A stretch of DNA of 64,000 nucleotides from Rhodobiaceae bacterium (GTDB lineage: Bacteria; Pseudomonadota; Alphaproteobacteria; Rhizobiales; Aestuariivirgaceae), in contig VFJY01000050.1 in the NCBI GenBank assembly GCA_009885825.1, positions 62,001-126,000 of the forward strand, in the 5' to 3' direction. Position numbers and translations under genes: made by a program. Positions 1-64,000 of this stretch are shown here, piece by piece. How positions within the stretch are numbered: the first letter of the stretch is position 1; each line of letters begins with the position of its first letter. The notes under the pieces are model-generated. The model searched no databases. It was not told the DNA's origin and saw nothing but the letters and a program-made list of their open reading frames with translations.

Positions 1-1040
1 AGCAATGGTCGCTCCGCATGCAACAGATCGTGGCCTATGAAACCGACCTTCTGGACTATGCCGACATTTTCGATGGCTCCACCGAAATTGCAGCCAAGGT
101 CGAGGTCCTCAAAGCGGAAGCCACGGCTGAACTGAAAAACATAATCAATCTTGGCGGCGCCACCTCAGTGCAGGCAATCGACTACATGAAGCGGTCACTG
201 GTCGAATCAAACACCACGCGCCTCAAGGCAATTGAAGCTGGTGACACCAAAGTTGTCGGCGTGAACATTTTTACCTCAACTGAAACATCGCCCCTCTCGG
301 CAAATGAAGGCGACAGTGTAACAATGGTTTCCGAAAACATTGAGTTCGACCAGATTGAAAAACTCAAAGCCTGGCGCGCCCAGAGAAACAAAGCCGCCGT
401 CAACGAAGCACTGGCAGCTCTCAAACAAGCCGCCACCCAAGGCCACAACATCATGGAACCCTCCATCGCCTGCGCCAAGGCAGGTGTCACCACCGGCGAA
501 TGGGCCGAAACCCTGCGCCAGGTTTACGGTGAATACCGCGGGCCCACCGGTGTGAGACTCCTCATGCGTGGCGAAAATCCAGCGGCACTTGTCAACCTTC
601 GCGCCCGCGTCAAAATCTTGGGCCAGGCCTTGGGCCAAACTCCAAAATTGCTGATGGGTAAACCTGGCCTCGACGGTCACTCCAATGGTGCTGAACAACT
701 GGCCACCCGCGCCGCCGACTGCGGATTGGAAGTCTTCTACGACGGCATCAGATCAACGCCAGAGCAACTCGTCCAAACAGCTAAAGAAAAAAAAGTCCAC
801 ATCATCGGCCTCTCCATCCTCTCCGGCAGTCACGTGCCGCTCATCCGCGACATCATGAACCGCCTGCGCCAAGCAGGCCTCGAGAATATTCCCGTGGTCG
901 TGGGTGGAATTATTCCAGCTGACGATACCCACATCCTCAAACAGCTCGGCGTCACCCGTGTCTACACGCCAAAGGATTTTGATCTGAACTCGATTGTGAG
1001 TGATCTAGTGGACTTGCTGGAAAAGACAGTCACCGCTTGA
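1..1040 (+). CDS. ecm: Ethylmalonyl-CoA mutase-like, C-terminal part (B12-dependent acyl-CoA mutase), truncated at window start
   Basis: Frame is open upstream of the ATG at 18 (..QWSLRMQQIVAYETDLLDYADIFDGS). Mutase C-terminal region plus B12-binding motif (GKPGLDGHSNGAEQLA, GLSILSGSH, VVGGIIP). ecm versus mcm not decisively resolved. Confidence 0.75.
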   Translation, partial: QWSLRMQQIVAYETDLLDYADIFDGSTEIAAKVEVLKAEATAELKNIINLGGATSVQAIDYMKRSLVESNTTRLKAIEAGDTKVVGVNIFTSTETSPLSANEGDSVTMVSENIEFDQIEKLKAWRAQRNKAAVNEALAALKQAATQGHNIMEPSIACAKAGVTTGEWAETLRQVYGEYRGPTGVRLLMRGENPAALVNLRARVKILGQALGQTPKLLMGKPGLDGHSNGAEQLATRAADCGLEVFYDGIRSTPEQLVQTAKEKKVHIIGLSILSGSHVPLIRDIMNRLRQAGLENIPVVVGGIIPADDTHILKQLGVTRVYTPKDFDLNSIVSDLVDLLEKTVTA

Positions 1041-1050
1041 CCTCCCTTCC

Positions 1051-1079
1051 TTGACTTTCCCGCGCCCCTTGCCTAGAAC
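1051..1079 (+). promoter_or_regulatory. Putative sigma70-type promoter for rplU-rpmA
   Basis: TTGACT (1051-1056), 17-bp spacer, TAGAAC (1074-1079), upstream of rplU. Confidence 0.5.
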
Positions 1080-1229
1080 CCCTCAATCGCGGCTGGCCGA
1101 AAGCTTGCTGGCGAGCCATGCGCTGCCTCCGGCAACTCGAAAAAGCCTGTAATATCAGGTGCTAAAGCCCGCTGTTTCATGAGTTTGACAGCGGCGCCAA
1201 AGGGCGCGAGGAATGAAAAAGGTCATGAA

Positions 1230-1664
1230 ATGTACGCAGTCATCAAGACTGGCGGCAAACAATATCGCGTTGCCGCCAATGATAAAATCCTCATCGAAAA
1301 GCTCGAGGGCGCCGCTGGCGACCGGGTGAGCTTCACCGATGTGCTCATGGTTTCCACTGGTGGAACCGTTGATATCGGGGCCCCCATGGTTGCCGGTGCC
1401 ACGGTGATCGGTGAAATCGAAAAACAGGCCCGCGGGCCCCACATCATCATTTTCAAGAAGCGCCGCCGCAAGCACTATCGCCGCAGGAACGGCCATCGTC
1501 AGGATTTGACGAGCGTCACCATCACCGAAATTCTGACCGGTGGCGGAAAGCCATCGGCCAAGGCGAAAGCCGAGGCAACACCTGTTGCCGCCGAAGCCAC
1601 GGCGGAGGCGAAGCCGAAGAAGGCTCCCGCCAAGCCGAAGAAACCCAAAGCGGAAAAGGAGTAA
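1230..1664 (+). CDS. rplU: 50S ribosomal protein L21 with Lys/Ala/Pro-rich C-terminal extension
   Basis: [27 protein letters not shown]..; ATG at 1230 preferred over the upstream ORF start; followed by rpmA. Confidence 0.95.
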
Positions 1665-1669
1665 TCCCC

Positions 1670-1936
1670 ATGGCCCATAAAAAAGCAGGCGGATCGTCCC
1701 GCAACGGCCGCGACACCGCAGGCCGCCGGCTTGGCGTGAAATGTTTCGGTGGCGAAAACGTCATCGCCGGCAACATCATCATCCGCCAGCGCGGCACCAC
1801 CTGGCACCCCGGAACCGGCGTAGGCATCGGCAAGGATCACACGATTTTCGCCACCATCCCCGGCACCGTGAATTTCCGTGGCACCAAGAAGAACCGGCAA
1901 GTTGTGTCCGTTCTGCCCATGAAAGCCGCTGAATAG
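1670..1936 (+). CDS. rpmA: 50S ribosomal protein L27
   Basis: [43 protein letters not shown].. Confidence 0.97.
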
Positions 1937-1956
1937 ATAATCGAACAGTCCCATTG

Positions 1957-1988
1957 AAAAAGGAGAGGCAATCCACCTCTCCTTTTTT
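1957..1988 (+). terminator. Rho-independent terminator after rpmA
   Basis: AAAAAGGAGAGG-caatcca-CCTCTCCTTTTTT stem followed by T-run. Confidence 0.85.
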
Positions 1989-2009
1989 CGTTTACGCAGT
2001 ACAACTCAC

Positions 2010-2465
2010 CTAAAAAACCATGGCGACGTAGCGGGGCACCAGTTTCTTGCGGCCCAGCCCGCCATTGTGTTTGGATGCCGCGAGCTTAAGATTGCCATGT
2101 GACAGTTTTACGGCCATTTGAAGATGTTTCAGGCCATATTCCACATTGGTGGAAGCATTCAGCAAACCCGCGCAGTTGCCGCGAAAGCCAATTCCGCGTG
2201 CCGTGGCGCATTTCAGTTGATACACGCCATATTCTCCGGCGGCCCCCCGAATATTGGGATTATAACCCGATTCAATCTTGGCGATGCGCAGCGCGAACCA
2301 TGCGGGAACCCCATAGCGCGGCGCCATCCTCTTGATCAAGGTCACAACATTTTCCTGCTTGGCGGAAAGGTTTGTTTTATGTTTGGAACCAGCCTCCGCA
2401 TTTCCTGTGAATATAGTTGCAGCAAACAGAGCAACGGTGAGTCCTGCGGTAAGTCTATTTTTCAT
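2010..2465 (-). CDS. Small secreted lytic transglycosylase (SLT domain)
   Basis: Signal peptide; RIAKIESGYNP catalytic Glu region; GEYGVYQLK; NVEYGLKHL. Confidence 0.8.
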   Translation of the reverse strand: MKNRLTAGLTVALFAATIFTGNAEAGSKHKTNLSAKQENVVTLIKRMAPRYGVPAWFALRIAKIESGYNPNIRGAAGEYGVYQLKCATARGIGFRGNCAGLLNASTNVEYGLKHLQMAVKLSHGNLKLAASKHNGGLGRKKLVPRYVAMVF

Positions 2466-2625
2466 TATTATCCTTTTGAGTTTCGAAAAGTCATCCGAAT
2501 TAAACTGGTAATACTGTTGTGGAGACTCTATTGGACGGAAAGTATTATGGGATAAACTAGCCTAATGTGACCACTATGTGGCAGCGCACAAAATTTGCTG
2601 CATTGCGGCAGACCCTAGGAATTGA

Positions 2626-4803
<2,178 letters not shown>

Positions 4804-4817
<14 letters not shown>

Positions 4818-6063
4818 AACCATGTTGGAATTGGGCCGTGACGCCCGCGAAGCGGCGCGTATCCTGGCGTTGGCGCCAACCGCCCAAAAGAATGCGGCGC
4901 TCAAAGCCATGGCCCAGGCAATTCGCGAGTCCGCCGCAAAAATCATTGTTGCAAACCAGGCCGATGTCTCCGCTGCAAAATCAAAGGATTTGAAAGATTC
5001 CTTCATTGACCGCCTGACACTGACCCCGGCGCGCATCGAGGCAATGGCCAAAGGCCTTGAAGAAATCGCCGAATTGCCCGATCCCGTGGGCGCCACGCTC
5101 AGCGAATGGACACGGCCCAATGGCATGAAAATTTCGCGCGTCCGCGTTCCGATCGGCGTCATTGGAATTATCTTTGAAAGCAGGCCAAATGTGACAGCCG
5201 ATGCCGGCGCCCTTTGCATGAAGTCCGGCAACGCGGCAATCCTGCGCGCCGGCTCCAACGGGTTTCGCTCATCCACCGTGATTGCCGAAGCCCTGCAGCA
5301 GGGCCTTGACGCGGCGGGGCTGCCCAAGGCCTGCATTCAGATGGCCCCCACCACGTCGCGCGAAAGCGTTGGAGAAATGCTCTCGGGCCTCGGCGGCGCC
5401 ATCGATGTGATCGTGCCAAGGGGCGGCAAAAATCTGGTGGCGCGCGTCCAGGCCGAAGCCCGCGTTCCGGTCTTCAGCCATCTCGAAGGCGTCTGCCATG
5501 TCTATGTCGACAAGGCGGCAAACCCCGAAATGGCGAGGGAAATCGTCCTCAACTCCAAAATGCGCCGCACCGGCGTGTGCGGTTCCGCCGAAACAATCCT
5601 GATCGACCGTGCCGCTGCGGCCAGGAACCTGAAGCCAATCATCCGCACACTGATTGATGCGGGCTGTGAAGTGCGGGGCGACGCCGATGCGCAAGCGGCT
5701 GACACGCGGGTGAAATCGGCGAGCGAGGAAGACTGGTCAACGGAATATCTGGATGCCATCGTTTCACTCAAGGTAGTGGATGGCGTTGAAGCTGCGATGG
5801 CCCACATCGCCAAATATGGCTCCCAGCACACCGACGCAATCGTCTCCGATGATGCGGCAACGGCTCTCAAATTTCTCAATGAAGTTGACAGCGCCATTGT
5901 GCTTCATAACGCGTCCACCCAGTTTGCCGATGGCGGTGAATTTGGTTTTGGCGCCGAAATCGGCATCGCCACAGGCAAGCTCCACGCCAGGGGGCCGGTT
6001 GGCTTGGAGCAACTCACAACATTCAAATATCAAGTGCGTGGTTCGGGACAAATCCGCCCATGA
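4804..6063 (+). CDS. proA: Gamma-glutamyl phosphate reductase (start 4804 or 4822)
   Basis: [43 protein letters not shown]. Confidence 0.96.
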
Positions 6064-6659
6064 TAAAACCGCCAATTTTTGGCAAGGGACAGCGCATCGG
6101 TCTTTTCGGTGGCTCATTCAACCCCGCCCATTACGGCCACTACATGGTGGCGCTTTACGCCAAGAAGCGTTTGCAGCTCGATTGGGTGTGGTGGCTTGTG
6201 TCGCCCCAGAACCCGCTGAAAGACCCCCATGAAACCGGCGACTATGCCAAACGGCTGGCCTTCACCAAACAGATTGCCAAACACCCCCGCTTCGTGGTGA
6301 CCGATATTGAACACCAGATAAATTCTCACAACACCGCCCAAACCTTGCAAGCCCTTGGCCACACGATGAACCAGGCGAATTTTGTCTGGATCATGGGAGC
6401 CGACAGTTTCGCCAATTTGCATCGCTGGCACAACTGGACCGATATTCCCGATGCTCTGCCATTGGCGTTTCTAGCGCGCCCCGGCTATTCCGTGCGCGCC
6501 TTGAGCGGCCGCGCCGCGCTCCGCTATGCGCTGCGCCGGGTTCAAACCGACTTTGCCGCCAAGTTGATAAACCGTAAAACGCCCGCCTGGGTGTTCCTGC
6601 CCATGCCTCTGCGGCCCGAAAGCTCCACTGCAATTCGCAACTTGAACCAAAACCGGTGA
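6060..6659 (+). CDS. nadD: Nicotinate-nucleotide adenylyltransferase
   Basis: [42 protein letters not shown]. Confidence 0.95.
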
Positions 6660-6699
6660 AGTTCTAAAATATCACGCGAAACCCATAAAGGACAAAACT

Positions 6700-7401
6700 C
6701 TGAAAAAGCCAGCTAAGAAAGCTATCGCCAAATCCAAATTGGCGAAACCAGCAAAACCCGCCTCTTCATCAAAACGCCCACCGAAGACCGCGGCTGAACT
6801 CAAAACCATCATGATGGCCAAAGTGCGCTTTGCCGAGAAAGCCAGGTCAGGCCTGCGCGGCAAGACCACCTCAAAGGTCAAGCCCAAGAGCAAGGCAAAG
6901 CCCGCAAGGAAGGTCAAATCAGCGCCAAAGAGGAAGCCGGTCGCAAAAGCCGGTGTCGCCATAAAGCCAAAAGTAACAGCCAAAGCAAAAGTAGCAGCCA
7001 AACCAAAAACCAAACCAGCGGTGAAACTCGCCGTTGCCGAAAAGCCAAAACTGCAAACCGACCAGACAATTCTGAGCATCGTTCTGGCCCAGCTTGAAGA
7101 CGCCAAGGCCGAAGATATCATTTCAATCAGTCTTGATGGCAAGACCGCCATTGCTGATAACATGGTTGTGGCCTCCGGCCGCTCAAACCGCCATGTGGGT
7201 GCCATCGCCGATCAGGTTGTTGACAAGCTGAAAGCTGCCGGCCACCGCAACATTCGCGTTGAAGGCATGGACCAGTGCGATTGGGTGCTGGTGGATGCGG
7301 TCGACGTGATCATCCATCTCTTCCGGCCAGAAGTTCGCAGTTTCTACAATCTGGAAAAGCTCTGGTCGGAACATTCACCTCAAGAGCCGACTGCTGCTTA
7401 G
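6700..7401 (+). CDS. rsfS: Ribosomal silencing factor RsfS with long basic N-terminal extension; possible CTG start at 6700 (ORF track starts at TTG 6739)
   Basis: C-terminal RsfS domain (DIISISLDGKTAIADNMVVASGRSNRHVGAIADQVVDKL..EGMDQCDWVLVDAVDVIIHLFRPEVRSFYNLEKLW); AAAGGA SD-like sequence 7 nt before CTG6700. Confidence 0.85.
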   Translation: MKKPAKKAIAKSKLAKPAKPASSSKRPPKTAAELKTIMMAKVRFAEKARSGLRGKTTSKVKPKSKAKPARKVKSAPKRKPVAKAGVAIKPKVTAKAKVAAKPKTKPAVKLAVAEKPKLQTDQTILSIVLAQLEDAKAEDIISISLDGKTAIADNMVVASGRSNRHVGAIADQVVDKLKAAGHRNIRVEGMDQCDWVLVDAVDVIIHLFRPEVRSFYNLEKLWSEHSPQEPTAA

Positions 7402-7404
7402 TCC

Positions 7405-7887
7405 GTGCGGCTGCAGGTTCTTGGCATTGGCCGTTTGAAGGCAGGTCCGGAAAAACTTCTCGCCGACGACTATCAGACACGCCTGGAAGGTCTCGGCCGC
7501 AAGGCTGGGATCACCAGGATCACAGTCACGGACCTTGCTGAGTCCCAGGCGCAAACCGCTGGCCTGCGGCAGGATGAAGAAAGCAGGCTGCTGACAGCGG
7601 CCTTGGCTCCCAAAGCCCAGACACTGGTGTTTGACGAACGCGGAAAGTCCCTGACGAGCGAAAATTTTTCCAAGCTGCTGCAACGCCACCTCGACCAAGG
7701 CACAATGGATTTGGCATTCCTCATCGGTGGGCCAGACGGCCATGCGGCCGAAACCCGCCATAAAGCCGGCCAACTCATTTCCTTTGGCCCCATGACCTGG
7801 CCCCATCGCTTGGTGCGGGTCATGTTGTTTGAACAAATTTACCGGGCAGTCACTATTATGGTTAATCATCCCTATCATCGGCCATGA
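7405..7887 (+). CDS. rlmH: 23S rRNA pseudouridine-1915 N3-methyltransferase RlmH (GTG start)
   Basis: FLIGGPDGH; MTWPHRLVRVMLFEQIYRAVTIMVNHPYHRP. Confidence 0.95.
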   Translation: MRLQVLGIGRLKAGPEKLLADDYQTRLEGLGRKAGITRITVTDLAESQAQTAGLRQDEESRLLTAALAPKAQTLVFDERGKSLTSENFSKLLQRHLDQGTMDLAFLIGGPDGHAAETRHKAGQLISFGPMTWPHRLVRVMLFEQIYRAVTIMVNHPYHRP

Positions 7888-7918
7888 GTCGATCACCCGG
7901 GAGCCGTAATTTCGACAA

Positions 7919-9187
7919 TTGCCTCCTCCAACAGTGGTTTTGATGATGTTCTGGCGGGCACTGGCAGTGATGTTGATTGTGGCGCTTGGCGCCGCCAGCG
8001 CCGAAACGCCGCCGCTCCCGGAAACCGAGCTTGGTGCCGTGGAACAGGAACTCGCCACATCCGCCGCCACCCGGCAAAAAATTCAAAGCGAGGTCGCTGC
8101 CACGCTGGCCGAGCAGGACGCGATCTCAACCAAGCTGATTGATTTGGCCAGCATCATTCAGGGCCAGGAAACTGCTGTAGGAACTATTGAAGAGCGCATT
8201 CTTGCCCTCCGCAAAGCGGCCATTATCATCCGCGCGGACTTGGCGGAAAAGCAGGATGTGATGTCAGAAGTGCTTGCTGGCTTGCAAAGGCTGGAGCAGA
8301 ATCCGCCGCCAGCCCTGGTTGTCGAGCCCCGCGATGTGCTCGCAGCTCTTCGGGGCGCCATGATGTTTGGGGCAATTGTGCCAGAACTCAGGGCCGAAGC
8401 TGAGCTGTTGGCGCAAAAACTTTCCCGCCTTGATCACATTCGCGTTGGCATTGAGGCCGAGAAAACCACCCTGGCCCAGAACATTGCCGGTCTCAAAAAG
8501 TCTCAAATCGAGCTGGATCAGCTCATTGCCCAGAAGCGGCAACTTGTTTCCGAACGCGAAGGCAAACTGCAAAGTGAGCAAAAGCGCGCCATCGCGTTGG
8601 CCGACAAGGCAAAGTCCCTCAAGCAATTGCTGGCCGACCTCGCCGCTGCCAAAAAACTGGCCGAGATTGAAAAATCAAAGCAGGATAAGGCTTTAGCAGC
8701 GGAAAAAAAGCGGCAAGAGACAGCCCTTTTCAAGCCGGCTCTCAAGCTTTCACAAAGCCGGAGCCGGCTGCAATATCCGGCTCAGGGCCAAATTATCCGG
8801 GCTTTTGGCACCGATGACGGGTTGGGAAGCACCCTCAGAGGCATAGCCGTCGCAACCCGCTCTGGCGCCCAGGTAACCACGCCCATGGACGCCCTGGTCG
8901 AGTTTGCTGGCCCCTTCCGCTCCTATGGCCAGCTCTTGATCTTGAATGCCGGAGAGGGTTACCTTGTATTAATGGCTGGCATGCACGATATATCAACCGA
9001 AATAGGGCAATCCATAAAAGCTGGCGAACCCGTAGGCACGATGGGAGAAGGCCCTTCTTCCGTCACTTTGTTGGGCGATCAAGTGGAAGAACCGAGGCCG
9101 GTGCTGTATATCGAATTCAGGTATAATGGGGGTGCCATTGATTCGGCCCCCTGGTGGATTGGTGGAATGAAAGAGGCGCGTAAATAA
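7919..9187 (+). CDS. Murein hydrolase activator EnvC-like (coiled coil + M23 peptidase domain)
   Basis: N-terminal signal, long coiled coil, C-terminal LytM/M23-like region; located between rlmH and ctpA. Confidence 0.88.
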   Translation: MPPPTVVLMMFWRALAVMLIVALGAASAETPPLPETELGAVEQELATSAATRQKIQSEVAATLAEQDAISTKLIDLASIIQGQETAVGTIEERILALRKAAIIIRADLAEKQDVMSEVLAGLQRLEQNPPPALVVEPRDVLAALRGAMMFGAIVPELRAEAELLAQKLSRLDHIRVGIEAEKTTLAQNIAGLKKSQIELDQLIAQKRQLVSEREGKLQSEQKRAIALADKAKSLKQLLADLAAAKKLAEIEKSKQDKALAAEKKRQETALFKPALKLSQSRSRLQYPAQGQIIRAFGTDDGLGSTLRGIAVATRSGAQVTTPMDALVEFAGPFRSYGQLLILNAGEGYLVLMAGMHDISTEIGQSIKAGEPVGTMGEGPSSVTLLGDQVEEPRPVLYIEFRYNGGAIDSAPWWIGGMKEARK

Positions 9188-10531
9188 ATGATGATGAATA
9201 ACCGCATGAAGTCTTTTGGCCTGGTTTTGGCCGGCGCCGTTTCGGCAACCGTGCTTTGGCATGTCTTTGATCCGGCAACCGCCGCGACAAAAGCCGACTA
9301 CTACAAACAGCTCAATCTCTTCGGCGATGTTTTTGACCGCGTCCGGGCCGACTATGTCGAAAGCCCCGATGAAGCCAAGATGGTGGAAGCCGCCGTCAAC
9401 GGCATGCTGGCTTCTCTTGATCCCCATTCAAGTTTCATGAACGCCAAGCAGTTTGACGACATGAGCGTCCAGACCAAGGGCGAATTCGGCGGCCTCGGCA
9501 TCGAGGTCACCATGGAAAATGGCGTCGTGAAAGTTGTGACCCCGATTGACGACACGCCCGCCGCCAAGGCAGGCATCATGTCCAATGACCTCATCACCAA
9601 GATTGATGGCACGGAAATTCAAGGCATGACCTTGAACGAGGCCGTTGAAAAAATGCGCGGCGGCATCAACACGCCCATCACCCTCACCATCCAGCGCAAG
9701 GAACAAGCGGCATTCGACGTGAAGCTCGTTCGCGACCGCATCAAGGTGCAGTCGGTCAAGTTCAACATAGAGGCCGATGACATCGGCTATGTGCGAATCG
9801 CCTCCTTCAGCGAACAGACCCAGGAAGGCCTTGAAAAAGCTTTGACCAAGTTAAGGGCGGATATGGGCGACAAGGCCAAGGGCTATATTCTGGACCTGCG
9901 CAATAATCCGGGCGGCCTGCTGGATCAATCGATCTCCGTGTCCGACAGCTTCCTCGACCAGGGCGAAGTTGTGTCAACCCGCGGCCGCCACGCCGACGAA
10001 ACCCAGAGATTCAGCGCGCAAAAAGGCGACCTCACTGACAACAAGCCGGTGGTGATCCTGATCAACGGCGGCTCGGCCTCGGCCTCTGAAATTGTCGCAG
10101 GAGCGCTGCAGGATCACAAGCGCGCAACCCTCATCGGCACCCGCTCATTCGGCAAGGGCTCGGTTCAAACCATCATCCCCCTGGGAACCGAAGGGGCGCT
10201 GCGCCTGACCACGGCGCGTTACTACACGCCCGCCGGCCGCTCCATCCAGGCCAAGGGCATCGATGCTGATATTGTGATTGAGCAGCCACTGCCGCCTGAG
10301 CTGCAAGGCAAGAATGTGTCAACCGAAGGCGAAGCAAGCCTCAGGGGCCATCTCACCAATGAAGGCGGCGGCGATGAAAGCGGCGGCTCTTCGGCATACG
10401 TGCCGGAAGACAAGACCAAGGACGTTCAGCTCAAGGCGGCGATTGACTTCCTCCACGGCGTCAAGGTGGTGAGCAATGTGAAGCCCGCCGAAGCAAAGCC
10501 TGCGGCAACGGACGCCAAGTCGACCAACTGA
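9188..10531 (+). CDS. ctpA: C-terminal processing protease (S41 family, PDZ)
   Basis: FGGLGIEV PDZ; LDLRNNPGGLLDQ; GGSASASEIVAGALQDHKRATLIGTRSFGKGSVQT. Confidence 0.95.
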   Translation: MMMNNRMKSFGLVLAGAVSATVLWHVFDPATAATKADYYKQLNLFGDVFDRVRADYVESPDEAKMVEAAVNGMLASLDPHSSFMNAKQFDDMSVQTKGEFGGLGIEVTMENGVVKVVTPIDDTPAAKAGIMSNDLITKIDGTEIQGMTLNEAVEKMRGGINTPITLTIQRKEQAAFDVKLVRDRIKVQSVKFNIEADDIGYVRIASFSEQTQEGLEKALTKLRADMGDKAKGYILDLRNNPGGLLDQSISVSDSFLDQGEVVSTRGRHADETQRFSAQKGDLTDNKPVVILINGGSASASEIVAGALQDHKRATLIGTRSFGKGSVQTIIPLGTEGALRLTTARYYTPAGRSIQAKGIDADIVIEQPLPPELQGKNVSTEGEASLRGHLTNEGGGDESGGSSAYVPEDKTKDVQLKAAIDFLHGVKVVSNVKPAEAKPAATDAKSTN

Positions 10532-10553
10532 GTTTTAGCGGAACGGAATAGTC

Positions 10554-10578
10554 AACGGGGCGCTGGAAGCGCCCCGTT
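10554..10578 (+). terminator. Hairpin terminator after ctpA (between convergent genes)
   Basis: AACGGGGCGC-tggaa-GCGCCCCGTT perfect 10-bp stem. Confidence 0.7.
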
Positions 10579-10589
10579 GCATTTCGGCA

Positions 10590-11684
10590 CTAGGCGAACC
10601 TCACCGCATAGACCGGCGGCAGGGAGTACGTCACATTCTGCCAGCTCTCGCCCTGGTCCTCGCTCACCCAGACACCGCCCGTCGTCGAGCCAAACGCCAG
10701 GCGATCACCGGTTTCATCAATCGCCAGCGCATGGCGCAACACGAGGTCATAGGCGTGTTCCTGCGGCAACCCCTTGCTCAGCACATCAAAAGTCTTGCCG
10801 CCGTCGCGGGTCCGCGTAACCACCAGCTTGCCGTCAACCGGAATGCGCTTCTCATCCTTGATGCCGGGCACAAACCAGGCGGTGTCCGGTTCCTTCGGAT
10901 GCACCACCACGCCGAACCCAAAAGAGGAAGGCGGCACATTCTTGACCTCCTGCCAGCTTTCGGACGCATCCCGCGAGATATAAATCCCGCAATGATGCTG
11001 CACCCACAGCCTGTCCGGTGAACCCTGGCATTGCACCATCATGTGCGGGTCCTGCGTGCCGGGATCATCCGCCACATCAGCGGGCGTGTGGTCAAAGCGC
11101 ATGCCCTGCGCCTTGCAGGCCCAGGTCTCGCCGCCATCATGGCTCGTCCACACACCGCCGCACGACACCGCAACACGGATAGTTTTGGGCGACCGGGGGT
11201 CAACGCAGATGGAGTGGATGCCGGGAATGTCCGCCCCGCCGCCCAGCCACTTGTTGCGTTCGGGCATATCCCACAAGCTGTGGATCATGTCCCAGCTTCC
11301 ACCACGATCCCTTGAGCGAAACAATCCACCCGGCATCGTGCCGCACCAAAGCTCACCGTCGCTTCCGGGCTCCAGCGTCCAGATCATCTGGGTCGTCCAG
11401 TTCACGGGCTTGCCCCAGCCATCCAGATCAACAAGGCCCTCGGGCTTGGCGGGATAGGCAGGTGCTGCCAGTTCTTCCCATGCGCCACCATTCGTTTTCC
11501 GGTGCAGCTTCACTCCGAAGTGGCCGTGGTTCAGGGCGGCATAAGTCGTATCATCCCGCCTGTCATGCAGGGTGAGCGTGACATTGTCGCCAATAAAATC
11601 CCCCTTGGACACCGCCCACTTTTTCCTGGTCTTCGCCAAAGTAAACAACCCCTTGCGCGTTGAAACCAGAATTTCTTGGCCCAT
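10590..11684 (-). CDS. BNR/sialidase-like beta-propeller protein (WD40/YVTN/BNR-like), no signal peptide
   Basis: Repeated SxDxGxxW motifs (SRDRGGSWDM, SHDGGETWAC, SRDASESWQEV, TRDGGKTFDV, SEDQGESWQNV). Confidence 0.8.
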   Translation of the reverse strand: MGQEILVSTRKGLFTLAKTRKKWAVSKGDFIGDNVTLTLHDRRDDTTYAALNHGHFGVKLHRKTNGGAWEELAAPAYPAKPEGLVDLDGWGKPVNWTTQMIWTLEPGSDGELWCGTMPGGLFRSRDRGGSWDMIHSLWDMPERNKWLGGGADIPGIHSICVDPRSPKTIRVAVSCGGVWTSHDGGETWACKAQGMRFDHTPADVADDPGTQDPHMMVQCQGSPDRLWVQHHCGIYISRDASESWQEVKNVPPSSFGFGVVVHPKEPDTAWFVPGIKDEKRIPVDGKLVVTRTRDGGKTFDVLSKGLPQEHAYDLVLRHALAIDETGDRLAFGSTTGGVWVSEDQGESWQNVTYSLPPVYAVRFA

Positions 11685-11687
11685 CGC

Positions 11688-11960
11688 TCACCCTCCTGAT
11701 AACGCCTGCAGAACGTAGATGTTGCTGGTGGGTTTGACCGGGTCGCTGAGCCCCACAAGATCGCGCAACCTGCTGCCATCCACCAATATGGTCATGTGTT
11801 TGCGAAGTGCCGCCTGATCATCCAGCACATAATTGCGCAAACGGTCGTTTTTGGCAAAAACAACGCGCAGCACCTCCCGCACCGTCTGGCCCTCGGCCTC
11901 AACGATGGGGCACTCCACATGCCTGCGCAAATTGGTGGTGAATACCACTTTCGCCATCAC
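11688..11960 (-). CDS. MoaD/ThiS-like beta-grasp protein with C-terminal Gly-Gly
   Basis: 90 aa; ..HMTILVDGSRLRDLVGLSDPVKPTSNIYVLQALSGG; overall MoaD/ThiS layout, diglycine C-terminus; 3-nt gap to the BNR gene. Confidence 0.7.
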   Translation of the reverse strand: MMAKVVFTTNLRRHVECPIVEAEGQTVREVLRVVFAKNDRLRNYVLDDQAALRKHMTILVDGSRLRDLVGLSDPVKPTSNIYVLQALSGG

Positions 11961-12071
11961 ACGCCTCGTTTCAGGTTAACTCCTGCAACGAAATTTATAC
12001 CGCGCTAGGCAACAACCGTCCATGGCCATCTTGGGCATGCGTCCAGAAGATGGACTATATAAACCCGATAC

Positions 12072-12461
12072 TCAACTCAGGCCAATCAGCTCTTCCATCG
12101 GCTGATCTATTTTCAGTTTCATGGCGTTCTCGAGCAATTGCTTCACAGCAAAGCCAACGCCCGGCTGAAATGCCTGCAGCGAAACTTCGGCCCCATTGCG
12201 AAAACGAACGCCGTCACGGTAAGTCCCGTGATCCAGCCGGATGAAGACAGCGTCCTCACGAGGCTGAATGCCATGTTCACGGCATAGGGATTCAGGAATA
12301 CCGTCGATCTCCAGCGCCGTGTCACAGTTCAGGCAAACAGCTATTGAGGTATGCGCCTGTGACGCCAGCCCAATTGATCCACTCGGGAAACGGGTGGTTA
12401 CATAGTGTTCGCCCTCACGCGCCGGGCGCGAACCATAGACTTCAAGAGAATAATCGCACAT
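12072..12461 (-). CDS. Conserved hypothetical protein (MCDYSL.. type)
   Basis: 129-aa ORF, coding-like codon use, N-terminus MCDYSLEVYGSRPA. Confidence 0.6.
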   Translation of the reverse strand: MCDYSLEVYGSRPAREGEHYVTTRFPSGSIGLASQAHTSIAVCLNCDTALEIDGIPESLCREHGIQPREDAVFIRLDHGTYRDGVRFRNGAEVSLQAFQPGVGFAVKQLLENAMKLKIDQPMEELIGLS

Positions 12462-12611
12462 TACGACCTCCTAAAAAGGTTTTTTTGGAATATGCCGACC
12501 CAGCCCTGACTGATCAAAATCATGTATGATCAGATGGTTGGTATTAGACACCAAAATGTCGACAGAATTGAGGCTGTACATATGAATTTTTCGCAACGGT
12601 CTCAAAGATTT

Positions 12612-13049
12612 ATGACAACCAAAATGAATCGTCGCTGCTTCATCACTCTCTTGTCTCTGCTGCCAGAAACCGTGCAGGCGCATTCCTTGCGGCACGGCGA
12701 TATCGGCATTGGCCACGCCTGGGCTTTGCCCAGCCAGCAGATTGATGGTCAAGTCTTTTTCCCGCTCGCCAATCAGGGAACCAAGCACGATGAACTTGTG
12801 GCAGCACGCTCCAATATTTGCAGCATGATTGAACTGCGCCAGAACAATCGCTATGACGATCCGCCGCTTTCCTCCCTCCCATTGGAGCCGAAGAAACCGG
12901 TGCCCATGCGCCCGACGGCCAAACACCTGAGGTTAATCGGATTGAAACAACCACTCAAGCTGGGCGAGCGCTTCACCATCATTCTCGACTTCCTCAATGC
13001 CGGTGAAGTCGGGATCGAAGTCTTCGTGGAAGAAAAACCCGGCGATTAA
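12612..13049 (+). CDS. PCu(A)C-like (DUF461) periplasmic copper chaperone homologue, divergent ligands; start uncertain (ORF open from 12522)
   Basis: AHSLRHGDIGIGHAWA.., MRPTAKHLRLIGLKQPLKLGERFTIILDFLNAGEVGIEVFVEE matches the C-terminal PCuAC pattern. Confidence 0.65.
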   Translation: MTTKMNRRCFITLLSLLPETVQAHSLRHGDIGIGHAWALPSQQIDGQVFFPLANQGTKHDELVAARSNICSMIELRQNNRYDDPPLSSLPLEPKKPVPMRPTAKHLRLIGLKQPLKLGERFTIILDFLNAGEVGIEVFVEEKPGD

Positions 13050-14206
13050 AGATCGCCGACAACGCATTTCTTCGCCAGCGCCTTGTATTGTTTTTCCGTG
13101 AACTGGATGGGATTGCCACCAGCCGACGGATCCTTGATGGCCATCGCCGCCACCTCATCCAGCCGCTTCGTGTCAATGCCGATATCCTTGAGCGCATGCG
13201 GAATGCCAATTTCCTTGCGCAGCGCCAAAATCCATTTCAGGAATCCGTTGAAGCCGCCCTTGACGCCAAGATAGGCCGCGGCCCGCTCAATATCCTTTTC
13301 AATTTTGCGGCGATTGGCCTTCACCACATAGGGCATCACAATGCCATTGAGCAGTCCATGATGGGCATCATAGAGCCCGCCAAACGGATGCGAAATCGCA
13401 TGAATGGCGCCAAGCCCGCGCTGAAATGCCGTCGCCCCCATGGTGGATGCCATCAGCATGTTGCCACGCGCATCAAGATCGGAGCCTTTCTTGACGGCCC
13501 TGGCCAGATTTTCCTTCACCAGCCGCATGCCCTCAAGCGCCACGCCCGCCGACAGCGGATGATAAAACGGCGCACTATAGGCTTCCAGACAATGGGCCAA
13601 GGCATCCATGCCGGTTGCCGCCGTCAGCTTGGCGGGCAAGCCAGCGCTGAGTTCCGGATCAAGGATTGCAACCCTTGGCATGATCGCCGGATGGAAAATG
13701 ATTTTCTTCTCATGTGTAGTGGGATGGGTCACAACACCCGCGCGCCCCACTTCCGATCCCGTGCCAGCGGTTGTCGGAACCGCAATGATTGGCGAAATCT
13801 TTGATGCATCCGCTCTGGTCCACCAGTCGCCGACGTCTTCGAGGTCAAACACGGAAATGGTCTGCCCATGCATGAGCGCAATCATCTTGCCGATATCAAG
13901 TCCAGATCCACCACCAAAAGCAATCACCCCGTCATGCTGGCCAGCCTTGTAGGCCTTGACGCCCTCATCGATATTGGCCTCAATCGGATTTGGCCGCACA
14001 TCGGAAAAAATCTCGATGGCCAAGCCCGCGCTACGCACATCATCAACAATGGCCTTGACCATTGGCATGCCAGCAAGCCCCGGATCAGTCACAAACAACG
14101 GCCGCATAATGCCATTGGCCTTGCACAAGCCTGCAAGCTCCTTGATGCGCCCTGAGCCAAACCTGAGGGCCGTTGGATAGCTGAAATTGCGATTTGGAAT
14201 TGTCAT
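13046..14206 (-). CDS. Iron-containing alcohol dehydrogenase
   Basis: IAFGGGSGLDIGK; PTTAGTGSEV; GMDALAHCLEAY; HAISHPFGGLYDAHHGLLN. Confidence 0.93.
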   Translation of the reverse strand: MTIPNRNFSYPTALRFGSGRIKELAGLCKANGIMRPLFVTDPGLAGMPMVKAIVDDVRSAGLAIEIFSDVRPNPIEANIDEGVKAYKAGQHDGVIAFGGGSGLDIGKMIALMHGQTISVFDLEDVGDWWTRADASKISPIIAVPTTAGTGSEVGRAGVVTHPTTHEKKIIFHPAIMPRVAILDPELSAGLPAKLTAATGMDALAHCLEAYSAPFYHPLSAGVALEGMRLVKENLARAVKKGSDLDARGNMLMASTMGATAFQRGLGAIHAISHPFGGLYDAHHGLLNGIVMPYVVKANRRKIEKDIERAAAYLGVKGGFNGFLKWILALRKEIGIPHALKDIGIDTKRLDEVAAMAIKDPSAGGNPIQFTEKQYKALAKKCVVGDL

Positions 14207-14217
14207 GATGTCGCCCC

Positions 14218-15594
14218 TTAGTACTGTTCAAACCCGCGCTTCAAATCCAGGTCAACCACGCGGCGGTCATATTCGAATTGCTCCCACTTGGCGGTGTGAA
14301 CATAGTGATCCACCACATCATCGCCAAAAGCCGACCGCAGGAATTTTGAACTATCAAGATTTGCGGTCGCCTCGCGCAAGGTTTTTGGAATATCGCGCAG
14401 CCTTTTGGATGTATCATAGGCGTCGCCAGAAAACACCGGCTCCAGCGGCAGCTTGTGTTCGATGCCATCAAGTCCCGCGGCGATCAACGCGGCAAATGCC
14501 AGATAGGGGTTGAGATCGGCGCCACCCACCCGGCATTCAACGCGAATGGCTTTTGAGTCGGCGCCACACAAGCGATAGCCCGCCGTGCGGTTGTCAAAAC
14601 TCCAGATGGCCCGCGTTGGCGCGAAGGTGCCAACCATGAAGCGCTTGTAGGAATTCATATAAGGCGCCAAAAAGTAAGTAAGCTCGCTGGCATGGGCCAA
14701 TTGCCCCGCCAGATAGTGCTTCATCAGGTCGGACATGCCGTGATCGCCAGCCTTGTCAAAAAAAAGCGGCGTCGCCCCATCAGAACTCCACAGGGATTGA
14801 TGAATATGAGATGAGCTTCCAGCCAAGCCACAATCCCACTTGGCCATGAAGGTGATGGCCTTGCCTTGGCCGTAGGCTATTTCCTTGCAGCCATTCTTGA
14901 TGATGGCATGACGGTCCGCCATCTCCAGGGCATCCGCATATTTCACGTTAATTTCTTCCTGGCCGGGTGCCGCCTCGCCCTTGGAATTCTCAACCGGAAT
15001 GCCTGCCCCATGCAGCCCATTGCGGATGGCGCGCATAACACCTTCTTCCTTGGTCGTCTGCAGCACATGGTAATCTTCAATATAGTAGCCGGATGTTTTC
15101 AATCCGCGATAGCCCATCTGGTGGGCTTCTTCGTAGGAATTATCAAACAGGAAAAACTCAAGCTCAGACGCCATGTAAGCCTTCATCTTCATGGCGCCCA
15201 GGCGCTTCAATTGCTTTTTGAGAATGGCGCGTGGAGAATGCGGGACATCTTCATGGGTATGGTGATCGAGAACATCGCACAGCACCAAAGCCGTTCCCGG
15301 CAGCCACGGCGTGCGGCGCAGCGTTGCCATATCCGGCTTCAGCACAAAATCGCCATAGCCCTTTTCCCAGCTCGTGGCCTTGTAGCCCGGCACTGGCTCC
15401 ATCGCGATATCCAGGGCCAGCAGGTAATTGCAGCCATGGGTTTCCTGATAGCCGCCATCCACAAAGAACTGCGCGTGAAACCGCTTGCCAATCAGGCGCC
15501 CCTGCATGTCCACCAACGCGGCCACAACCGTATCAATGGCGCCTGCCGCCACTTCGCGCTTCAGCTCTTCTAACGTCAGCATTCCATTGGCCAT
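14218..15594 (-). CDS. Glutamine synthetase family protein (gamma-glutamylamide ligase-like)
   Basis: MANGMLTLEELKREVAAGAIDTVVAALVDMQGRLIGKRF; AGSSSHIHQSLW; FAPTRAIWSFDNRTAGYR; ECRVGGADLNPYLAFAA. Confidence 0.88.
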   Translation of the reverse strand: MANGMLTLEELKREVAAGAIDTVVAALVDMQGRLIGKRFHAQFFVDGGYQETHGCNYLLALDIAMEPVPGYKATSWEKGYGDFVLKPDMATLRRTPWLPGTALVLCDVLDHHTHEDVPHSPRAILKKQLKRLGAMKMKAYMASELEFFLFDNSYEEAHQMGYRGLKTSGYYIEDYHVLQTTKEEGVMRAIRNGLHGAGIPVENSKGEAAPGQEEINVKYADALEMADRHAIIKNGCKEIAYGQGKAITFMAKWDCGLAGSSSHIHQSLWSSDGATPLFFDKAGDHGMSDLMKHYLAGQLAHASELTYFLAPYMNSYKRFMVGTFAPTRAIWSFDNRTAGYRLCGADSKAIRVECRVGGADLNPYLAFAALIAAGLDGIEHKLPLEPVFSGDAYDTSKRLRDIPKTLREATANLDSSKFLRSAFGDDVVDHYVHTAKWEQFEYDRRVVDLDLKRGFEQY

Positions 15595-15604
15595 TGTATT
15601 CTCC

Positions 15605-16354
15605 CTATTTCGTTGTCGCCTGAATGAGCGGCAAAGACAGCCGCTGCGCCCATTCATTCTGCCCGCGTTCATTGGCTATCAGATCGTTGCGGATTTCGGT
15701 CATGACAGATTTGATTCCCCGTGGCGCCGCATGCAGGTTTATCGTGTGCATGACGCCGTCCTTGGGACCATAAGGTTCATTCAGCCGCGCGTCCACATTG
15801 GGGAAGCCCTTGATGAGCTTGTCGGCAATGCGGGAATCCCGGTCAAACAGGATGCCGAGTTCAACAGCGCGCTCCCGGCCATTATAAACCTTGGTGAAGC
15901 TGTGAATGGTCACCAGGCCGGTTGCCCTGCCAGCGCAAGCGCGCGCGTCCAGCACACCAGCCAGCCCATCATGAAACGGCCGGTAAATCGCCGCGACACG
16001 GGCCATCTTGGCGGCGGCGCTCAGGTTCCGGTTGCCGGGTATGACCGTGGTTTCGCTCAACTCTGGCATCGCACCCTCGGACTCCGGCGGCCGGTTGCAG
16101 TCGTAGGCCAGCCTCGAGTAGCGCTGCAACGCCAGGGGCGCATCCAAGAGCCGCGAAAGCAACCTTGCGACGCCCTCCGCCCCGATGTCCCAGGCAATGT
16201 GACGTTGCAGGTCATCAGTTGTCAGCCCAAGATTCCCGAGTTGTTTCGGCAGCCGGTTGCTGGCGTGTTCGCAAACCACCACATAGGGCGAAGTGCCAGC
16301 CTCGTTCAGCAGAATGAACGCGTCTTCTTCCCCCTCAATCAGGCTTTTTGTCAT
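15605..16354 (-). CDS. N-formylglutamate amidohydrolase family protein
   Basis: [49 protein letters not shown]. Confidence 0.9.
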
Positions 16355-16454
16355 TATTTCCAAATTCCCCTGCCGCGCGTTGTTCCAGAACTGTCGCAAC
16401 CTGTCAAACACGCGCGCGACAATGGGTCCACATGGGAGGAATGTGCTGGGGAAA

Positions 16455-18110
16455 ATGCAGACATTTGATTTCATAATTATTGGCTCGGGGTCCGCTGGAT
16501 CTGTGATCGCCAACAGACTATCGGAGGATGGCAAGAACACGGTTCTGGTGCTGGAATTCGGCGGCAGCGATCGCGGGCCTTTTATCCAGATGCCTTCGGC
16601 TCTCGCCTATCCCATGAGCATGAACCAATATAATTGGGGCTTTGAAACCGAACCGGAACCCCATTTGGATGGCAGGCGGTTGGCAACGCCACGCGGCAAG
16701 GTTGTGGGCGGTTCCTCGTCCATCAATGGCATGGTTTATGTGCGGGGCCACGCCAGGGATTTTGATGCCTGGGAAGATCTGGGGGCCAAGGGCTGGGGCT
16801 TTCGCCACGTGCTTCCCTATTTCAAGCGCCTGGAAAATTCCCACGGCGGCGAGGAGGGCTGGCGGGGAACCCAGGGCCCCATGCATGTCAAGCGCGGCCG
16901 CAGGTTGAACCCTCTCTACCAGGCCTTTGTCGAGGCGGGCCGCGAGGCTGGTTATCCCGTGACGCCGGATTACAACGGCGCCCAGCAGGAGGGCTTCGGC
17001 CCTATGGAAATGACCGTGCACAATGGCCTGCGCTGGTCAGCCGCCACCGCCTATCTGAAACCGGCGCTGCGCCGCGGCAATGTGAAGCTGGTGACCGGCG
17101 CCTATACGTACCGCATAATCCTCGAAGGTAAGCGCGCGGTTGGTGTTGAATATGATGTCGGTGGCGAGGTTCTGACCGCCAGGGCCAGGCGCGAAGTCAT
17201 CGTCGCCGCCTCAAGCATCAACTCGCCGAAAATCCTGCAGCTCTCCGGCATTGGCGCACCCGAAACCCTGAAAGCGGCAGGCATCCCCGTGGCGCATGCG
17301 CTGTCAGGCGTCGGCGAAAATCTCCATGACCATCTTGAAATCTATTTCCAGCTCGAATCCAAAAAGCCCATCACGCTTTACTCGCAGCTGAATCTGTTTT
17401 CCAAAGGCATTATCGGCCTCGAATGGCTGCTGTTCAAGACCGGCCTCGGCACCACCAACCATTTCGAAGCCTGTGGTTTCACCCGTTCAAACGCGGGCAT
17501 CGAATACCCCGACATCGAATACCACTTTCTGCCGGCCGCCATGCGCTATGATGGAAAACTGGCCTTCGGCGGCCATGGATTTCAGGTTCATGTCGGCCCC
17601 ATGCGCAGCAAGTCGCGCGGTTTTGTCCGTGTACAGAACAACGACCCCAAGAAGCCGCCAAAAATCCTCTTCAACTACATGTCCCACCCCGATGACTGGG
17701 AGGAATTTCGCGCCTGTGTCAGGCTCACCCGTGAAATATTTGAGCAGCCCTCCATGCAGGTCTATGCGGGCCGCGAAATCCAGCCAGGCATCAATGTGCA
17801 GTCAGATGCAGACATCGACAGCTTCATTCGCCAGCATTGCGAAAGCGCCTATCACCCCTGCGGCACTTGCAAGATGGGCTCGCCCAAGGACGTGAACGCC
17901 GTTGTCGATCCGGAATGCCGGGTGATCGGAATTGAGGGGCTGCGCGTTGCCGACAGTTCCATCATGCCGCAAGTCACCAATGGCAATATCAACGCCCCAA
18001 CCCTGATGATCGGCGAAAAAGCCTCGGATCACATATTGGGGCGAGATCCCCTGGCCCCGTCAAACCAGCAACCCTGGATCAACCCGGCCTGGGAAACAAG
18101 CCAGAGATAG
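16455..18110 (+). CDS. GMC family oxidoreductase (choline dehydrogenase-like)
   Basis: [73 protein letters not shown]. Confidence 0.95.
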
Positions 18111-18115
18111 GACCG

Positions 18116-18841
18116 CTATTTCCGCTTTTTTTTGCGCGTGTTGCTTTGCTTCACCGCCAGCTTGGGCATCGGGCCGCCGTTGGCCGAACGCACCCTGCCG
18201 CCGGCTTCATTGTAATACCAGCCTTCGACACTCAAATGCACATCGGAATTGGTGTTGCCGGTGACACAACGCTTGTCTTCACCATCGACATATCCCACCG
18301 CCGCATTCAGCCAGAACTGAAAATCGCCGATGGCGAAGCGCGCGATGTTGTTGCGGAAGTTGTCCTGCACACTGTCGCGCACCCGGCCAAGACGGCACAC
18401 GGCGATCACCAGGATGACCGGGTTGTCGCCCGATTGCTCCCACATAAAATCGTTCAGTTTGAGTTCTTTCATATCCTCAGGCGAGAAATTATAGCCGGCT
18501 TCCGAGGCCACTTCCGTGAGGTTGCGGTATGGGTGGCTGTGAAAATCACCCAGCATGGTGAGATGCGGCGACCACCGCATCATCACTTCGTTTTTCAACA
18601 TGGCCGCGTCAAGGTTTGGCGTCACGCTGTGATATTGCCGCTCGGCTGATATGCTGACACTCGTCCGGTCGAGATAGAAAATCGTGACCCCGCCTTCCTT
18701 CTTGCGGTAACCCCACACATAACCCAGCGTTTCGACCGCCGTATTTTTTTGCTTGCGCCGATTGCCATAACAATAGGCCTCGATAGCGGCCAATGTCATG
18801 GTTTCAAGAAGCGTCGGCGATACACGTACTTTGTATTTCAT
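18116..18841 (-). CDS. JAB1/MPN/JAMM-like putative metalloprotease with C-terminal basic tail
   Basis: ETLGYVWGY (E-x2-G-x3-G) and GDFHSHPYRNLTEVASEAGYNFSPEDM (HxHP..SxxD) JAMM-type motifs. Confidence 0.6.
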   Translation of the reverse strand: MKYKVRVSPTLLETMTLAAIEAYCYGNRRKQKNTAVETLGYVWGYRKKEGGVTIFYLDRTSVSISAERQYHSVTPNLDAAMLKNEVMMRWSPHLTMLGDFHSHPYRNLTEVASEAGYNFSPEDMKELKLNDFMWEQSGDNPVILVIAVCRLGRVRDSVQDNFRNNIARFAIGDFQFWLNAAVGYVDGEDKRCVTGNTNSDVHLSVEGWYYNEAGGRVRSANGGPMPKLAVKQSNTRKKKRK

Positions 18842-18866
18842 CTACCACTCACTCAACCCGACTTAC

Positions 18867-19709
18867 TTAGTTCATCGCCTCTTCCAGATATAATTCCCGC
18901 AGGCGGCGCGCCACCGGACCAGGCTGCCCGCCGCCAATGCGCTTTCCGTCTATTTCAACAATCGGCAAAACAAAATTTGAAGCGCTGGTCAAAATCGCTT
19001 CGTCGGCTTCGCAAGCTTCTTCGACTGAGAACATCCGCTCCTCGATGGCGATGCCCTTTTCATTTGCCAATCTCAACAGCGCGCGTCGTGTGCAGCCCGC
19101 CAGAATGCTGTTCGAAAGGCCGCGCGTGATAACCTTGCCATCCTTCACGATGTAGGCGTTGGATGAGGTTCCTTCCGTCACCATGCCGTCTTCAACCATC
19201 CAGGCTTCAAACGCGCCCGCTTCGTGGGCCGCTTGCTTGCCAAGCACAGGAGCCAGCAGCATGACAGATTTGATATCACGCCTCGCCCAGCGAATATCGG
19301 GAACCGTAATCACCTTAACGCCTCTCACCGCATCTGGGTTGTCGACCAGGTTTTTTATCTGTGTGAAGGCCACCAGTGTAGGCCTGATATCTTTCGGAAA
19401 TTTAAAGTCCCGGTCAGCGGCGCCACGGGTAATCTGCATGTAGATCCAGCCTTGATCCACTTTGTTAAGCTTGATTAATTCCTGGTGCATGGCTCTGAGT
19501 TCCTCCTTGCTGCACGGCCATTCCATTTTGATCTCCTGCAAAGATCGTTCCAATCTTTCCATATGTGAGGGGTAGTCGACAAGTCTTCCGTTGACCACTG
19601 CTGTTACTTCATAAATGCCATCCGCAAACAGGAATCCGCGGTCAAAAATGGATATTTGTCCTTGTTTTTCAGGTACATAGCTTCCATTCACGTAAACGGT
19701 GCGACCCAT
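18867..19709 (-). CDS. D-amino-acid aminotransferase-like (class IV PLP)
   Basis: MGRTVYVNGSYVPEKQGQISIFDRGFLFADGIYEVTAVVNGRL; EGTSSNAYIVKDG; GCTRRALL. Confidence 0.9.
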   Translation of the reverse strand: MGRTVYVNGSYVPEKQGQISIFDRGFLFADGIYEVTAVVNGRLVDYPSHMERLERSLQEIKMEWPCSKEELRAMHQELIKLNKVDQGWIYMQITRGAADRDFKFPKDIRPTLVAFTQIKNLVDNPDAVRGVKVITVPDIRWARRDIKSVMLLAPVLGKQAAHEAGAFEAWMVEDGMVTEGTSSNAYIVKDGKVITRGLSNSILAGCTRRALLRLANEKGIAIEERMFSVEEACEADEAILTSASNFVLPIVEIDGKRIGGGQPGPVARRLRELYLEEAMN

Positions 19710-19832
19710 TAACCCCTCCTCCTTGCTGCGCTGCACACAAACCACACCCCAGTCCCGAACCCCGCGGGGGTTGTTTATGGGGCATAAGCCCGGCTAAAAC
19801 CATGGCCGAAGTCCATAATCTGCAAGGAAATC

Positions 19833-21188
19833 ATGAGGCGTACAATATCGGAAGCCGGGGTCACGGCCATGCTGGAACGCGAAAGAAACCTTTTCATCCA
19901 GCGCAACCCTAAATCCAAGAGGCATTCCGATTATGCGGCGAGGAATTGGCTGCGCGGCGTTCCCATGCACTGGATGGTGGATTGGGGAACCCCTTTTCCG
20001 CTTTTCGTTGAAAAAGCCCAGGGCGTTGACCTGACGGACGCCGACGGAAACACCTATATCGATTTCTGCCTGGGTGATACGGGTGCAATGTTTGGCCATT
20101 CGCCACCCCCAGTTGTAGAAACTCTCCAGCGGGAAGGGGCCAACGGTTTTACCACCATGATGCCCTCGGCAAATGCCGCAAAAGTGGGTCAGCTCCTTGA
20201 AAACCGCTTCAAGCTGCCCACCTGGCAGGTCACGACTTCCGCCTCGGACGCCAACCGTTCCGTTTTACGCTGGTGTCGTGCCATTACGAACCGCCGGAAA
20301 ATACTGGTTTTTAACCATTGCTATCATGGCGCCGTCGATGAAACCTATGTTAACCTTGACAGCGGAAAGCCTGCCGCCGACTTGGCCTTGATCGGCGAAC
20401 CCCGCGATCTGACCGAGCTTACCAAAGTCGTCGAATTCAACGACATCCCGGCCCTCGAGGCAGCATTGGCGCCAGGCGATGTGGCCTGCGTTCTGGCCGA
20501 GCCCATCATGACCAATGTCGGCATGGTTCTGCCCGACGAAGGCTTCCACCGGGCTTTGCGCGAAATCACCCGCCGCACCGGCGCACTGCTTGTCATCGAT
20601 GAAACCCACTGCATGTCGTCGGGGCCCGGTGGCTACAGCGGCGAGCATGGCCTGGAGCCCGATGGCCTCGTTCTGGGAAAACCCATAGCCGGCGGCATTC
20701 CAGCTGCCGTCTACGGATTTTCGCAACCCGTCACCAACCGCATTTGGGACTATCTCAAGACCCGTTCCCCCGGCCATTCCGGCATTGGCACCACATTGGC
20801 TGGCTCAAAAATCCAGCTGGCGCTGATGGAAACCGTGCTCGAAACCTATTTCACCCGTGAGGCCTTCGCGCCCCTGATCGCGCTCGCCAAGAAACTTGAG
20901 AAGGGCCTGTCGGATACCATCATAAAACATGGCGCCCCCTGGCATGTGGTTCGGGCGGGTGCCCGCGTTGAATTCATGTGCTGTCCAAATCGCCCGCGCA
21001 ATGGCGGCGAAGCGGCGAAGATGATCCACCAGCCCATCGATATGGCTGTCCATCATCACCTTTTAAATCGCGGCATCATCATGACGCCGTTTCACAACAT
21101 GCTGCTCATCTGCCCGGCCACAACCGCGGCGCACGTCGACAGAATGATCGAAGGTTTGGATCACTGCCTCGATGAACTGATGAGCTAA
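19833..21188 (+). CDS. Class III aminotransferase family (glutamate-1-semialdehyde aminomutase-like)
   Basis: NTYIDFCLGDTGAMFGHSPPPV; LLVIDETHCMSSGPGG; DGLVLGKPIAGGIPAAVYG (PLP Lys). Confidence 0.88.
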   Translation: MRRTISEAGVTAMLERERNLFIQRNPKSKRHSDYAARNWLRGVPMHWMVDWGTPFPLFVEKAQGVDLTDADGNTYIDFCLGDTGAMFGHSPPPVVETLQREGANGFTTMMPSANAAKVGQLLENRFKLPTWQVTTSASDANRSVLRWCRAITNRRKILVFNHCYHGAVDETYVNLDSGKPAADLALIGEPRDLTELTKVVEFNDIPALEAALAPGDVACVLAEPIMTNVGMVLPDEGFHRALREITRRTGALLVIDETHCMSSGPGGYSGEHGLEPDGLVLGKPIAGGIPAAVYGFSQPVTNRIWDYLKTRSPGHSGIGTTLAGSKIQLALMETVLETYFTREAFAPLIALAKKLEKGLSDTIIKHGAPWHVVRAGARVEFMCCPNRPRNGGEAAKMIHQPIDMAVHHHLLNRGIIMTPFHNMLLICPATTAAHVDRMIEGLDHCLDELMS

Positions 21189-21202
21189 GTAGGAGACAGA
21201 AA

Positions 21203-22582
21203 ATGTCTATGGTATTTCCAAGGCGCGAAGCGGAAGCCCAGGCCTTCCTCGAAAATAATCCTGACATCACCAGCATTCAGGTGATCTGGACCGATATGTG
21301 CGGCGTCGCCCGCGGCAAGGTTCTTCGGCGCGATGAGCTGGTGCCCGCATGGAAGGACGGTCGCTTCATGCCGATTTCCGCCCTCGTGCTCGATATCACC
21401 GGGCAGGATGTTCCCGAAACCGGCTTGGTCTTCGACGAAGGCGACCGCGACATGCTGCTCTGGCCCGTGCCCGAAAGTCTGGTGCGCATTCCCTGGATGC
21501 CGGAACCCACAGCGCAATATCTGGCCTCGGTCCATGACCTCGACGGAACACCCCATTATGCCGATCCGCGCAACGCGCTGGAAGCCATCGTCAAGAGGTT
21601 CCAAACGGAATTGAACATGACGCCCGTGGGCGCTGTGGAGCTTGAGTTCTTCCTCATGGACCGCGCGTCAGCCATCGCCGGCGAACCACGGGCGCCCAAA
21701 TCTCTCATCAACGAACACCGCCCGCAGCACTACCAAGCCTATTACCTGCAGGACCTTGAGGATTTCCAGCCCTTCTTCACCGATCTCTACGCCTATTGCG
21801 ATGCGCAAGGCCTGCCCGCCAAAACCCTGATCTCCGAATATGCCCCGGGCCAGATGGAAATCGTTTTGCGCCATAGGGCCGACGTGCTGAAAGCCTGCGA
21901 TGAGGGCATCATGCTCAAGCGCGTGATCAAGGCAACCGCCGAAAAGCATGGCATGGTGGCGACTTTCATGGCCAAGCCCTATGCCCAATGGACGGGTTCC
22001 GGCATGCACATCCACGTGAGCCTCGGCGATGAACAGGGCAACAACCTGTTTGCCACCGATGACCCCACGACCAATGAGCTGATGATGCATGCGGTGGGTG
22101 GCCTCAAGGCCGCGATGGCTGAATCCATGTTGATCTTTGCTCCCAACGCCAATTCCTACCGCCGCTTCCGCCGCAATTCCTACGCGCCGGTGTCAGCCAG
22201 CTGGGGCATCAATAACCGCACCGTGTCGATCCGCATTCCAGCCGGCGCGGCCAACGCCTGCCACATCGAACACCGGCCATCGGGGGCTGATGCTAACCCT
22301 TACTTGGTCATGGCGGCGATTCTCGCCGGCATGCATTACGGCATCACCGAGAAGTCCGATCCCGGCAATCCCGTCGTCGGCAATGGCTATGAAAAGCGCG
22401 CCAAATATATTCCTGGCAACTGGTTTGATGCCATCGACGCCTTCTGGCGCGCCTCAATCCTCAAGGAATATTTCGGCAAGCCCTTCGTCGATGCCTATTG
22501 CACGGTGAAAGAAGTGGAGGCCGACCGCTTCTATGCCGAACCGACCTTGCGCGATTTCGAGTGGTATCTGCGCGTCGTCTGA
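21203..22582 (+). CDS. Glutamine synthetase family protein (PuuA-like)
   Basis: QVIWTDMCGVARGKVLRRDEL; WTGSGMHIHVSL; FAPNANSYRRF; NNRTVSIRIPAG; EHRPSGADANPYLVMA. Confidence 0.9.
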   Translation: MSMVFPRREAEAQAFLENNPDITSIQVIWTDMCGVARGKVLRRDELVPAWKDGRFMPISALVLDITGQDVPETGLVFDEGDRDMLLWPVPESLVRIPWMPEPTAQYLASVHDLDGTPHYADPRNALEAIVKRFQTELNMTPVGAVELEFFLMDRASAIAGEPRAPKSLINEHRPQHYQAYYLQDLEDFQPFFTDLYAYCDAQGLPAKTLISEYAPGQMEIVLRHRADVLKACDEGIMLKRVIKATAEKHGMVATFMAKPYAQWTGSGMHIHVSLGDEQGNNLFATDDPTTNELMMHAVGGLKAAMAESMLIFAPNANSYRRFRRNSYAPVSASWGINNRTVSIRIPAGAANACHIEHRPSGADANPYLVMAAILAGMHYGITEKSDPGNPVVGNGYEKRAKYIPGNWFDAIDAFWRASILKEYFGKPFVDAYCTVKEVEADRFYAEPTLRDFEWYLRVV

Positions 22583-22633
22583 TTTTTCTAGCGCGTCTTG
22601 CTATCACGCATGGCTGGGTTACAACACTCAGCC

Positions 22634-23665
22634 ATGCGAAGCTCAAAATCCATCCACATCATCAACTGCCATGCCGAAGGCGAGGTGGGCGATGTCATTG
22701 TGGGAGGTGTGGCGCCGCCCCCTGGCGCCACCATCTGGGAGCAATCCCGTTTCATCGCCGAGGATAAAACCCTCCGAAATTTCGTCCTGAATGAGCCCCG
22801 GGGCGGCGTGTTCCGCCATGTCAATTTGCTCGTGCCACCCAAGCACCCGGAAGCCCAGATGGGCTTCATCATCATGGAGCCCGAGGATACGCCTCCCATG
22901 TCTGGCTCAAATTGCATCTGCGTGGCAACCGTGCTGCTCGACACCGGCATAATCCCCATGGTCGAACCGGTAACCCATCTCAAGCTCGAAGCCCCGGCTG
23001 GCCTTGTTGAAATCACCGCCCATTGCCAAGGCGGCAAGGCCACCCGCATCACCCTCCGCAATGTCGCGTCCTTTGCAGACCGTTTGCAGGTGCCCCTCGA
23101 AATTGAAGGTCACGGAATAATCCTCGTCGACACCGCCTATGGTGGCGACAGCTTCGTGTTGGCCGACGCAAAATCACTGGGCTTTGCCATGCTGCCAGAC
23201 GAGGCCCGCGACATCGCCGTCATGGGTCGCAAAATCGCCACCGCCGCCAACCAGCAATTGGGTTTCGCGCATCCCACCCTGCCCGATTGGAAACATTTTT
23301 CCTTCTGCTTCATGACCGGACCATTGGAGCGCATTGATGATACGCTTTCCAGCCGCAACGCCTGCGTGGTGAAGCCCGGCAAGCTTGATCGCTCACCAAC
23401 CGGCACCGGCTGCTCGGCCCTCATGGCGGTGCTGCATGCCAAGGGCCGCATGCAAATTGGCGAGAAATTCATCGGCCGATCAATCATCGAAAGCCGTTTC
23501 ATCGGCGAGATCGCCGAAGAAACCACCGTCGGCAATCATAAGGCCATTATCCCCACCATCACCGGCTCTGCCTGGGTCACAGGCCAAACCACCCTCCTGC
23601 TTGACCCCGGCGATCCATGGCCGCAAGGATACAAGATTGCCGACACCTGGCCAAAGGACCCGTGA
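22634..23665 (+). CDS. Proline racemase / trans-3-hydroxyproline dehydratase family protein (start 22634 or 22610)
   Basis: [30 protein letters not shown] and [16 protein letters not shown] (both catalytic-Cys regions). Confidence 0.88.
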
Positions 23666-23667
23666 AC

Positions 23668-24663
23668 ATGAACATCGTCCAGATAATCGACAGCAAAAAC
23701 AAACGCCGTGTCGGCCTCGTCGATGGCGATAAAGTCATTCTCCTCAAACGCGTATCGCACACCACAGAGCTGGCGACATTTGCATTGAACGAAAGGCTGA
23801 AACTCTCGAATGCCGCAAAGTCCCTGATCACGAGTTCTACCGAAAACTACGCCGCAGCCCTGAAAGAAAACCGCCTGCTGCCACCAGTGGATCACGAAGA
23901 CCCCGCCCACTGCATGATTGCTGGAACTGGCCTCACTCATTTGGGTTCTGCCTCAGCTCGCGACGCCATGCACGTCAAGTTGGAGGGCAAAGCCACCGAA
24001 CTGACCGACTCGCTCAAAATGTTCAAGATGGGACTGGAAGGCGGCAGGCCCGCAAAAGGCGAAACGGGTGTGCAACCCGAATGGTTCTATAAAGGCGACG
24101 GTTCATGGCTTGTGCCGCCCGGTGCCGTGCTGCCCAAACCTGCCTTCGCCCTGGACGGCGGCGAGGAACCGGAACTCACCGGCCTCTACATGATCGATGC
24201 CAAGGGCAGACCCATGCGCCTGGGCTTCGCGCTCGGCAATGAATATTCAGATCACATCACCGAGCGCCAGAACTATCTCTACCTCGCCCACTCAAAACTC
24301 CGGCACTGCGCCATTGGCCCTGAAATGATTGCGGGGATTCCCCCCAACCACATCGAAGGCACGAGCCGCATCAAGCGTGGCGGCAAGGTGATATGGGAAA
24401 AACCCTTTCTCACCGGCGAAGCCAATATGTCTCACACGATAGCCAATCTTGAATACCACCATTTCAAATATGAAGGTTTCCGGAGGCCCGGCGACGTGCA
24501 TATTCATTTCTTCGGCACCGGAACCCTCAGCATCGCCGATGGAATTGTAACCGAGGATGGCGATGAATTTGAAATATCGGCGCCAGCGTTTGGCGCTGCC
24601 CTCCGCAATCGCCTGAAAGCAGTCAAACAAAACTACAAACCTGGCGGAGTAAAACCTCTTTGA
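23668..24663 (+). CDS. AraD1/GguC-type fumarylacetoacetate hydrolase-family protein
   Basis: GTGLTHLGSASARDAMH; GVQPEWFYKGDG; GLYMIDAKGRPMRLGFALGNEYSDHITERQNYLYLAHSKLR. Confidence 0.82.
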   Translation: MNIVQIIDSKNKRRVGLVDGDKVILLKRVSHTTELATFALNERLKLSNAAKSLITSSTENYAAALKENRLLPPVDHEDPAHCMIAGTGLTHLGSASARDAMHVKLEGKATELTDSLKMFKMGLEGGRPAKGETGVQPEWFYKGDGSWLVPPGAVLPKPAFALDGGEEPELTGLYMIDAKGRPMRLGFALGNEYSDHITERQNYLYLAHSKLRHCAIGPEMIAGIPPNHIEGTSRIKRGGKVIWEKPFLTGEANMSHTIANLEYHHFKYEGFRRPGDVHIHFFGTGTLSIADGIVTEDGDEFEISAPAFGAALRNRLKAVKQNYKPGGVKPL

Positions 24664-25550
24664 GTTTCATCGCACTCGATTGGGGAACCACATCATTTCG
24701 CGCTTACTGCGTGGGAGCTGGCGGAGCTGTTCTCGAAACCATAGCAGCCCCCCAGGGCATTCTTGCCGTCCAGAATGGTGCCTTTGACGATGCTTTGGAA
24801 AACCACATAGGCCAGTGGGACAAGGCAACGCCCATTTTGGCATCCGGCATGATCACCAGCAGGCAGGGCTGGATCGAACTGCCCTATATCAACTGCCCCG
24901 CAAACCTGAAATCCATCGCCGCCGCCATCAAGGCCCACACATCCAAACAAGGCCGCAGGATTTTCTTCGTGCCCGGCATAAGTGCGCGCAGCAGCGATGG
25001 CATCCCCGATGTCATCCGCGGCGAAGAAACCCAGGTGCTGGGCGCAAGCCTGGGCGGCCAGGAATATTTCGTGACACCCGGAACCCACAGCAAATGGATT
25101 GAAGTGGCGGGCGGCAATATCACGGGCTTTGCCACCTACATGACGGGTGAAGTTTTCGCCATTCTGAAAACCCATTCAATACTCGGTCGTTTGATGACCG
25201 GCGACGTGAACAATGAGGAAGCCTTCGCGCGCGGCGTCCATGCGGCCCTGAAAGATCCATGCGGATTTTTGCACCGCATATTTTCTGTTCGCACCCTAGC
25301 CCTCTTCAATGAAATGCCAAGCGACCATTTGAGTTCATGCCTTTCGGGCCATGTCATCGGCACCGAGATTGCACACGCTGTCACCCACCATTCAAAGTCG
25401 GCCCAGTACACAATTCTGGCTTCCCCAGCACTGGCCCAACACTATGTGGCCGCCATGAAAATTGCAGGCCTGACTGTACATTTCAGCCCACCCGATATTG
25501 CGGTCAAGGGCCTCGCTTTAATTGCCAAAACAGCAGGACTGATCCCATGA
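24660..25550 (+). CDS. dgoK: 2-dehydro-3-deoxygalactonokinase
   Basis: MSFIALDWGTTSFRAYCVGAGG; VTPGTHSKWIEV; TYMTGEVFAIL. Confidence 0.9.
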   Translation: MSFIALDWGTTSFRAYCVGAGGAVLETIAAPQGILAVQNGAFDDALENHIGQWDKATPILASGMITSRQGWIELPYINCPANLKSIAAAIKAHTSKQGRRIFFVPGISARSSDGIPDVIRGEETQVLGASLGGQEYFVTPGTHSKWIEVAGGNITGFATYMTGEVFAILKTHSILGRLMTGDVNNEEAFARGVHAALKDPCGFLHRIFSVRTLALFNEMPSDHLSSCLSGHVIGTEIAHAVTHHSKSAQYTILASPALAQHYVAAMKIAGLTVHFSPPDIAVKGLALIAKTAGLIP

Positions 25551-26173
25551 ATTTTGCCGATGCCATAGCTGAATGCGGCCTGATCGCCATCCTGCGCGGC
25601 GTCAAGACGAGTGATGTAATTGCGGTGGGTGAAGCCCTCCATGACGCTGGAATTCGCGTTGCCGAAATCCCATTGAACTCACCCTATCCCTTCATCTCAA
25701 TTGAAAAGATGAGCGCCCATTTCCAGGGCAAACTCATCGTCGGCGCAGGCACCGTATTGAGCCTGCAGGACGTCAATATGTTGAAAACCCACAAAGGCCA
25801 AATCAGTGTCTCCCCGGATTGCAACGAAGCGGTTATCAGGCGCGCCATTGAAGTTGGCCTGGTGCCGTTGCCCGGCGTTTTCACGCCAACTGAAGCCTTC
25901 GCCGCAAATCGCTTTGGCGCCTCCCATCTCAAGCTGTTTCCTGCCGAAGCCGCAAGCCCTGTTACAGTGAAAGCCTGGCGCGCCGTCTTGCCAAAGCATG
26001 TCTGCATTTATGCCGTTGGTGGCATTACGCCAAACAATATGCAAAGCTGGATTGATGCCGGTGCTGCGGGCTTTGGCATCGGTTCAAACATTTACAAACC
26101 GGGCTTTACAGCCGATGACGTTTCAAAGAACGCCAGGGAATTCGGGACCGCGTGGAGGGCTCTCAAGAGATGA
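25547..26173 (+). CDS. dgoA: 2-dehydro-3-deoxy-6-phosphogalactonate aldolase
   Basis: [76 protein letters not shown] overlap with dgoK. Confidence 0.92.
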
Positions 26174-26910
26174 AAGTTGCAATCGTAACAGGGGCAGGTT
26201 CCGGTATTGGGAGAGCCTCGGCTAAAGCTCTGGCAGAAGCGGGATTCACCGTTGTTCTGGCCGGACGCCGGGCTGACGCTCTGAACGCCGTCGCCGCTGA
26301 AATCGGCAGCAACGCCACGGCCATTCCGACCAACGTCATGGACCCAAAATCCGTGGCCAATCTCTTTGTCAAAACAAAAGAAAAATTTGGCCGCCTTGAC
26401 CTGCTCTTCAACAATGCGGGCTCCGGCGCGCCCGGCACGATCAACCTCGAAGACCTCACCTTCGAACAATGGCAGAATGTCGTGGCCACCAATCTCACCG
26501 GACCCTTCCTCTGCACCCAGGAGGCCTTCCGCATCATGAAGGCGCAAACCCCGAGGGGCGGCCGCATCATCAACAACGGCTCCATCTCAGCCCACGTGCC
26601 GCGGCCAAACTCCGCCCCCTACACCTCCACCAAGCACGCCATCACCGGGCTCACCAAGTCAACTTCGCTCGATGGCCGCAAATATGACATCGCCTGCGGC
26701 CAAGTTGACATTGGCAACGCGGCAAGCGGCATGGCCTCCAATATGGGTGCGGGCATGCCCCAGGCCAACGGAACCATAGCGCCCGAGCCCACCATGGATG
26801 TGGGCGATGTGGCCCGTTCCGTCGTTTTCATGGCCTCCCTGCCGCTTGATTCAAACGTCCAGTTCATGACGGTGATGGCCACCAAGATGCCGTTCATCGG
26901 AAGAGGCTGA
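26170..26910 (+). CDS. SDR family oxidoreductase
   Basis: [52 protein letters not shown] overlap with dgoA. Confidence 0.93.
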
Positions 26911-27936
26911 TCAAGTCCTAGGGACAGGCCCCGTTGATCCCCGCACAATCAGATCAACAGTCCACAATTCATGAGGCTGGGCCGCTTCCGGATTGTTGAT
27001 TATCTCAATCAATAGCTCTGCAACGCGGCTGCCCGCCGCGCGAATGGACGATCGCACAGTGGTGAGCGACGGCACCAGACCTTCTGCGTTCAAGAATGGC
27101 AAACCATCATCGTGGGCAATCAGGGAAACGTCCGTACCTATCTGCAAACCCAGTTCATGAGCCGCCCGCATCGCGCCAGAAACAAACAGCATGCTGGAAA
27201 ACAGCAACGCCGATGGTTTGTTGTCCGACAAAAGCAGACGCTTGGTTTGCAGGTAGCCGTTTTCCTCCGTCATCGCATCGCTCGTCATGATGGCAGGATC
27301 GGCATTCAGGCCACAGGCCTTCAACGCAATCTCATAGCCTTGCCTGCGATGGGTCGCAAAGGTCATGGCCTCATTGCCATTGATCAACCCTATCCGCCGA
27401 TGACCAAGATCGGTCAATAGTTTGGTCGCCTGCCGAAATGCCCCGCGATTGTCGATATCAAGCCAGGCATAGCCTTCTTCAAGATCGCCGACGCGCCCAT
27501 GCACGATGAACGGCAACTCAAGCTCTGTCAGCAGCGCAATGCGAAAATCATTCAGCCGCGGCCCCATGACCACAACGCCGTCAACCGCACCGCTTTGCGC
27601 ATAGCGTTTGTAAACCGTTTCCTCGGCCTCTGAGCCTCCAACATGCAGCATCACGTCAAAACCACTGGCGCTGTAGACATCACCAGCACCCGCAATGAAA
27701 TCTGAAAAATGCGGATCAATCATCAATATGCGGTCCGACGGCAACACATGTCCGATCGCATGCGAGCGTCCGGTGGCGAGCCGCATGGCATGCGGGTTTG
27801 GACGATAGCCAACCTTGCGCGCCGCCTCCTCAACACGTCGACGCGTCTCAGCCCCCACTTCTGGATAACCATTGAGGGCTCGGCTCACTGTCGTGGGCGA
27901 CAGGTTGAGGTGCTTGGCTAACTGTTTGAGATTCAT
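26911..27936 (-). CDS. LacI family transcriptional regulator
   Basis: MNLKQLAKHLNLSPTTVSRALNGYPEVGAETRRRVEEAARKVGYRPNPHAMRLATGRSHAIGHVLP. Confidence 0.95.
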   Translation of the reverse strand: MNLKQLAKHLNLSPTTVSRALNGYPEVGAETRRRVEEAARKVGYRPNPHAMRLATGRSHAIGHVLPSDRILMIDPHFSDFIAGAGDVYSASGFDVMLHVGGSEAEETVYKRYAQSGAVDGVVVMGPRLNDFRIALLTELELPFIVHGRVGDLEEGYAWLDIDNRGAFRQATKLLTDLGHRRIGLINGNEAMTFATHRRQGYEIALKACGLNADPAIMTSDAMTEENGYLQTKRLLLSDNKPSALLFSSMLFVSGAMRAAHELGLQIGTDVSLIAHDDGLPFLNAEGLVPSLTTVRSSIRAAGSRVAELLIEIINNPEAAQPHELWTVDLIVRGSTGPVPRT

Positions 27937-27956
27937 CAAGTGAACCTTGCCACATT

Positions 27957-27972
27957 TCCAAAGCGCTTTCAA
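27957..27972. promoter_or_regulatory. Putative LacI-family operator, imperfect copy
   Basis: TCCAAAGCGCTTTCAA immediately upstream of lacI-type gene; shares TCCAAAGCGCTTT with the palindrome at 28067. Confidence 0.7.
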
Positions 27973-28066
27973 TATTTAGACACACAGTTGGCGAGTTTCG
28001 CTGCGATGCAACATACAAAAGATAAAAATACTTGACGACTAGTGTGGATTAGGCAATAGATAAAAA

Positions 28067-28082
28067 TCCAAAGCGCTTTGGA
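28067..28082. promoter_or_regulatory. Putative LacI-family operator, perfect palindrome
   Basis: TCCAAAGCGCTTTGGA, 16-bp perfect palindrome upstream of aglE-like gene; TTGACG -35-like hexamer at 28032. Confidence 0.82.
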
Positions 28083-28153
28083 AAAAACAATAGAAATACC
28101 AAAGCCCAAAAAAGTCGTGCCGACAGTTTTGTTTCAACAGGGAGGATTAAGCC

Positions 28154-29509
28154 GTGACGAAGAAGTTATTGCTGGGAGCAGCGTTCGCTGCCTTGATTTT
28201 ATCTACACCTGCGCTCGCCGAACTCAAATACAAGCCCGGCGAAGACGCAAAATTCAACTGGGCCAATTTCGAGGAACTGAAAAAGGTCGATCTCAAGGGC
28301 GAAACGCTGACGATATTTGGCCCATGGCGTGGCGACGATGAAACCCACGTGCAAGTTGTTCTCGAATACTTCCGCGAAGCCACAGGCGCCGATGTCAAGT
28401 ATTCGTCTTCAGAAAACTATGAGCAGCAGGTGGTTATCGACACACAAGCTGGCAGCCCCGCAAATATTTCCATTCTGCCCCAGCCCGGGCTTATCGCCGA
28501 TCTCGCAAGCAAGGGTCTGCTCACGCCGCTCAGCGATGCCGACAGGAGCTGGATGGTGGAAAACTATGGTGCAGGCCAATCATGGGTCGACATCGGCACT
28601 TCCAAGGACAAGGACGGAAAGCCGCAGTTTTATGGCTTTTCTTACAAGACCGATGTAAAGAGCCTGGTTTGGTATAGTCCGGAAAATTTCAAAGATGCTG
28701 GCTATGAAATTCCAAAAACGATGGAAGAACTCATTGCCCTTTCAGACAAGATCGTCGCTGACGGTGGCAAGCCCTGGTGCATCGGCCTGGGTTCAGGTGG
28801 CGCCACGGGCTGGCCAGCTACCGACTGGATTGAAGACATCATGCTCCGCACCCAGACCCCAGACGTGTATGACAAGTGGGTCACCAATGAGGTGAAATTC
28901 AGCGACCCCGCCGTCACTGGCGCGCTCGACATCTTCGGCTCCTTTGCCAAGAGTGACGCCTATGTGGATGGTGGCGCGGCTGGCGTCGCCTCAACGGATT
29001 TCCGCGACAGTCCGAAGGGCCTGTTCTCCACGCCGCCTAAATGCTACATGCATAAACAGGCCTCTTTCATTCCTTCCTTCTTTCCGGAAGGCACCAAAAT
29101 GGGTGAGGACGCGGACTTCTTCTACTTCCCAACCTATGCTTCCAAGGCTGATCTTGGCAAGCCAGTTCTCGGTGCCGGCACGCTTTTCACCATCACCAAG
29201 GACTCGAAAGCCGCGCGCGCCTTCATCGAATTCCTGAAGCTGCCGCTCGCCCATGAGCTCTGGATGGCCGATGGCGGCTTCCTCACACCGCTCAAGTCGG
29301 CCAATCCCGCCGCCTATGCCAACGACGCAGCCCGCAAGCAGGGCGACATCATGGCAACTGCGTCAACCTTCCGCTTCGATGGCTCGGACCTGATGCCCGG
29401 CAAGATCGGCGCCGGCGCATTCTGGACCGGCATGGTGGATTTCGTCGGCGGCAAATCATCGGCTGACACAGCGGCTGAAATTCAAAAGGCGTGGGACGCT
29501 ATCAAGTAA
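28154..29509 (+). CDS. aglE: Alpha-glucoside-type ABC transporter substrate-binding protein (AglE-like, GTG start)
   Basis: Signal peptide MTKKLLLGAAFAALILSTPALA; family-1 extracellular SBP pattern; followed by two permeases and ATPase. Confidence 0.85.
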   Translation: MTKKLLLGAAFAALILSTPALAELKYKPGEDAKFNWANFEELKKVDLKGETLTIFGPWRGDDETHVQVVLEYFREATGADVKYSSSENYEQQVVIDTQAGSPANISILPQPGLIADLASKGLLTPLSDADRSWMVENYGAGQSWVDIGTSKDKDGKPQFYGFSYKTDVKSLVWYSPENFKDAGYEIPKTMEELIALSDKIVADGGKPWCIGLGSGGATGWPATDWIEDIMLRTQTPDVYDKWVTNEVKFSDPAVTGALDIFGSFAKSDAYVDGGAAGVASTDFRDSPKGLFSTPPKCYMHKQASFIPSFFPEGTKMGEDADFFYFPTYASKADLGKPVLGAGTLFTITKDSKAARAFIEFLKLPLAHELWMADGGFLTPLKSANPAAYANDAARKQGDIMATASTFRFDGSDLMPGKIGAGAFWTGMVDFVGGKSSADTAAEIQKAWDAIK

Positions 29510-29541
29510 CTTGGGTTTCTTCCGAGGACTGCAACGACGAA

Positions 29542-29569
29542 GCTCCGGATCCTAAACCCGGTCCGGAGC
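29542..29569 (+). promoter_or_regulatory. Intercistronic hairpin between SBP and permease genes
   Basis: GCTCCGGA-tcctaaacccgg-TCCGGAGC perfect 8-bp inverted repeat, no T-run. Confidence 0.5.
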
Positions 29570-29613
29570 CTCGCTCTTTCCGTGCATGAAAAATTTCTGC
29601 GGGAGTGGCTCGA

Positions 29614-30627
29614 ATGACAGCGCAAATAATTTATGCCTTTATCACCGTTGTTCTGGGTGTTGGCGGTTGCTTCGGTTATTTTTATGGATCGAACTGGCTT
29701 TTGGACCGGATATTCCCGGCCAATGCCAGCAACGATGCCAGCGCCGTCCGCAACCTGAGAATACAGGCCAACACCCGGCCGTGGCTGTTTTTGGGGCCCG
29801 CGCTCATTCTTCTCAGCCTCTATTTGATTTTCCCCGTCATCCAGACATTCTGGCTTTCTTTCCATGATCGAGCGGGGAATAAATTTGTAGGCTTTGCGAA
29901 CTACGCGTGGGCCTTCAGCGACGATGAGTTTCGCCTTTCAATTTTCAACAACATTCTGTGGCTCGCCGTTGTGCCTGCCCTGTGCACACTCATGGGGCTT
30001 GTCATTGCCGTGCTGACCGACCGCCTCTGGTGGGGCAACCTGGCCAAGAGCCTCATCTTCATGCCACTCGCCATTTCCTTTGTGGGTGCCAGCGTAATCT
30101 GGAAGTTCGTTTATGACTATCGTGGCGAAGGCCAGGAGCAGATCGGCATCCTGAACGCCGTTGTCGGCTATTTCGGCCTCTCTCCGCAGGTGTGGATTGC
30201 GCTGCCTTTCTGGAACAATTTCTTTCTGATGGCCATTCTTGTGTGGATTCAAACCGGCTTTGCCACGGTCATTCTCGCTGCGGCACTGCGGGGCATTCCC
30301 GAGGACACACTGGAGGCCGCGACTATCGATGGCGCTGGTCCCTTCAAGATATTTTACCGCATCATGGTGCCGCAAATCTACGGCACCATACTTGTGGTAT
30401 GGACAACAATCACCGTGCTCGTGTTGAAAATCTTCGACATCGTGCTCACCATGACCAACAGCCAGTGGGACACGACCGTACTCGCCAATCTCATGTTTGA
30501 TTGGATGTTCAGGGGTGGCGGCGATTTTGGCCGGGGTGCGGCCATCGCCATCGTCATCATGGTGGCCGTGCTCCCGATCATGATCTGGAATATCCGCCAG
30601 GCCAACAAAGAGCAGGGAGGACACTGA
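29614..30627 (+). CDS. aglF: ABC sugar permease (AglF-like)
   Basis: PWLFLGPALILLSLYLIFPVIQTFWLSF; EAATIDGAGPFKIFYRIMVPQIYGT (EAA motif). Confidence 0.88.
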   Translation: MTAQIIYAFITVVLGVGGCFGYFYGSNWLLDRIFPANASNDASAVRNLRIQANTRPWLFLGPALILLSLYLIFPVIQTFWLSFHDRAGNKFVGFANYAWAFSDDEFRLSIFNNILWLAVVPALCTLMGLVIAVLTDRLWWGNLAKSLIFMPLAISFVGASVIWKFVYDYRGEGQEQIGILNAVVGYFGLSPQVWIALPFWNNFFLMAILVWIQTGFATVILAAALRGIPEDTLEAATIDGAGPFKIFYRIMVPQIYGTILVVWTTITVLVLKIFDIVLTMTNSQWDTTVLANLMFDWMFRGGGDFGRGAAIAIVIMVAVLPIMIWNIRQANKEQGGH

Positions 30628-30628
30628 A

Positions 30629-31786
30629 ATGCTGAAGAGCTTCTCCCTCGAACCTTCGCGCATCGCGCTCAACCTCGCTGTGCTGTTCATCATCACCTTG
30701 TGGACATTGCCAACAGCCGGCCTGCTGATCAGCTCGCTCCGCGACAAGAATGACATTGCCGCTTCCGGCTGGTGGACGGCGTTGGCAAGCGCTGATCGCA
30801 ACCAGGTGGGCCGCATGAAAGGCAAGGCGGACCAGGTTGAAAAAGATGGTAAGTTCGTTATTTCGGGCAATCTTTTTGAGGGTCAGGATGCCGTTTCTGG
30901 CAAGGTCTCTGCATTTGGCTCCAAGGTGCAAGCCCCAGAGGCAAATGCCGCCGGCTCCACCGTCGATCTCGAAGGTGGCCAGACGCTCAACGTAAATGTC
31001 GACGGTTCCTATGTTCTCACTTCGCCAACTGCGTTTGACAATGAACGTGGCAGCCGGGTTTTCTTTATTTCATCCCAGCCGCCGCGCTTCACCACCGAGA
31101 ATTACGAGACGGTCCTGTTCTCGGAAGGCATTGGCCGGTCCTTTGTCAATTCACTGACGGTGACCATTCCTGCCACCATCATCCCCATCCTTATCGCGGC
31201 CTTTGCCGCCTATGCGCTGGCCTGGATGAAGCTGCCCTTCCGTGGCCTGATCATCGCAATCATTGTGGGTCTTCTGGTTGTGCCCCTGCAAATGTCGCTC
31301 ATTCCGCTGCTCAAGCTCTATAACGCCGCCGGAACCTTCATGGGTGTTCCATCAAAGACCTATCTTGGCATCTGGCTGGCCCATACGGGCTTCGGCCTGC
31401 CCTTCGCCATCTATTTGCTGCGCAGCTATATCGCGGGCCTGCCGAAAGACCTGATTGAATCGGCGCAAATCGATGGCGCCAATGATTTCAAGATATTCCG
31501 CCGCATCGTGCTGCCGCTGACATTCCCGGCGCTTGCGTCATTCGCCATATTCCAGTTCCTCTGGGTGTGGAACGATCTGCTCGTGGCCATCGTGTTTCTC
31601 GGCAGCGGACCTGACCAGTTGGTGTTGACGGGCAAGCTCAACGCCCTGCTGGGTTCGCGCGGCGGCAATTGGGAAATTCTCACCGCTTCCGCCTTTGTCA
31701 CCATCATCGTTCCACTCACCGTATTCTTCTCACTGCAACGCTACTTCGTGCGCGGCCTGCTCGCCGGCTCGGTCAAGGGAGGCTAA
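30629..31786 (+). CDS. aglG: ABC sugar permease (AglG-like) with ~100-residue insert after TM1
   Basis: LITLWTLPTAGLLISSLR..; ESAQIDGANDFKIFRRIVLPLTFPAL (EAA motif). Confidence 0.88.
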   Translation: MLKSFSLEPSRIALNLAVLFIITLWTLPTAGLLISSLRDKNDIAASGWWTALASADRNQVGRMKGKADQVEKDGKFVISGNLFEGQDAVSGKVSAFGSKVQAPEANAAGSTVDLEGGQTLNVNVDGSYVLTSPTAFDNERGSRVFFISSQPPRFTTENYETVLFSEGIGRSFVNSLTVTIPATIIPILIAAFAAYALAWMKLPFRGLIIAIIVGLLVVPLQMSLIPLLKLYNAAGTFMGVPSKTYLGIWLAHTGFGLPFAIYLLRSYIAGLPKDLIESAQIDGANDFKIFRRIVLPLTFPALASFAIFQFLWVWNDLLVAIVFLGSGPDQLVLTGKLNALLGSRGGNWEILTASAFVTIIVPLTVFFSLQRYFVRGLLAGSVKGG

Positions 31787-31788
31787 TC

Positions 31789-32793
31789 ATGGCTGATATC
31801 AAGCTCACCAATCTCAACAAATCCTATGGCGCCGTTCAAATCCTGAAGGACATCAACCTGGACATCAAGTCCGGCGAGTTCATGGTGTTTGTGGGCCCCT
31901 CGGGCTGCGGCAAGTCAACCTTGCTGCGCTCCATCTCGGGCCTCGACAGCGTCACCTCGGGGACGCTTGAAATTGATCATGCGGTTGTCAATGAGGTGCC
32001 GCCGTCAAAGCGCGGCATCGCCATGGTGTTCCAGTCCTACGCTCTTTACCCGCACATGAGCGTTTTTGAGAACATCGGCTTTGCGCTGGAAAACCAAGGC
32101 CTCAGCCGCGCCGAGATAAAGAAGAAGGTTGAGGCCGTCGGCGAAATGCTGCAGCTCACCTCCTATCTCACGCGGTTGCCGAAGGCCCTGTCTGGTGGCC
32201 AGCGCCAGCGCGTCGCCATCGGGCGCGCCATCGTTCGCGGCGCGAAAGTGTTCCTGTTCGATGAGCCTTTGTCGAACCTGGATGCCGCATTGCGGGTTCA
32301 AATGCGCATGGAGATCGCCAAGCTGAAGCGCGACTTGCCGAATACCACCATGATTTATGTGACGCATGATCAGGTTGAGGCCATGACCATGGCCGACCGC
32401 ATTGTGGTCCTCAAGGCCGGCGTGGTGCAGCAGGTGGGTACACCCATGGAACTCTATGAGAGGCCCAACAGTGTCTTCGTGGCGGGCTTTATTGGCTCGC
32501 CAAAAATGAACTTCATAGCGGGCACGCCGGCAAAGGGCCTCAAGGCCAAAACCATTGGTGTGCGGCCCGAACACTTTGAGTTTTCGACCGCCAAAACCGA
32601 CATCGCGGGCACGGTAGACTATACGGAAATTCTCGGCAGTGACAGCTTCCTCTATGTCACAACACCCTCTGGCATGTTGACCGTGCGCCAGCCCGGACGC
32701 ACTGAAATCAAAACCGGCCAGAAACTGAACTTGAAACCAATAGCCCAGCATGTGCACCGCTTTGGTGACGACGACATGCGCCTCGCAAACTGA
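31789..32793 (+). CDS. aglK: ABC transporter ATP-binding protein (AglK/UgpC/MsmK-like)
   Basis: VGPSGCGKSTLLRSI Walker A; LSGGQRQRVAIGRAIVR; KVFLFDEPLSNLDAALR. Confidence 0.92.
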   Translation: MADIKLTNLNKSYGAVQILKDINLDIKSGEFMVFVGPSGCGKSTLLRSISGLDSVTSGTLEIDHAVVNEVPPSKRGIAMVFQSYALYPHMSVFENIGFALENQGLSRAEIKKKVEAVGEMLQLTSYLTRLPKALSGGQRQRVAIGRAIVRGAKVFLFDEPLSNLDAALRVQMRMEIAKLKRDLPNTTMIYVTHDQVEAMTMADRIVVLKAGVVQQVGTPMELYERPNSVFVAGFIGSPKMNFIAGTPAKGLKAKTIGVRPEHFEFSTAKTDIAGTVDYTEILGSDSFLYVTTPSGMLTVRQPGRTEIKTGQKLNLKPIAQHVHRFGDDDMRLAN

Positions 32794-32808
32794 CCAGGAC
32801 ACAAGACC

Positions 32809-33597
32809 ATGACGATCCGCACTTTGATATGGCATGAACATCGCCACGAAAAATCCAATAAACTGGTCGCCTCACTCTATCCGCAAGGCATGCACGGCGC
32901 CTTGAAGAAGGCCTATGACGGCGACCGGGAATTTGTTGTCGACACGGCATTGCTGGATGACGATGCCGAACATGGCCTCAGCGTCAAACGCCTGGCCGAG
33001 ACCGACGTATTATTGTGGTGGGGTCATGTGGCCCACGGCGAAGTGAAGGACGAGATCGTCGAGCGCGTCGCCAAACGGGTCTGGGAAGGCATGGGGCTCA
33101 TCGTCCTGCACTCCGGCCATTTCTCCAAAATCTTCAAGCGGCTCATGGGAACGCCCTGCGCCTTGAAGTGGCGCGAGGCGGGCGAGAATGAACGCGTTTG
33201 GATCACCAACCGAAACCACCCCATCGCCGCTGGCCTCCCTGAATGCATCGAGATTGAGCACGAGGAAATGTATGGCGAGCCCTTCTCAATTCCGGAGCCG
33301 ATGGAAACCTTGATGATTTCATGGTTCGAAGGCGGCGAAGTGTTCCGCTCCGGTGTCACCTACCAGCGCGGGGCTGGAAAGATTTTTTATTTCCGCCCCG
33401 GCCATGAAGCCTATCCCACCTTCCACAACACGCAAGTGCTGCAAGTGATCAGGAACGCCACCCGCTGGGCCTTTAATCCGGCTGCGGCGTGGACAGGCGT
33501 TCACGATGCCCCCAACGTGCCCCACGACAAGGCGCCCGTGCCGCTTGAAGTGAAGGGGCCGCGCCTGCACCAAGATGGCGAGGCGGGATACAGATAA
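32809..33597 (+). CDS. thuA: ThuA-domain trehalose-utilization family protein
   Basis: [70 protein letters not shown]. Confidence 0.88.
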
Positions 33598-34649
33598 TGG
33601 GCAAGCCCCGCATTCTCATCCTCGGCACCGGCGGCATGGCGAACCAGCATGTCAATTTGCTGCGCGATGACAGCCGCGTTGAAATCGCCGCCGCCGCCGA
33701 TGTTGACTTGGGCCGCGCCAAGGATTTCGCCGCCAGGCACACTATCGCCAATGCCTTCGGCTCCCTTGATGATGCCATCACGTGGGGCGAATTCGACGCA
33801 GTGATGAATGTGACCCCCGACAGCATTCATTATCCAACCACGATGAAACTCCTGGCGGCGGGCAGGCATGTCTTGTGTGAGAAGCCGTTGGCCGAAAACT
33901 TCGCGCTGGCCGATGAAATGGCAGCGGTCGCGGACAAGGCAGGCCTCGTCAACATGGTGAACCTGAGCTACCGCAATGTGGCCGCCGTTTCCACCGCCCG
34001 TGACCTGATAGCTGCCGGCGAGATCGGCGAGGTGCGCCATGTCGAAGCGAGCTATCGGCAGAGCTGGCTGGTGGCCAACAACTGGGGCGATTGGAAAACC
34101 GATCCCAAATGGCTGTGGCGCCTCTCGGAAAAACATGGCTCCAAGGGCGTCCTGGGTGACGTTGGCATTCACATTCTGGATTTCACCACGCTGGCCATCG
34201 GCATGATGCCTGTTTCCGTGCAGGCCCGCCTCAAAACCTTTCACAAGGCGGAGGGCGACAGGATTGGCGAATATTCCCTCGATGCCAATGACAGCGCCAC
34301 CATGAACGTGGAGTTTTCCAATGGGGCCCTGGGTGTCATTCACGCCAGCCGCTTCATGACGGGCTATGCCAATGATCTGAAGCTCGCCGTGTTTGGCACC
34401 AAGGGTGGACTGGAGCTTCATCACGCCATGGATTCAACCCAGCTCAGTGTTTGCTCAGGTGCTGATGTTCACAACCAGGCGTGGCGGAAGATCGCTGCAG
34501 CGCCGGTTGAAACCAATCACCGCAGGTTCGTGACGGCGCTCATCGACGGAAAGCCCGGCGAGCCATCCTTCCGGCGCGGGGCTGATCTGCAAAAGGTTCT
34601 CGATCTCTGTCAAACCCCAGAAGCAGGTGGCGCAACCCGCGTGCGTTAG
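33597..34649 (+). CDS. Gfo/Idh/MocA family oxidoreductase (ThuB-like)
   Basis: RILILGTGGMANQHVNLL; VLCEKPLAENFALADEM; VLGDVGIHILDF. Confidence 0.9.
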   Translation: MGKPRILILGTGGMANQHVNLLRDDSRVEIAAAADVDLGRAKDFAARHTIANAFGSLDDAITWGEFDAVMNVTPDSIHYPTTMKLLAAGRHVLCEKPLAENFALADEMAAVADKAGLVNMVNLSYRNVAAVSTARDLIAAGEIGEVRHVEASYRQSWLVANNWGDWKTDPKWLWRLSEKHGSKGVLGDVGIHILDFTTLAIGMMPVSVQARLKTFHKAEGDRIGEYSLDANDSATMNVEFSNGALGVIHASRFMTGYANDLKLAVFGTKGGLELHHAMDSTQLSVCSGADVHNQAWRKIAAAPVETNHRRFVTALIDGKPGEPSFRRGADLQKVLDLCQTPEAGGATRVR

Positions 34650-34667
34650 TCTATAGGACGCGCGCAC

Positions 34668-35828
34668 ATGATAAATCTCCGGACACCGCGCGCCGCGCTC
34701 ATGATGGTCTTCTCAGCCTTTGGCGCAACCGTTGGCTGTTGGGCGGGATCTATTCCACAGGTGATGACTGCCGCCAGCATTGACAGCTTCAATCTCGGCA
34801 TAGCCCTCACGCTGTCCAGTCTGGCAGGTGTGATCGCCATGGCGTTGGGCGGAATTATCGGTCGCAGGTTCTCAAATCGGGCTGTCATGCTGGCCATCAT
34901 TCCCGTTCTGGCCCTCAATATTGTGCTGCTGCTTGTTGCCGCCTCCCCCTGGGTATTCTTTGCCAGCCTCACCGCTTTTGGCGCAACTCTCGGTTTCCTT
35001 GACATGGCCATGAACGCCGAAGCCAGCGCCATAGAGCATGATTTGGGCAGGCCCATATTCACCACCTTCCATGCTTTCGTTTCAATTGCCATTGCGTTGC
35101 TTGCGATAGCTTCGAGTTTTATTTCCACAATGGTGGCCCCCTTTGCCGCCAGCTGCCTGGGCGTTGTGATACTGGCGATTGCGTGGGTTATGGTCCACGA
35201 CCTTGTGCCGCACCGCCTGATTACCGCGGGCAAGGCTGGCGGACTTTCCAATTTGCCGTCAAAACTTCCCCTTGTCCTCATCGGCATGGCCGTGGGGTTG
35301 GTCGTGACGGCTGAAACGTCAACCCTGTTTTGGTCGGCGAAATTGCTGAATGAGCAAGCCCCGGCTTTGGCTTCGATCGCGGGCCTCGGCATTGCGTTCT
35401 ATGGAAGCTGCAACGCCCTCGTCCGGTTCATGGGCGACAGCCTCCGGGCCAAATTCAATGATATGCCGCTCATGCTGGCCTCGCTTGCCGTGGCGACGGT
35501 TGGTTTCGCGACGCTCGGGCTTTCGGGTTCCTTCGCCGTGAACGTGATCGCCTTCGCCCTGGTTGGCTTTGGCCTGGCCATCCTCTTTCCCAGCCTGTTC
35601 AACATGGCGGCGGCCCAGGTGCCGGCCAACCGTGGCGCAAGCCTGGGCTTTGTGTCCCTCATCGCAGGCCCGCCCCGCGTGCTCGCCCCCTGGGCCTTCG
35701 GCTGGATCGCCACCGGTCACTCAATGAGCTTCGCCTTCGGCCTCTGCGCCCTGCTGCTCGCCGTAGCCTTCGCGCTGGTGGTAGGCCTGCGCAGCCTCAC
35801 GCACGTTGCCCGCGCAAAAACCGCTTGA
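34668..35828 (+). CDS. MFS transporter
   Basis: Multiple hydrophobic helices, FucP/YbjJ-like MFS organisation. Confidence 0.82.
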   Translation: MINLRTPRAALMMVFSAFGATVGCWAGSIPQVMTAASIDSFNLGIALTLSSLAGVIAMALGGIIGRRFSNRAVMLAIIPVLALNIVLLLVAASPWVFFASLTAFGATLGFLDMAMNAEASAIEHDLGRPIFTTFHAFVSIAIALLAIASSFISTMVAPFAASCLGVVILAIAWVMVHDLVPHRLITAGKAGGLSNLPSKLPLVLIGMAVGLVVTAETSTLFWSAKLLNEQAPALASIAGLGIAFYGSCNALVRFMGDSLRAKFNDMPLMLASLAVATVGFATLGLSGSFAVNVIAFALVGFGLAILFPSLFNMAAAQVPANRGASLGFVSLIAGPPRVLAPWAFGWIATGHSMSFAFGLCALLLAVAFALVVGLRSLTHVARAKTA

Positions 35829-35882
35829 CATTTAACCATATGGATAAATAATATCCCCCAGGCAAAACCTGGGAGAATGATC

Positions 35883-36572
35883 ATGCTGGAACCTCGCATT
35901 GTGTCACATGCCGAATGGCTCGCCTCGCGCAAGACCCTGCTCGCCGAAGAAAAGGCCTTCACCAAAGCCCGTGACGAGCTCTCCGCCAAGCGCCGCGAAA
36001 TGCCCTGGGTGAAGGTTGAAACGGACTACGCTTTCACTGGTCCCAAGGGCAAGGAAACGCTTGCCGATCTATTCGAAGGCCGCAGCCAGCTCATCATCTA
36101 TCATTTCATGTATGGTTCCGATTGGGAGCAGGGCTGCAAGAGCTGTTCCTTCTGGGCTGACAATTTCAACGACATCATTGTGCATCTCAACCAGCGCGAC
36201 GTCAGCATGGTTGCCATCTCAACAGCGCCTCTCGCCACACTCCAGGCCTTCGCCAAGCGCATGGGATGGAATTTCAAATGGCTGTCATCCGGCGGCTCAA
36301 CTTTTAACCAGGACTTCGGCGTATCCCCGGCGCCAGGCAAAACGCTGGACTACAACTACGGCACAGCCATCAGGGAAATGACAGAAATGCCGGGCATCAG
36401 CGTATTCGCCAGGGACACGGCGGGAGCCATCCACCACACCTATTCCACCTATGGCCGTGGTCTCGATATGCTAAACGGCGCCTATCACCTGCTCGACCTC
36501 GTGCCCAAGGGCCGCGATGAAGCGGGATTGCCCTTCACCATGAGCTGGCTGAAGCACCGCGACAGCTATTGA
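35883..36572 (+). CDS. DUF899 family thioredoxin-like protein
   Basis: MLEPRIVSHAEWLASRKTLLAEEKAFTKARDELSAKRREMPWVKVE; FMYGSDWEQGCKSCSFWADNF. Confidence 0.85.
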   Translation: MLEPRIVSHAEWLASRKTLLAEEKAFTKARDELSAKRREMPWVKVETDYAFTGPKGKETLADLFEGRSQLIIYHFMYGSDWEQGCKSCSFWADNFNDIIVHLNQRDVSMVAISTAPLATLQAFAKRMGWNFKWLSSGGSTFNQDFGVSPAPGKTLDYNYGTAIREMTEMPGISVFARDTAGAIHHTYSTYGRGLDMLNGAYHLLDLVPKGRDEAGLPFTMSWLKHRDSY

Positions 36573-36622
36573 AGCACCGGGGATAGCCTTGTAAACGCTG
36601 CCTGAGGCAGGGAGCGTGGAGC

Positions 36623-37039
36623 ATGAAAGCAAAAATAAAATGGCTGGACGGCAGGGCCTTTGTGGGCGAGTCGGGCTCCGGCCACGCGGTGGTGATGGAT
36701 GGCGCGCCTGAATCCGGCGGCCGCAACATCGGCGTTCGCCCCATGGAAATGCTGCTGCTGGGATTGGGCGGTTGCACGGCTTTTGATGTGGTGATGATCT
36801 TGGAAAAGGGCCGCGAAAAAATCACGTCTTGCGAGGTGGAACTCGAGGCCGGGCGGGCGGATACGGAACCCAAGGTCTTCACCCACGTCAAACTCATCTA
36901 CAAGCTGAAGGGCAAGAACCTGAAGCCTGCAAGCGTCGAGCGCGCCATCAAGCTCTCCGAAGAAAAATACTGCTCCGCCACCGCCATGTTCGCCAAGACA
37001 GCGAGGATTGAACATGAGTGGAGCGTGGAGGAAGCGTAA
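36623..37039 (+). CDS. OsmC family peroxiredoxin-like protein
   Basis: RPMEMLLLGLGGCTAFDVVMIL and LSEEKYCSATAMF (paired Cys). Confidence 0.88.
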   Translation: MKAKIKWLDGRAFVGESGSGHAVVMDGAPESGGRNIGVRPMEMLLLGLGGCTAFDVVMILEKGREKITSCEVELEAGRADTEPKVFTHVKLIYKLKGKNLKPASVERAIKLSEEKYCSATAMFAKTARIEHEWSVEEA

Positions 37040-37079
37040 AAATCAGATTCCCGCTGTCAATGGGCATTGAGTCTGATAA

Positions 37080-37670
37080 TCACAACAAGCCCGCCAATGC
37101 CTCCCGCAAACCCTCCGGCGAGGTGAAGTGGTGGGCCATCATGCCGACCGCCTCGGCGCCTTTCACATTGGCCGCGCTGTCGTCAATGAACAGGCAATCC
37201 TTCGCAGTCAATCCATTGCGCTCCAGCAGCAACCGGTAAATCACCGGGTCGGGCTTGATCAGCTTCTCATCGCCTGAAACGACGATATCGCGAAAACTGT
37301 TCAAAAACGCAAACCGGTCCTTCGTCTCGCGGAACTTGTCGCCGTTCCAGTTGGTGATGGCGTAGACGGGAACTTCCCGCGCCACCAATTCTTCCAGTAT
37401 TGCGACCGTCCCGTCGATAGCGTGGGGCAGTGTCTCGTGCCAGCGCGTGTCATAAGCCGCGATCGCTTCGGCGTGACCCGGGAACTTTGCCGCCCGCTCG
37501 ACAACCGCATCAGAAAACTTTCGGCCACGGTCCTGTTCAAGATTCCACTCGTGATTGCAGACATGGGCTAGGAACCACTCCATCTCCGCTTCGTCGTCAA
37601 AATACTGCGTGAACAGAAAGCGCGGATCCCAGCGCAAGAGGACATTGCCGATGTCGAAAACGATGTTCAT
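37080..37670 (-). CDS. HAD-superfamily hydrolase (2-haloacid dehalogenase/YihX-like)
   Basis: MNIVFDIGNVLLRWDP; AITNWNGDKF; KPDPVIYRLLLERNGL; FIDDSAANV. Confidence 0.88.
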   Translation of the reverse strand: MNIVFDIGNVLLRWDPRFLFTQYFDDEAEMEWFLAHVCNHEWNLEQDRGRKFSDAVVERAAKFPGHAEAIAAYDTRWHETLPHAIDGTVAILEELVAREVPVYAITNWNGDKFRETKDRFAFLNSFRDIVVSGDEKLIKPDPVIYRLLLERNGLTAKDCLFIDDSAANVKGAEAVGMMAHHFTSPEGLREALAGLL

Positions 37671-40600
37671 CAGCTGGCTTCAGCCATGGCTCCGGCTTCC
37701 GCCAAATTCACCGACACCAGTTGTGATACGCCGCGTTCCATCATGGTGACGCCGAAAAGCCGGTGCATGCGCGACATGGTGAGCTCGTGGTGGGTGATGA
37801 TGAGAAAGCGGGTTTCCGTGCGTTCCAGCATGGCGTCGAGCAGGTTGCAGAAGCGCTCCACATTGTGGTCATCGAGCGGCGCGTCAACTTCGTCGAGCAC
37901 GCAGATGGGCGAGGGATTGGTGAGGAACACAGCGAATATCAGTGCGAGCGCCGTGAGCGTCTGCTCGCCGCCGGACAGCAGCGACAGCACCGTGGGCTTC
38001 TTCCCCGGCGGATGGGCCAGGATCTCAAGGCCAGCCTCCAGCGGATCATCGGACTCAATCAATTGCAATTCCGCCTTGCCGCCGCCAAACAATGTAGTGA
38101 ACAACTCGCCGAATTTCTCATTCACCGTGGTGAAAGCATCAAGCAAACGCTGGCGGCCCTCGCGGTTCAGGCTGGAAATGCCGCCGCGCAGCTTGTTGAT
38201 GGCCTGCACCAGGTCATCGCGTTCCTTGATCAGGGTGCCGAGCTGCGCGGCCACGGCTTCCGCCTCTTCATCGGCGCGAAGATTGACGGCGCCGAGCCGC
38301 TCGCGGTCCTCGCGCAAATCCTGCAGCTTGCGTTCAATCACGTCGCTGGCTTCGATTTTTCCGGGATCAATCCCCGCTTGCGCGATGATTTCTGCGGGCG
38401 CGCATTGCAGGGATTCGGAAATGCGCTGTTCGCAGCGCTCAAGGCGCTGCTGCGACGCATCAAGCCTAGCGCCGAGGCGCGCATGGTCCTCGCGCCAAGT
38501 GGTGGCCAATTCCTGGGCTTCCCGCAAGACCTGGTCGGCGGCGCGAACTTCATTCTCGCCAACCGCCAAGGCATCGGCGGCCTGCTTGCGCTCGATTTCA
38601 GCCTGCTGCAGCGTGTTCATCAGCCGGTGGCGCTTGTCCGCCAGGATTTGCGGCATGCCGGCAAGTTCCGTGATGCCGGCGCGGGTTTCTTCAGCCCGGC
38701 TGGTCAAATGCTCAATCTGGGCGGCGGCGCGCTTGGCCCGCTCGCCCCATTGGGTGCTTTCAGCCTCAATGAATTGAATGCGATCAGCCCGCGCCTTGGC
38801 TTCCCGCTCCAGCCCGTCATGCTTGGCGCGGGCTTCCGCGTAGGCCGCCCGTTCGCGGTTTACGCTGTCGCGCAAAGCGGCAACCGCTTGCGTCAACCCG
38901 TCAACGGCGGGCATCGCCTGAATCTCGGCCTGCGCCGCGGCAAACGCGCCGCGCATTTCGTCCAGCGACTGGCCGACGCGCCGCAGCGCTTCATCAAGAG
39001 CACTTGTCTGCGCCAGCCGCTCGGCCGCCTGCCGCTCATGCCTGGCCAGGGACTGTCTTGCGACTTCCACGGCGGCGGTTGCGGCGCGCCAGGATTCGCG
39101 CTTCTCCCGTTCGCCGCGCGCACCGGTTTCAACAGCGCTCTTGGCGGCCTCGAATGTCGCGCGCGCCTGATCCGAAAGCCGCGCCGCGTCCTGCATTTCA
39201 ACTTCAAGCAGCGTCAGCCGGTTGCGTTCAGCGAGCCGCTTGGCTGCGGCACTTGGCGCATCAGCCGCCGACGTATAGCCATCCCAGCGCCACACATCGC
39301 CCTCGCGCGAAACCAGCCGCTGCCCCGGCCTGAGTTGCGCCTGCAGGACTGGGCCCAATGATTTTGAAATGACGCCAATATGCGAAAGCCTGCGCGTCAA
39401 GGCCTGCGGAGCCTGCACAAAATTGGCCAGCGGCTGGGCGTCTCTCGGTAGCGTCAAGGGGCTGTCCAGGGGGGGAAGCCCGCGCCAGTGGGTGGGCGCT
39501 CCCTCGTCCGATGACGCGTCCATGTCATCGCCCAGGGCCGCGCCGAGCGCTGCTTCGAAGCCGCGCTCGACCCTGATCTGGTCAACCAGCGATGGCCACA
39601 GCGCATCGCTGCTGGCCTTCAGAAAATTCGTCAGTGTGCGGACTTCCGTCTGCAGGCGGTCGGCCTTGCGCCGCGCCTCGTCATGGGCTTGCCGCGTTTC
39701 GGTTTCCACCATGCGCGCGAAGCGCAGCGAAACCTCCGCCTCATTGGCGGCAGTTTCGTTGGTGGCGACAACGCCGACCGCTGTTTCAACAGCGGCGGCA
39801 AGGGTGGGGCCGTCGCCGGCGTTGCCCATTTGCGCCAAAAGCTGCTGGCGCTTGCTATTTGTTTCAGCCTCGTCCCGCTCAAGCCTTGCGATACGCTGCT
39901 TCTGGTCTTCGATGCTGCGCGACAGGGCGCCGCGCCGCGCGTTGAGCTCCGACAATCTGGCGCCCGCCTGGTCGGCGGCTTCCTGGGCCTCGGCCAGGGC
40001 GCTCGCCGCGCTCTGCAGGGCAAGGGCGGCGGCGGCGCGAAGCTCGCCGTCATTACCGAGGGCGGCTTTAAGCGCCGTGTCTTCCTCAACCAGCCGCGCA
40101 ATCACGCCATCCGTATCGCCCAGCGTGTCCCGCTCGCGGGTCAAGTCCGCTGAAGCCTGGGCCAGGAGCTGGTCCAGCTCCTTGCGCCGCGCCTCAACCC
40201 GGCGCTCTTCTTCATCCAGATTATTGCGTTCAAGGCCAACCCGCTGCAAAACCGCCGCGCGAATAGTTTCCTGTTCGCGCAGCGCCGGCAGTTTTTCGCC
40301 GAGTTCATCGCGCGCCCTGAGCTTTTCCGAGGCGGCCCGGATATGCTCCGCCAGAACCCGTGTGGCATCATCGAGGGCAGCCCGGTCCTTTTCAGCAGCT
40401 TCCGCCGCATCCCTCCACGCCACATAAAGGCCAGCCGCTTCCAACCTTCTGATTTCCGCCGACACCAGCTTGTATTTCTGCGCCTGCCTGGCCTGCCGCT
40501 TCAGGCTGTTCAGCTGACTCTCCAGCTGGGAAGTCACGTCCTCAAGCCGGACCAGATTGGCCTCGGCCCCCTTGAGCTTGAGCTCAGCCTCATGGCGGCG

Positions 40601-41125
40601 CGTGTGCAGGCCCGTAATGCCTGCGGCTTCTTCCAGGATCAGGCGCCGGGCCTGGGGCTTGGCATTGATAATCTCGCCGATCTGCCCCTGCCGCACCAGG
40701 GACGGAGACCTGGCGCCGGTCGATGCATCGGCGAACAGCAATTGCACGTCGCGCGCCCGCACGTCACGGCCATTGATGCGGTAGGCCGAGCCCGCCTCGC
40801 GCTCAATCCGCCGGGAGATTTCCAGCACTTCGCTGTCATTGTGCTGCGGCGGCGCCGTGCGGTCGTCATTCGACATCGTCACCATGACTTCCGCCATGTT
40901 GCGCGAGGGCCTGGCGGTGGTGCCGGAGAAAATCACATCGTCCATGCCGGAGCCCCGCATGGACTTGTAGGAGCTTTCACCCATCACCCAGCGAAGCGCT
41001 TCAAGCAGGTTGGACTTGCCGCAGCCATTGGGGCCGACAACGCCCGTCAGACCCGGCTCGATCAAAAAATCCGTGGGCTCAACAAACGACTTGAATCCGG
41101 ATAGCCTTAGCCGCGTGAATTTCAT
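37670..41125 (-). CDS. smc: Chromosome segregation protein SMC
   Basis: MKFTRLRLSGFKSFVEPTDFLIEPGLTGVVGPNGCGKSNLLEALRWVMGE; hinge; LLSGGEQTLTALALIFAVF..CVLDEVDAPLDDHN. Confidence 0.97.
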   Translation of the reverse strand: MKFTRLRLSGFKSFVEPTDFLIEPGLTGVVGPNGCGKSNLLEALRWVMGESSYKSMRGSGMDDVIFSGTTARPSRNMAEVMVTMSNDDRTAPPQHNDSEVLEISRRIEREAGSAYRINGRDVRARDVQLLFADASTGARSPSLVRQGQIGEIINAKPQARRLILEEAAGITGLHTRRHEAELKLKGAEANLVRLEDVTSQLESQLNSLKRQARQAQKYKLVSAEIRRLEAAGLYVAWRDAAEAAEKDRAALDDATRVLAEHIRAASEKLRARDELGEKLPALREQETIRAAVLQRVGLERNNLDEEERRVEARRKELDQLLAQASADLTRERDTLGDTDGVIARLVEEDTALKAALGNDGELRAAAALALQSAASALAEAQEAADQAGARLSELNARRGALSRSIEDQKQRIARLERDEAETNSKRQQLLAQMGNAGDGPTLAAAVETAVGVVATNETAANEAEVSLRFARMVETETRQAHDEARRKADRLQTEVRTLTNFLKASSDALWPSLVDQIRVERGFEAALGAALGDDMDASSDEGAPTHWRGLPPLDSPLTLPRDAQPLANFVQAPQALTRRLSHIGVISKSLGPVLQAQLRPGQRLVSREGDVWRWDGYTSAADAPSAAAKRLAERNRLTLLEVEMQDAARLSDQARATFEAAKSAVETGARGEREKRESWRAATAAVEVARQSLARHERQAAERLAQTSALDEALRRVGQSLDEMRGAFAAAQAEIQAMPAVDGLTQAVAALRDSVNRERAAYAEARAKHDGLEREAKARADRIQFIEAESTQWGERAKRAAAQIEHLTSRAEETRAGITELAGMPQILADKRHRLMNTLQQAEIERKQAADALAVGENEVRAADQVLREAQELATTWREDHARLGARLDASQQRLERCEQRISESLQCAPAEIIAQAGIDPGKIEASDVIERKLQDLREDRERLGAVNLRADEEAEAVAAQLGTLIKERDDLVQAINKLRGGISSLNREGRQRLLDAFTTVNEKFGELFTTLFGGGKAELQLIESDDPLEAGLEILAHPPGKKPTVLSLLSGGEQTLTALALIFAVFLTNPSPICVLDEVDAPLDDHNVERFCNLLDAMLERTETRFLIITHHELTMSRMHRLFGVTMMERGVSQLVSVNLAEAGAMAEAS

Positions 41126-41149
41126 TTTGCCCCAACCCCGTGACACGTC

Positions 41150-41770
41150 TCAAACCAGAAGCGGATCAATCAATTTCCGCATGGCCTCGATTGAGGTGTC
41201 GCCCTTGTATTTCTCGCCGTTGATGAAAAATGTGGGAATGCTGTCCACCCCAAAGCCTTCAGCCTTCTTGCGCACCTCCAGAACCTGCTTGGCAATGGCT
41301 TCATTCTTCATGCAGGCGTCGAATTCCGCCGTCGTGAAGCCCGCCTGCTGGGCAATTTTGCCAAGACCTTCCAGCGGATTTTGCGTCCATTCCGGTTGGG
41401 TCAAAAAGAAAACATCGATCAGCGGGAAGTATTTTTCCTTGGGCGCGCAGCGCGCCAGCATGAAGGCCGCGAGAGCCGCGTCATTGTGCGGAAACTCGCG
41501 CATGATAAAACGGATCTTGCCCGTATCGATGTATTCTTTTTTCAGCGCGATGAAGGTTTCATTGTAAAACGCCGCGCAATGGGGACAGGTGGCCGAAGCG
41601 TATTCAATCACGGTGACTTTGGCCGTGTCCGGCCCCAGCACCATTTCCCCATAGGCCGGCGCATCATTCAGCCCGGTCAAATCCACAGCGAGGGCATGCG
41701 GCGATGCGAGCGCCAGCCCCGCCAATGCCACCGAACCAAAAACTACCTTGCGTTTGCTGAGTGAGTCCAT
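41150..41770 (-). CDS. DsbA family thioredoxin-domain protein
   Basis: Signal sequence; VIEYASATCPHCAAFYNETF (CPHC). Confidence 0.92.
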   Translation of the reverse strand: MDSLSKRKVVFGSVALAGLALASPHALAVDLTGLNDAPAYGEMVLGPDTAKVTVIEYASATCPHCAAFYNETFIALKKEYIDTGKIRFIMREFPHNDAALAAFMLARCAPKEKYFPLIDVFFLTQPEWTQNPLEGLGKIAQQAGFTTAEFDACMKNEAIAKQVLEVRKKAEGFGVDSIPTFFINGEKYKGDTSIEAMRKLIDPLLV

Positions 41771-41810
41771 GAAAATTACCTACTAGATGTTTGATGTTGG
41801 GACCAATTGA

Positions 41811-42296
41811 TTATTCGCCTTGTGGAGAACCCGGTTTTCTGCCGAGGGCTGCCGCCCCAAGCCGCAGCAGCGATTGCCGCAAATTCTCATCCGCGATGGA
41901 ACTGAGGCGCATGACCAACGCTTCTCCGGTTTCATCATCCAAGGTATTAGCTTGTTTCTTCAAAGGCTTAAGCTTGGTGAGATGGGATTGTGTGATCTTG
42001 ACTGAAGTCACCGCGCCATAGCCATAGAACTGGTTGATGCGCTCGATGATGTGATGCGCCTGATGCTGGAGATCCAGGCTGCGGCCAGGTTCAGCGCGAA
42101 TGTGGAGTGTGCCGCCAAGCTTTTGATCGGCTTCGCCTGCGCCGCGGGGCCACTTGATTCGCTCCGGTTCGCAATACTGCGACAGGCCTTGCCCTACAAT
42201 TTCCGGCCAGCGCGCGATAAGCTCCCCATAGGCAAAACCATAGCGCGCAAAGCTCGCCTTCGTGAGTTTTTCAAAATGCTTGTCCAAGCGTTCCAT
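41811..42296 (-). CDS. DUF721/DciA-like protein
   Basis: ARWPEIVGQGLSQYCEPERIKWPR..GGTLHIRAEPGRSLDLQHQAHHIIERINQFYGYGAV; located between mutY and dsbA/smc. Confidence 0.82.
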   Translation of the reverse strand: MERLDKHFEKLTKASFARYGFAYGELIARWPEIVGQGLSQYCEPERIKWPRGAGEADQKLGGTLHIRAEPGRSLDLQHQAHHIIERINQFYGYGAVTSVKITQSHLTKLKPLKKQANTLDDETGEALVMRLSSIADENLRQSLLRLGAAALGRKPGSPQGE

Positions 42297-42348
42297 GTAA
42301 AGTCTATATAACGCCGAATTAACGATAGGGAAGAGTTGAACGAAGACC

Positions 42349-43392
42349 ATGGCGGAACAAGGGCTTCACGGTGATTTGGCGGAAAAACTTCTGGACTGGT
42401 ATGATGCCCATGCCCGCGTCCTGCCATGGCGGGCAAAGCCGGGCGTCTTGCCCGATCCCTATCATGTGTGGCTCTCCGAGATCATGTTGCAGCAAACCAC
42501 CGTGGCGGCGGTGCGCGATTATTACATCAAATTTTTGAAGCTATGGCCCGCTATTGAGGATTTGGCTGCGGCGAGCCAGGATGATGCGCTGCGCGCCTGG
42601 GCGGGCCTTGGCTATTACGCCCGCGCCCGCAATCTCCATGCCTGCGCCAAGGTGATCATGCGTGATTGGAACGGCAAGTTCCCTTCGACCGAAGCGGAAC
42701 TCCGGACCCTTCCCGGCATCGGCCCCTATACGTCGGCCGCCATCGCCAGCATTGCCTTTGACCGGCCTCATGCGGCTGTCGATGGCAATGTTGAGCGTGT
42801 CATAGCGCGGCTCTATGCCATCAAGACACCGCTTCCCGCCGCCAAGCCCGAGATCAAGGAAAGAACCCAAAGCCTGGTGCCGCCAAAACGCGCCGGAGAT
42901 TTCGCCCAGGCGCTCATGGACCTGGGAGCAACCATTTGCACCCCGCGCGTGACCAATTGCCAAATCTGTCCGTGGACTGAGCATTGCGGGGGCCGGAAGG
43001 CTGGCGTCGCAGAAAGCCTGCCGCGCAAACTGCCCAGGCTAAAAATTCCCACGCGACATGGCATAGCCTTCTGGGTGGAGCGCGAAGATGGGTTTGTTCT
43101 TCTGCGCCGCCGCCCACAAAAGGGCCTCTTGGGCGGCATGATGGAAATCCCCTCGACCGATTGGGGAGCGAAGCCTCCGCGCGATGTGAGGCCACCCATC
43201 GATGCCAAATGGAAAAAACAAAAAATCCAGATCGAACACACCTTCACCCATTTTCATTTGAAGCTCAGTGTGTGGACGACTGTGAGTTCCCAGTTGCCCG
43301 ACGGCGACTACAGCTGGGTTCACAAGAATGATCTGGAGCGCGAAGCTTTGCCATCGGTGATGCGAAAAATTGTCGCTCTACTAATGGGTTAG
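42349..43392 (+). CDS. mutY: A/G-specific adenine glycosylase
   Basis: LPWRAKPGVLPDPYHVWLSEIMLQQTTVAAV; LPGIGPYTSAAIASIAF; C-x6-C-x2-C-x5-C FeS loop (CTPRVTNCQICPWTEHC). Confidence 0.96.
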   Translation: MAEQGLHGDLAEKLLDWYDAHARVLPWRAKPGVLPDPYHVWLSEIMLQQTTVAAVRDYYIKFLKLWPAIEDLAAASQDDALRAWAGLGYYARARNLHACAKVIMRDWNGKFPSTEAELRTLPGIGPYTSAAIASIAFDRPHAAVDGNVERVIARLYAIKTPLPAAKPEIKERTQSLVPPKRAGDFAQALMDLGATICTPRVTNCQICPWTEHCGGRKAGVAESLPRKLPRLKIPTRHGIAFWVEREDGFVLLRRRPQKGLLGGMMEIPSTDWGAKPPRDVRPPIDAKWKKQKIQIEHTFTHFHLKLSVWTTVSSQLPDGDYSWVHKNDLEREALPSVMRKIVALLMG

Positions 43393-43862
43393 GAGATTGC
43401 CAGTCTTCGATGTGCTTTCTCAACAATTATGTCAGGAAATCTGCTGGCGTATTTTGCCACGATATATTCACCTGTTAATTCAGGAAGTCCAATTTTCACG
43501 AGCGCCTGAAAGCCCTCGGTTTCCTTATCCATATCAGTCCATTCAATCAATGATTGCAGGACTCCCTTATTTTTTATTTTGCGTCGGGTGTAGGCTGCTT
43601 TGACATTCTTGCCGTTGTGTTTCTCAAACAAATAGTTTTCGTACGCTGCAATCCCCTCCCACATTTCGCGCACAATGGGATCATCAGGATTGTCGTGAGG
43701 TGCACCTTCTATTTCACAAAACCGTTTAAGTACTTGGCGGTAGATATCCGTCATTCCACCTTCCTTCGCACGCTTCATCACAATTTGGCACTGCCCTGGT
43801 GTGGTAAGTTTGTTCAAGTCGTAAAGTTTGGGAGGTGGTTTTTTCTGATCTTCCCTGTTCAT
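43389..43862 (-). CDS. Hypothetical protein, unassigned family
   Basis: 157-aa ORF filling the gap between mutY and HAD gene; no recognised motif. Confidence 0.6.
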   Translation of the reverse strand: MNREDQKKPPPKLYDLNKLTTPGQCQIVMKRAKEGGMTDIYRQVLKRFCEIEGAPHDNPDDPIVREMWEGIAAYENYLFEKHNGKNVKAAYTRRKIKNKGVLQSLIEWTDMDKETEGFQALVKIGLPELTGEYIVAKYASRFPDIIVEKAHRRLAIS

Positions 43863-43865
43863 AAT

Positions 43866-44546
43866 TTACCGCCGCCCGCCAATCTCGTCGATATGGGCCA
43901 GCATGTCGGCAGGGTCATCGAACACGCGGTAGGCGCCTGAACGCTGGAGTTCATCCGTGCCATAGCCACCCGACAGAAACCCAATGCCCAGCGCCCGCGC
44001 CCTTTGCGCGGACAGCATGTCCCAGATGCTGTCGCCCACGACGCAGGCCGTCTCGATTTCAATGCCCAGCTTTTCGGCGGCCGCCAGAAACAAATCCGGA
44101 TCAGGCTTGGCATAGGCCACCAAATCACGCGTCACCACCGGCACCTTGTCGGCATCAACGCCCAGAATTTTCAACACAGGCCCGGCTGTAGCCATCCGCC
44201 CCGACGTTGCAATGGCCCATGGAATATAATTGTCCGTCAGATATTTCAGCAGCTCACGGGCGCCGGGCAAGGCCTTCGTATTGGAGGAGTGCGCATTGTA
44301 ATGGGCCGCGTGATGGGACCGCATCCGGGCCAGCGCCTCGTCGCTGAATTCAAGCCCGGTTTCGCGGGCAAGTGCGCGCGTGAACAGGCCGCCCGACATG
44401 CCAATGCGGCGGTGAATGCGCCAGATCGACACTTCGATCCCTTCCTTTTGAAGTGCGTCGTGCCAGGCCAGCACATGATCATAGACGCTATCCACAAGCG
44501 TGCCGTCGAGGTCAAAGAGAAATGACGTGGGTTGGCGGGCCTTCAT
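43866..44546 (-). CDS. HAD family phosphatase (beta-phosphoglucomutase/Gph-like)
   Basis: FLFDLDGTLVDSVYDHVLAWHDAL; IATSGRMATAGPVLK; KPDPDLFLAAAEKLG; VVGDSIWDM. Confidence 0.9.
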   Translation of the reverse strand: MKARQPTSFLFDLDGTLVDSVYDHVLAWHDALQKEGIEVSIWRIHRRIGMSGGLFTRALARETGLEFSDEALARMRSHHAAHYNAHSSNTKALPGARELLKYLTDNYIPWAIATSGRMATAGPVLKILGVDADKVPVVTRDLVAYAKPDPDLFLAAAEKLGIEIETACVVGDSIWDMLSAQRARALGIGFLSGGYGTDELQRSGAYRVFDDPADMLAHIDEIGGRR

Positions 44547-44603
44547 GGGCGGTGCTCCAGTTTTATCTGGACCTACTGCCTCAATCTCCACCTGGCAAGA
44601 AGC

Positions 44604-45722
<1,119 letters not shown>

Positions 45723-45746
45723 TCAACTCACTCAGATGAATGGTAT

Positions 45747-45772
45747 GAATCTTTGCGGAGTCCCCGTGAATC
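45747..45772. promoter_or_regulatory. Cluster of three GANTC methylation sites in the rnhB-ccrM intergenic region
   Basis: GAATC 45747-45751, GAGTC 45758-45762, GAATC 45768-45772. Confidence 0.85.
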
Positions 45773-45789
45773 GAATTCAGTGAAAATGG

Positions 45790-46401
45790 TTAACGGCCAA
45801 ATAACTTGGCGATGGGCGCGAAGCTTTTGCGATGGTGAATGCAGGCGCCGGCGCGTTGCAAAGCCGCATGGTGGGCCGCCGTTCCATAGCCCTTGTGGCG
45901 GGCAAAACCATAGGCAGGAAATTCCCGGTCAAGCTTGATCATGATGCGGTCGCGCGTGACCTTTGCAATGATCGAGGCCGCCGCAATCGAAAGCGAACGG
46001 GCATCGCCGGAGACAATTGTTTGACCCGGGCATGAAAGCGTGGGAGCGCGGTTGCCATCCACCAGCGCAAAATCCGGCGTGCAAGGAAGTCCGCGAACGG
46101 CCTCCGCCATCGCCCACAATGTGGCGGCCAAAATATTATCCCGGTCAATGCGGGACTCATCGCCGATGCCGACGCCTACTTTGGCCGATGACACAATCTC
46201 ATCGAACAACATTTTCCGCTTTGCTTCATTCAGCTTCTTGGAATCATTGAGGCCGCGAGGAATATTCTGCGGGTCCAGAACAACAGCGGCAGCCACCACC
46301 GGCCCCGCCCAAGGCCCGCGCCCCGCTTCATCGATTCCACAGACGATTCCATAGCCTCGATCAAGGGCATCCAATTCGTATGAGAAATCCGGCCTTGCCA
46401 T
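45790..46401 (-). CDS. rnhB: Ribonuclease HII
   Basis: GIVCGIDEAGRGPWAGPVVAAAVVLD; LNDSKKLNEAKR; ASIIAKVTRDRIM. Confidence 0.95.
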   Translation of the reverse strand: MARPDFSYELDALDRGYGIVCGIDEAGRGPWAGPVVAAAVVLDPQNIPRGLNDSKKLNEAKRKMLFDEIVSSAKVGVGIGDESRIDRDNILAATLWAMAEAVRGLPCTPDFALVDGNRAPTLSCPGQTIVSGDARSLSIAAASIIAKVTRDRIMIKLDREFPAYGFARHKGYGTAAHHAALQRAGACIHHRKSFAPIAKLFGR

Positions 46402-46432
46402 TGAGCTGCAATGCAACGTCACTCAAAATTGG

Positions 46433-47284
46433 TCAAGTGCCAATTGGCCTGGCCATAATGTCATTGATGTCGCCAAAAGAAATGGCGGAATCGGCGAAAG
46501 TAAATTTACCCTGGCTGAGAATTTCCTCAGCCCCGCGTAACATGGCGCCATAGGCAGCGCGCGCCAGGGTAGCACCAACGCTAATGCGTTTGACACCCAG
46601 TTCGGCAAGATCATGCACCGAAAGCCCAACCCCTTTCATCTCCATAACCACATTCACGGGCTTGTTCAGCGATGACGTAACAGCTCTGATATTTTCAGCA
46701 GTCCTAAGGTCCGGCGCGAAGAGAACATCGGCCCCAGCCATCTCAAAAGCCTGCAACCGTTTGATTGTATCCTTGATATCTGCAATGCCATGCACAAAAT
46801 TCTCGGCTCGCGCCGTGAGCACGAAAGGGAAGGGCAGCTTGCGCACCGCTTCAACGGCGGCGGCCACGCGCTCGGTTGCAAGGCCGAAATCGAAAATTGG
46901 CGACCCTGGCCGCCCGGTTGCATCCTCAATGGAGCCGCCAACAAGTCCTGCTTCCGCAGCCTTGGCGATCGTAAGCGCGCAAGATTCCGGTGTTTCCCCG
47001 TAGCCATTTTCCAGGTCGACTGAAACCGGCAGCCTCGAAGCTCTATCTATTGTCACCGCATTGGCCAGCGCCTCCTCCCGCAAAACTGCATTCGCGCCAT
47101 CGGGCCTGCCAAGAGAAAACGCAAGCCCGGCGCTGGTGGTCGCCAGCGCCCTGAAGCCGAGGTTCTCCAGCAACCGGGCACTGCCCGCATCCCAAGGGTT
47201 TGGAATGACAAAGGCGCCCGGTTCTTCATGAAGCCGCTTGAAGGTCAAAGCCTTTTGCAGTTGATCCAAAATCACGCCTCCCAA
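46433..47284 (-). CDS. Isocitrate lyase/PEP mutase superfamily protein
   Basis: FVIPNPWDAGSARLLENLGFRALATTSAGLAFSLG; VSVDLENGYGETPE; GGSIEDATG. Confidence 0.9.
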   Translation of the reverse strand: MGGVILDQLQKALTFKRLHEEPGAFVIPNPWDAGSARLLENLGFRALATTSAGLAFSLGRPDGANAVLREEALANAVTIDRASRLPVSVDLENGYGETPESCALTIAKAAEAGLVGGSIEDATGRPGSPIFDFGLATERVAAAVEAVRKLPFPFVLTARAENFVHGIADIKDTIKRLQAFEMAGADVLFAPDLRTAENIRAVTSSLNKPVNVVMEMKGVGLSVHDLAELGVKRISVGATLARAAYGAMLRGAEEILSQGKFTFADSAISFGDINDIMARPIGT

Positions 47285-47285
47285 T

Positions 47286-48404
47286 TCAAATCAGCCGCAA
47301 CTGCTCGCCGGGCTGCGGCGGAACCTGAAACAAATCACCCGCAAGCTTGACACGATTCTTGTTGATGCCAAACCGTTCGCAACTCATCTGGAAACGCCGG
47401 CCAATGGTCCATGCATAGGGGCCAGTGCCAGACATGCGCTTGCCAAAAGTCGAATCATTCTCGTTTCCATCCCGGACCGATCTGACCAGTGACATGACCT
47501 TGGCGGCCCGGTCCGGCATTTCGGCATTCAGCCACTCGCGGAAAATGTCTTTAACTTCGAGCGGCAGGCGCAGCATTGTATAGCCCGCCTCTCTAACGCC
47601 AGCAGTCGCAGCAGATTTCAAAATGGCCTCAATTTCCATGTCATTCACGGCAGGAATAACCGGCCCCATCATGACAACAGTGGGCACCCTTGCAGCCGAC
47701 AAAATACGAAGAGCCCCGAGACGCTTTGCAGGGGTTGATGCTCGAGGCTCCATGGCGCGCGCCAATTTCCCATCCAGTGTAGTGAGTGAAATCGCAACTT
47801 TCACCAGCCCGCGCTCTGCCAGCAATGTCAAAATATCCAAATCCCGCAATACCAACGCCGATTTGGTGACAATTCCAACCGGATGATTGAATTCCAACAA
47901 GACTTCCAGAATCTGCCGTGTAATCCGGTAAGTCCGCTCAATCGGCTGATAAGGATCCGTATTGGAACCCAGCGCCAGAGTGCGGGCCACATAATTGGGC
48001 GCGGTTAATTCCTCCCGAAGAAGCGCCGCCGCGTTCGGCTTTATGAAAAGCTTGCTCTCGAAATCCAGCCCAGGCGATAATCCCATGTAAGCGTGCGTGG
48101 GCCTCGCGTAACAATAAACACAGCCATGTTCGCAGCCGCGATAGGGATTGATCGACCGGTCAAAGGAAATATCCGGTGATTGGTTGCGCGCGATAATAGT
48201 CTTGGATAATTCTTCAAAAACTGTCGTCTTGAGGGGAGGCAATTCCGCCAGCGAATCCCAGCCATCATCAAAAAACGCCGCACCGTTCTTCTCAAATCGC
48301 CCCTTGAGATTGTTTCTCGCACCCCGCCCCCGCAATTGCTGCGGCAGAGCCGTGACTGCGGACTCAAATCCGACCGAAGGTCTCGTATCAAGAAGCGTTG
48401 GCAC
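47286..48404 (-). CDS. PA0069-family radical SAM protein (spore photoproduct lyase-like)
   Basis: SINPYRGCEHGCVYCYARPTHAYMGLSPGLDFESKLF (Cx3Cx2C); LGSNTDPYQPIERTYRITRQILEVL. Confidence 0.9.
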   Translation of the reverse strand: MPTLLDTRPSVGFESAVTALPQQLRGRGARNNLKGRFEKNGAAFFDDGWDSLAELPPLKTTVFEELSKTIIARNQSPDISFDRSINPYRGCEHGCVYCYARPTHAYMGLSPGLDFESKLFIKPNAAALLREELTAPNYVARTLALGSNTDPYQPIERTYRITRQILEVLLEFNHPVGIVTKSALVLRDLDILTLLAERGLVKVAISLTTLDGKLARAMEPRASTPAKRLGALRILSAARVPTVVMMGPVIPAVNDMEIEAILKSAATAGVREAGYTMLRLPLEVKDIFREWLNAEMPDRAAKVMSLVRSVRDGNENDSTFGKRMSGTGPYAWTIGRRFQMSCERFGINKNRVKLAGDLFQVPPQPGEQLRLI

Positions 48405-48428
48405 GATTTCCGTCTAACACAATTCAAA

Positions 48429-48443
48429 GAACATAACAAGAAC
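48429..48443. promoter_or_regulatory. Putative alphaproteobacterial LexA (SOS) box
   Basis: GAAC-ATAACAA-GAAC, exact GAAC-N7-GAAC (GTTC-N7-GTTC on the other strand), 25 bp upstream of the radical SAM start codon. Confidence 0.65.
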
Positions 48444-48484
48444 AAACTTGCGGAAGCCCACGAACACCGCCATGAGTAGCCGCC

Positions 48485-49351
48485 ATGAAATCCAAAACCC
48501 TGATGCTGGGCCTCGCCGCTCCCCTGTTTTGGGGAACGGGCCTGACACTTGCCAAACCGGCAGTCACCCACTTTCCACCGCTTTTCATGATGCTGTTGGT
48601 CTATGGCGGCATAGCGCTGGCCATGGCCCTGACGGTGCGGGAGAAAATCAAAACACCTTGGAAATCCGTTCAGTTGATCGCAGCCTTCGCCGTCACAATC
48701 CAGGGCGCATTCCTGTTCTGGGGCTTGCGGGGCGTGGAGGCGACAACAGCCAATCTGGTTTTGCAAACCCAGGTTCCCATGGCAGTCCTGCTGGGCTGGA
48801 TGATGACAGGGGAAGCCTTGAACGCCCGCAAGCTGATAGGCATGGCGGTAGCACTTGTTGGCGTTGCCATCGTCATCGGCTTGCCCGAACAACGCCCGCC
48901 GATGTTTCCCGTAGCTCTCATCATAGTGGGCGCATTCTTCTGGGCGCTGGGCCAGGTCTTCGCCCAGAAACTTGGCAAGGACAGCGGCGTCGTGTTGCTC
49001 AAAGCCAATGCGGTAGCTTCAACACCCCAGCTTTTCATTGCAACTGCTCTCATTGAAACGGGCCAGATTGAATCAATCACTTCAGCCGGGCCCATTGAAT
49101 GGGCGACGCTTGCCTTCGTCGGCATCGTCGGATTTTATTTTGCCTACATTGCCTGGTTTTCGTTATTGCGCCGGGCTCCCATGGACGAGGCCGCGCCCTT
49201 CATATTGTTGATGACACCCATCGGCGTTCTCACCGCCGTCGTTGTTTTGGGTGAAACCATTTCTCCAGCGCAAATTCTTGGCGGTGCTGTTTTGCTGTTC
49301 GGCCTGGCAATTGTGAGTGGTCTGGTTTTCAGCAAGACCCAAACGGCTTAG
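48485..49351 (+). CDS. EamA/DMT family transporter
   Basis: Ten-helix EamA pattern, duplicated DMT domains. Confidence 0.85.
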   Translation: MKSKTLMLGLAAPLFWGTGLTLAKPAVTHFPPLFMMLLVYGGIALAMALTVREKIKTPWKSVQLIAAFAVTIQGAFLFWGLRGVEATTANLVLQTQVPMAVLLGWMMTGEALNARKLIGMAVALVGVAIVIGLPEQRPPMFPVALIIVGAFFWALGQVFAQKLGKDSGVVLLKANAVASTPQLFIATALIETGQIESITSAGPIEWATLAFVGIVGFYFAYIAWFSLLRRAPMDEAAPFILLMTPIGVLTAVVVLGETISPAQILGGAVLLFGLAIVSGLVFSKTQTA

Positions 49352-49887
49352 CCCTTGCGGCGCTTCTGATGCTCTTCCAGGCGCGGCATGATCTCCACGA
49401 AATTGCAGGGGGAATGCCGATAGTCCAATTGGAATTTCAGAATTTCATCCCAGGCATCCCGGCAGGCCCCAGGCGAGCCTGGCAGGCAGAAAATATATTT
49501 GCCCTTCATCACGCCAGCGGTCGCCCGCGACTGCACAGTCGATGTGCCAATCCTCTGAAATGAGACCATGTGAAACAAGGTGGCGAAGCCCTCGATTTCC
49601 TTTTCAAACAGTGGCCGCATTGCTTCAACGGTGACGTCGCGGCCCGTGAGTCCAGTGCCGCCCGTTGAAATGATGGCGTCAATATCGGAGCGCTTACCCC
49701 ACGCCCTCACAACCCGCCGGATCGCCGCAACACTATCTTTCACAATTTGCCGGTCGGCGATGGCATGGCCAGCCGCCACAATCCGGTCTTGCAAAACCTG
49801 CCCGGATTTATCGTCGGACAGGTTGCGCGTGTCCGATACAGTGAGCACAGCGATGCGAAGCGAAATGAACTCCCGTGGTTCAGCCAT
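49348..49887 (-). CDS. moaB: Molybdenum cofactor biosynthesis protein B
   Basis: IAVLTVSDTRNLSDDKSGQVLQDRI; DAIISTGGTGLTGRDVT; CLPGSPGACRDAW. Confidence 0.93.
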   Translation of the reverse strand: MAEPREFISLRIAVLTVSDTRNLSDDKSGQVLQDRIVAAGHAIADRQIVKDSVAAIRRVVRAWGKRSDIDAIISTGGTGLTGRDVTVEAMRPLFEKEIEGFATLFHMVSFQRIGTSTVQSRATAGVMKGKYIFCLPGSPGACRDAWDEILKFQLDYRHSPCNFVEIMPRLEEHQKRRKG

Positions 49888-50514
49888 TTATTTTCTTTCA
49901 AGCACCAAGCGCGCCGCCAACAGAACAAACAATCCGGCGGAGACGCGCGAAAACCATTTTCGAAAACTCATGTTTGTCGCCAGCGCCTCGCCAATTTTTC
50001 CCGAAAACACCGCAACAGCACAATTGATCGCGGTGCCGCCCACATTGAAAATCATGCCGAGGATGAACAATTGCAGCAGCGGCGAACCATTTTCGGGCCG
50101 CACGAACGGCGGCAGAAACGCGAACATGAAAACGATGATCTTGGGATTGAAAAGATTCACCAGAACGCCATCGCGGAACGCCGCAAATGTGCTGCGCTGC
50201 TTGGCATCGGGTTTGAGGGCGGACAGGGGAGTGGTCAATGTCGAATAGGCGATCCACAGCAGGTAGCCAGCACCCACATAGCGGATAGTATCAAAGAAAA
50301 TCGGATGCTGCGCCAGAATGACAGCAACACCAAGCGCTACAAATCCGAGATGAATGAGCGATCCCACGGCAATTCCAAAACTGGCTGAAACGCCACTTCG
50401 CGCTCCACCCTTCAACGATTGGCCAAGCACATACATCATGTCATTGCCCGGCGTGAGATTGAGGCTCAACGCAGCCGTCGTGAAAACCAGCAGGTCTGCG
50501 GTGCTAAAGGGCAT
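49888..50514 (-). CDS. LysE family translocator
   Basis: LNLTPGNDMMYVLGQSLKGGARSGVSASFGIAVGSLIHLGFVALGV. Confidence 0.9.
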   Translation of the reverse strand: MPFSTADLLVFTTAALSLNLTPGNDMMYVLGQSLKGGARSGVSASFGIAVGSLIHLGFVALGVAVILAQHPIFFDTIRYVGAGYLLWIAYSTLTTPLSALKPDAKQRSTFAAFRDGVLVNLFNPKIIVFMFAFLPPFVRPENGSPLLQLFILGMIFNVGGTAINCAVAVFSGKIGEALATNMSFRKWFSRVSAGLFVLLAARLVLERK

Positions 50515-51244
50515 CGAGTTTTTCCTTGAAGACCAGCAGATCGCGCCATGCCAGGCGTTTCTGCGCCACCTGCAAATTCAGGTAGCTGGGATGGAAACTT
50601 GGCAATACCGGAATTTTCTCATTTCCCACCACAAACTCAAACCATTTTCCACGCAAACTCATCAGCCCGTCGCTTTTGCCGGATAATCTCTGGGCAGGAT
50701 GCATGCCAAGGCACAGAACAAATTTCGGCCTGCAAAGTTCGATAGCCCGCAGCAAAAACGGCTGACACGTCTGTATCTCGGATTCAGTAACGGTGCGGTT
50801 GCCAGGCGGCCGCCACGGAATGAAATTGAACAAGCTGACCATGTCAAATGACAAGCCGATCACACCCAGCATTCTTTCCAGCAGCAGCCCGCTCTGCCCG
50901 GCAAAAACCTTGCCCTCAATATCCTCATCGCGCCCCGGCACATCACCGATCACCATGATTGGCGCTTCCAGATTGCCGCCCATGAAACATAAATTACTGG
51001 CGGTCTTCTTGAGCGGGCAATCCAGTTGCAGCAACGCAGCCTTCAGGTCTGCCAAGGTAGTGCACAATACGGCGCTGGAAGGTGCCGGAGCTTCGGCAAC
51101 TACTGCTTCAACTACAGCCACAGGCACTGTCAAAAACCGGTTGACCGGCTCCTCCCCCGTAATCTCGTCTGCACCCATTTCAATGAGCCAGGCGAGGGCA
51201 TTTCGGGCCTCCCGCGAACTCATGTCGTTTTGCTTTGTTTGCAT
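50504..51244 (-). CDS. Family 4-like uracil-DNA glycosylase, lacking several canonical FeS ligands
   Basis: IMVIGDVPGRDEDIEGKVFAGQSGLLLERML; WRPPGNRTVTESEIQTC; LPSFHPSYL. Confidence 0.85.
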   Translation of the reverse strand: MQTKQNDMSSREARNALAWLIEMGADEITGEEPVNRFLTVPVAVVEAVVAEAPAPSSAVLCTTLADLKAALLQLDCPLKKTASNLCFMGGNLEAPIMVIGDVPGRDEDIEGKVFAGQSGLLLERMLGVIGLSFDMVSLFNFIPWRPPGNRTVTESEIQTCQPFLLRAIELCRPKFVLCLGMHPAQRLSGKSDGLMSLRGKWFEFVVGNEKIPVLPSFHPSYLNLQVAQKRLAWRDLLVFKEKLDAL

Positions 51245-51317
51245 GTCCGAATTGGTTATCTTGCTCTATGTCTTTCGCCACTATAACAGGCGTCAATTGA
51301 AAACGGGAGTTTTAACT

Positions 51318-52967
51318 GTGGAACAAATTCAGCGCGAAACGATGGAATATAATGTCGTCATCGTAGGCGCAGGCCCCGCTGGGCTTGCCGCCGCCATTCG
51401 CCTGAAACAGCTCTCCAGCGAAACCACTGTCTGTGTACTGGAAAAGGGCTCTGAGGTCGGCGCTCATATTTTGTCAGGTGCCGTGGTCGATCCAATAGCG
51501 CTGAACGAGCTGATCCCCGATTGGAAAGAAAAGGGCGCTCCCCTCAACACACCAGTGACCGATGACAGGTTTTTTGTGCTTGGCCCCAAGGGCGCCCTTC
51601 GCATGCCAAACTTCCTGATGCCACCCCTCATGAACAATCACGGCAACTACGCGGTATCTCTGGGCAATGTATGCCGTTGGCTTGCGGCCCAAGCTGAAGC
51701 GCTGGGTGTCGAAATATACCCAGGCTTTGCCGCATCAGAAGTCCTCTATCGCGACGACGGTTCCGTGCGTGGCGTTGTGGCAGGCGTCATGGGCATTGCC
51801 AAAGATGGCGCCCGCAAACCGGATTACCAGCCCGGCATGGAACTCGCCGGAAAATATGTGCTCATCGCCGAAGGTGTCAGGGGTTCGTTAGCCAAGGAAA
51901 TCATCGCCAGGTTTGATCTCTCCAAAGACCGCGAGCCACAGAAATTTGGCCTCGGCATGAAAGAGCTGTGGGAAGTGAAGCCCGAAAACCACAGGCAGGG
52001 CCAAGTCACCCACACCATGGGCTGGCCATTGGGTGCCAAAGTCGGTGGCGGCAGCTTCATGTATCATCTGGAAGACAATCTCGTTTCCGTGGGCTTCGTG
52101 GTGCATCTCAATTATCAGAACCCGCACCTCTATCCCTACATGGAGTTCCAGCGCTTCAAGCATCACCCGCTGATTGCCGAAGTTCTCGCGGGCGGCAGGC
52201 GAATTGCCTATGGCGCCAGGGCAATCACCGAAGGCGGATTTCAATCCGTGCCAAAACTCTTTTTCCCCGGCGGCGCATTGATTGGCTGTTCCGCTGGCTT
52301 CGTCAACGTGCCCCGCATCAAGGGTTCGCACAACGCCATGAAAACCGGCATGCTGGCCGCCGAAGCGGCATACCAAGCGCTGAGCGCCGGTCGCAGCGCT
52401 GACGAACTTGTGGGCTATCAGAAGGCCTATGAAAATTCCTGGGTCTATCAGGATTTGAAACGCGTGAAAAACGTGAAACCCATGTGGTCAAAGCTTGGCC
52501 TCGTGGGAGGCGTGGTATTGGGTGCCGTTGATATGTGGATGAACACCTTGTTCGGCTTTGGCCTCGGCACCTGGAAACATGGCAAGCCGGATCACGCCAC
52601 CTTGAAGCCCGCGTCTGAATGCAAACCCATCGACTATCCCAAGCCCGATGGCGTTTTGTCATTTGATCGGCTCACCAATGTGGCCTTCTCCGCCACCAAC
52701 CATGAGGAAGACGAACCAGCCCATCTCAAGCTGAAAGATGCCAGCATCCCCATATCCACCAACCTGCCAAACTGGGCCGAACCCGCCCAGCGCTATTGCC
52801 CCGCAGGCGTTTATGAAGTGGTGGAAGAGGTGGGAAAATCACCGCGCTTCCAGATCAACCACCAAAACTGCGTTCACTGCAAAACCTGTGATATCAAGGA
52901 CCCGTCCCAGAACATAACCTGGGTTGTTCCCCAGGGCGGCGAGGGGCCGAATTACCCGAATATGTAG
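51318..52967 (+). CDS. Electron transfer flavoprotein-ubiquinone oxidoreductase (GTG start; ORF track over-extends to 50793)
   Basis: YNVVIVGAGPAGLAAAIRLKQLS; GCSAGFVNVPRIKGSHNAMKTGMLAAEAAY; C-terminal FeS NHQNCVHCKTCDIKDPSQNITW. Confidence 0.95.
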   Translation: MEQIQRETMEYNVVIVGAGPAGLAAAIRLKQLSSETTVCVLEKGSEVGAHILSGAVVDPIALNELIPDWKEKGAPLNTPVTDDRFFVLGPKGALRMPNFLMPPLMNNHGNYAVSLGNVCRWLAAQAEALGVEIYPGFAASEVLYRDDGSVRGVVAGVMGIAKDGARKPDYQPGMELAGKYVLIAEGVRGSLAKEIIARFDLSKDREPQKFGLGMKELWEVKPENHRQGQVTHTMGWPLGAKVGGGSFMYHLEDNLVSVGFVVHLNYQNPHLYPYMEFQRFKHHPLIAEVLAGGRRIAYGARAITEGGFQSVPKLFFPGGALIGCSAGFVNVPRIKGSHNAMKTGMLAAEAAYQALSAGRSADELVGYQKAYENSWVYQDLKRVKNVKPMWSKLGLVGGVVLGAVDMWMNTLFGFGLGTWKHGKPDHATLKPASECKPIDYPKPDGVLSFDRLTNVAFSATNHEEDEPAHLKLKDASIPISTNLPNWAEPAQRYCPAGVYEVVEEVGKSPRFQINHQNCVHCKTCDIKDPSQNITWVVPQGGEGPNYPNM

Positions 52968-53105
52968 AGGGTCTTCACACGTTAACTAAATCTCCAATAT
53001 AGAGCGATGTTCTGCAAACCAATTAAAATGCAAGCTATTCTTGCAACCACTTCTTCATAAGCATCAGCTAATTTTATCCCAAACATTCCACTGGAGAGAG
53101 TAGCG

Positions 53106-54944
53106 ATGAAGAATTACGCGAAGTCTATTGTGTCTTCAACCATTAGAAAGCTGAAGAGTTTCCACAGGAATGAGGCGGGAAACATTGCCATGCTGATGGG
53201 CCTTTCGGCGCTTCCGCTGTTCATGGCGGCAGGTGCGGCGATCGACATGGTCCGTATTACGCGCGAGCAGGCATCATTTAACGCGGCTGTGGATTCAGCC
53301 GTTTTGGCCATTGCCGCCGATGATCGTTCCAGCCTTGCCGGCCAGTCTCCGTCACAACAGGCCGCGTCCATTGCCGAGCTTGAGGCCTATGCGCAGAAAT
53401 ACCTGACCGAGAATTACACGCCGCAAACGGGTGAAACCAATCCCATTACGCTGCAGCTGGCGATTACAGGCGAAGCCATCGATATTACAGCGCAGCATGA
53501 TTTCCCGACAACCATCATGAAGCTCGCGGGAATTCAACAAGTCACGCTCAATTCAGTCTCGCAAGTGAAAAAGGCCATGCGACCGATCGAAATCGTGCTG
53601 GTGATGGATACCACCGGTTCCATGAGTGGCGCCATGCCCGATGCCAAGGAAGCCGCCCATGATTTGCTCAATGCCCTGTATGGCGATAAGACCCTGGCCC
53701 AGGCGCCCGACAGCGAATATATCCGGGTTGCGCTTGTCCCCTTCTCCGCTGCCGTGCGCTTGGATACAGAAGCCACTGACTTCAATTTGAGTTGGATTGA
53801 CACAGGATATGTCGCCGATCCAGGAGGCGAAAATCCCCTTTCCCAGCTGAACTTCACGTCTCCTGACTGGAACAACTACATGGCCTGGGGACAAATGATC
53901 AATCTCAATTCGAACCAGCCATATCAATGGAATGGCTGCGTCGAAGCCCGCAACTCCACATTGGCGATCACAGACGACCCGCCAACCGGCGGCGATACAT
54001 TGTTCCCGGCCTATTTCAACCCGGACAATCCATCAACGTCTGGCACGTGGGACAACAAATACATCGAGAGTTATGTGCCCGCCCAGATCCCCGTTTATGA
54101 ATTGAACCCCGACGGTTCAATTAAATACAGAAAGGGCAAGCCGGTCGTTGCTTATTACATAACCGATCCAGCGCCTACGCCGATCACAGGATACGAAAAT
54201 TCCGGACTGCCAGCAGACATTGGCACGGGATCAAGCAGCTGGGGCCCGAGGCTCAAGAACCAGAACAAGTATATTGGCTACAAAATTCAGCCTGAGACGA
54301 ATTCCAATACGGCTGGGCCCTGGAAAAATTGCACGAAGTCCCCGGTCGTGCCAATGACTCATGACCGCGCCATAGTGGAGGCGGGCATTGATGCCATGAT
54401 CGCTTCCGGCAACACCAACGTGGCCGAAGGCCTGGCTTGGGGCATGCGCGTCATTTCTCCCGGCGAACCCTTTACAAAAGTGGGCGGTTCCGGATCAATT
54501 GCCGCAACCACCGTTGCGCCCTACAATGGCCCCCGCTGGCAGAAGATCGTCGTTCTCATGACGGACGGCGCCAACAACGTGGGTGAGGGCGGTAACTCAT
54601 GGGGCGGTAACAGCTATGGCGCCTATGCCTATGGCAACACCACGCCGCTCGCCAACAATCGCTTTGGCTCCACCTCATCCTCCGCATGGGAACCCAAGCT
54701 GGACACCAATCTGTCGGCCATTTGCGAGACCCTGAAACACCCCGACCGCAGTGTGACCATCTATGCGACAGGCTTCAACTTGGGCAATACTGGCGAAGAC
54801 CTGGCAATTAAAAACCGGCTTAAAGCCTGTGCGACCACGGGCCCGGATTACTACGCCGACTCAACCAATGCGACAGCATTGCAGGCCTTTTTCAACCACA
54901 TCGGTGAAGATGTGCGGAACAAGATGGTCTACGTCAGCAAATAA
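53106..54944 (+). CDS. TadG-like Flp pilus assembly protein with vWA (MIDAS) domain
   Basis: RNEAGNIAMLMGLSALPLFMAAGAAIDMVRITREQ; LVMDTTGSMSG; IVVLMTDGANN. Confidence 0.88.
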   Translation: MKNYAKSIVSSTIRKLKSFHRNEAGNIAMLMGLSALPLFMAAGAAIDMVRITREQASFNAAVDSAVLAIAADDRSSLAGQSPSQQAASIAELEAYAQKYLTENYTPQTGETNPITLQLAITGEAIDITAQHDFPTTIMKLAGIQQVTLNSVSQVKKAMRPIEIVLVMDTTGSMSGAMPDAKEAAHDLLNALYGDKTLAQAPDSEYIRVALVPFSAAVRLDTEATDFNLSWIDTGYVADPGGENPLSQLNFTSPDWNNYMAWGQMINLNSNQPYQWNGCVEARNSTLAITDDPPTGGDTLFPAYFNPDNPSTSGTWDNKYIESYVPAQIPVYELNPDGSIKYRKGKPVVAYYITDPAPTPITGYENSGLPADIGTGSSSWGPRLKNQNKYIGYKIQPETNSNTAGPWKNCTKSPVVPMTHDRAIVEAGIDAMIASGNTNVAEGLAWGMRVISPGEPFTKVGGSGSIAATTVAPYNGPRWQKIVVLMTDGANNVGEGGNSWGGNSYGAYAYGNTTPLANNRFGSTSSSAWEPKLDTNLSAICETLKHPDRSVTIYATGFNLGNTGEDLAIKNRLKACATTGPDYYADSTNATALQAFFNHIGEDVRNKMVYVSK

Positions 54945-54967
54945 GGCCTATTTTCGAATTTTTTCAG

Positions 54968-54989
54968 GCGGCGGGGTCACACCCGCCGC
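54968..54989 (+). terminator. Hairpin terminator after TadG-like gene
   Basis: GCGGCGGG-gtcaca-CCCGCCGC followed by TTTG. Confidence 0.65.
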
Positions 54990-55075
54990 TTTGCTATTGC
55001 GGCCATCCCAAAAACACCCCATTTTAGCGCCATGAATCGCTTGGCAGCTATGGAAGCTGTTTTTTCTTGAATCGG

Positions 55076-56806
55076 ATGCCCATGCCAAATTATTTTAAGA
55101 AACTCAGCCTCACTGCCCCTCTCTTGTTGCTCATGGCCTCAGTCCCGGCCCATGCCGAATTTTCGAGCGCGGAAGGCGTCAGCCTGTCCGGCAATTATCT
55201 GGCCGGCCGTTCCGCCGACCGGGGCCGCGACAACGCGATCGCCGCCCGCTACCTCAGCCAGGCGTTGCTGGAGGATCCCGACAACCCGGTGTTGATTGAA
55301 AAGCTGTTCGAGCTTGAGCTGGCATCCGGCAATTTGCCGGTCGCTGAGGATATGGCAAAGAAGGTGGTCGCTGCCAACAGCGAGCATAGAATGGCCCGCA
55401 TCGTTCTTGGCCTGCGCGATTTCCGAAAGGCCCGCTTTGCCAATGCGCGCAAGAATTTCGCCGAAGCCGCCTACACACCCGTTGGCGAGTTGACGTCCAC
55501 CCTTGTGACCGCTTGGGCCTATGCCGGCGAAGGCAACCTCAAGGAAGCCCTCAAGGCCCTGGACGCGCTGGACAGCAACGACTCGTTTGTAAATTTCAAG
55601 TCCTACCACGGCGCCTTGATCGCGGATCACCTCAAGAACGCAATTCGCGCCGAAGCGTCCTACAAGAAAGCCTATGAACAGGCGGGAACGTCGCTCCGCA
55701 TTGTGCAGGCCTATGGAAATTTCCTCGAGCGCAACAGACGCGGCGCTGAAGCAGTCAATATCTACAAGGCTTTCCTGGATGCGGGCGATGATAATGTTTT
55801 GGTCAAGTCAGCCCTTGAGCAAGCCAAGGCGGGCAAGGTTCCGCCAGCCTTTATAGCAACCCCGGTCGCTGGTGTCGCTGAATCGCTGTTTTCCCTGGCT
55901 TCCGCCATGACCGATGAGCAAAGCATCGATGTGGCCCAGCTCTATGTGCAGCTCGCGCTGTCGCTGAAGGGCGACCAACCCGTGTACCTCACATTGCTCG
56001 GCGATATTCATGTCACCGCCAAACAGTATGAAAACGCCATCAAGGCCTATGACGAAATACCAGCCTCCTCGCCGCTTCGCATAAATGCCGATACGGAGAT
56101 CGCCGTGAACCTGCAGCGGCTGGAGCGCACCAAAGACGCGCAAGCCAAGCTGAATGAAATTATCGCGCGAAATGATGCGAGTTACGACGCCCTGGTGACG
56201 CTTGGAAACGTGCACCGCAGCAACGAGGAATATCCGCTGGCCACCGCAGCCTATTCAAGGGCCTTGGCGCTTGTCACAAATATCGAGAAGGATCATTGGC
56301 GCGTTCTCTATTATCGCGGCATCACCTTTGAACGGCAGAAAATTTGGGACAAGGCTGAGGCGGATTTTCGCCAGGCCCTGGCGCTGGTGCCCGACGAGCC
56401 GCTGATCCTGAACTATCTCGGCTATTCAATGATCGAGAAGAAAATCAATTTGACCGAAGCCTTGGACATGGTGAAGAAGGCCGTCGAATTGAGGCCCAAT
56501 GACGGCTACATCGTCGACAGCCTGGGCTGGGCCTATTACCAGCTGGGCGATTACGAGGAAGCGGTTGGCCATATTGAGCGCGCTGTTGACCTGAATCCCG
56601 CCGATCCCATTATCGGCGAGCATCTGGGCGATGTCTATTGGCGCGTCGGCCGCAAACTGGAAGCAAAATTCCAGTGGCAGCACGCCAAGGACAATGACCC
56701 GGAAGCCGCGGATCTCAAAAGAATCGAAGACAAGCTTGTGAATGGATTGCCCCCCGATGAGGTGACCAAGCCCGCCGAAAATAAATCCGGAAACACCAAC
56801 GGATGA
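55076..56806 (+). CDS. TPR-repeat lipoprotein/secreted protein
   Basis: Signal sequence; multiple TPR units (e.g. YIVDSLGWAYYQLGDYEEAVGHIERAVDLNPADPIIGEHLGDVYWRVGR). Confidence 0.88.
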   Translation: MPMPNYFKKLSLTAPLLLLMASVPAHAEFSSAEGVSLSGNYLAGRSADRGRDNAIAARYLSQALLEDPDNPVLIEKLFELELASGNLPVAEDMAKKVVAANSEHRMARIVLGLRDFRKARFANARKNFAEAAYTPVGELTSTLVTAWAYAGEGNLKEALKALDALDSNDSFVNFKSYHGALIADHLKNAIRAEASYKKAYEQAGTSLRIVQAYGNFLERNRRGAEAVNIYKAFLDAGDDNVLVKSALEQAKAGKVPPAFIATPVAGVAESLFSLASAMTDEQSIDVAQLYVQLALSLKGDQPVYLTLLGDIHVTAKQYENAIKAYDEIPASSPLRINADTEIAVNLQRLERTKDAQAKLNEIIARNDASYDALVTLGNVHRSNEEYPLATAAYSRALALVTNIEKDHWRVLYYRGITFERQKIWDKAEADFRQALALVPDEPLILNYLGYSMIEKKINLTEALDMVKKAVELRPNDGYIVDSLGWAYYQLGDYEEAVGHIERAVDLNPADPIIGEHLGDVYWRVGRKLEAKFQWQHAKDNDPEAADLKRIEDKLVNGLPPDEVTKPAENKSGNTNG

Positions 56807-57651
56807 AACCACGGCTCGTGACCGAGCGGGCCAGGGCCAAGATAAATCTGGGCCTTCACATACTGGGACGGCGAACCGACGGCTACCATGAACTTGATTC
56901 AGTGGTGGCCTTCGCCGATGTGGCCGATGTGCTGACAATCTCGCGGGCCAACGAGCTTTGCCTCGAAATATCAGGCCCTTTCGCCCGAGGTTTGCCTGCG
57001 ACTGCGGAAAATATCGTTCTTAAAGCCTGGCATCAGATGTCCGCCGTGGTTGGCGAAAATCTTGAGCCCGTAAAAATTCATCTCGAAAAAAACCTTCCCA
57101 TAGCCGCAGGCATCGGTGGTGGGTCAGCCGATGCGGCGGCAACGCTGCGGGGCCTGATCCAGCTATTTGACCTTGATTCCAATCCAACGGACCTGCAGGC
57201 AATCGCCCTGCGTTTGGGGGCCGATGTGCCCGTTTGCCTCGCCCAGAAATGGTGTCGTATGCGGGGCATAGGCCAAATCATTGAGCCGGTTGATGTCGCC
57301 ATGCCAAGAGTGGCCGTGCTGGTGAGCCCCCGCATCCCCACACCCACGTCCAAGATATTCGAAACCCTCGGCCTTGATCGCGGTCAAGCCCACGGAACAA
57401 AGATTCAAAACCTCGATGATATCAAGACATGGCGCAACGATCTCACGGCGTCCGCCATCCGCCTGGTTCCTGAAATCGCAACCGTGCTCGAAACTCTTGG
57501 AAGCCACTCCGCCATTTCAACAGCCCGCATGTCCGGCTCTGGCGCCACCTGTTTCGGCCTGGCGGAAACTTTGGAACAGGCCCAAGCTGCTGCGAAAGCC
57601 ATTTCAAGCCAGCGTCCGGACTGGTGGGTCGTCGCCGCCAGTTTAAGTTAG
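56803..57651 (+). CDS. ispE: 4-diphosphocytidyl-2-C-methyl-D-erythritol kinase
   Basis: ARAKINLGLHILGRRTDGYHELDSVVAFAD; NLPIAAGIGGGSADAAATLRGL; SGSGATCFGL; ATGA overlap with TPR gene. Confidence 0.95.
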   Translation: MKPRLVTERARAKINLGLHILGRRTDGYHELDSVVAFADVADVLTISRANELCLEISGPFARGLPATAENIVLKAWHQMSAVVGENLEPVKIHLEKNLPIAAGIGGGSADAAATLRGLIQLFDLDSNPTDLQAIALRLGADVPVCLAQKWCRMRGIGQIIEPVDVAMPRVAVLVSPRIPTPTSKIFETLGLDRGQAHGTKIQNLDDIKTWRNDLTASAIRLVPEIATVLETLGSHSAISTARMSGSGATCFGLAETLEQAQAAAKAISSQRPDWWVVAASLS

Positions 57652-57652
57652 C

Positions 57653-58672
57653 TCAAAACGCCCGCCGGATGCAAAAATCCACCGCCTCCAGCAGCGCCGA
57701 CCTCCATGCGTTATCGGGAAATATCACCAGCGCATCCCGCGCGATGTCGCCATAGTGGCTGGCGCGCTCAACCGTGTCAGAAATCGCCCCATGCTTCAGC
57801 ATCAGCTTCTGTGCATAAATCAGGTCATCGTCCGTCTGCTTGCCCTCTTCCAGCGTGCGCTTCCAGAAATTCCTCTCTTCCTTTGTGCCGCGCCGGAACG
57901 ACAGCACCACTGGCAATGTGATTTTCCGCTCGCGGAAATCATCGCCAATACTTTTGCCAAGCGTCGCCTGCTTGCCCGTGTAGTCCAGTGCATCGTCAAC
58001 AAGCTGGAACACAATTCCAAGGTTGCGGCCATAGGACTCAAGCGCTGCCTGCTCATCCCGGGGCCTTCCCGCGATCACGCCGCCAACCTCGGCGGCGGCC
58101 GAAAACAGCGCCGCCGTTTTGGCCCCCACCACCTGCAAATAGGCATCCTCTGTTGTGGAAGTGTCCTGCGAAATCGAAAGCTGCAGCACTTCGCCTTCCG
58201 CGATGACAGCAGCGGCGTTCGACAATACGCGCAGGCATTCCAGCGACGCCGTTTCCACCATCATCTTGAAGGCCTGGCCGAGGAGATAATCGCCCACCAG
58301 GACGCTCGCCTGATTGCCCCAGATGACACGCGCCGCCTGCTTGCCCCGGCGAAGGTCGCTCTCATCCACCACATCATCATGCAGCAGCGTTGCCGTATGC
58401 ATGAATTCAACGGCGGTCGCCAGCTTGATGTGATGCTCGCCCCCATAGCCACACATGCGCGCGGTGGCCAAGGTCAGCATGGGGCGTATGCGTTTGCCGC
58501 CTGAATTGATCAGGTGTCCGGCGATCTCGGGGATCAGCTCGACATGACTCTGTGCCCTGGCCAGGATGCCGTCATTGACCCGCTCCATGTCGTCGGCGAC
58601 CAGTCCCACCAAGGCATCAAGACTGGGTGAGGGGGCCTCATCGCTGCCGCCAAAGGGAATAACCACGCCCAT
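57653..58672 (-). CDS. ispB: Polyprenyl (octaprenyl) diphosphate synthase
   Basis: GGKRIRPMLTLATARMCGY; LLHDDVVDESDLRRGK; FQLVDDALDYTGKQATLGKSIGDDFRERKITLPVV. Confidence 0.93.
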   Translation of the reverse strand: MGVVIPFGGSDEAPSPSLDALVGLVADDMERVNDGILARAQSHVELIPEIAGHLINSGGKRIRPMLTLATARMCGYGGEHHIKLATAVEFMHTATLLHDDVVDESDLRRGKQAARVIWGNQASVLVGDYLLGQAFKMMVETASLECLRVLSNAAAVIAEGEVLQLSISQDTSTTEDAYLQVVGAKTAALFSAAAEVGGVIAGRPRDEQAALESYGRNLGIVFQLVDDALDYTGKQATLGKSIGDDFRERKITLPVVLSFRRGTKEERNFWKRTLEEGKQTDDDLIYAQKLMLKHGAISDTVERASHYGDIARDALVIFPDNAWRSALLEAVDFCIRRAF

Positions 58673-58792
58673 GAGCGCCGCCTTTCTTCTGTTGATTATG
58701 GCGAATAGAATAAGGCCTAAGCGGAGCTCTCAGCAAGCGTGACCGGTTGCCGCGAGCCCAAATAAGCATAAAATTTTTGCCAGGTTAAAAGA

Positions 58793-59008
58793 ATGAAAGA
58801 ACTATTACGAACGAACGATGTGGTTTATCTCTCCTATGTGAGGCATATTCTGAATGAGGCGGAAATTGGCTTCGTGGTGCTTGACGAGTATGTCAGCGCC
58901 GTCGAGGGATCAATCAATGCCATTCCGAGGCGTGTTATGGTTGACGAAAGTGATATTGAATTGGCCCGGAAATTGATCAGTAACGATTCACTAACCATCT
59001 CTGGATAA
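58793..59008 (+). CDS. DUF2007-type small protein
   Basis: MKELLRTNDVVYLSYVRHILNEAEIGFVVLDEYVSAVEGSINAIPRRVMVDESDIELARKLI. Confidence 0.85.
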   Translation: MKELLRTNDVVYLSYVRHILNEAEIGFVVLDEYVSAVEGSINAIPRRVMVDESDIELARKLISNDSLTISG

Positions 59009-59020
59009 TACTTGCGGACC

Positions 59021-59842
59021 ATGCAAATGAGCGCCCACGTCACCCCGGTCACGCTGCCAATTCCACCCTTGGTTCCCGCAGCCGTGCCTGGAACGCTGAC
59101 TGACGATGCCTTTCTGGGTGGGCGCCTGCAAATTCTCCAGCCCGAAAAGGGCTACCGCGCCGGCATAGACGCGGTTTTCCTGGCCGCAGCCATACCCTGT
59201 GTTGATGGCGACAAGCTGTTTGAGGCTGGCATTGGAACCGGCGTCGCGGCGCTTTGCGCAATTGCCCGCAACCCCACTGTTCACGTGACCGGAATTGAAG
59301 TCGCCTCGCGTCATGCCCTGCTGTGTGAGGAGAACGCCAAGCGCAATGGTTTCACCCATTGCCTGCGGGTCATTCACGCCGATGTGAAAGAAGCCATGAG
59401 GAAGGACCTTGCTGAATTTCCCAGGCACGGCACATTCAATCATGCCTTCGCCAATCCGCCCTATTTTGACGAAGTCAAATCCACGCCCTCGCCCTATCTC
59501 TTGAAGGCCCAGGCCCACGCCTTTGGTCCGGAAGATTTGGAGATGTGGATCAAGGTGATGTACACCATGGTGATGCCACGCGGCACCGTGACAATCGTCC
59601 ACCGGGCTGAAACCCTGGGCAAGATACTGGGTTCGATGGAAAGCCGCTTCGGCGACATTCGCATCGCGCCCCTGCACGCCAGGCAGGGCGCCGCCGCCTC
59701 GCGCGTCCTGGTGCAGGGCGTGAGAGGTTCAAAGGCGCCAATGCAGCTTTTGCCGGGCTTGATACTGCACGGCGAGGCATCAGGCTTCACCGCCGACGCC
59801 GAAGCGGTGCTGCGCGAAGGTTCAGCCTGGCGCCTGCGCTAG
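59021..59842 (+). CDS. tRNA1(Val) (adenine N6)-methyltransferase-like
   Basis: DDAFLGGRLQILQPEKGYRAGIDAVFLAAAIP; FEAGIGTGVAALCA; FANPPYFDE (NPPY). Confidence 0.9.
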   Translation: MQMSAHVTPVTLPIPPLVPAAVPGTLTDDAFLGGRLQILQPEKGYRAGIDAVFLAAAIPCVDGDKLFEAGIGTGVAALCAIARNPTVHVTGIEVASRHALLCEENAKRNGFTHCLRVIHADVKEAMRKDLAEFPRHGTFNHAFANPPYFDEVKSTPSPYLLKAQAHAFGPEDLEMWIKVMYTMVMPRGTVTIVHRAETLGKILGSMESRFGDIRIAPLHARQGAAASRVLVQGVRGSKAPMQLLPGLILHGEASGFTADAEAVLREGSAWRLR

Positions 59843-59885
59843 CTCAAGGCTTGCATCGTCGCGCCATTCTTCCTATCTGAAGGCC

Positions 59886-60728
59886 ATGGCCAAACGCTCA
59901 TTCCTCTCCCGCTGGATTCCCGCGCGGTTTCGCAAATCCCACCCCCTCGTTCATGTCGTGCGCTTGCATGGCGCCATTGGCGTGGGTTCGCCCTTGAAGC
60001 CGCCGCTCACGGCCAAGGATCTTGATCCACTGCTGGAACGCGCGTTCAGGAAAGGCCTCGCTGCGGTTGCTTTGCAAGTCAATTCACCGGGCGGCTCTCC
60101 CGTGCAGTCCGCCCTCATTTACAGCCGCATCAGAAGCTTGGCCGATGAATTCAAGGTTCCGGTCTTCGTGTTCTGTGAAGACGTGGCAGCCTCCGGTGGC
60201 TATTGGCTGGCCTGCGCCGGTGATGAAATCTATGCGGATGAAAGTTCGGTTGTGGGCTCCATTGGCGTGATATCGGCTGGCTTCGGCTTTGTTGAAGCCA
60301 TCAGCAAACTGGGCATCGAGCGCCGTGTCCACACGTCGGGCGAAAACAAGTCCATCCTCGATCCTTTCCAGCCCCAGAAGCAGGAAGATGTCGACCGCCT
60401 GCTGAGCCTCCAGGCCGACGTGCATGGAGCCTTCAAGGCGCTTGTGCGGGCACGACGCGGAACCAAACTCAGGGGCCAGGAAGCTGAATTATTTTCCGGC
60501 GCCTTCTGGGCAGGACAGAAAGCTCTGGAACTGGGCCTCATCGATGGCATCGGCCACATGCATGATGTGCTGAAAAAGAAGTTCGGCGACAAGCTGGTTT
60601 TGAAAAATATTCCGGTTTCCCAGGGTTGGGGCTTGAAGCGCCTTGGTTTTGGCGCTTTTGCGGAGTTCCCTGCGGCCTCCATGGATGCGTTGGAATCACG
60701 CGCATTGTGGGCAAGGTTTGGTTTATGA
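59886..60728 (+). CDS. S49 family peptidase (SppA-like)
   Basis: VHVVRLHGAIGVGSP; ALQVNSPGGSPVQSALIYSRIR; FCEDVAASGGYWLACAGDEIYADESSVVGSIGVIS. Confidence 0.94.
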   Translation: MAKRSFLSRWIPARFRKSHPLVHVVRLHGAIGVGSPLKPPLTAKDLDPLLERAFRKGLAAVALQVNSPGGSPVQSALIYSRIRSLADEFKVPVFVFCEDVAASGGYWLACAGDEIYADESSVVGSIGVISAGFGFVEAISKLGIERRVHTSGENKSILDPFQPQKQEDVDRLLSLQADVHGAFKALVRARRGTKLRGQEAELFSGAFWAGQKALELGLIDGIGHMHDVLKKKFGDKLVLKNIPVSQGWGLKRLGFGAFAEFPAASMDALESRALWARFGL

Positions 60729-60750
60729 TGGGTGGAATGCGGAGGAAATC

Positions 60751-60936
60751 ATGATTTTTGTAAAGGCTGTGACTGTTCTCGTGGCCGGTGTTTTGACCCT
60801 GCTCACGCTCCGCAGCGTGATGGGTAGATTGCAGGCTGCAAGGGCGCGCGTCAATCCAAAGACGCCACGCCAGCCAGGTGAAATGACCAAACTGCGCCAG
60901 GACCCGGTGACCGGAATTTACTATCCGGAGAATTGA
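60751..60936 (+). CDS. Small membrane-anchored conserved hypothetical protein
   Basis: GGAGG RBS, ATG at 60751; one TM helix then ..DPVTGIYYPEN. Confidence 0.7.
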   Translation: MIFVKAVTVLVAGVLTLLTLRSVMGRLQAARARVNPKTPRQPGEMTKLRQDPVTGIYYPEN

Positions 60937-60943
60937 CGCCAAA

Positions 60944-61585
60944 GTGGCAAGTCACTCCAGCGATGCCTGGCTTGCAGGCGTCTATCACGCCAAAACGCGA
61001 AGCGACCTCGTTCATCTCTATGATGGCTGGGCCGAAACCTATGATGCCGATATGCAGGCCATTGGCTATGTCCATCCAGCTGTCATCTCGGGGCTGGCAG
61101 GCCGTTATATCCAAAATAAATCCGACGCGATATTTGATGCCGGCGTTGGCACCGGCACGGTCGGAAACATTCTGGCCATCATGGGCTATGCCAACCTGGT
61201 TGGCGTCGACATGTCCGATGGCATGTTGGCCAAAGCCAGGGCCAGAAACATCTACACCGATTTGCGCAACCGTGTTCTGGGCGAGGCGATGGACTTTGCC
61301 GATGGCAGCGTGGCGGCAATCGTTTCAACCGGCGTCTTCACCTCGGGCCACGGCCCCGCCAGCGCCTGGGATGAATTGGTTCGCATAACGCGCCAAGGTG
61401 GCCACTTGATATTTACGGTTGGAACGGTGGTATGGCTGGAATCCGGGTTTGAAAAGAAGTCTGAAGAGCTTTGCTCCAAGAGCCTGATCGAACCGGTTGA
61501 AACAACACCCATCTATCACCCCATGCCATTCTCGCCAACCGAGTCCGGTTTCACAACCAGGGCGCATGTTTACCGCCGCCGCTAA
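60944..61585 (+). CDS. Class I SAM-dependent methyltransferase (GTG start)
   Basis: IFDAGVGTGTVGNILAIMGYANLVGVDMSDGMLAKARAR. Confidence 0.88.
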   Translation: MASHSSDAWLAGVYHAKTRSDLVHLYDGWAETYDADMQAIGYVHPAVISGLAGRYIQNKSDAIFDAGVGTGTVGNILAIMGYANLVGVDMSDGMLAKARARNIYTDLRNRVLGEAMDFADGSVAAIVSTGVFTSGHGPASAWDELVRITRQGGHLIFTVGTVVWLESGFEKKSEELCSKSLIEPVETTPIYHPMPFSPTESGFTTRAHVYRRR

Positions 61586-61630
61586 TCCGCTTGACCTCAC
61601 AAGACCGCATCCCTAGTTTGCGGGCCACAA

Positions 61631-62557
61631 ATGGCACTGAAACCGACCAAATCATTTCAAGACCTGATTCTCACCCTGCACCAATATTGGGCATCGAAGG
61701 GCTGCGTCATCTTGCAACCCTATGACATGGAAGTGGGCGCTGGAACTTTTCACCCGGCAACCACCTTGCGCTCCGTCGGACCCAAGCCCTGGGCCGCGGC
61801 CTATGTGCAGCCTTCGAGGCGCCCCAAGGATGGCCGCTATGGTGAAAACCCAAATCGGCTCCAGCACTATTACCAGTATCAGGTCATCATCAAGCCGTCG
61901 CCGCCGGATTTGCAGGAGCAGTATCTGGGTTCGCTCAATGCCATCGGCATTGATTCAAAGCTGCATGACATCCGCTTTGTCGAGGATGACTGGGAAAGCC
62001 CGACGCTCGGCGCCTGGGGCCTCGGCTGGGAAGTCTGGTGCGATGGCATGGAAGTATCCCAATTCACTTATTTTCAGCAAGTGGGTGGCCTCGATTGCTT
62101 TCCGGTTTCCGGTGAGCTCACTTACGGACTTGAGCGCCTCGCCATGTATGTGCAGGGCGTCGACAATGTTTATGATTTGAATTTCAACGGCCTCGAAGGT
62201 GACCGGCGCATTTCCTATGGCGATGTGTTCTTGCAGGCCGAACAGGAATTTTCGCGTTTCAATTTTGAACACGCCAACACCGAAGCGCTGCTTCGCCATT
62301 TCACAGACGCCGAAGCCGAATGCAAAGCGCTCCTTGGCGTCGGCAACAAGGAAGGCCGCCATGAATTGGCGCTGCCCGCCTACGACCAATGCATCAAGGC
62401 CTCCCATACTTTCAACCTGCTTGATGCTCGTGGCGTTATCTCGGTCACCGAACGCCAAGCCTACATATTACGGGTGCGCGATCTCGCGAAAGGCTGCTGC
62501 GAAGCCTGGAGCCGGACCGCAGGAGGAAGTGCAGTTGACATTAGCGCCATGGGATGA
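61631..62557 (+). CDS. glyQ: Glycyl-tRNA synthetase alpha subunit
   Basis: [75 protein letters not shown]. Confidence 0.98.
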
Positions 62558-62589
62558 TTTATAGGTAACTGTCGTAGTTACCTATAAAT
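62535..62589 (+). promoter_or_regulatory. Promoter plus perfect palindromic operator-like element upstream of CDGSH gene
   Basis: TTGACA at 62535-62540; 17-nt spacer; TTTATA; ATTTATAGGTAACT(62557-62570)-gtcgt-AGTTACCTATAAAT(62576-62589), perfect 14-bp inverted repeat. Confidence 0.75.
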
Positions 62590-62602
62590 TGAAAGGCTGA
62601 AA

Positions 62603-62845
62603 ATGACAACTCCGCACATGGCGCAAAAAGGCCCGTACCCTGTCCAAGTCGAAGCCGGCAAGGACTACTGGTGGTGCGCTTGTGGGCAATCCAAGTCGCA
62701 GCCGTTCTGCGTTGGCAGCCACAAGAAAGAGGGCATTTTCAAGCCTGTCCAGTGGAAGGCTGAAGCATCCGGCACCAAATATTTCTGCGGCTGCAAGCAA
62801 ACCAAAAGCCAGCCCATGTGCGACGGAACGCATAAGTCTTTGTAA
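62603..62845 (+). CDS. Tandem CDGSH-type iron-sulfur protein
   Basis: CACGQSKSQPFCVGSH and CGCKQTKSQPMCDGTH. Confidence 0.9.
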   Translation: MTTPHMAQKGPYPVQVEAGKDYWWCACGQSKSQPFCVGSHKKEGIFKPVQWKAEASGTKYFCGCKQTKSQPMCDGTHKSL

Positions 62846-62908
62846 CTTCCCCCAGGGGTGACAAGATAGTTCAGGGCTGCTAATGCCGGACCCGTCCGGA
62901 GTGCCGCA

Positions 62909-64000
62909 ATGCCTGAACTGTTTATCGAACTATTTTCTGAGGAAATCCCCGCCCGCATGCAGGCGAAGGCCGCCGAAGACTTGCGTTCACTGGTGACCAA
63001 TGGCCTTGTCGAATCAGGACTCGCCTATGAGGGCGCGCAGGTGCATGTCACGCCGCGCCGCCTGGCGCTCTCGGTTGAAGGCTTGAATGCCAAAGCGGGC
63101 GACTTGCGCGAGGAACGCAAAGGCCCCCGCACCGATGCGCCAAAGCCCGCCATCGATGGCTTTCTGAAATCAACCGGATTGAAGCGCGAAGACCTGACCG
63201 TTCAGGACGATAAAAAGGGCCAGTTCTATATCGCCACCATTCTGAAATCCGGCCGCGCCACCGCGGAAATCGTGGCCGAACTGGTGCCGGATGTGATCCG
63301 CAAATTTCCCTGGCCAAAATCCATGCGCTGGGGCTCAGGCCAATTGCGCTGGGTGCGGCAACTCTTGTCCATCATCTGCACCTTCGATGGCGAAGTTGTG
63401 CCCTTCGACGTTGACGGCATTCCCAGTGGCAACACCACCCGGGGCCACCGTTTTCTCAGTACAAAGATGATTGAGGTTCGCCGCTTTGAGGATTACGCGG
63501 TAAAGCTCCGCAAGGCCCATGTGATGGTTGACGCCGCCACCCGCGCCGAAACCATCCGCGCCGAAGCCAAGAACCTTGCTTTCGCAAGGGGCCTCGAAAT
63601 GATTGAGGATGAAGGCCTTTTGAAAGAGGTCGCGGGCCTCGTCGAATGGCCGGTGGTGCTGATGGGAGAGTTCGACAGGAACTTCTTGAAAGTGCCCCCC
63701 GAAGTCATCGTCACCACCATCAGGAACAACCAGAAGTGCTTTGCGCTCCGCGGCAAGCAGGGGCAGCTCTCCAATCATTATCTTCTCGTCTCCAACATGG
63801 TGGCATCAGATGGCGGCAAAACGATTGTCGCGGGAAACAACAAGGTCATCGCCGCAAGATTGAGCGACGCGAAATTCTTCTGGGATCAGGATAGAAAAAC
63901 CAAGCTCGAAAACCTGTTGCCCAAGCTCGACACGATTACCTTCCACGCCAAACTCGGAAGCCAGGGCGAACGGGTCAAGCGCATCGAAGCGCTGGCCGGT
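62909..64000 (+). CDS. glyS: Glycyl-tRNA synthetase beta subunit, truncated at window end
   Basis: [57 protein letters not shown]. Confidence 0.97.

Follow-up and report, generated by a model that had tools for sequence, protein, structure and literature searches.

A ThiS/MoaD-type ubiquitin-like protein and a seven-bladed Asp-box propeller form a co-inherited gene pair: a possible CysO-like carrier and its acceptor

The window (the whole stretch of DNA analysed, 64,000 nt) carries, side by side on the minus strand, the genes of a small ubiquitin-fold protein (Ubl) and of a beta-propeller, which are annotated separately today as 'MoaD/ThiS family protein' and 'exo-alpha-sialidase'. We asked whether the two proteins form one system and, if so, what chemistry such a system could perform. 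The preliminary description of the locus had read it as two ORFs of 90 and 364 aa, 3 nt apart, and both were found as such, the propeller ATG following the Ubl stop after 3 nt (Table 1). It had also suggested a sulfur-carrier or conjugation system, which is plausible by homology.

Table 1. Coordinates of the Ubl and propeller genes and of the conserved elements within them (window positions).
Feature	Position	Strand	Basis
Ubl ORF, ThiS/MoaD/CysO-like ubiquitin-fold protein, 90 aa from GTG 11960	11688..11960	minus	ORF call
Gly-Gly codons GGA GGG, doubling as propeller Shine-Dalgarno	11691..11696	minus	sequence
Seven-bladed Asp-box (BNR) propeller, 364 aa, no signal peptide	10590..11684	minus	ORF; PDB 3b7f E 1.8e-52
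K11 of propeller, invariant; strand 2-3 loop of closing blade, top face	11652..11654	minus	model + alignment
W146 of propeller, invariant; top-face 4-1 loop	11247..11249	minus	model + alignment
H214 of propeller, invariant; start of inner strand, top face	11043..11045	minus	model + alignment
Q229-H230-H231 of propeller, Q229 and H231 invariant; end of strand 2, top face	10992..11000	minus	model + alignment
R280 of propeller, invariant; 2-3 loop, top face	10845..10847	minus	model + alignment
R317 of propeller, invariant; start of inner strand, top face	10734..10736	minus	model + alignment

The Ubl likely starts at ATG 11957 (89 aa) rather than at GTG 11960, because its homologues begin at the second codon (MAKV...); GAGG lies ∼6 nt upstream of this ATG. 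The protein matched the Pfam ThiS profile (PF02597) at 26.3 bits (cut-off 22.5) and was predicted to fold in the beta-grasp order of strands and helices, with most blocks at pLDDT 89-97. Its C-terminus in the window is ...YVLQALSGG. The profile match, the beta-grasp fold and the C-terminal Gly-Gly place it in the ThiS/MoaD ubiquitin-like superfamily, in agreement with the earlier assignment. In a PDB search with a profile built from 15 Ubls, the best matches were CysO (3dwg, E = 7.8e-15; we take 3dwg_C to be CysO) and 4n6e (1e-13), followed by a MoaD-related protein and then SAMP1 homologues. The best NCBIfam match was SAMP1 (NF041918, 34-55 bits), whose curated 60-bit cut-off was reached by no Ubl score, and the scores against archaeal-type MoaD (TIGR01687) were likewise under the curated cut-off; the Ubl was therefore filed in the superfamily and not in those families. 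It has ∼70 residues of sequence similarity and the Gly-Gly in common with both, but it is bacterial and has a fixed propeller neighbor. Judged by sequence, this ThiS/MoaD-type ubiquitin-like protein has the sulfur carrier CysO as its closest relative of solved structure. The CysO of M. tuberculosis (3dwg) and the Amycolatopsis CysO-like protein (4n6e) share with it the fold, the length, the GG tail and the possession of a dedicated partner, whereas the CysO partner is a PLP enzyme or thiosugar synthase and that of the window-type Ubl is a beta-propeller. The tail of CysO reads PAVAGG and that of the pair-type Ubls mostly [QT]A[LIV][ST]GG; the CysO gene is accompanied by those of CysM and the JAMM protease Mec, whereas neither CysM, Mec nor another enzyme is linked to the Ubl-propeller pair. 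By analogy, we infer that the pair may work like a CysO system.

The propeller opens directly at its first beta-strand and has no signal peptide. It matched one solved structure along its full length, PDB 3b7f (E = 1.8e-52), which was also the top Foldseek hit (E = 2.3e-32, TM-score to target 0.86), ranking above GH74 enzymes, Ycf48 and sortilin. The full-length similarity and the seven-bladed Asp-box fold place both proteins in one family, the 'YP_299179.1 family' of Asp-box propellers; 3b7f (Reut_B4987) is described in PMC2716378 as an Asp-box propeller with seven blades whose function is unknown. Five visible SxDxGxxW repeats had been counted before: three fit the strict pattern, four are found when T and F/Y are allowed, and the fifth is a Gly-to-Ser variant, so that the figure of five holds only loosely. 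The Asp-box propeller fold is shared with Ycf48 and sortilin (Vps10), both of which bind peptide C-termini, but the identity is ∼13%, the biology is unrelated, and sortilin is ten-bladed. It is shared as well with GH33 sialidases and GH74 xyloglucanases, unlike which the window propeller is cytoplasmic and does not conserve the catalytic Tyr/Glu/Asp set. The propeller gene contains an in-frame TGA in genome G459 (L107) and is split over two frames in Rhizobium sp. Q54 (L025), by decay or sequencing error.

The expectation that the two genes would be conserved neighbors was borne out. Separate searches for the two proteins returned the same 26 of 61 related genomes, both being absent from the remaining 35. 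Of 387 Alphaproteobacteria sampled evenly, 56 contained the propeller at E <= 1e-20, and in 50 of the 55 examined loci a same-strand Ubl gene lay beside it, mostly at a distance of no more than 100 nt. Among the five exceptions, L130 ends at a contig edge, the upstream region of L103 has been replaced by other, partly repeated sequence, and L085, L145 and L146 have a propeller with no Ubl nearby; a profile search found no Ubl elsewhere in the genomes concerned. The pair was also found in Pseudomonas, Burkholderia, Cupriavidus and Mitsuaria and, with the propeller gene first, in two Actinomycetota (Nonomuraea and Arthrobacter). Propellers from Ubl-first loci are at least 44-45% identical to that of the window (one partial-length fragment at 40% is included), and those from propeller-first loci ∼32-41%. 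Gene order corresponds to a single edge in both gene trees (66 loci; support 0.99 and 1.0), and the link between the two genes has thus survived one inversion of their order. The distances in the Ubl and propeller trees were correlated with a Mantel r of 0.90 (best of 1000 permutations, 0.18); species phylogeny adds to this value, which therefore shows co-inheritance and not contact. In either order, some loci have start and stop codons that overlap by a few bases. The 3-nt spacing, the ATGA overlaps in other genomes and the apparent use of the Gly-Gly codons as a Shine-Dalgarno sequence support translational coupling. With the neighborhood conserved, the beta-grasp fold predicted and the GG retained in homologues, the cytoplasmic, Ubl-coupled propeller of the preliminary description holds. 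We concluded that a functional partnership of the two proteins is close to certain. We found no description of the pair among open-access PMC papers in searches on the pair, 3b7f and presumed P. aeruginosa locus tags.

The Gly-Gly tail was expected in homologues, and it was found where expected in 87 of the 88 distinct intact Ubls, with both gene orders represented: 83/88 intact homologues and the window Ubl end in GG, four carry an extension after it, and one has no GG. The spacing from GGAGG to the propeller ATG is 7 nt in the window, and GGAGGN encodes the GG in 31 of 63 Ubl-first loci versus 1 of 24 propeller-first loci. The possibility that the GG is kept merely as the propeller Shine-Dalgarno was ruled out by its persistence in propeller-first loci; it persists where no ribosome site is needed and is therefore kept for the protein. 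Chance accounts for neither the GG nor the pairing. The Ubl without Gly-Gly is a distant homologue beside the Nonomuraea propeller (L064 6090-6377) and ends in ...VLPALA. The extended ORFs (L098, L101, L105 and L107, family f107) run 8-17 residues beyond the GG and overlap the propeller start. Three of these four genomes have a strong Prok-JAB match and G459 has none, so JAMM processing of the extended Ubls is not established.

In the propeller, K11, W146, H214, Q229, H231, R280 and R317 are invariant wherever their region is present among 93 family members, and by the strand assignment of the model the invariant polar residues all lie on the top face, in 2-3 or 4-1 loops or at the starts of inner strands. 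The top face is the functional face of Asp-box propellers (PMC2716378), and in the predicted model K11, H214, Q229, H231, R280 and R317 appear to form a pocket there. These residues are equally conserved in propellers without a nearby Ubl; therefore the pocket does not serve the Ubl solely. Two Arg are invariant, and the only top-face acid is D277 (81/93). Across the 93 members, neither Tyr nor Glu is invariant at any position and, outside the Asp-boxes, no Asp is fully invariant; the propeller does not have the GH33 exo-alpha-sialidase catalytic set (Tyr/Glu pair, acid Asp and Arg triad). In view of the missing Tyr and Glu, the sialidase label lacks support.

The pair was modeled with AlphaFold2 as two fusions, one in which the window Ubl stop was read as Gly and one in propeller-first order from L143; plasmid-record rows were left out of the folding alignment. 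With artificial linkers and shallow alignments, the window fusion gave a mean pLDDT of 91 and a pTM of 0.77 (tail and linker below 50), and the L143 fusion a pLDDT of 83.7 and a pTM of 0.71. The folds were good in both, and confident docking of the Ubl on the propeller was absent from both. The Ubl is probably unplaced in these models, because both pTM values are close to what we estimate for the propeller alone.

Neighbor clustering over ∼70 loci found no third gene recurring near the pair outside the genus and no linked sulfurtransferase, E1 or E2/E3-like gene. A MoeB/ThiF-type E1 candidate was detected in 60/60 pair-family genomes; the presence of such an enzyme is near universal, and the count fails to refute charging by a housekeeping E1 and is weak evidence for it. 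In the window genome, one MoeB/ThiF-type E1 and a separate canonical MoaD-type gene were found, and Prok-JAB (JAMM) gave no match. A second MoaD-like Ubl in this genome (L074 347-592, 81 aa, ending in PGG) is encoded directly downstream of a molybdenum-hydroxylase-type large subunit. Neither protein of the pair matched a PADLOC defense model, including those of known anti-phage Ubl systems, and a defense role was dismissed on that ground. Riboswitch control was set aside as well, since Rfam at the gathering threshold returned only a tmRNA in 11 loci.

The likeliest mechanism, to which we assign a probability of roughly 0.4, is that the Ubl is a CysO-like sulfur carrier charged by a housekeeping E1 and that the propeller is its dedicated acceptor. 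In such a self-contained two-protein system, the MoeB/ThiF-type E1 would adenylate the C-terminal Gly-Gly of a CysO/SAMP1-type carrier, the adenylated Gly-Gly would be converted to a thiocarboxylate, and the Ubl would offer this tail to the propeller. The top-face pocket (K11, H214, Q229, H231, R280, R317 and W146) would bind the tail, a small anionic substrate or both, and it is there that the sulfur would be handed on. The partnership itself is nearly certain, and the sulfur chemistry is what we infer. Evidence against the sulfur-carrier model includes the apparently unplaced Ubl of the fusion models, the pocket that is just as conserved without a Ubl, the Nonomuraea and extended Ubls, and the lack of a linked sulfurtransferase or E1. 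More tentatively, the pair might represent a new class of ubiquitin-like two-component chemistry across Pseudomonadota and Actinomycetota, with a beta-propeller serving the Ubl-Gly-Gly tail as its dedicated acceptor, be it an enzyme or a conjugation target.

An alternative is a non-covalent partnership with no sulfur chemistry. Here the Ubl would be a small subunit with a regulatory or structural role, and the propeller would simply bind its C-terminal tail, much as Ycf48 binds the C-terminal peptide of D1 and sortilin the C-terminus of neurotensin. These two complexes are among the Foldseek neighbors, the two invariant top-face Arg could bind a carboxylate, translational coupling is tight, and five Ubls lack the GG or continue beyond it. 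However, a near-invariant GG is a hallmark of activation chemistry, and the AlphaFold2 models gave no confident docking; this second likeliest reading is on balance unlikely. We consider it improbable that the Ubl is a protein modifier conjugated through its GG to lysines, possibly K11 of the propeller, in the manner of SAMP1. SAMP1 is its best NCBIfam match and K11 is invariant wherever its region is present, but every SAMP1 score is under the family cut-off, K11 is retained in Ubl-less homologues, the window genome has no JAMM deconjugase match, and no E2/E3-like neighbor was found. The ThiS/MoaD family match and the MoeB-type E1 would agree also with a MoaD paralogue for molybdenum-cofactor synthesis and a propeller acting as cofactor chaperone. 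This is very unlikely, given the canonical MoaD-type gene, the MoaD-like gene beside the molybdenum hydroxylase in the same genome, and a pair with no linkage to moa genes. Least credible of all is a true glycosidase (exo-alpha-sialidase) with the Ubl as an unrelated passenger: the database product name, the Asp-box repeats and the GH74 fold neighbors speak for it, but the conserved catalytic residues are missing, on which ground we dismissed a glycosidase role, the signal peptide is absent, and the propeller is co-inherited with the Ubl.

Treating the two separately annotated proteins as one co-inherited module, with the second label apparently wrong, offers a clue to the function of a propeller family that has had a solved structure (3b7f) since 2007 but no known role. 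It suggests the propeller as a partner type for CysO-like carriers, and we know of no described system of that kind. Pseudomonas and Cupriavidus are among the tractable bacteria that carry the pair. A short way upstream of the Ubl gene, and in the same orientation, a 129-aa protein is encoded (window 12072-12461, minus); it has no Pfam or NCBIfam match and occurs near the pair in just one other examined locus. A Ubl-less propeller gene on a Fuscovulum plasmid (L066 3536-6131) follows a glutamine-synthetase-family gene at a distance of 61 nt, and a gene of that family is also found in the window, ∼2.3 kb from the Ubl. A related Ubl with no propeller nearby is encoded on a Piscinibacter plasmid (L071 6001-6273 with L174 1-107), where moeB lies ∼6 kb away across the record origin.
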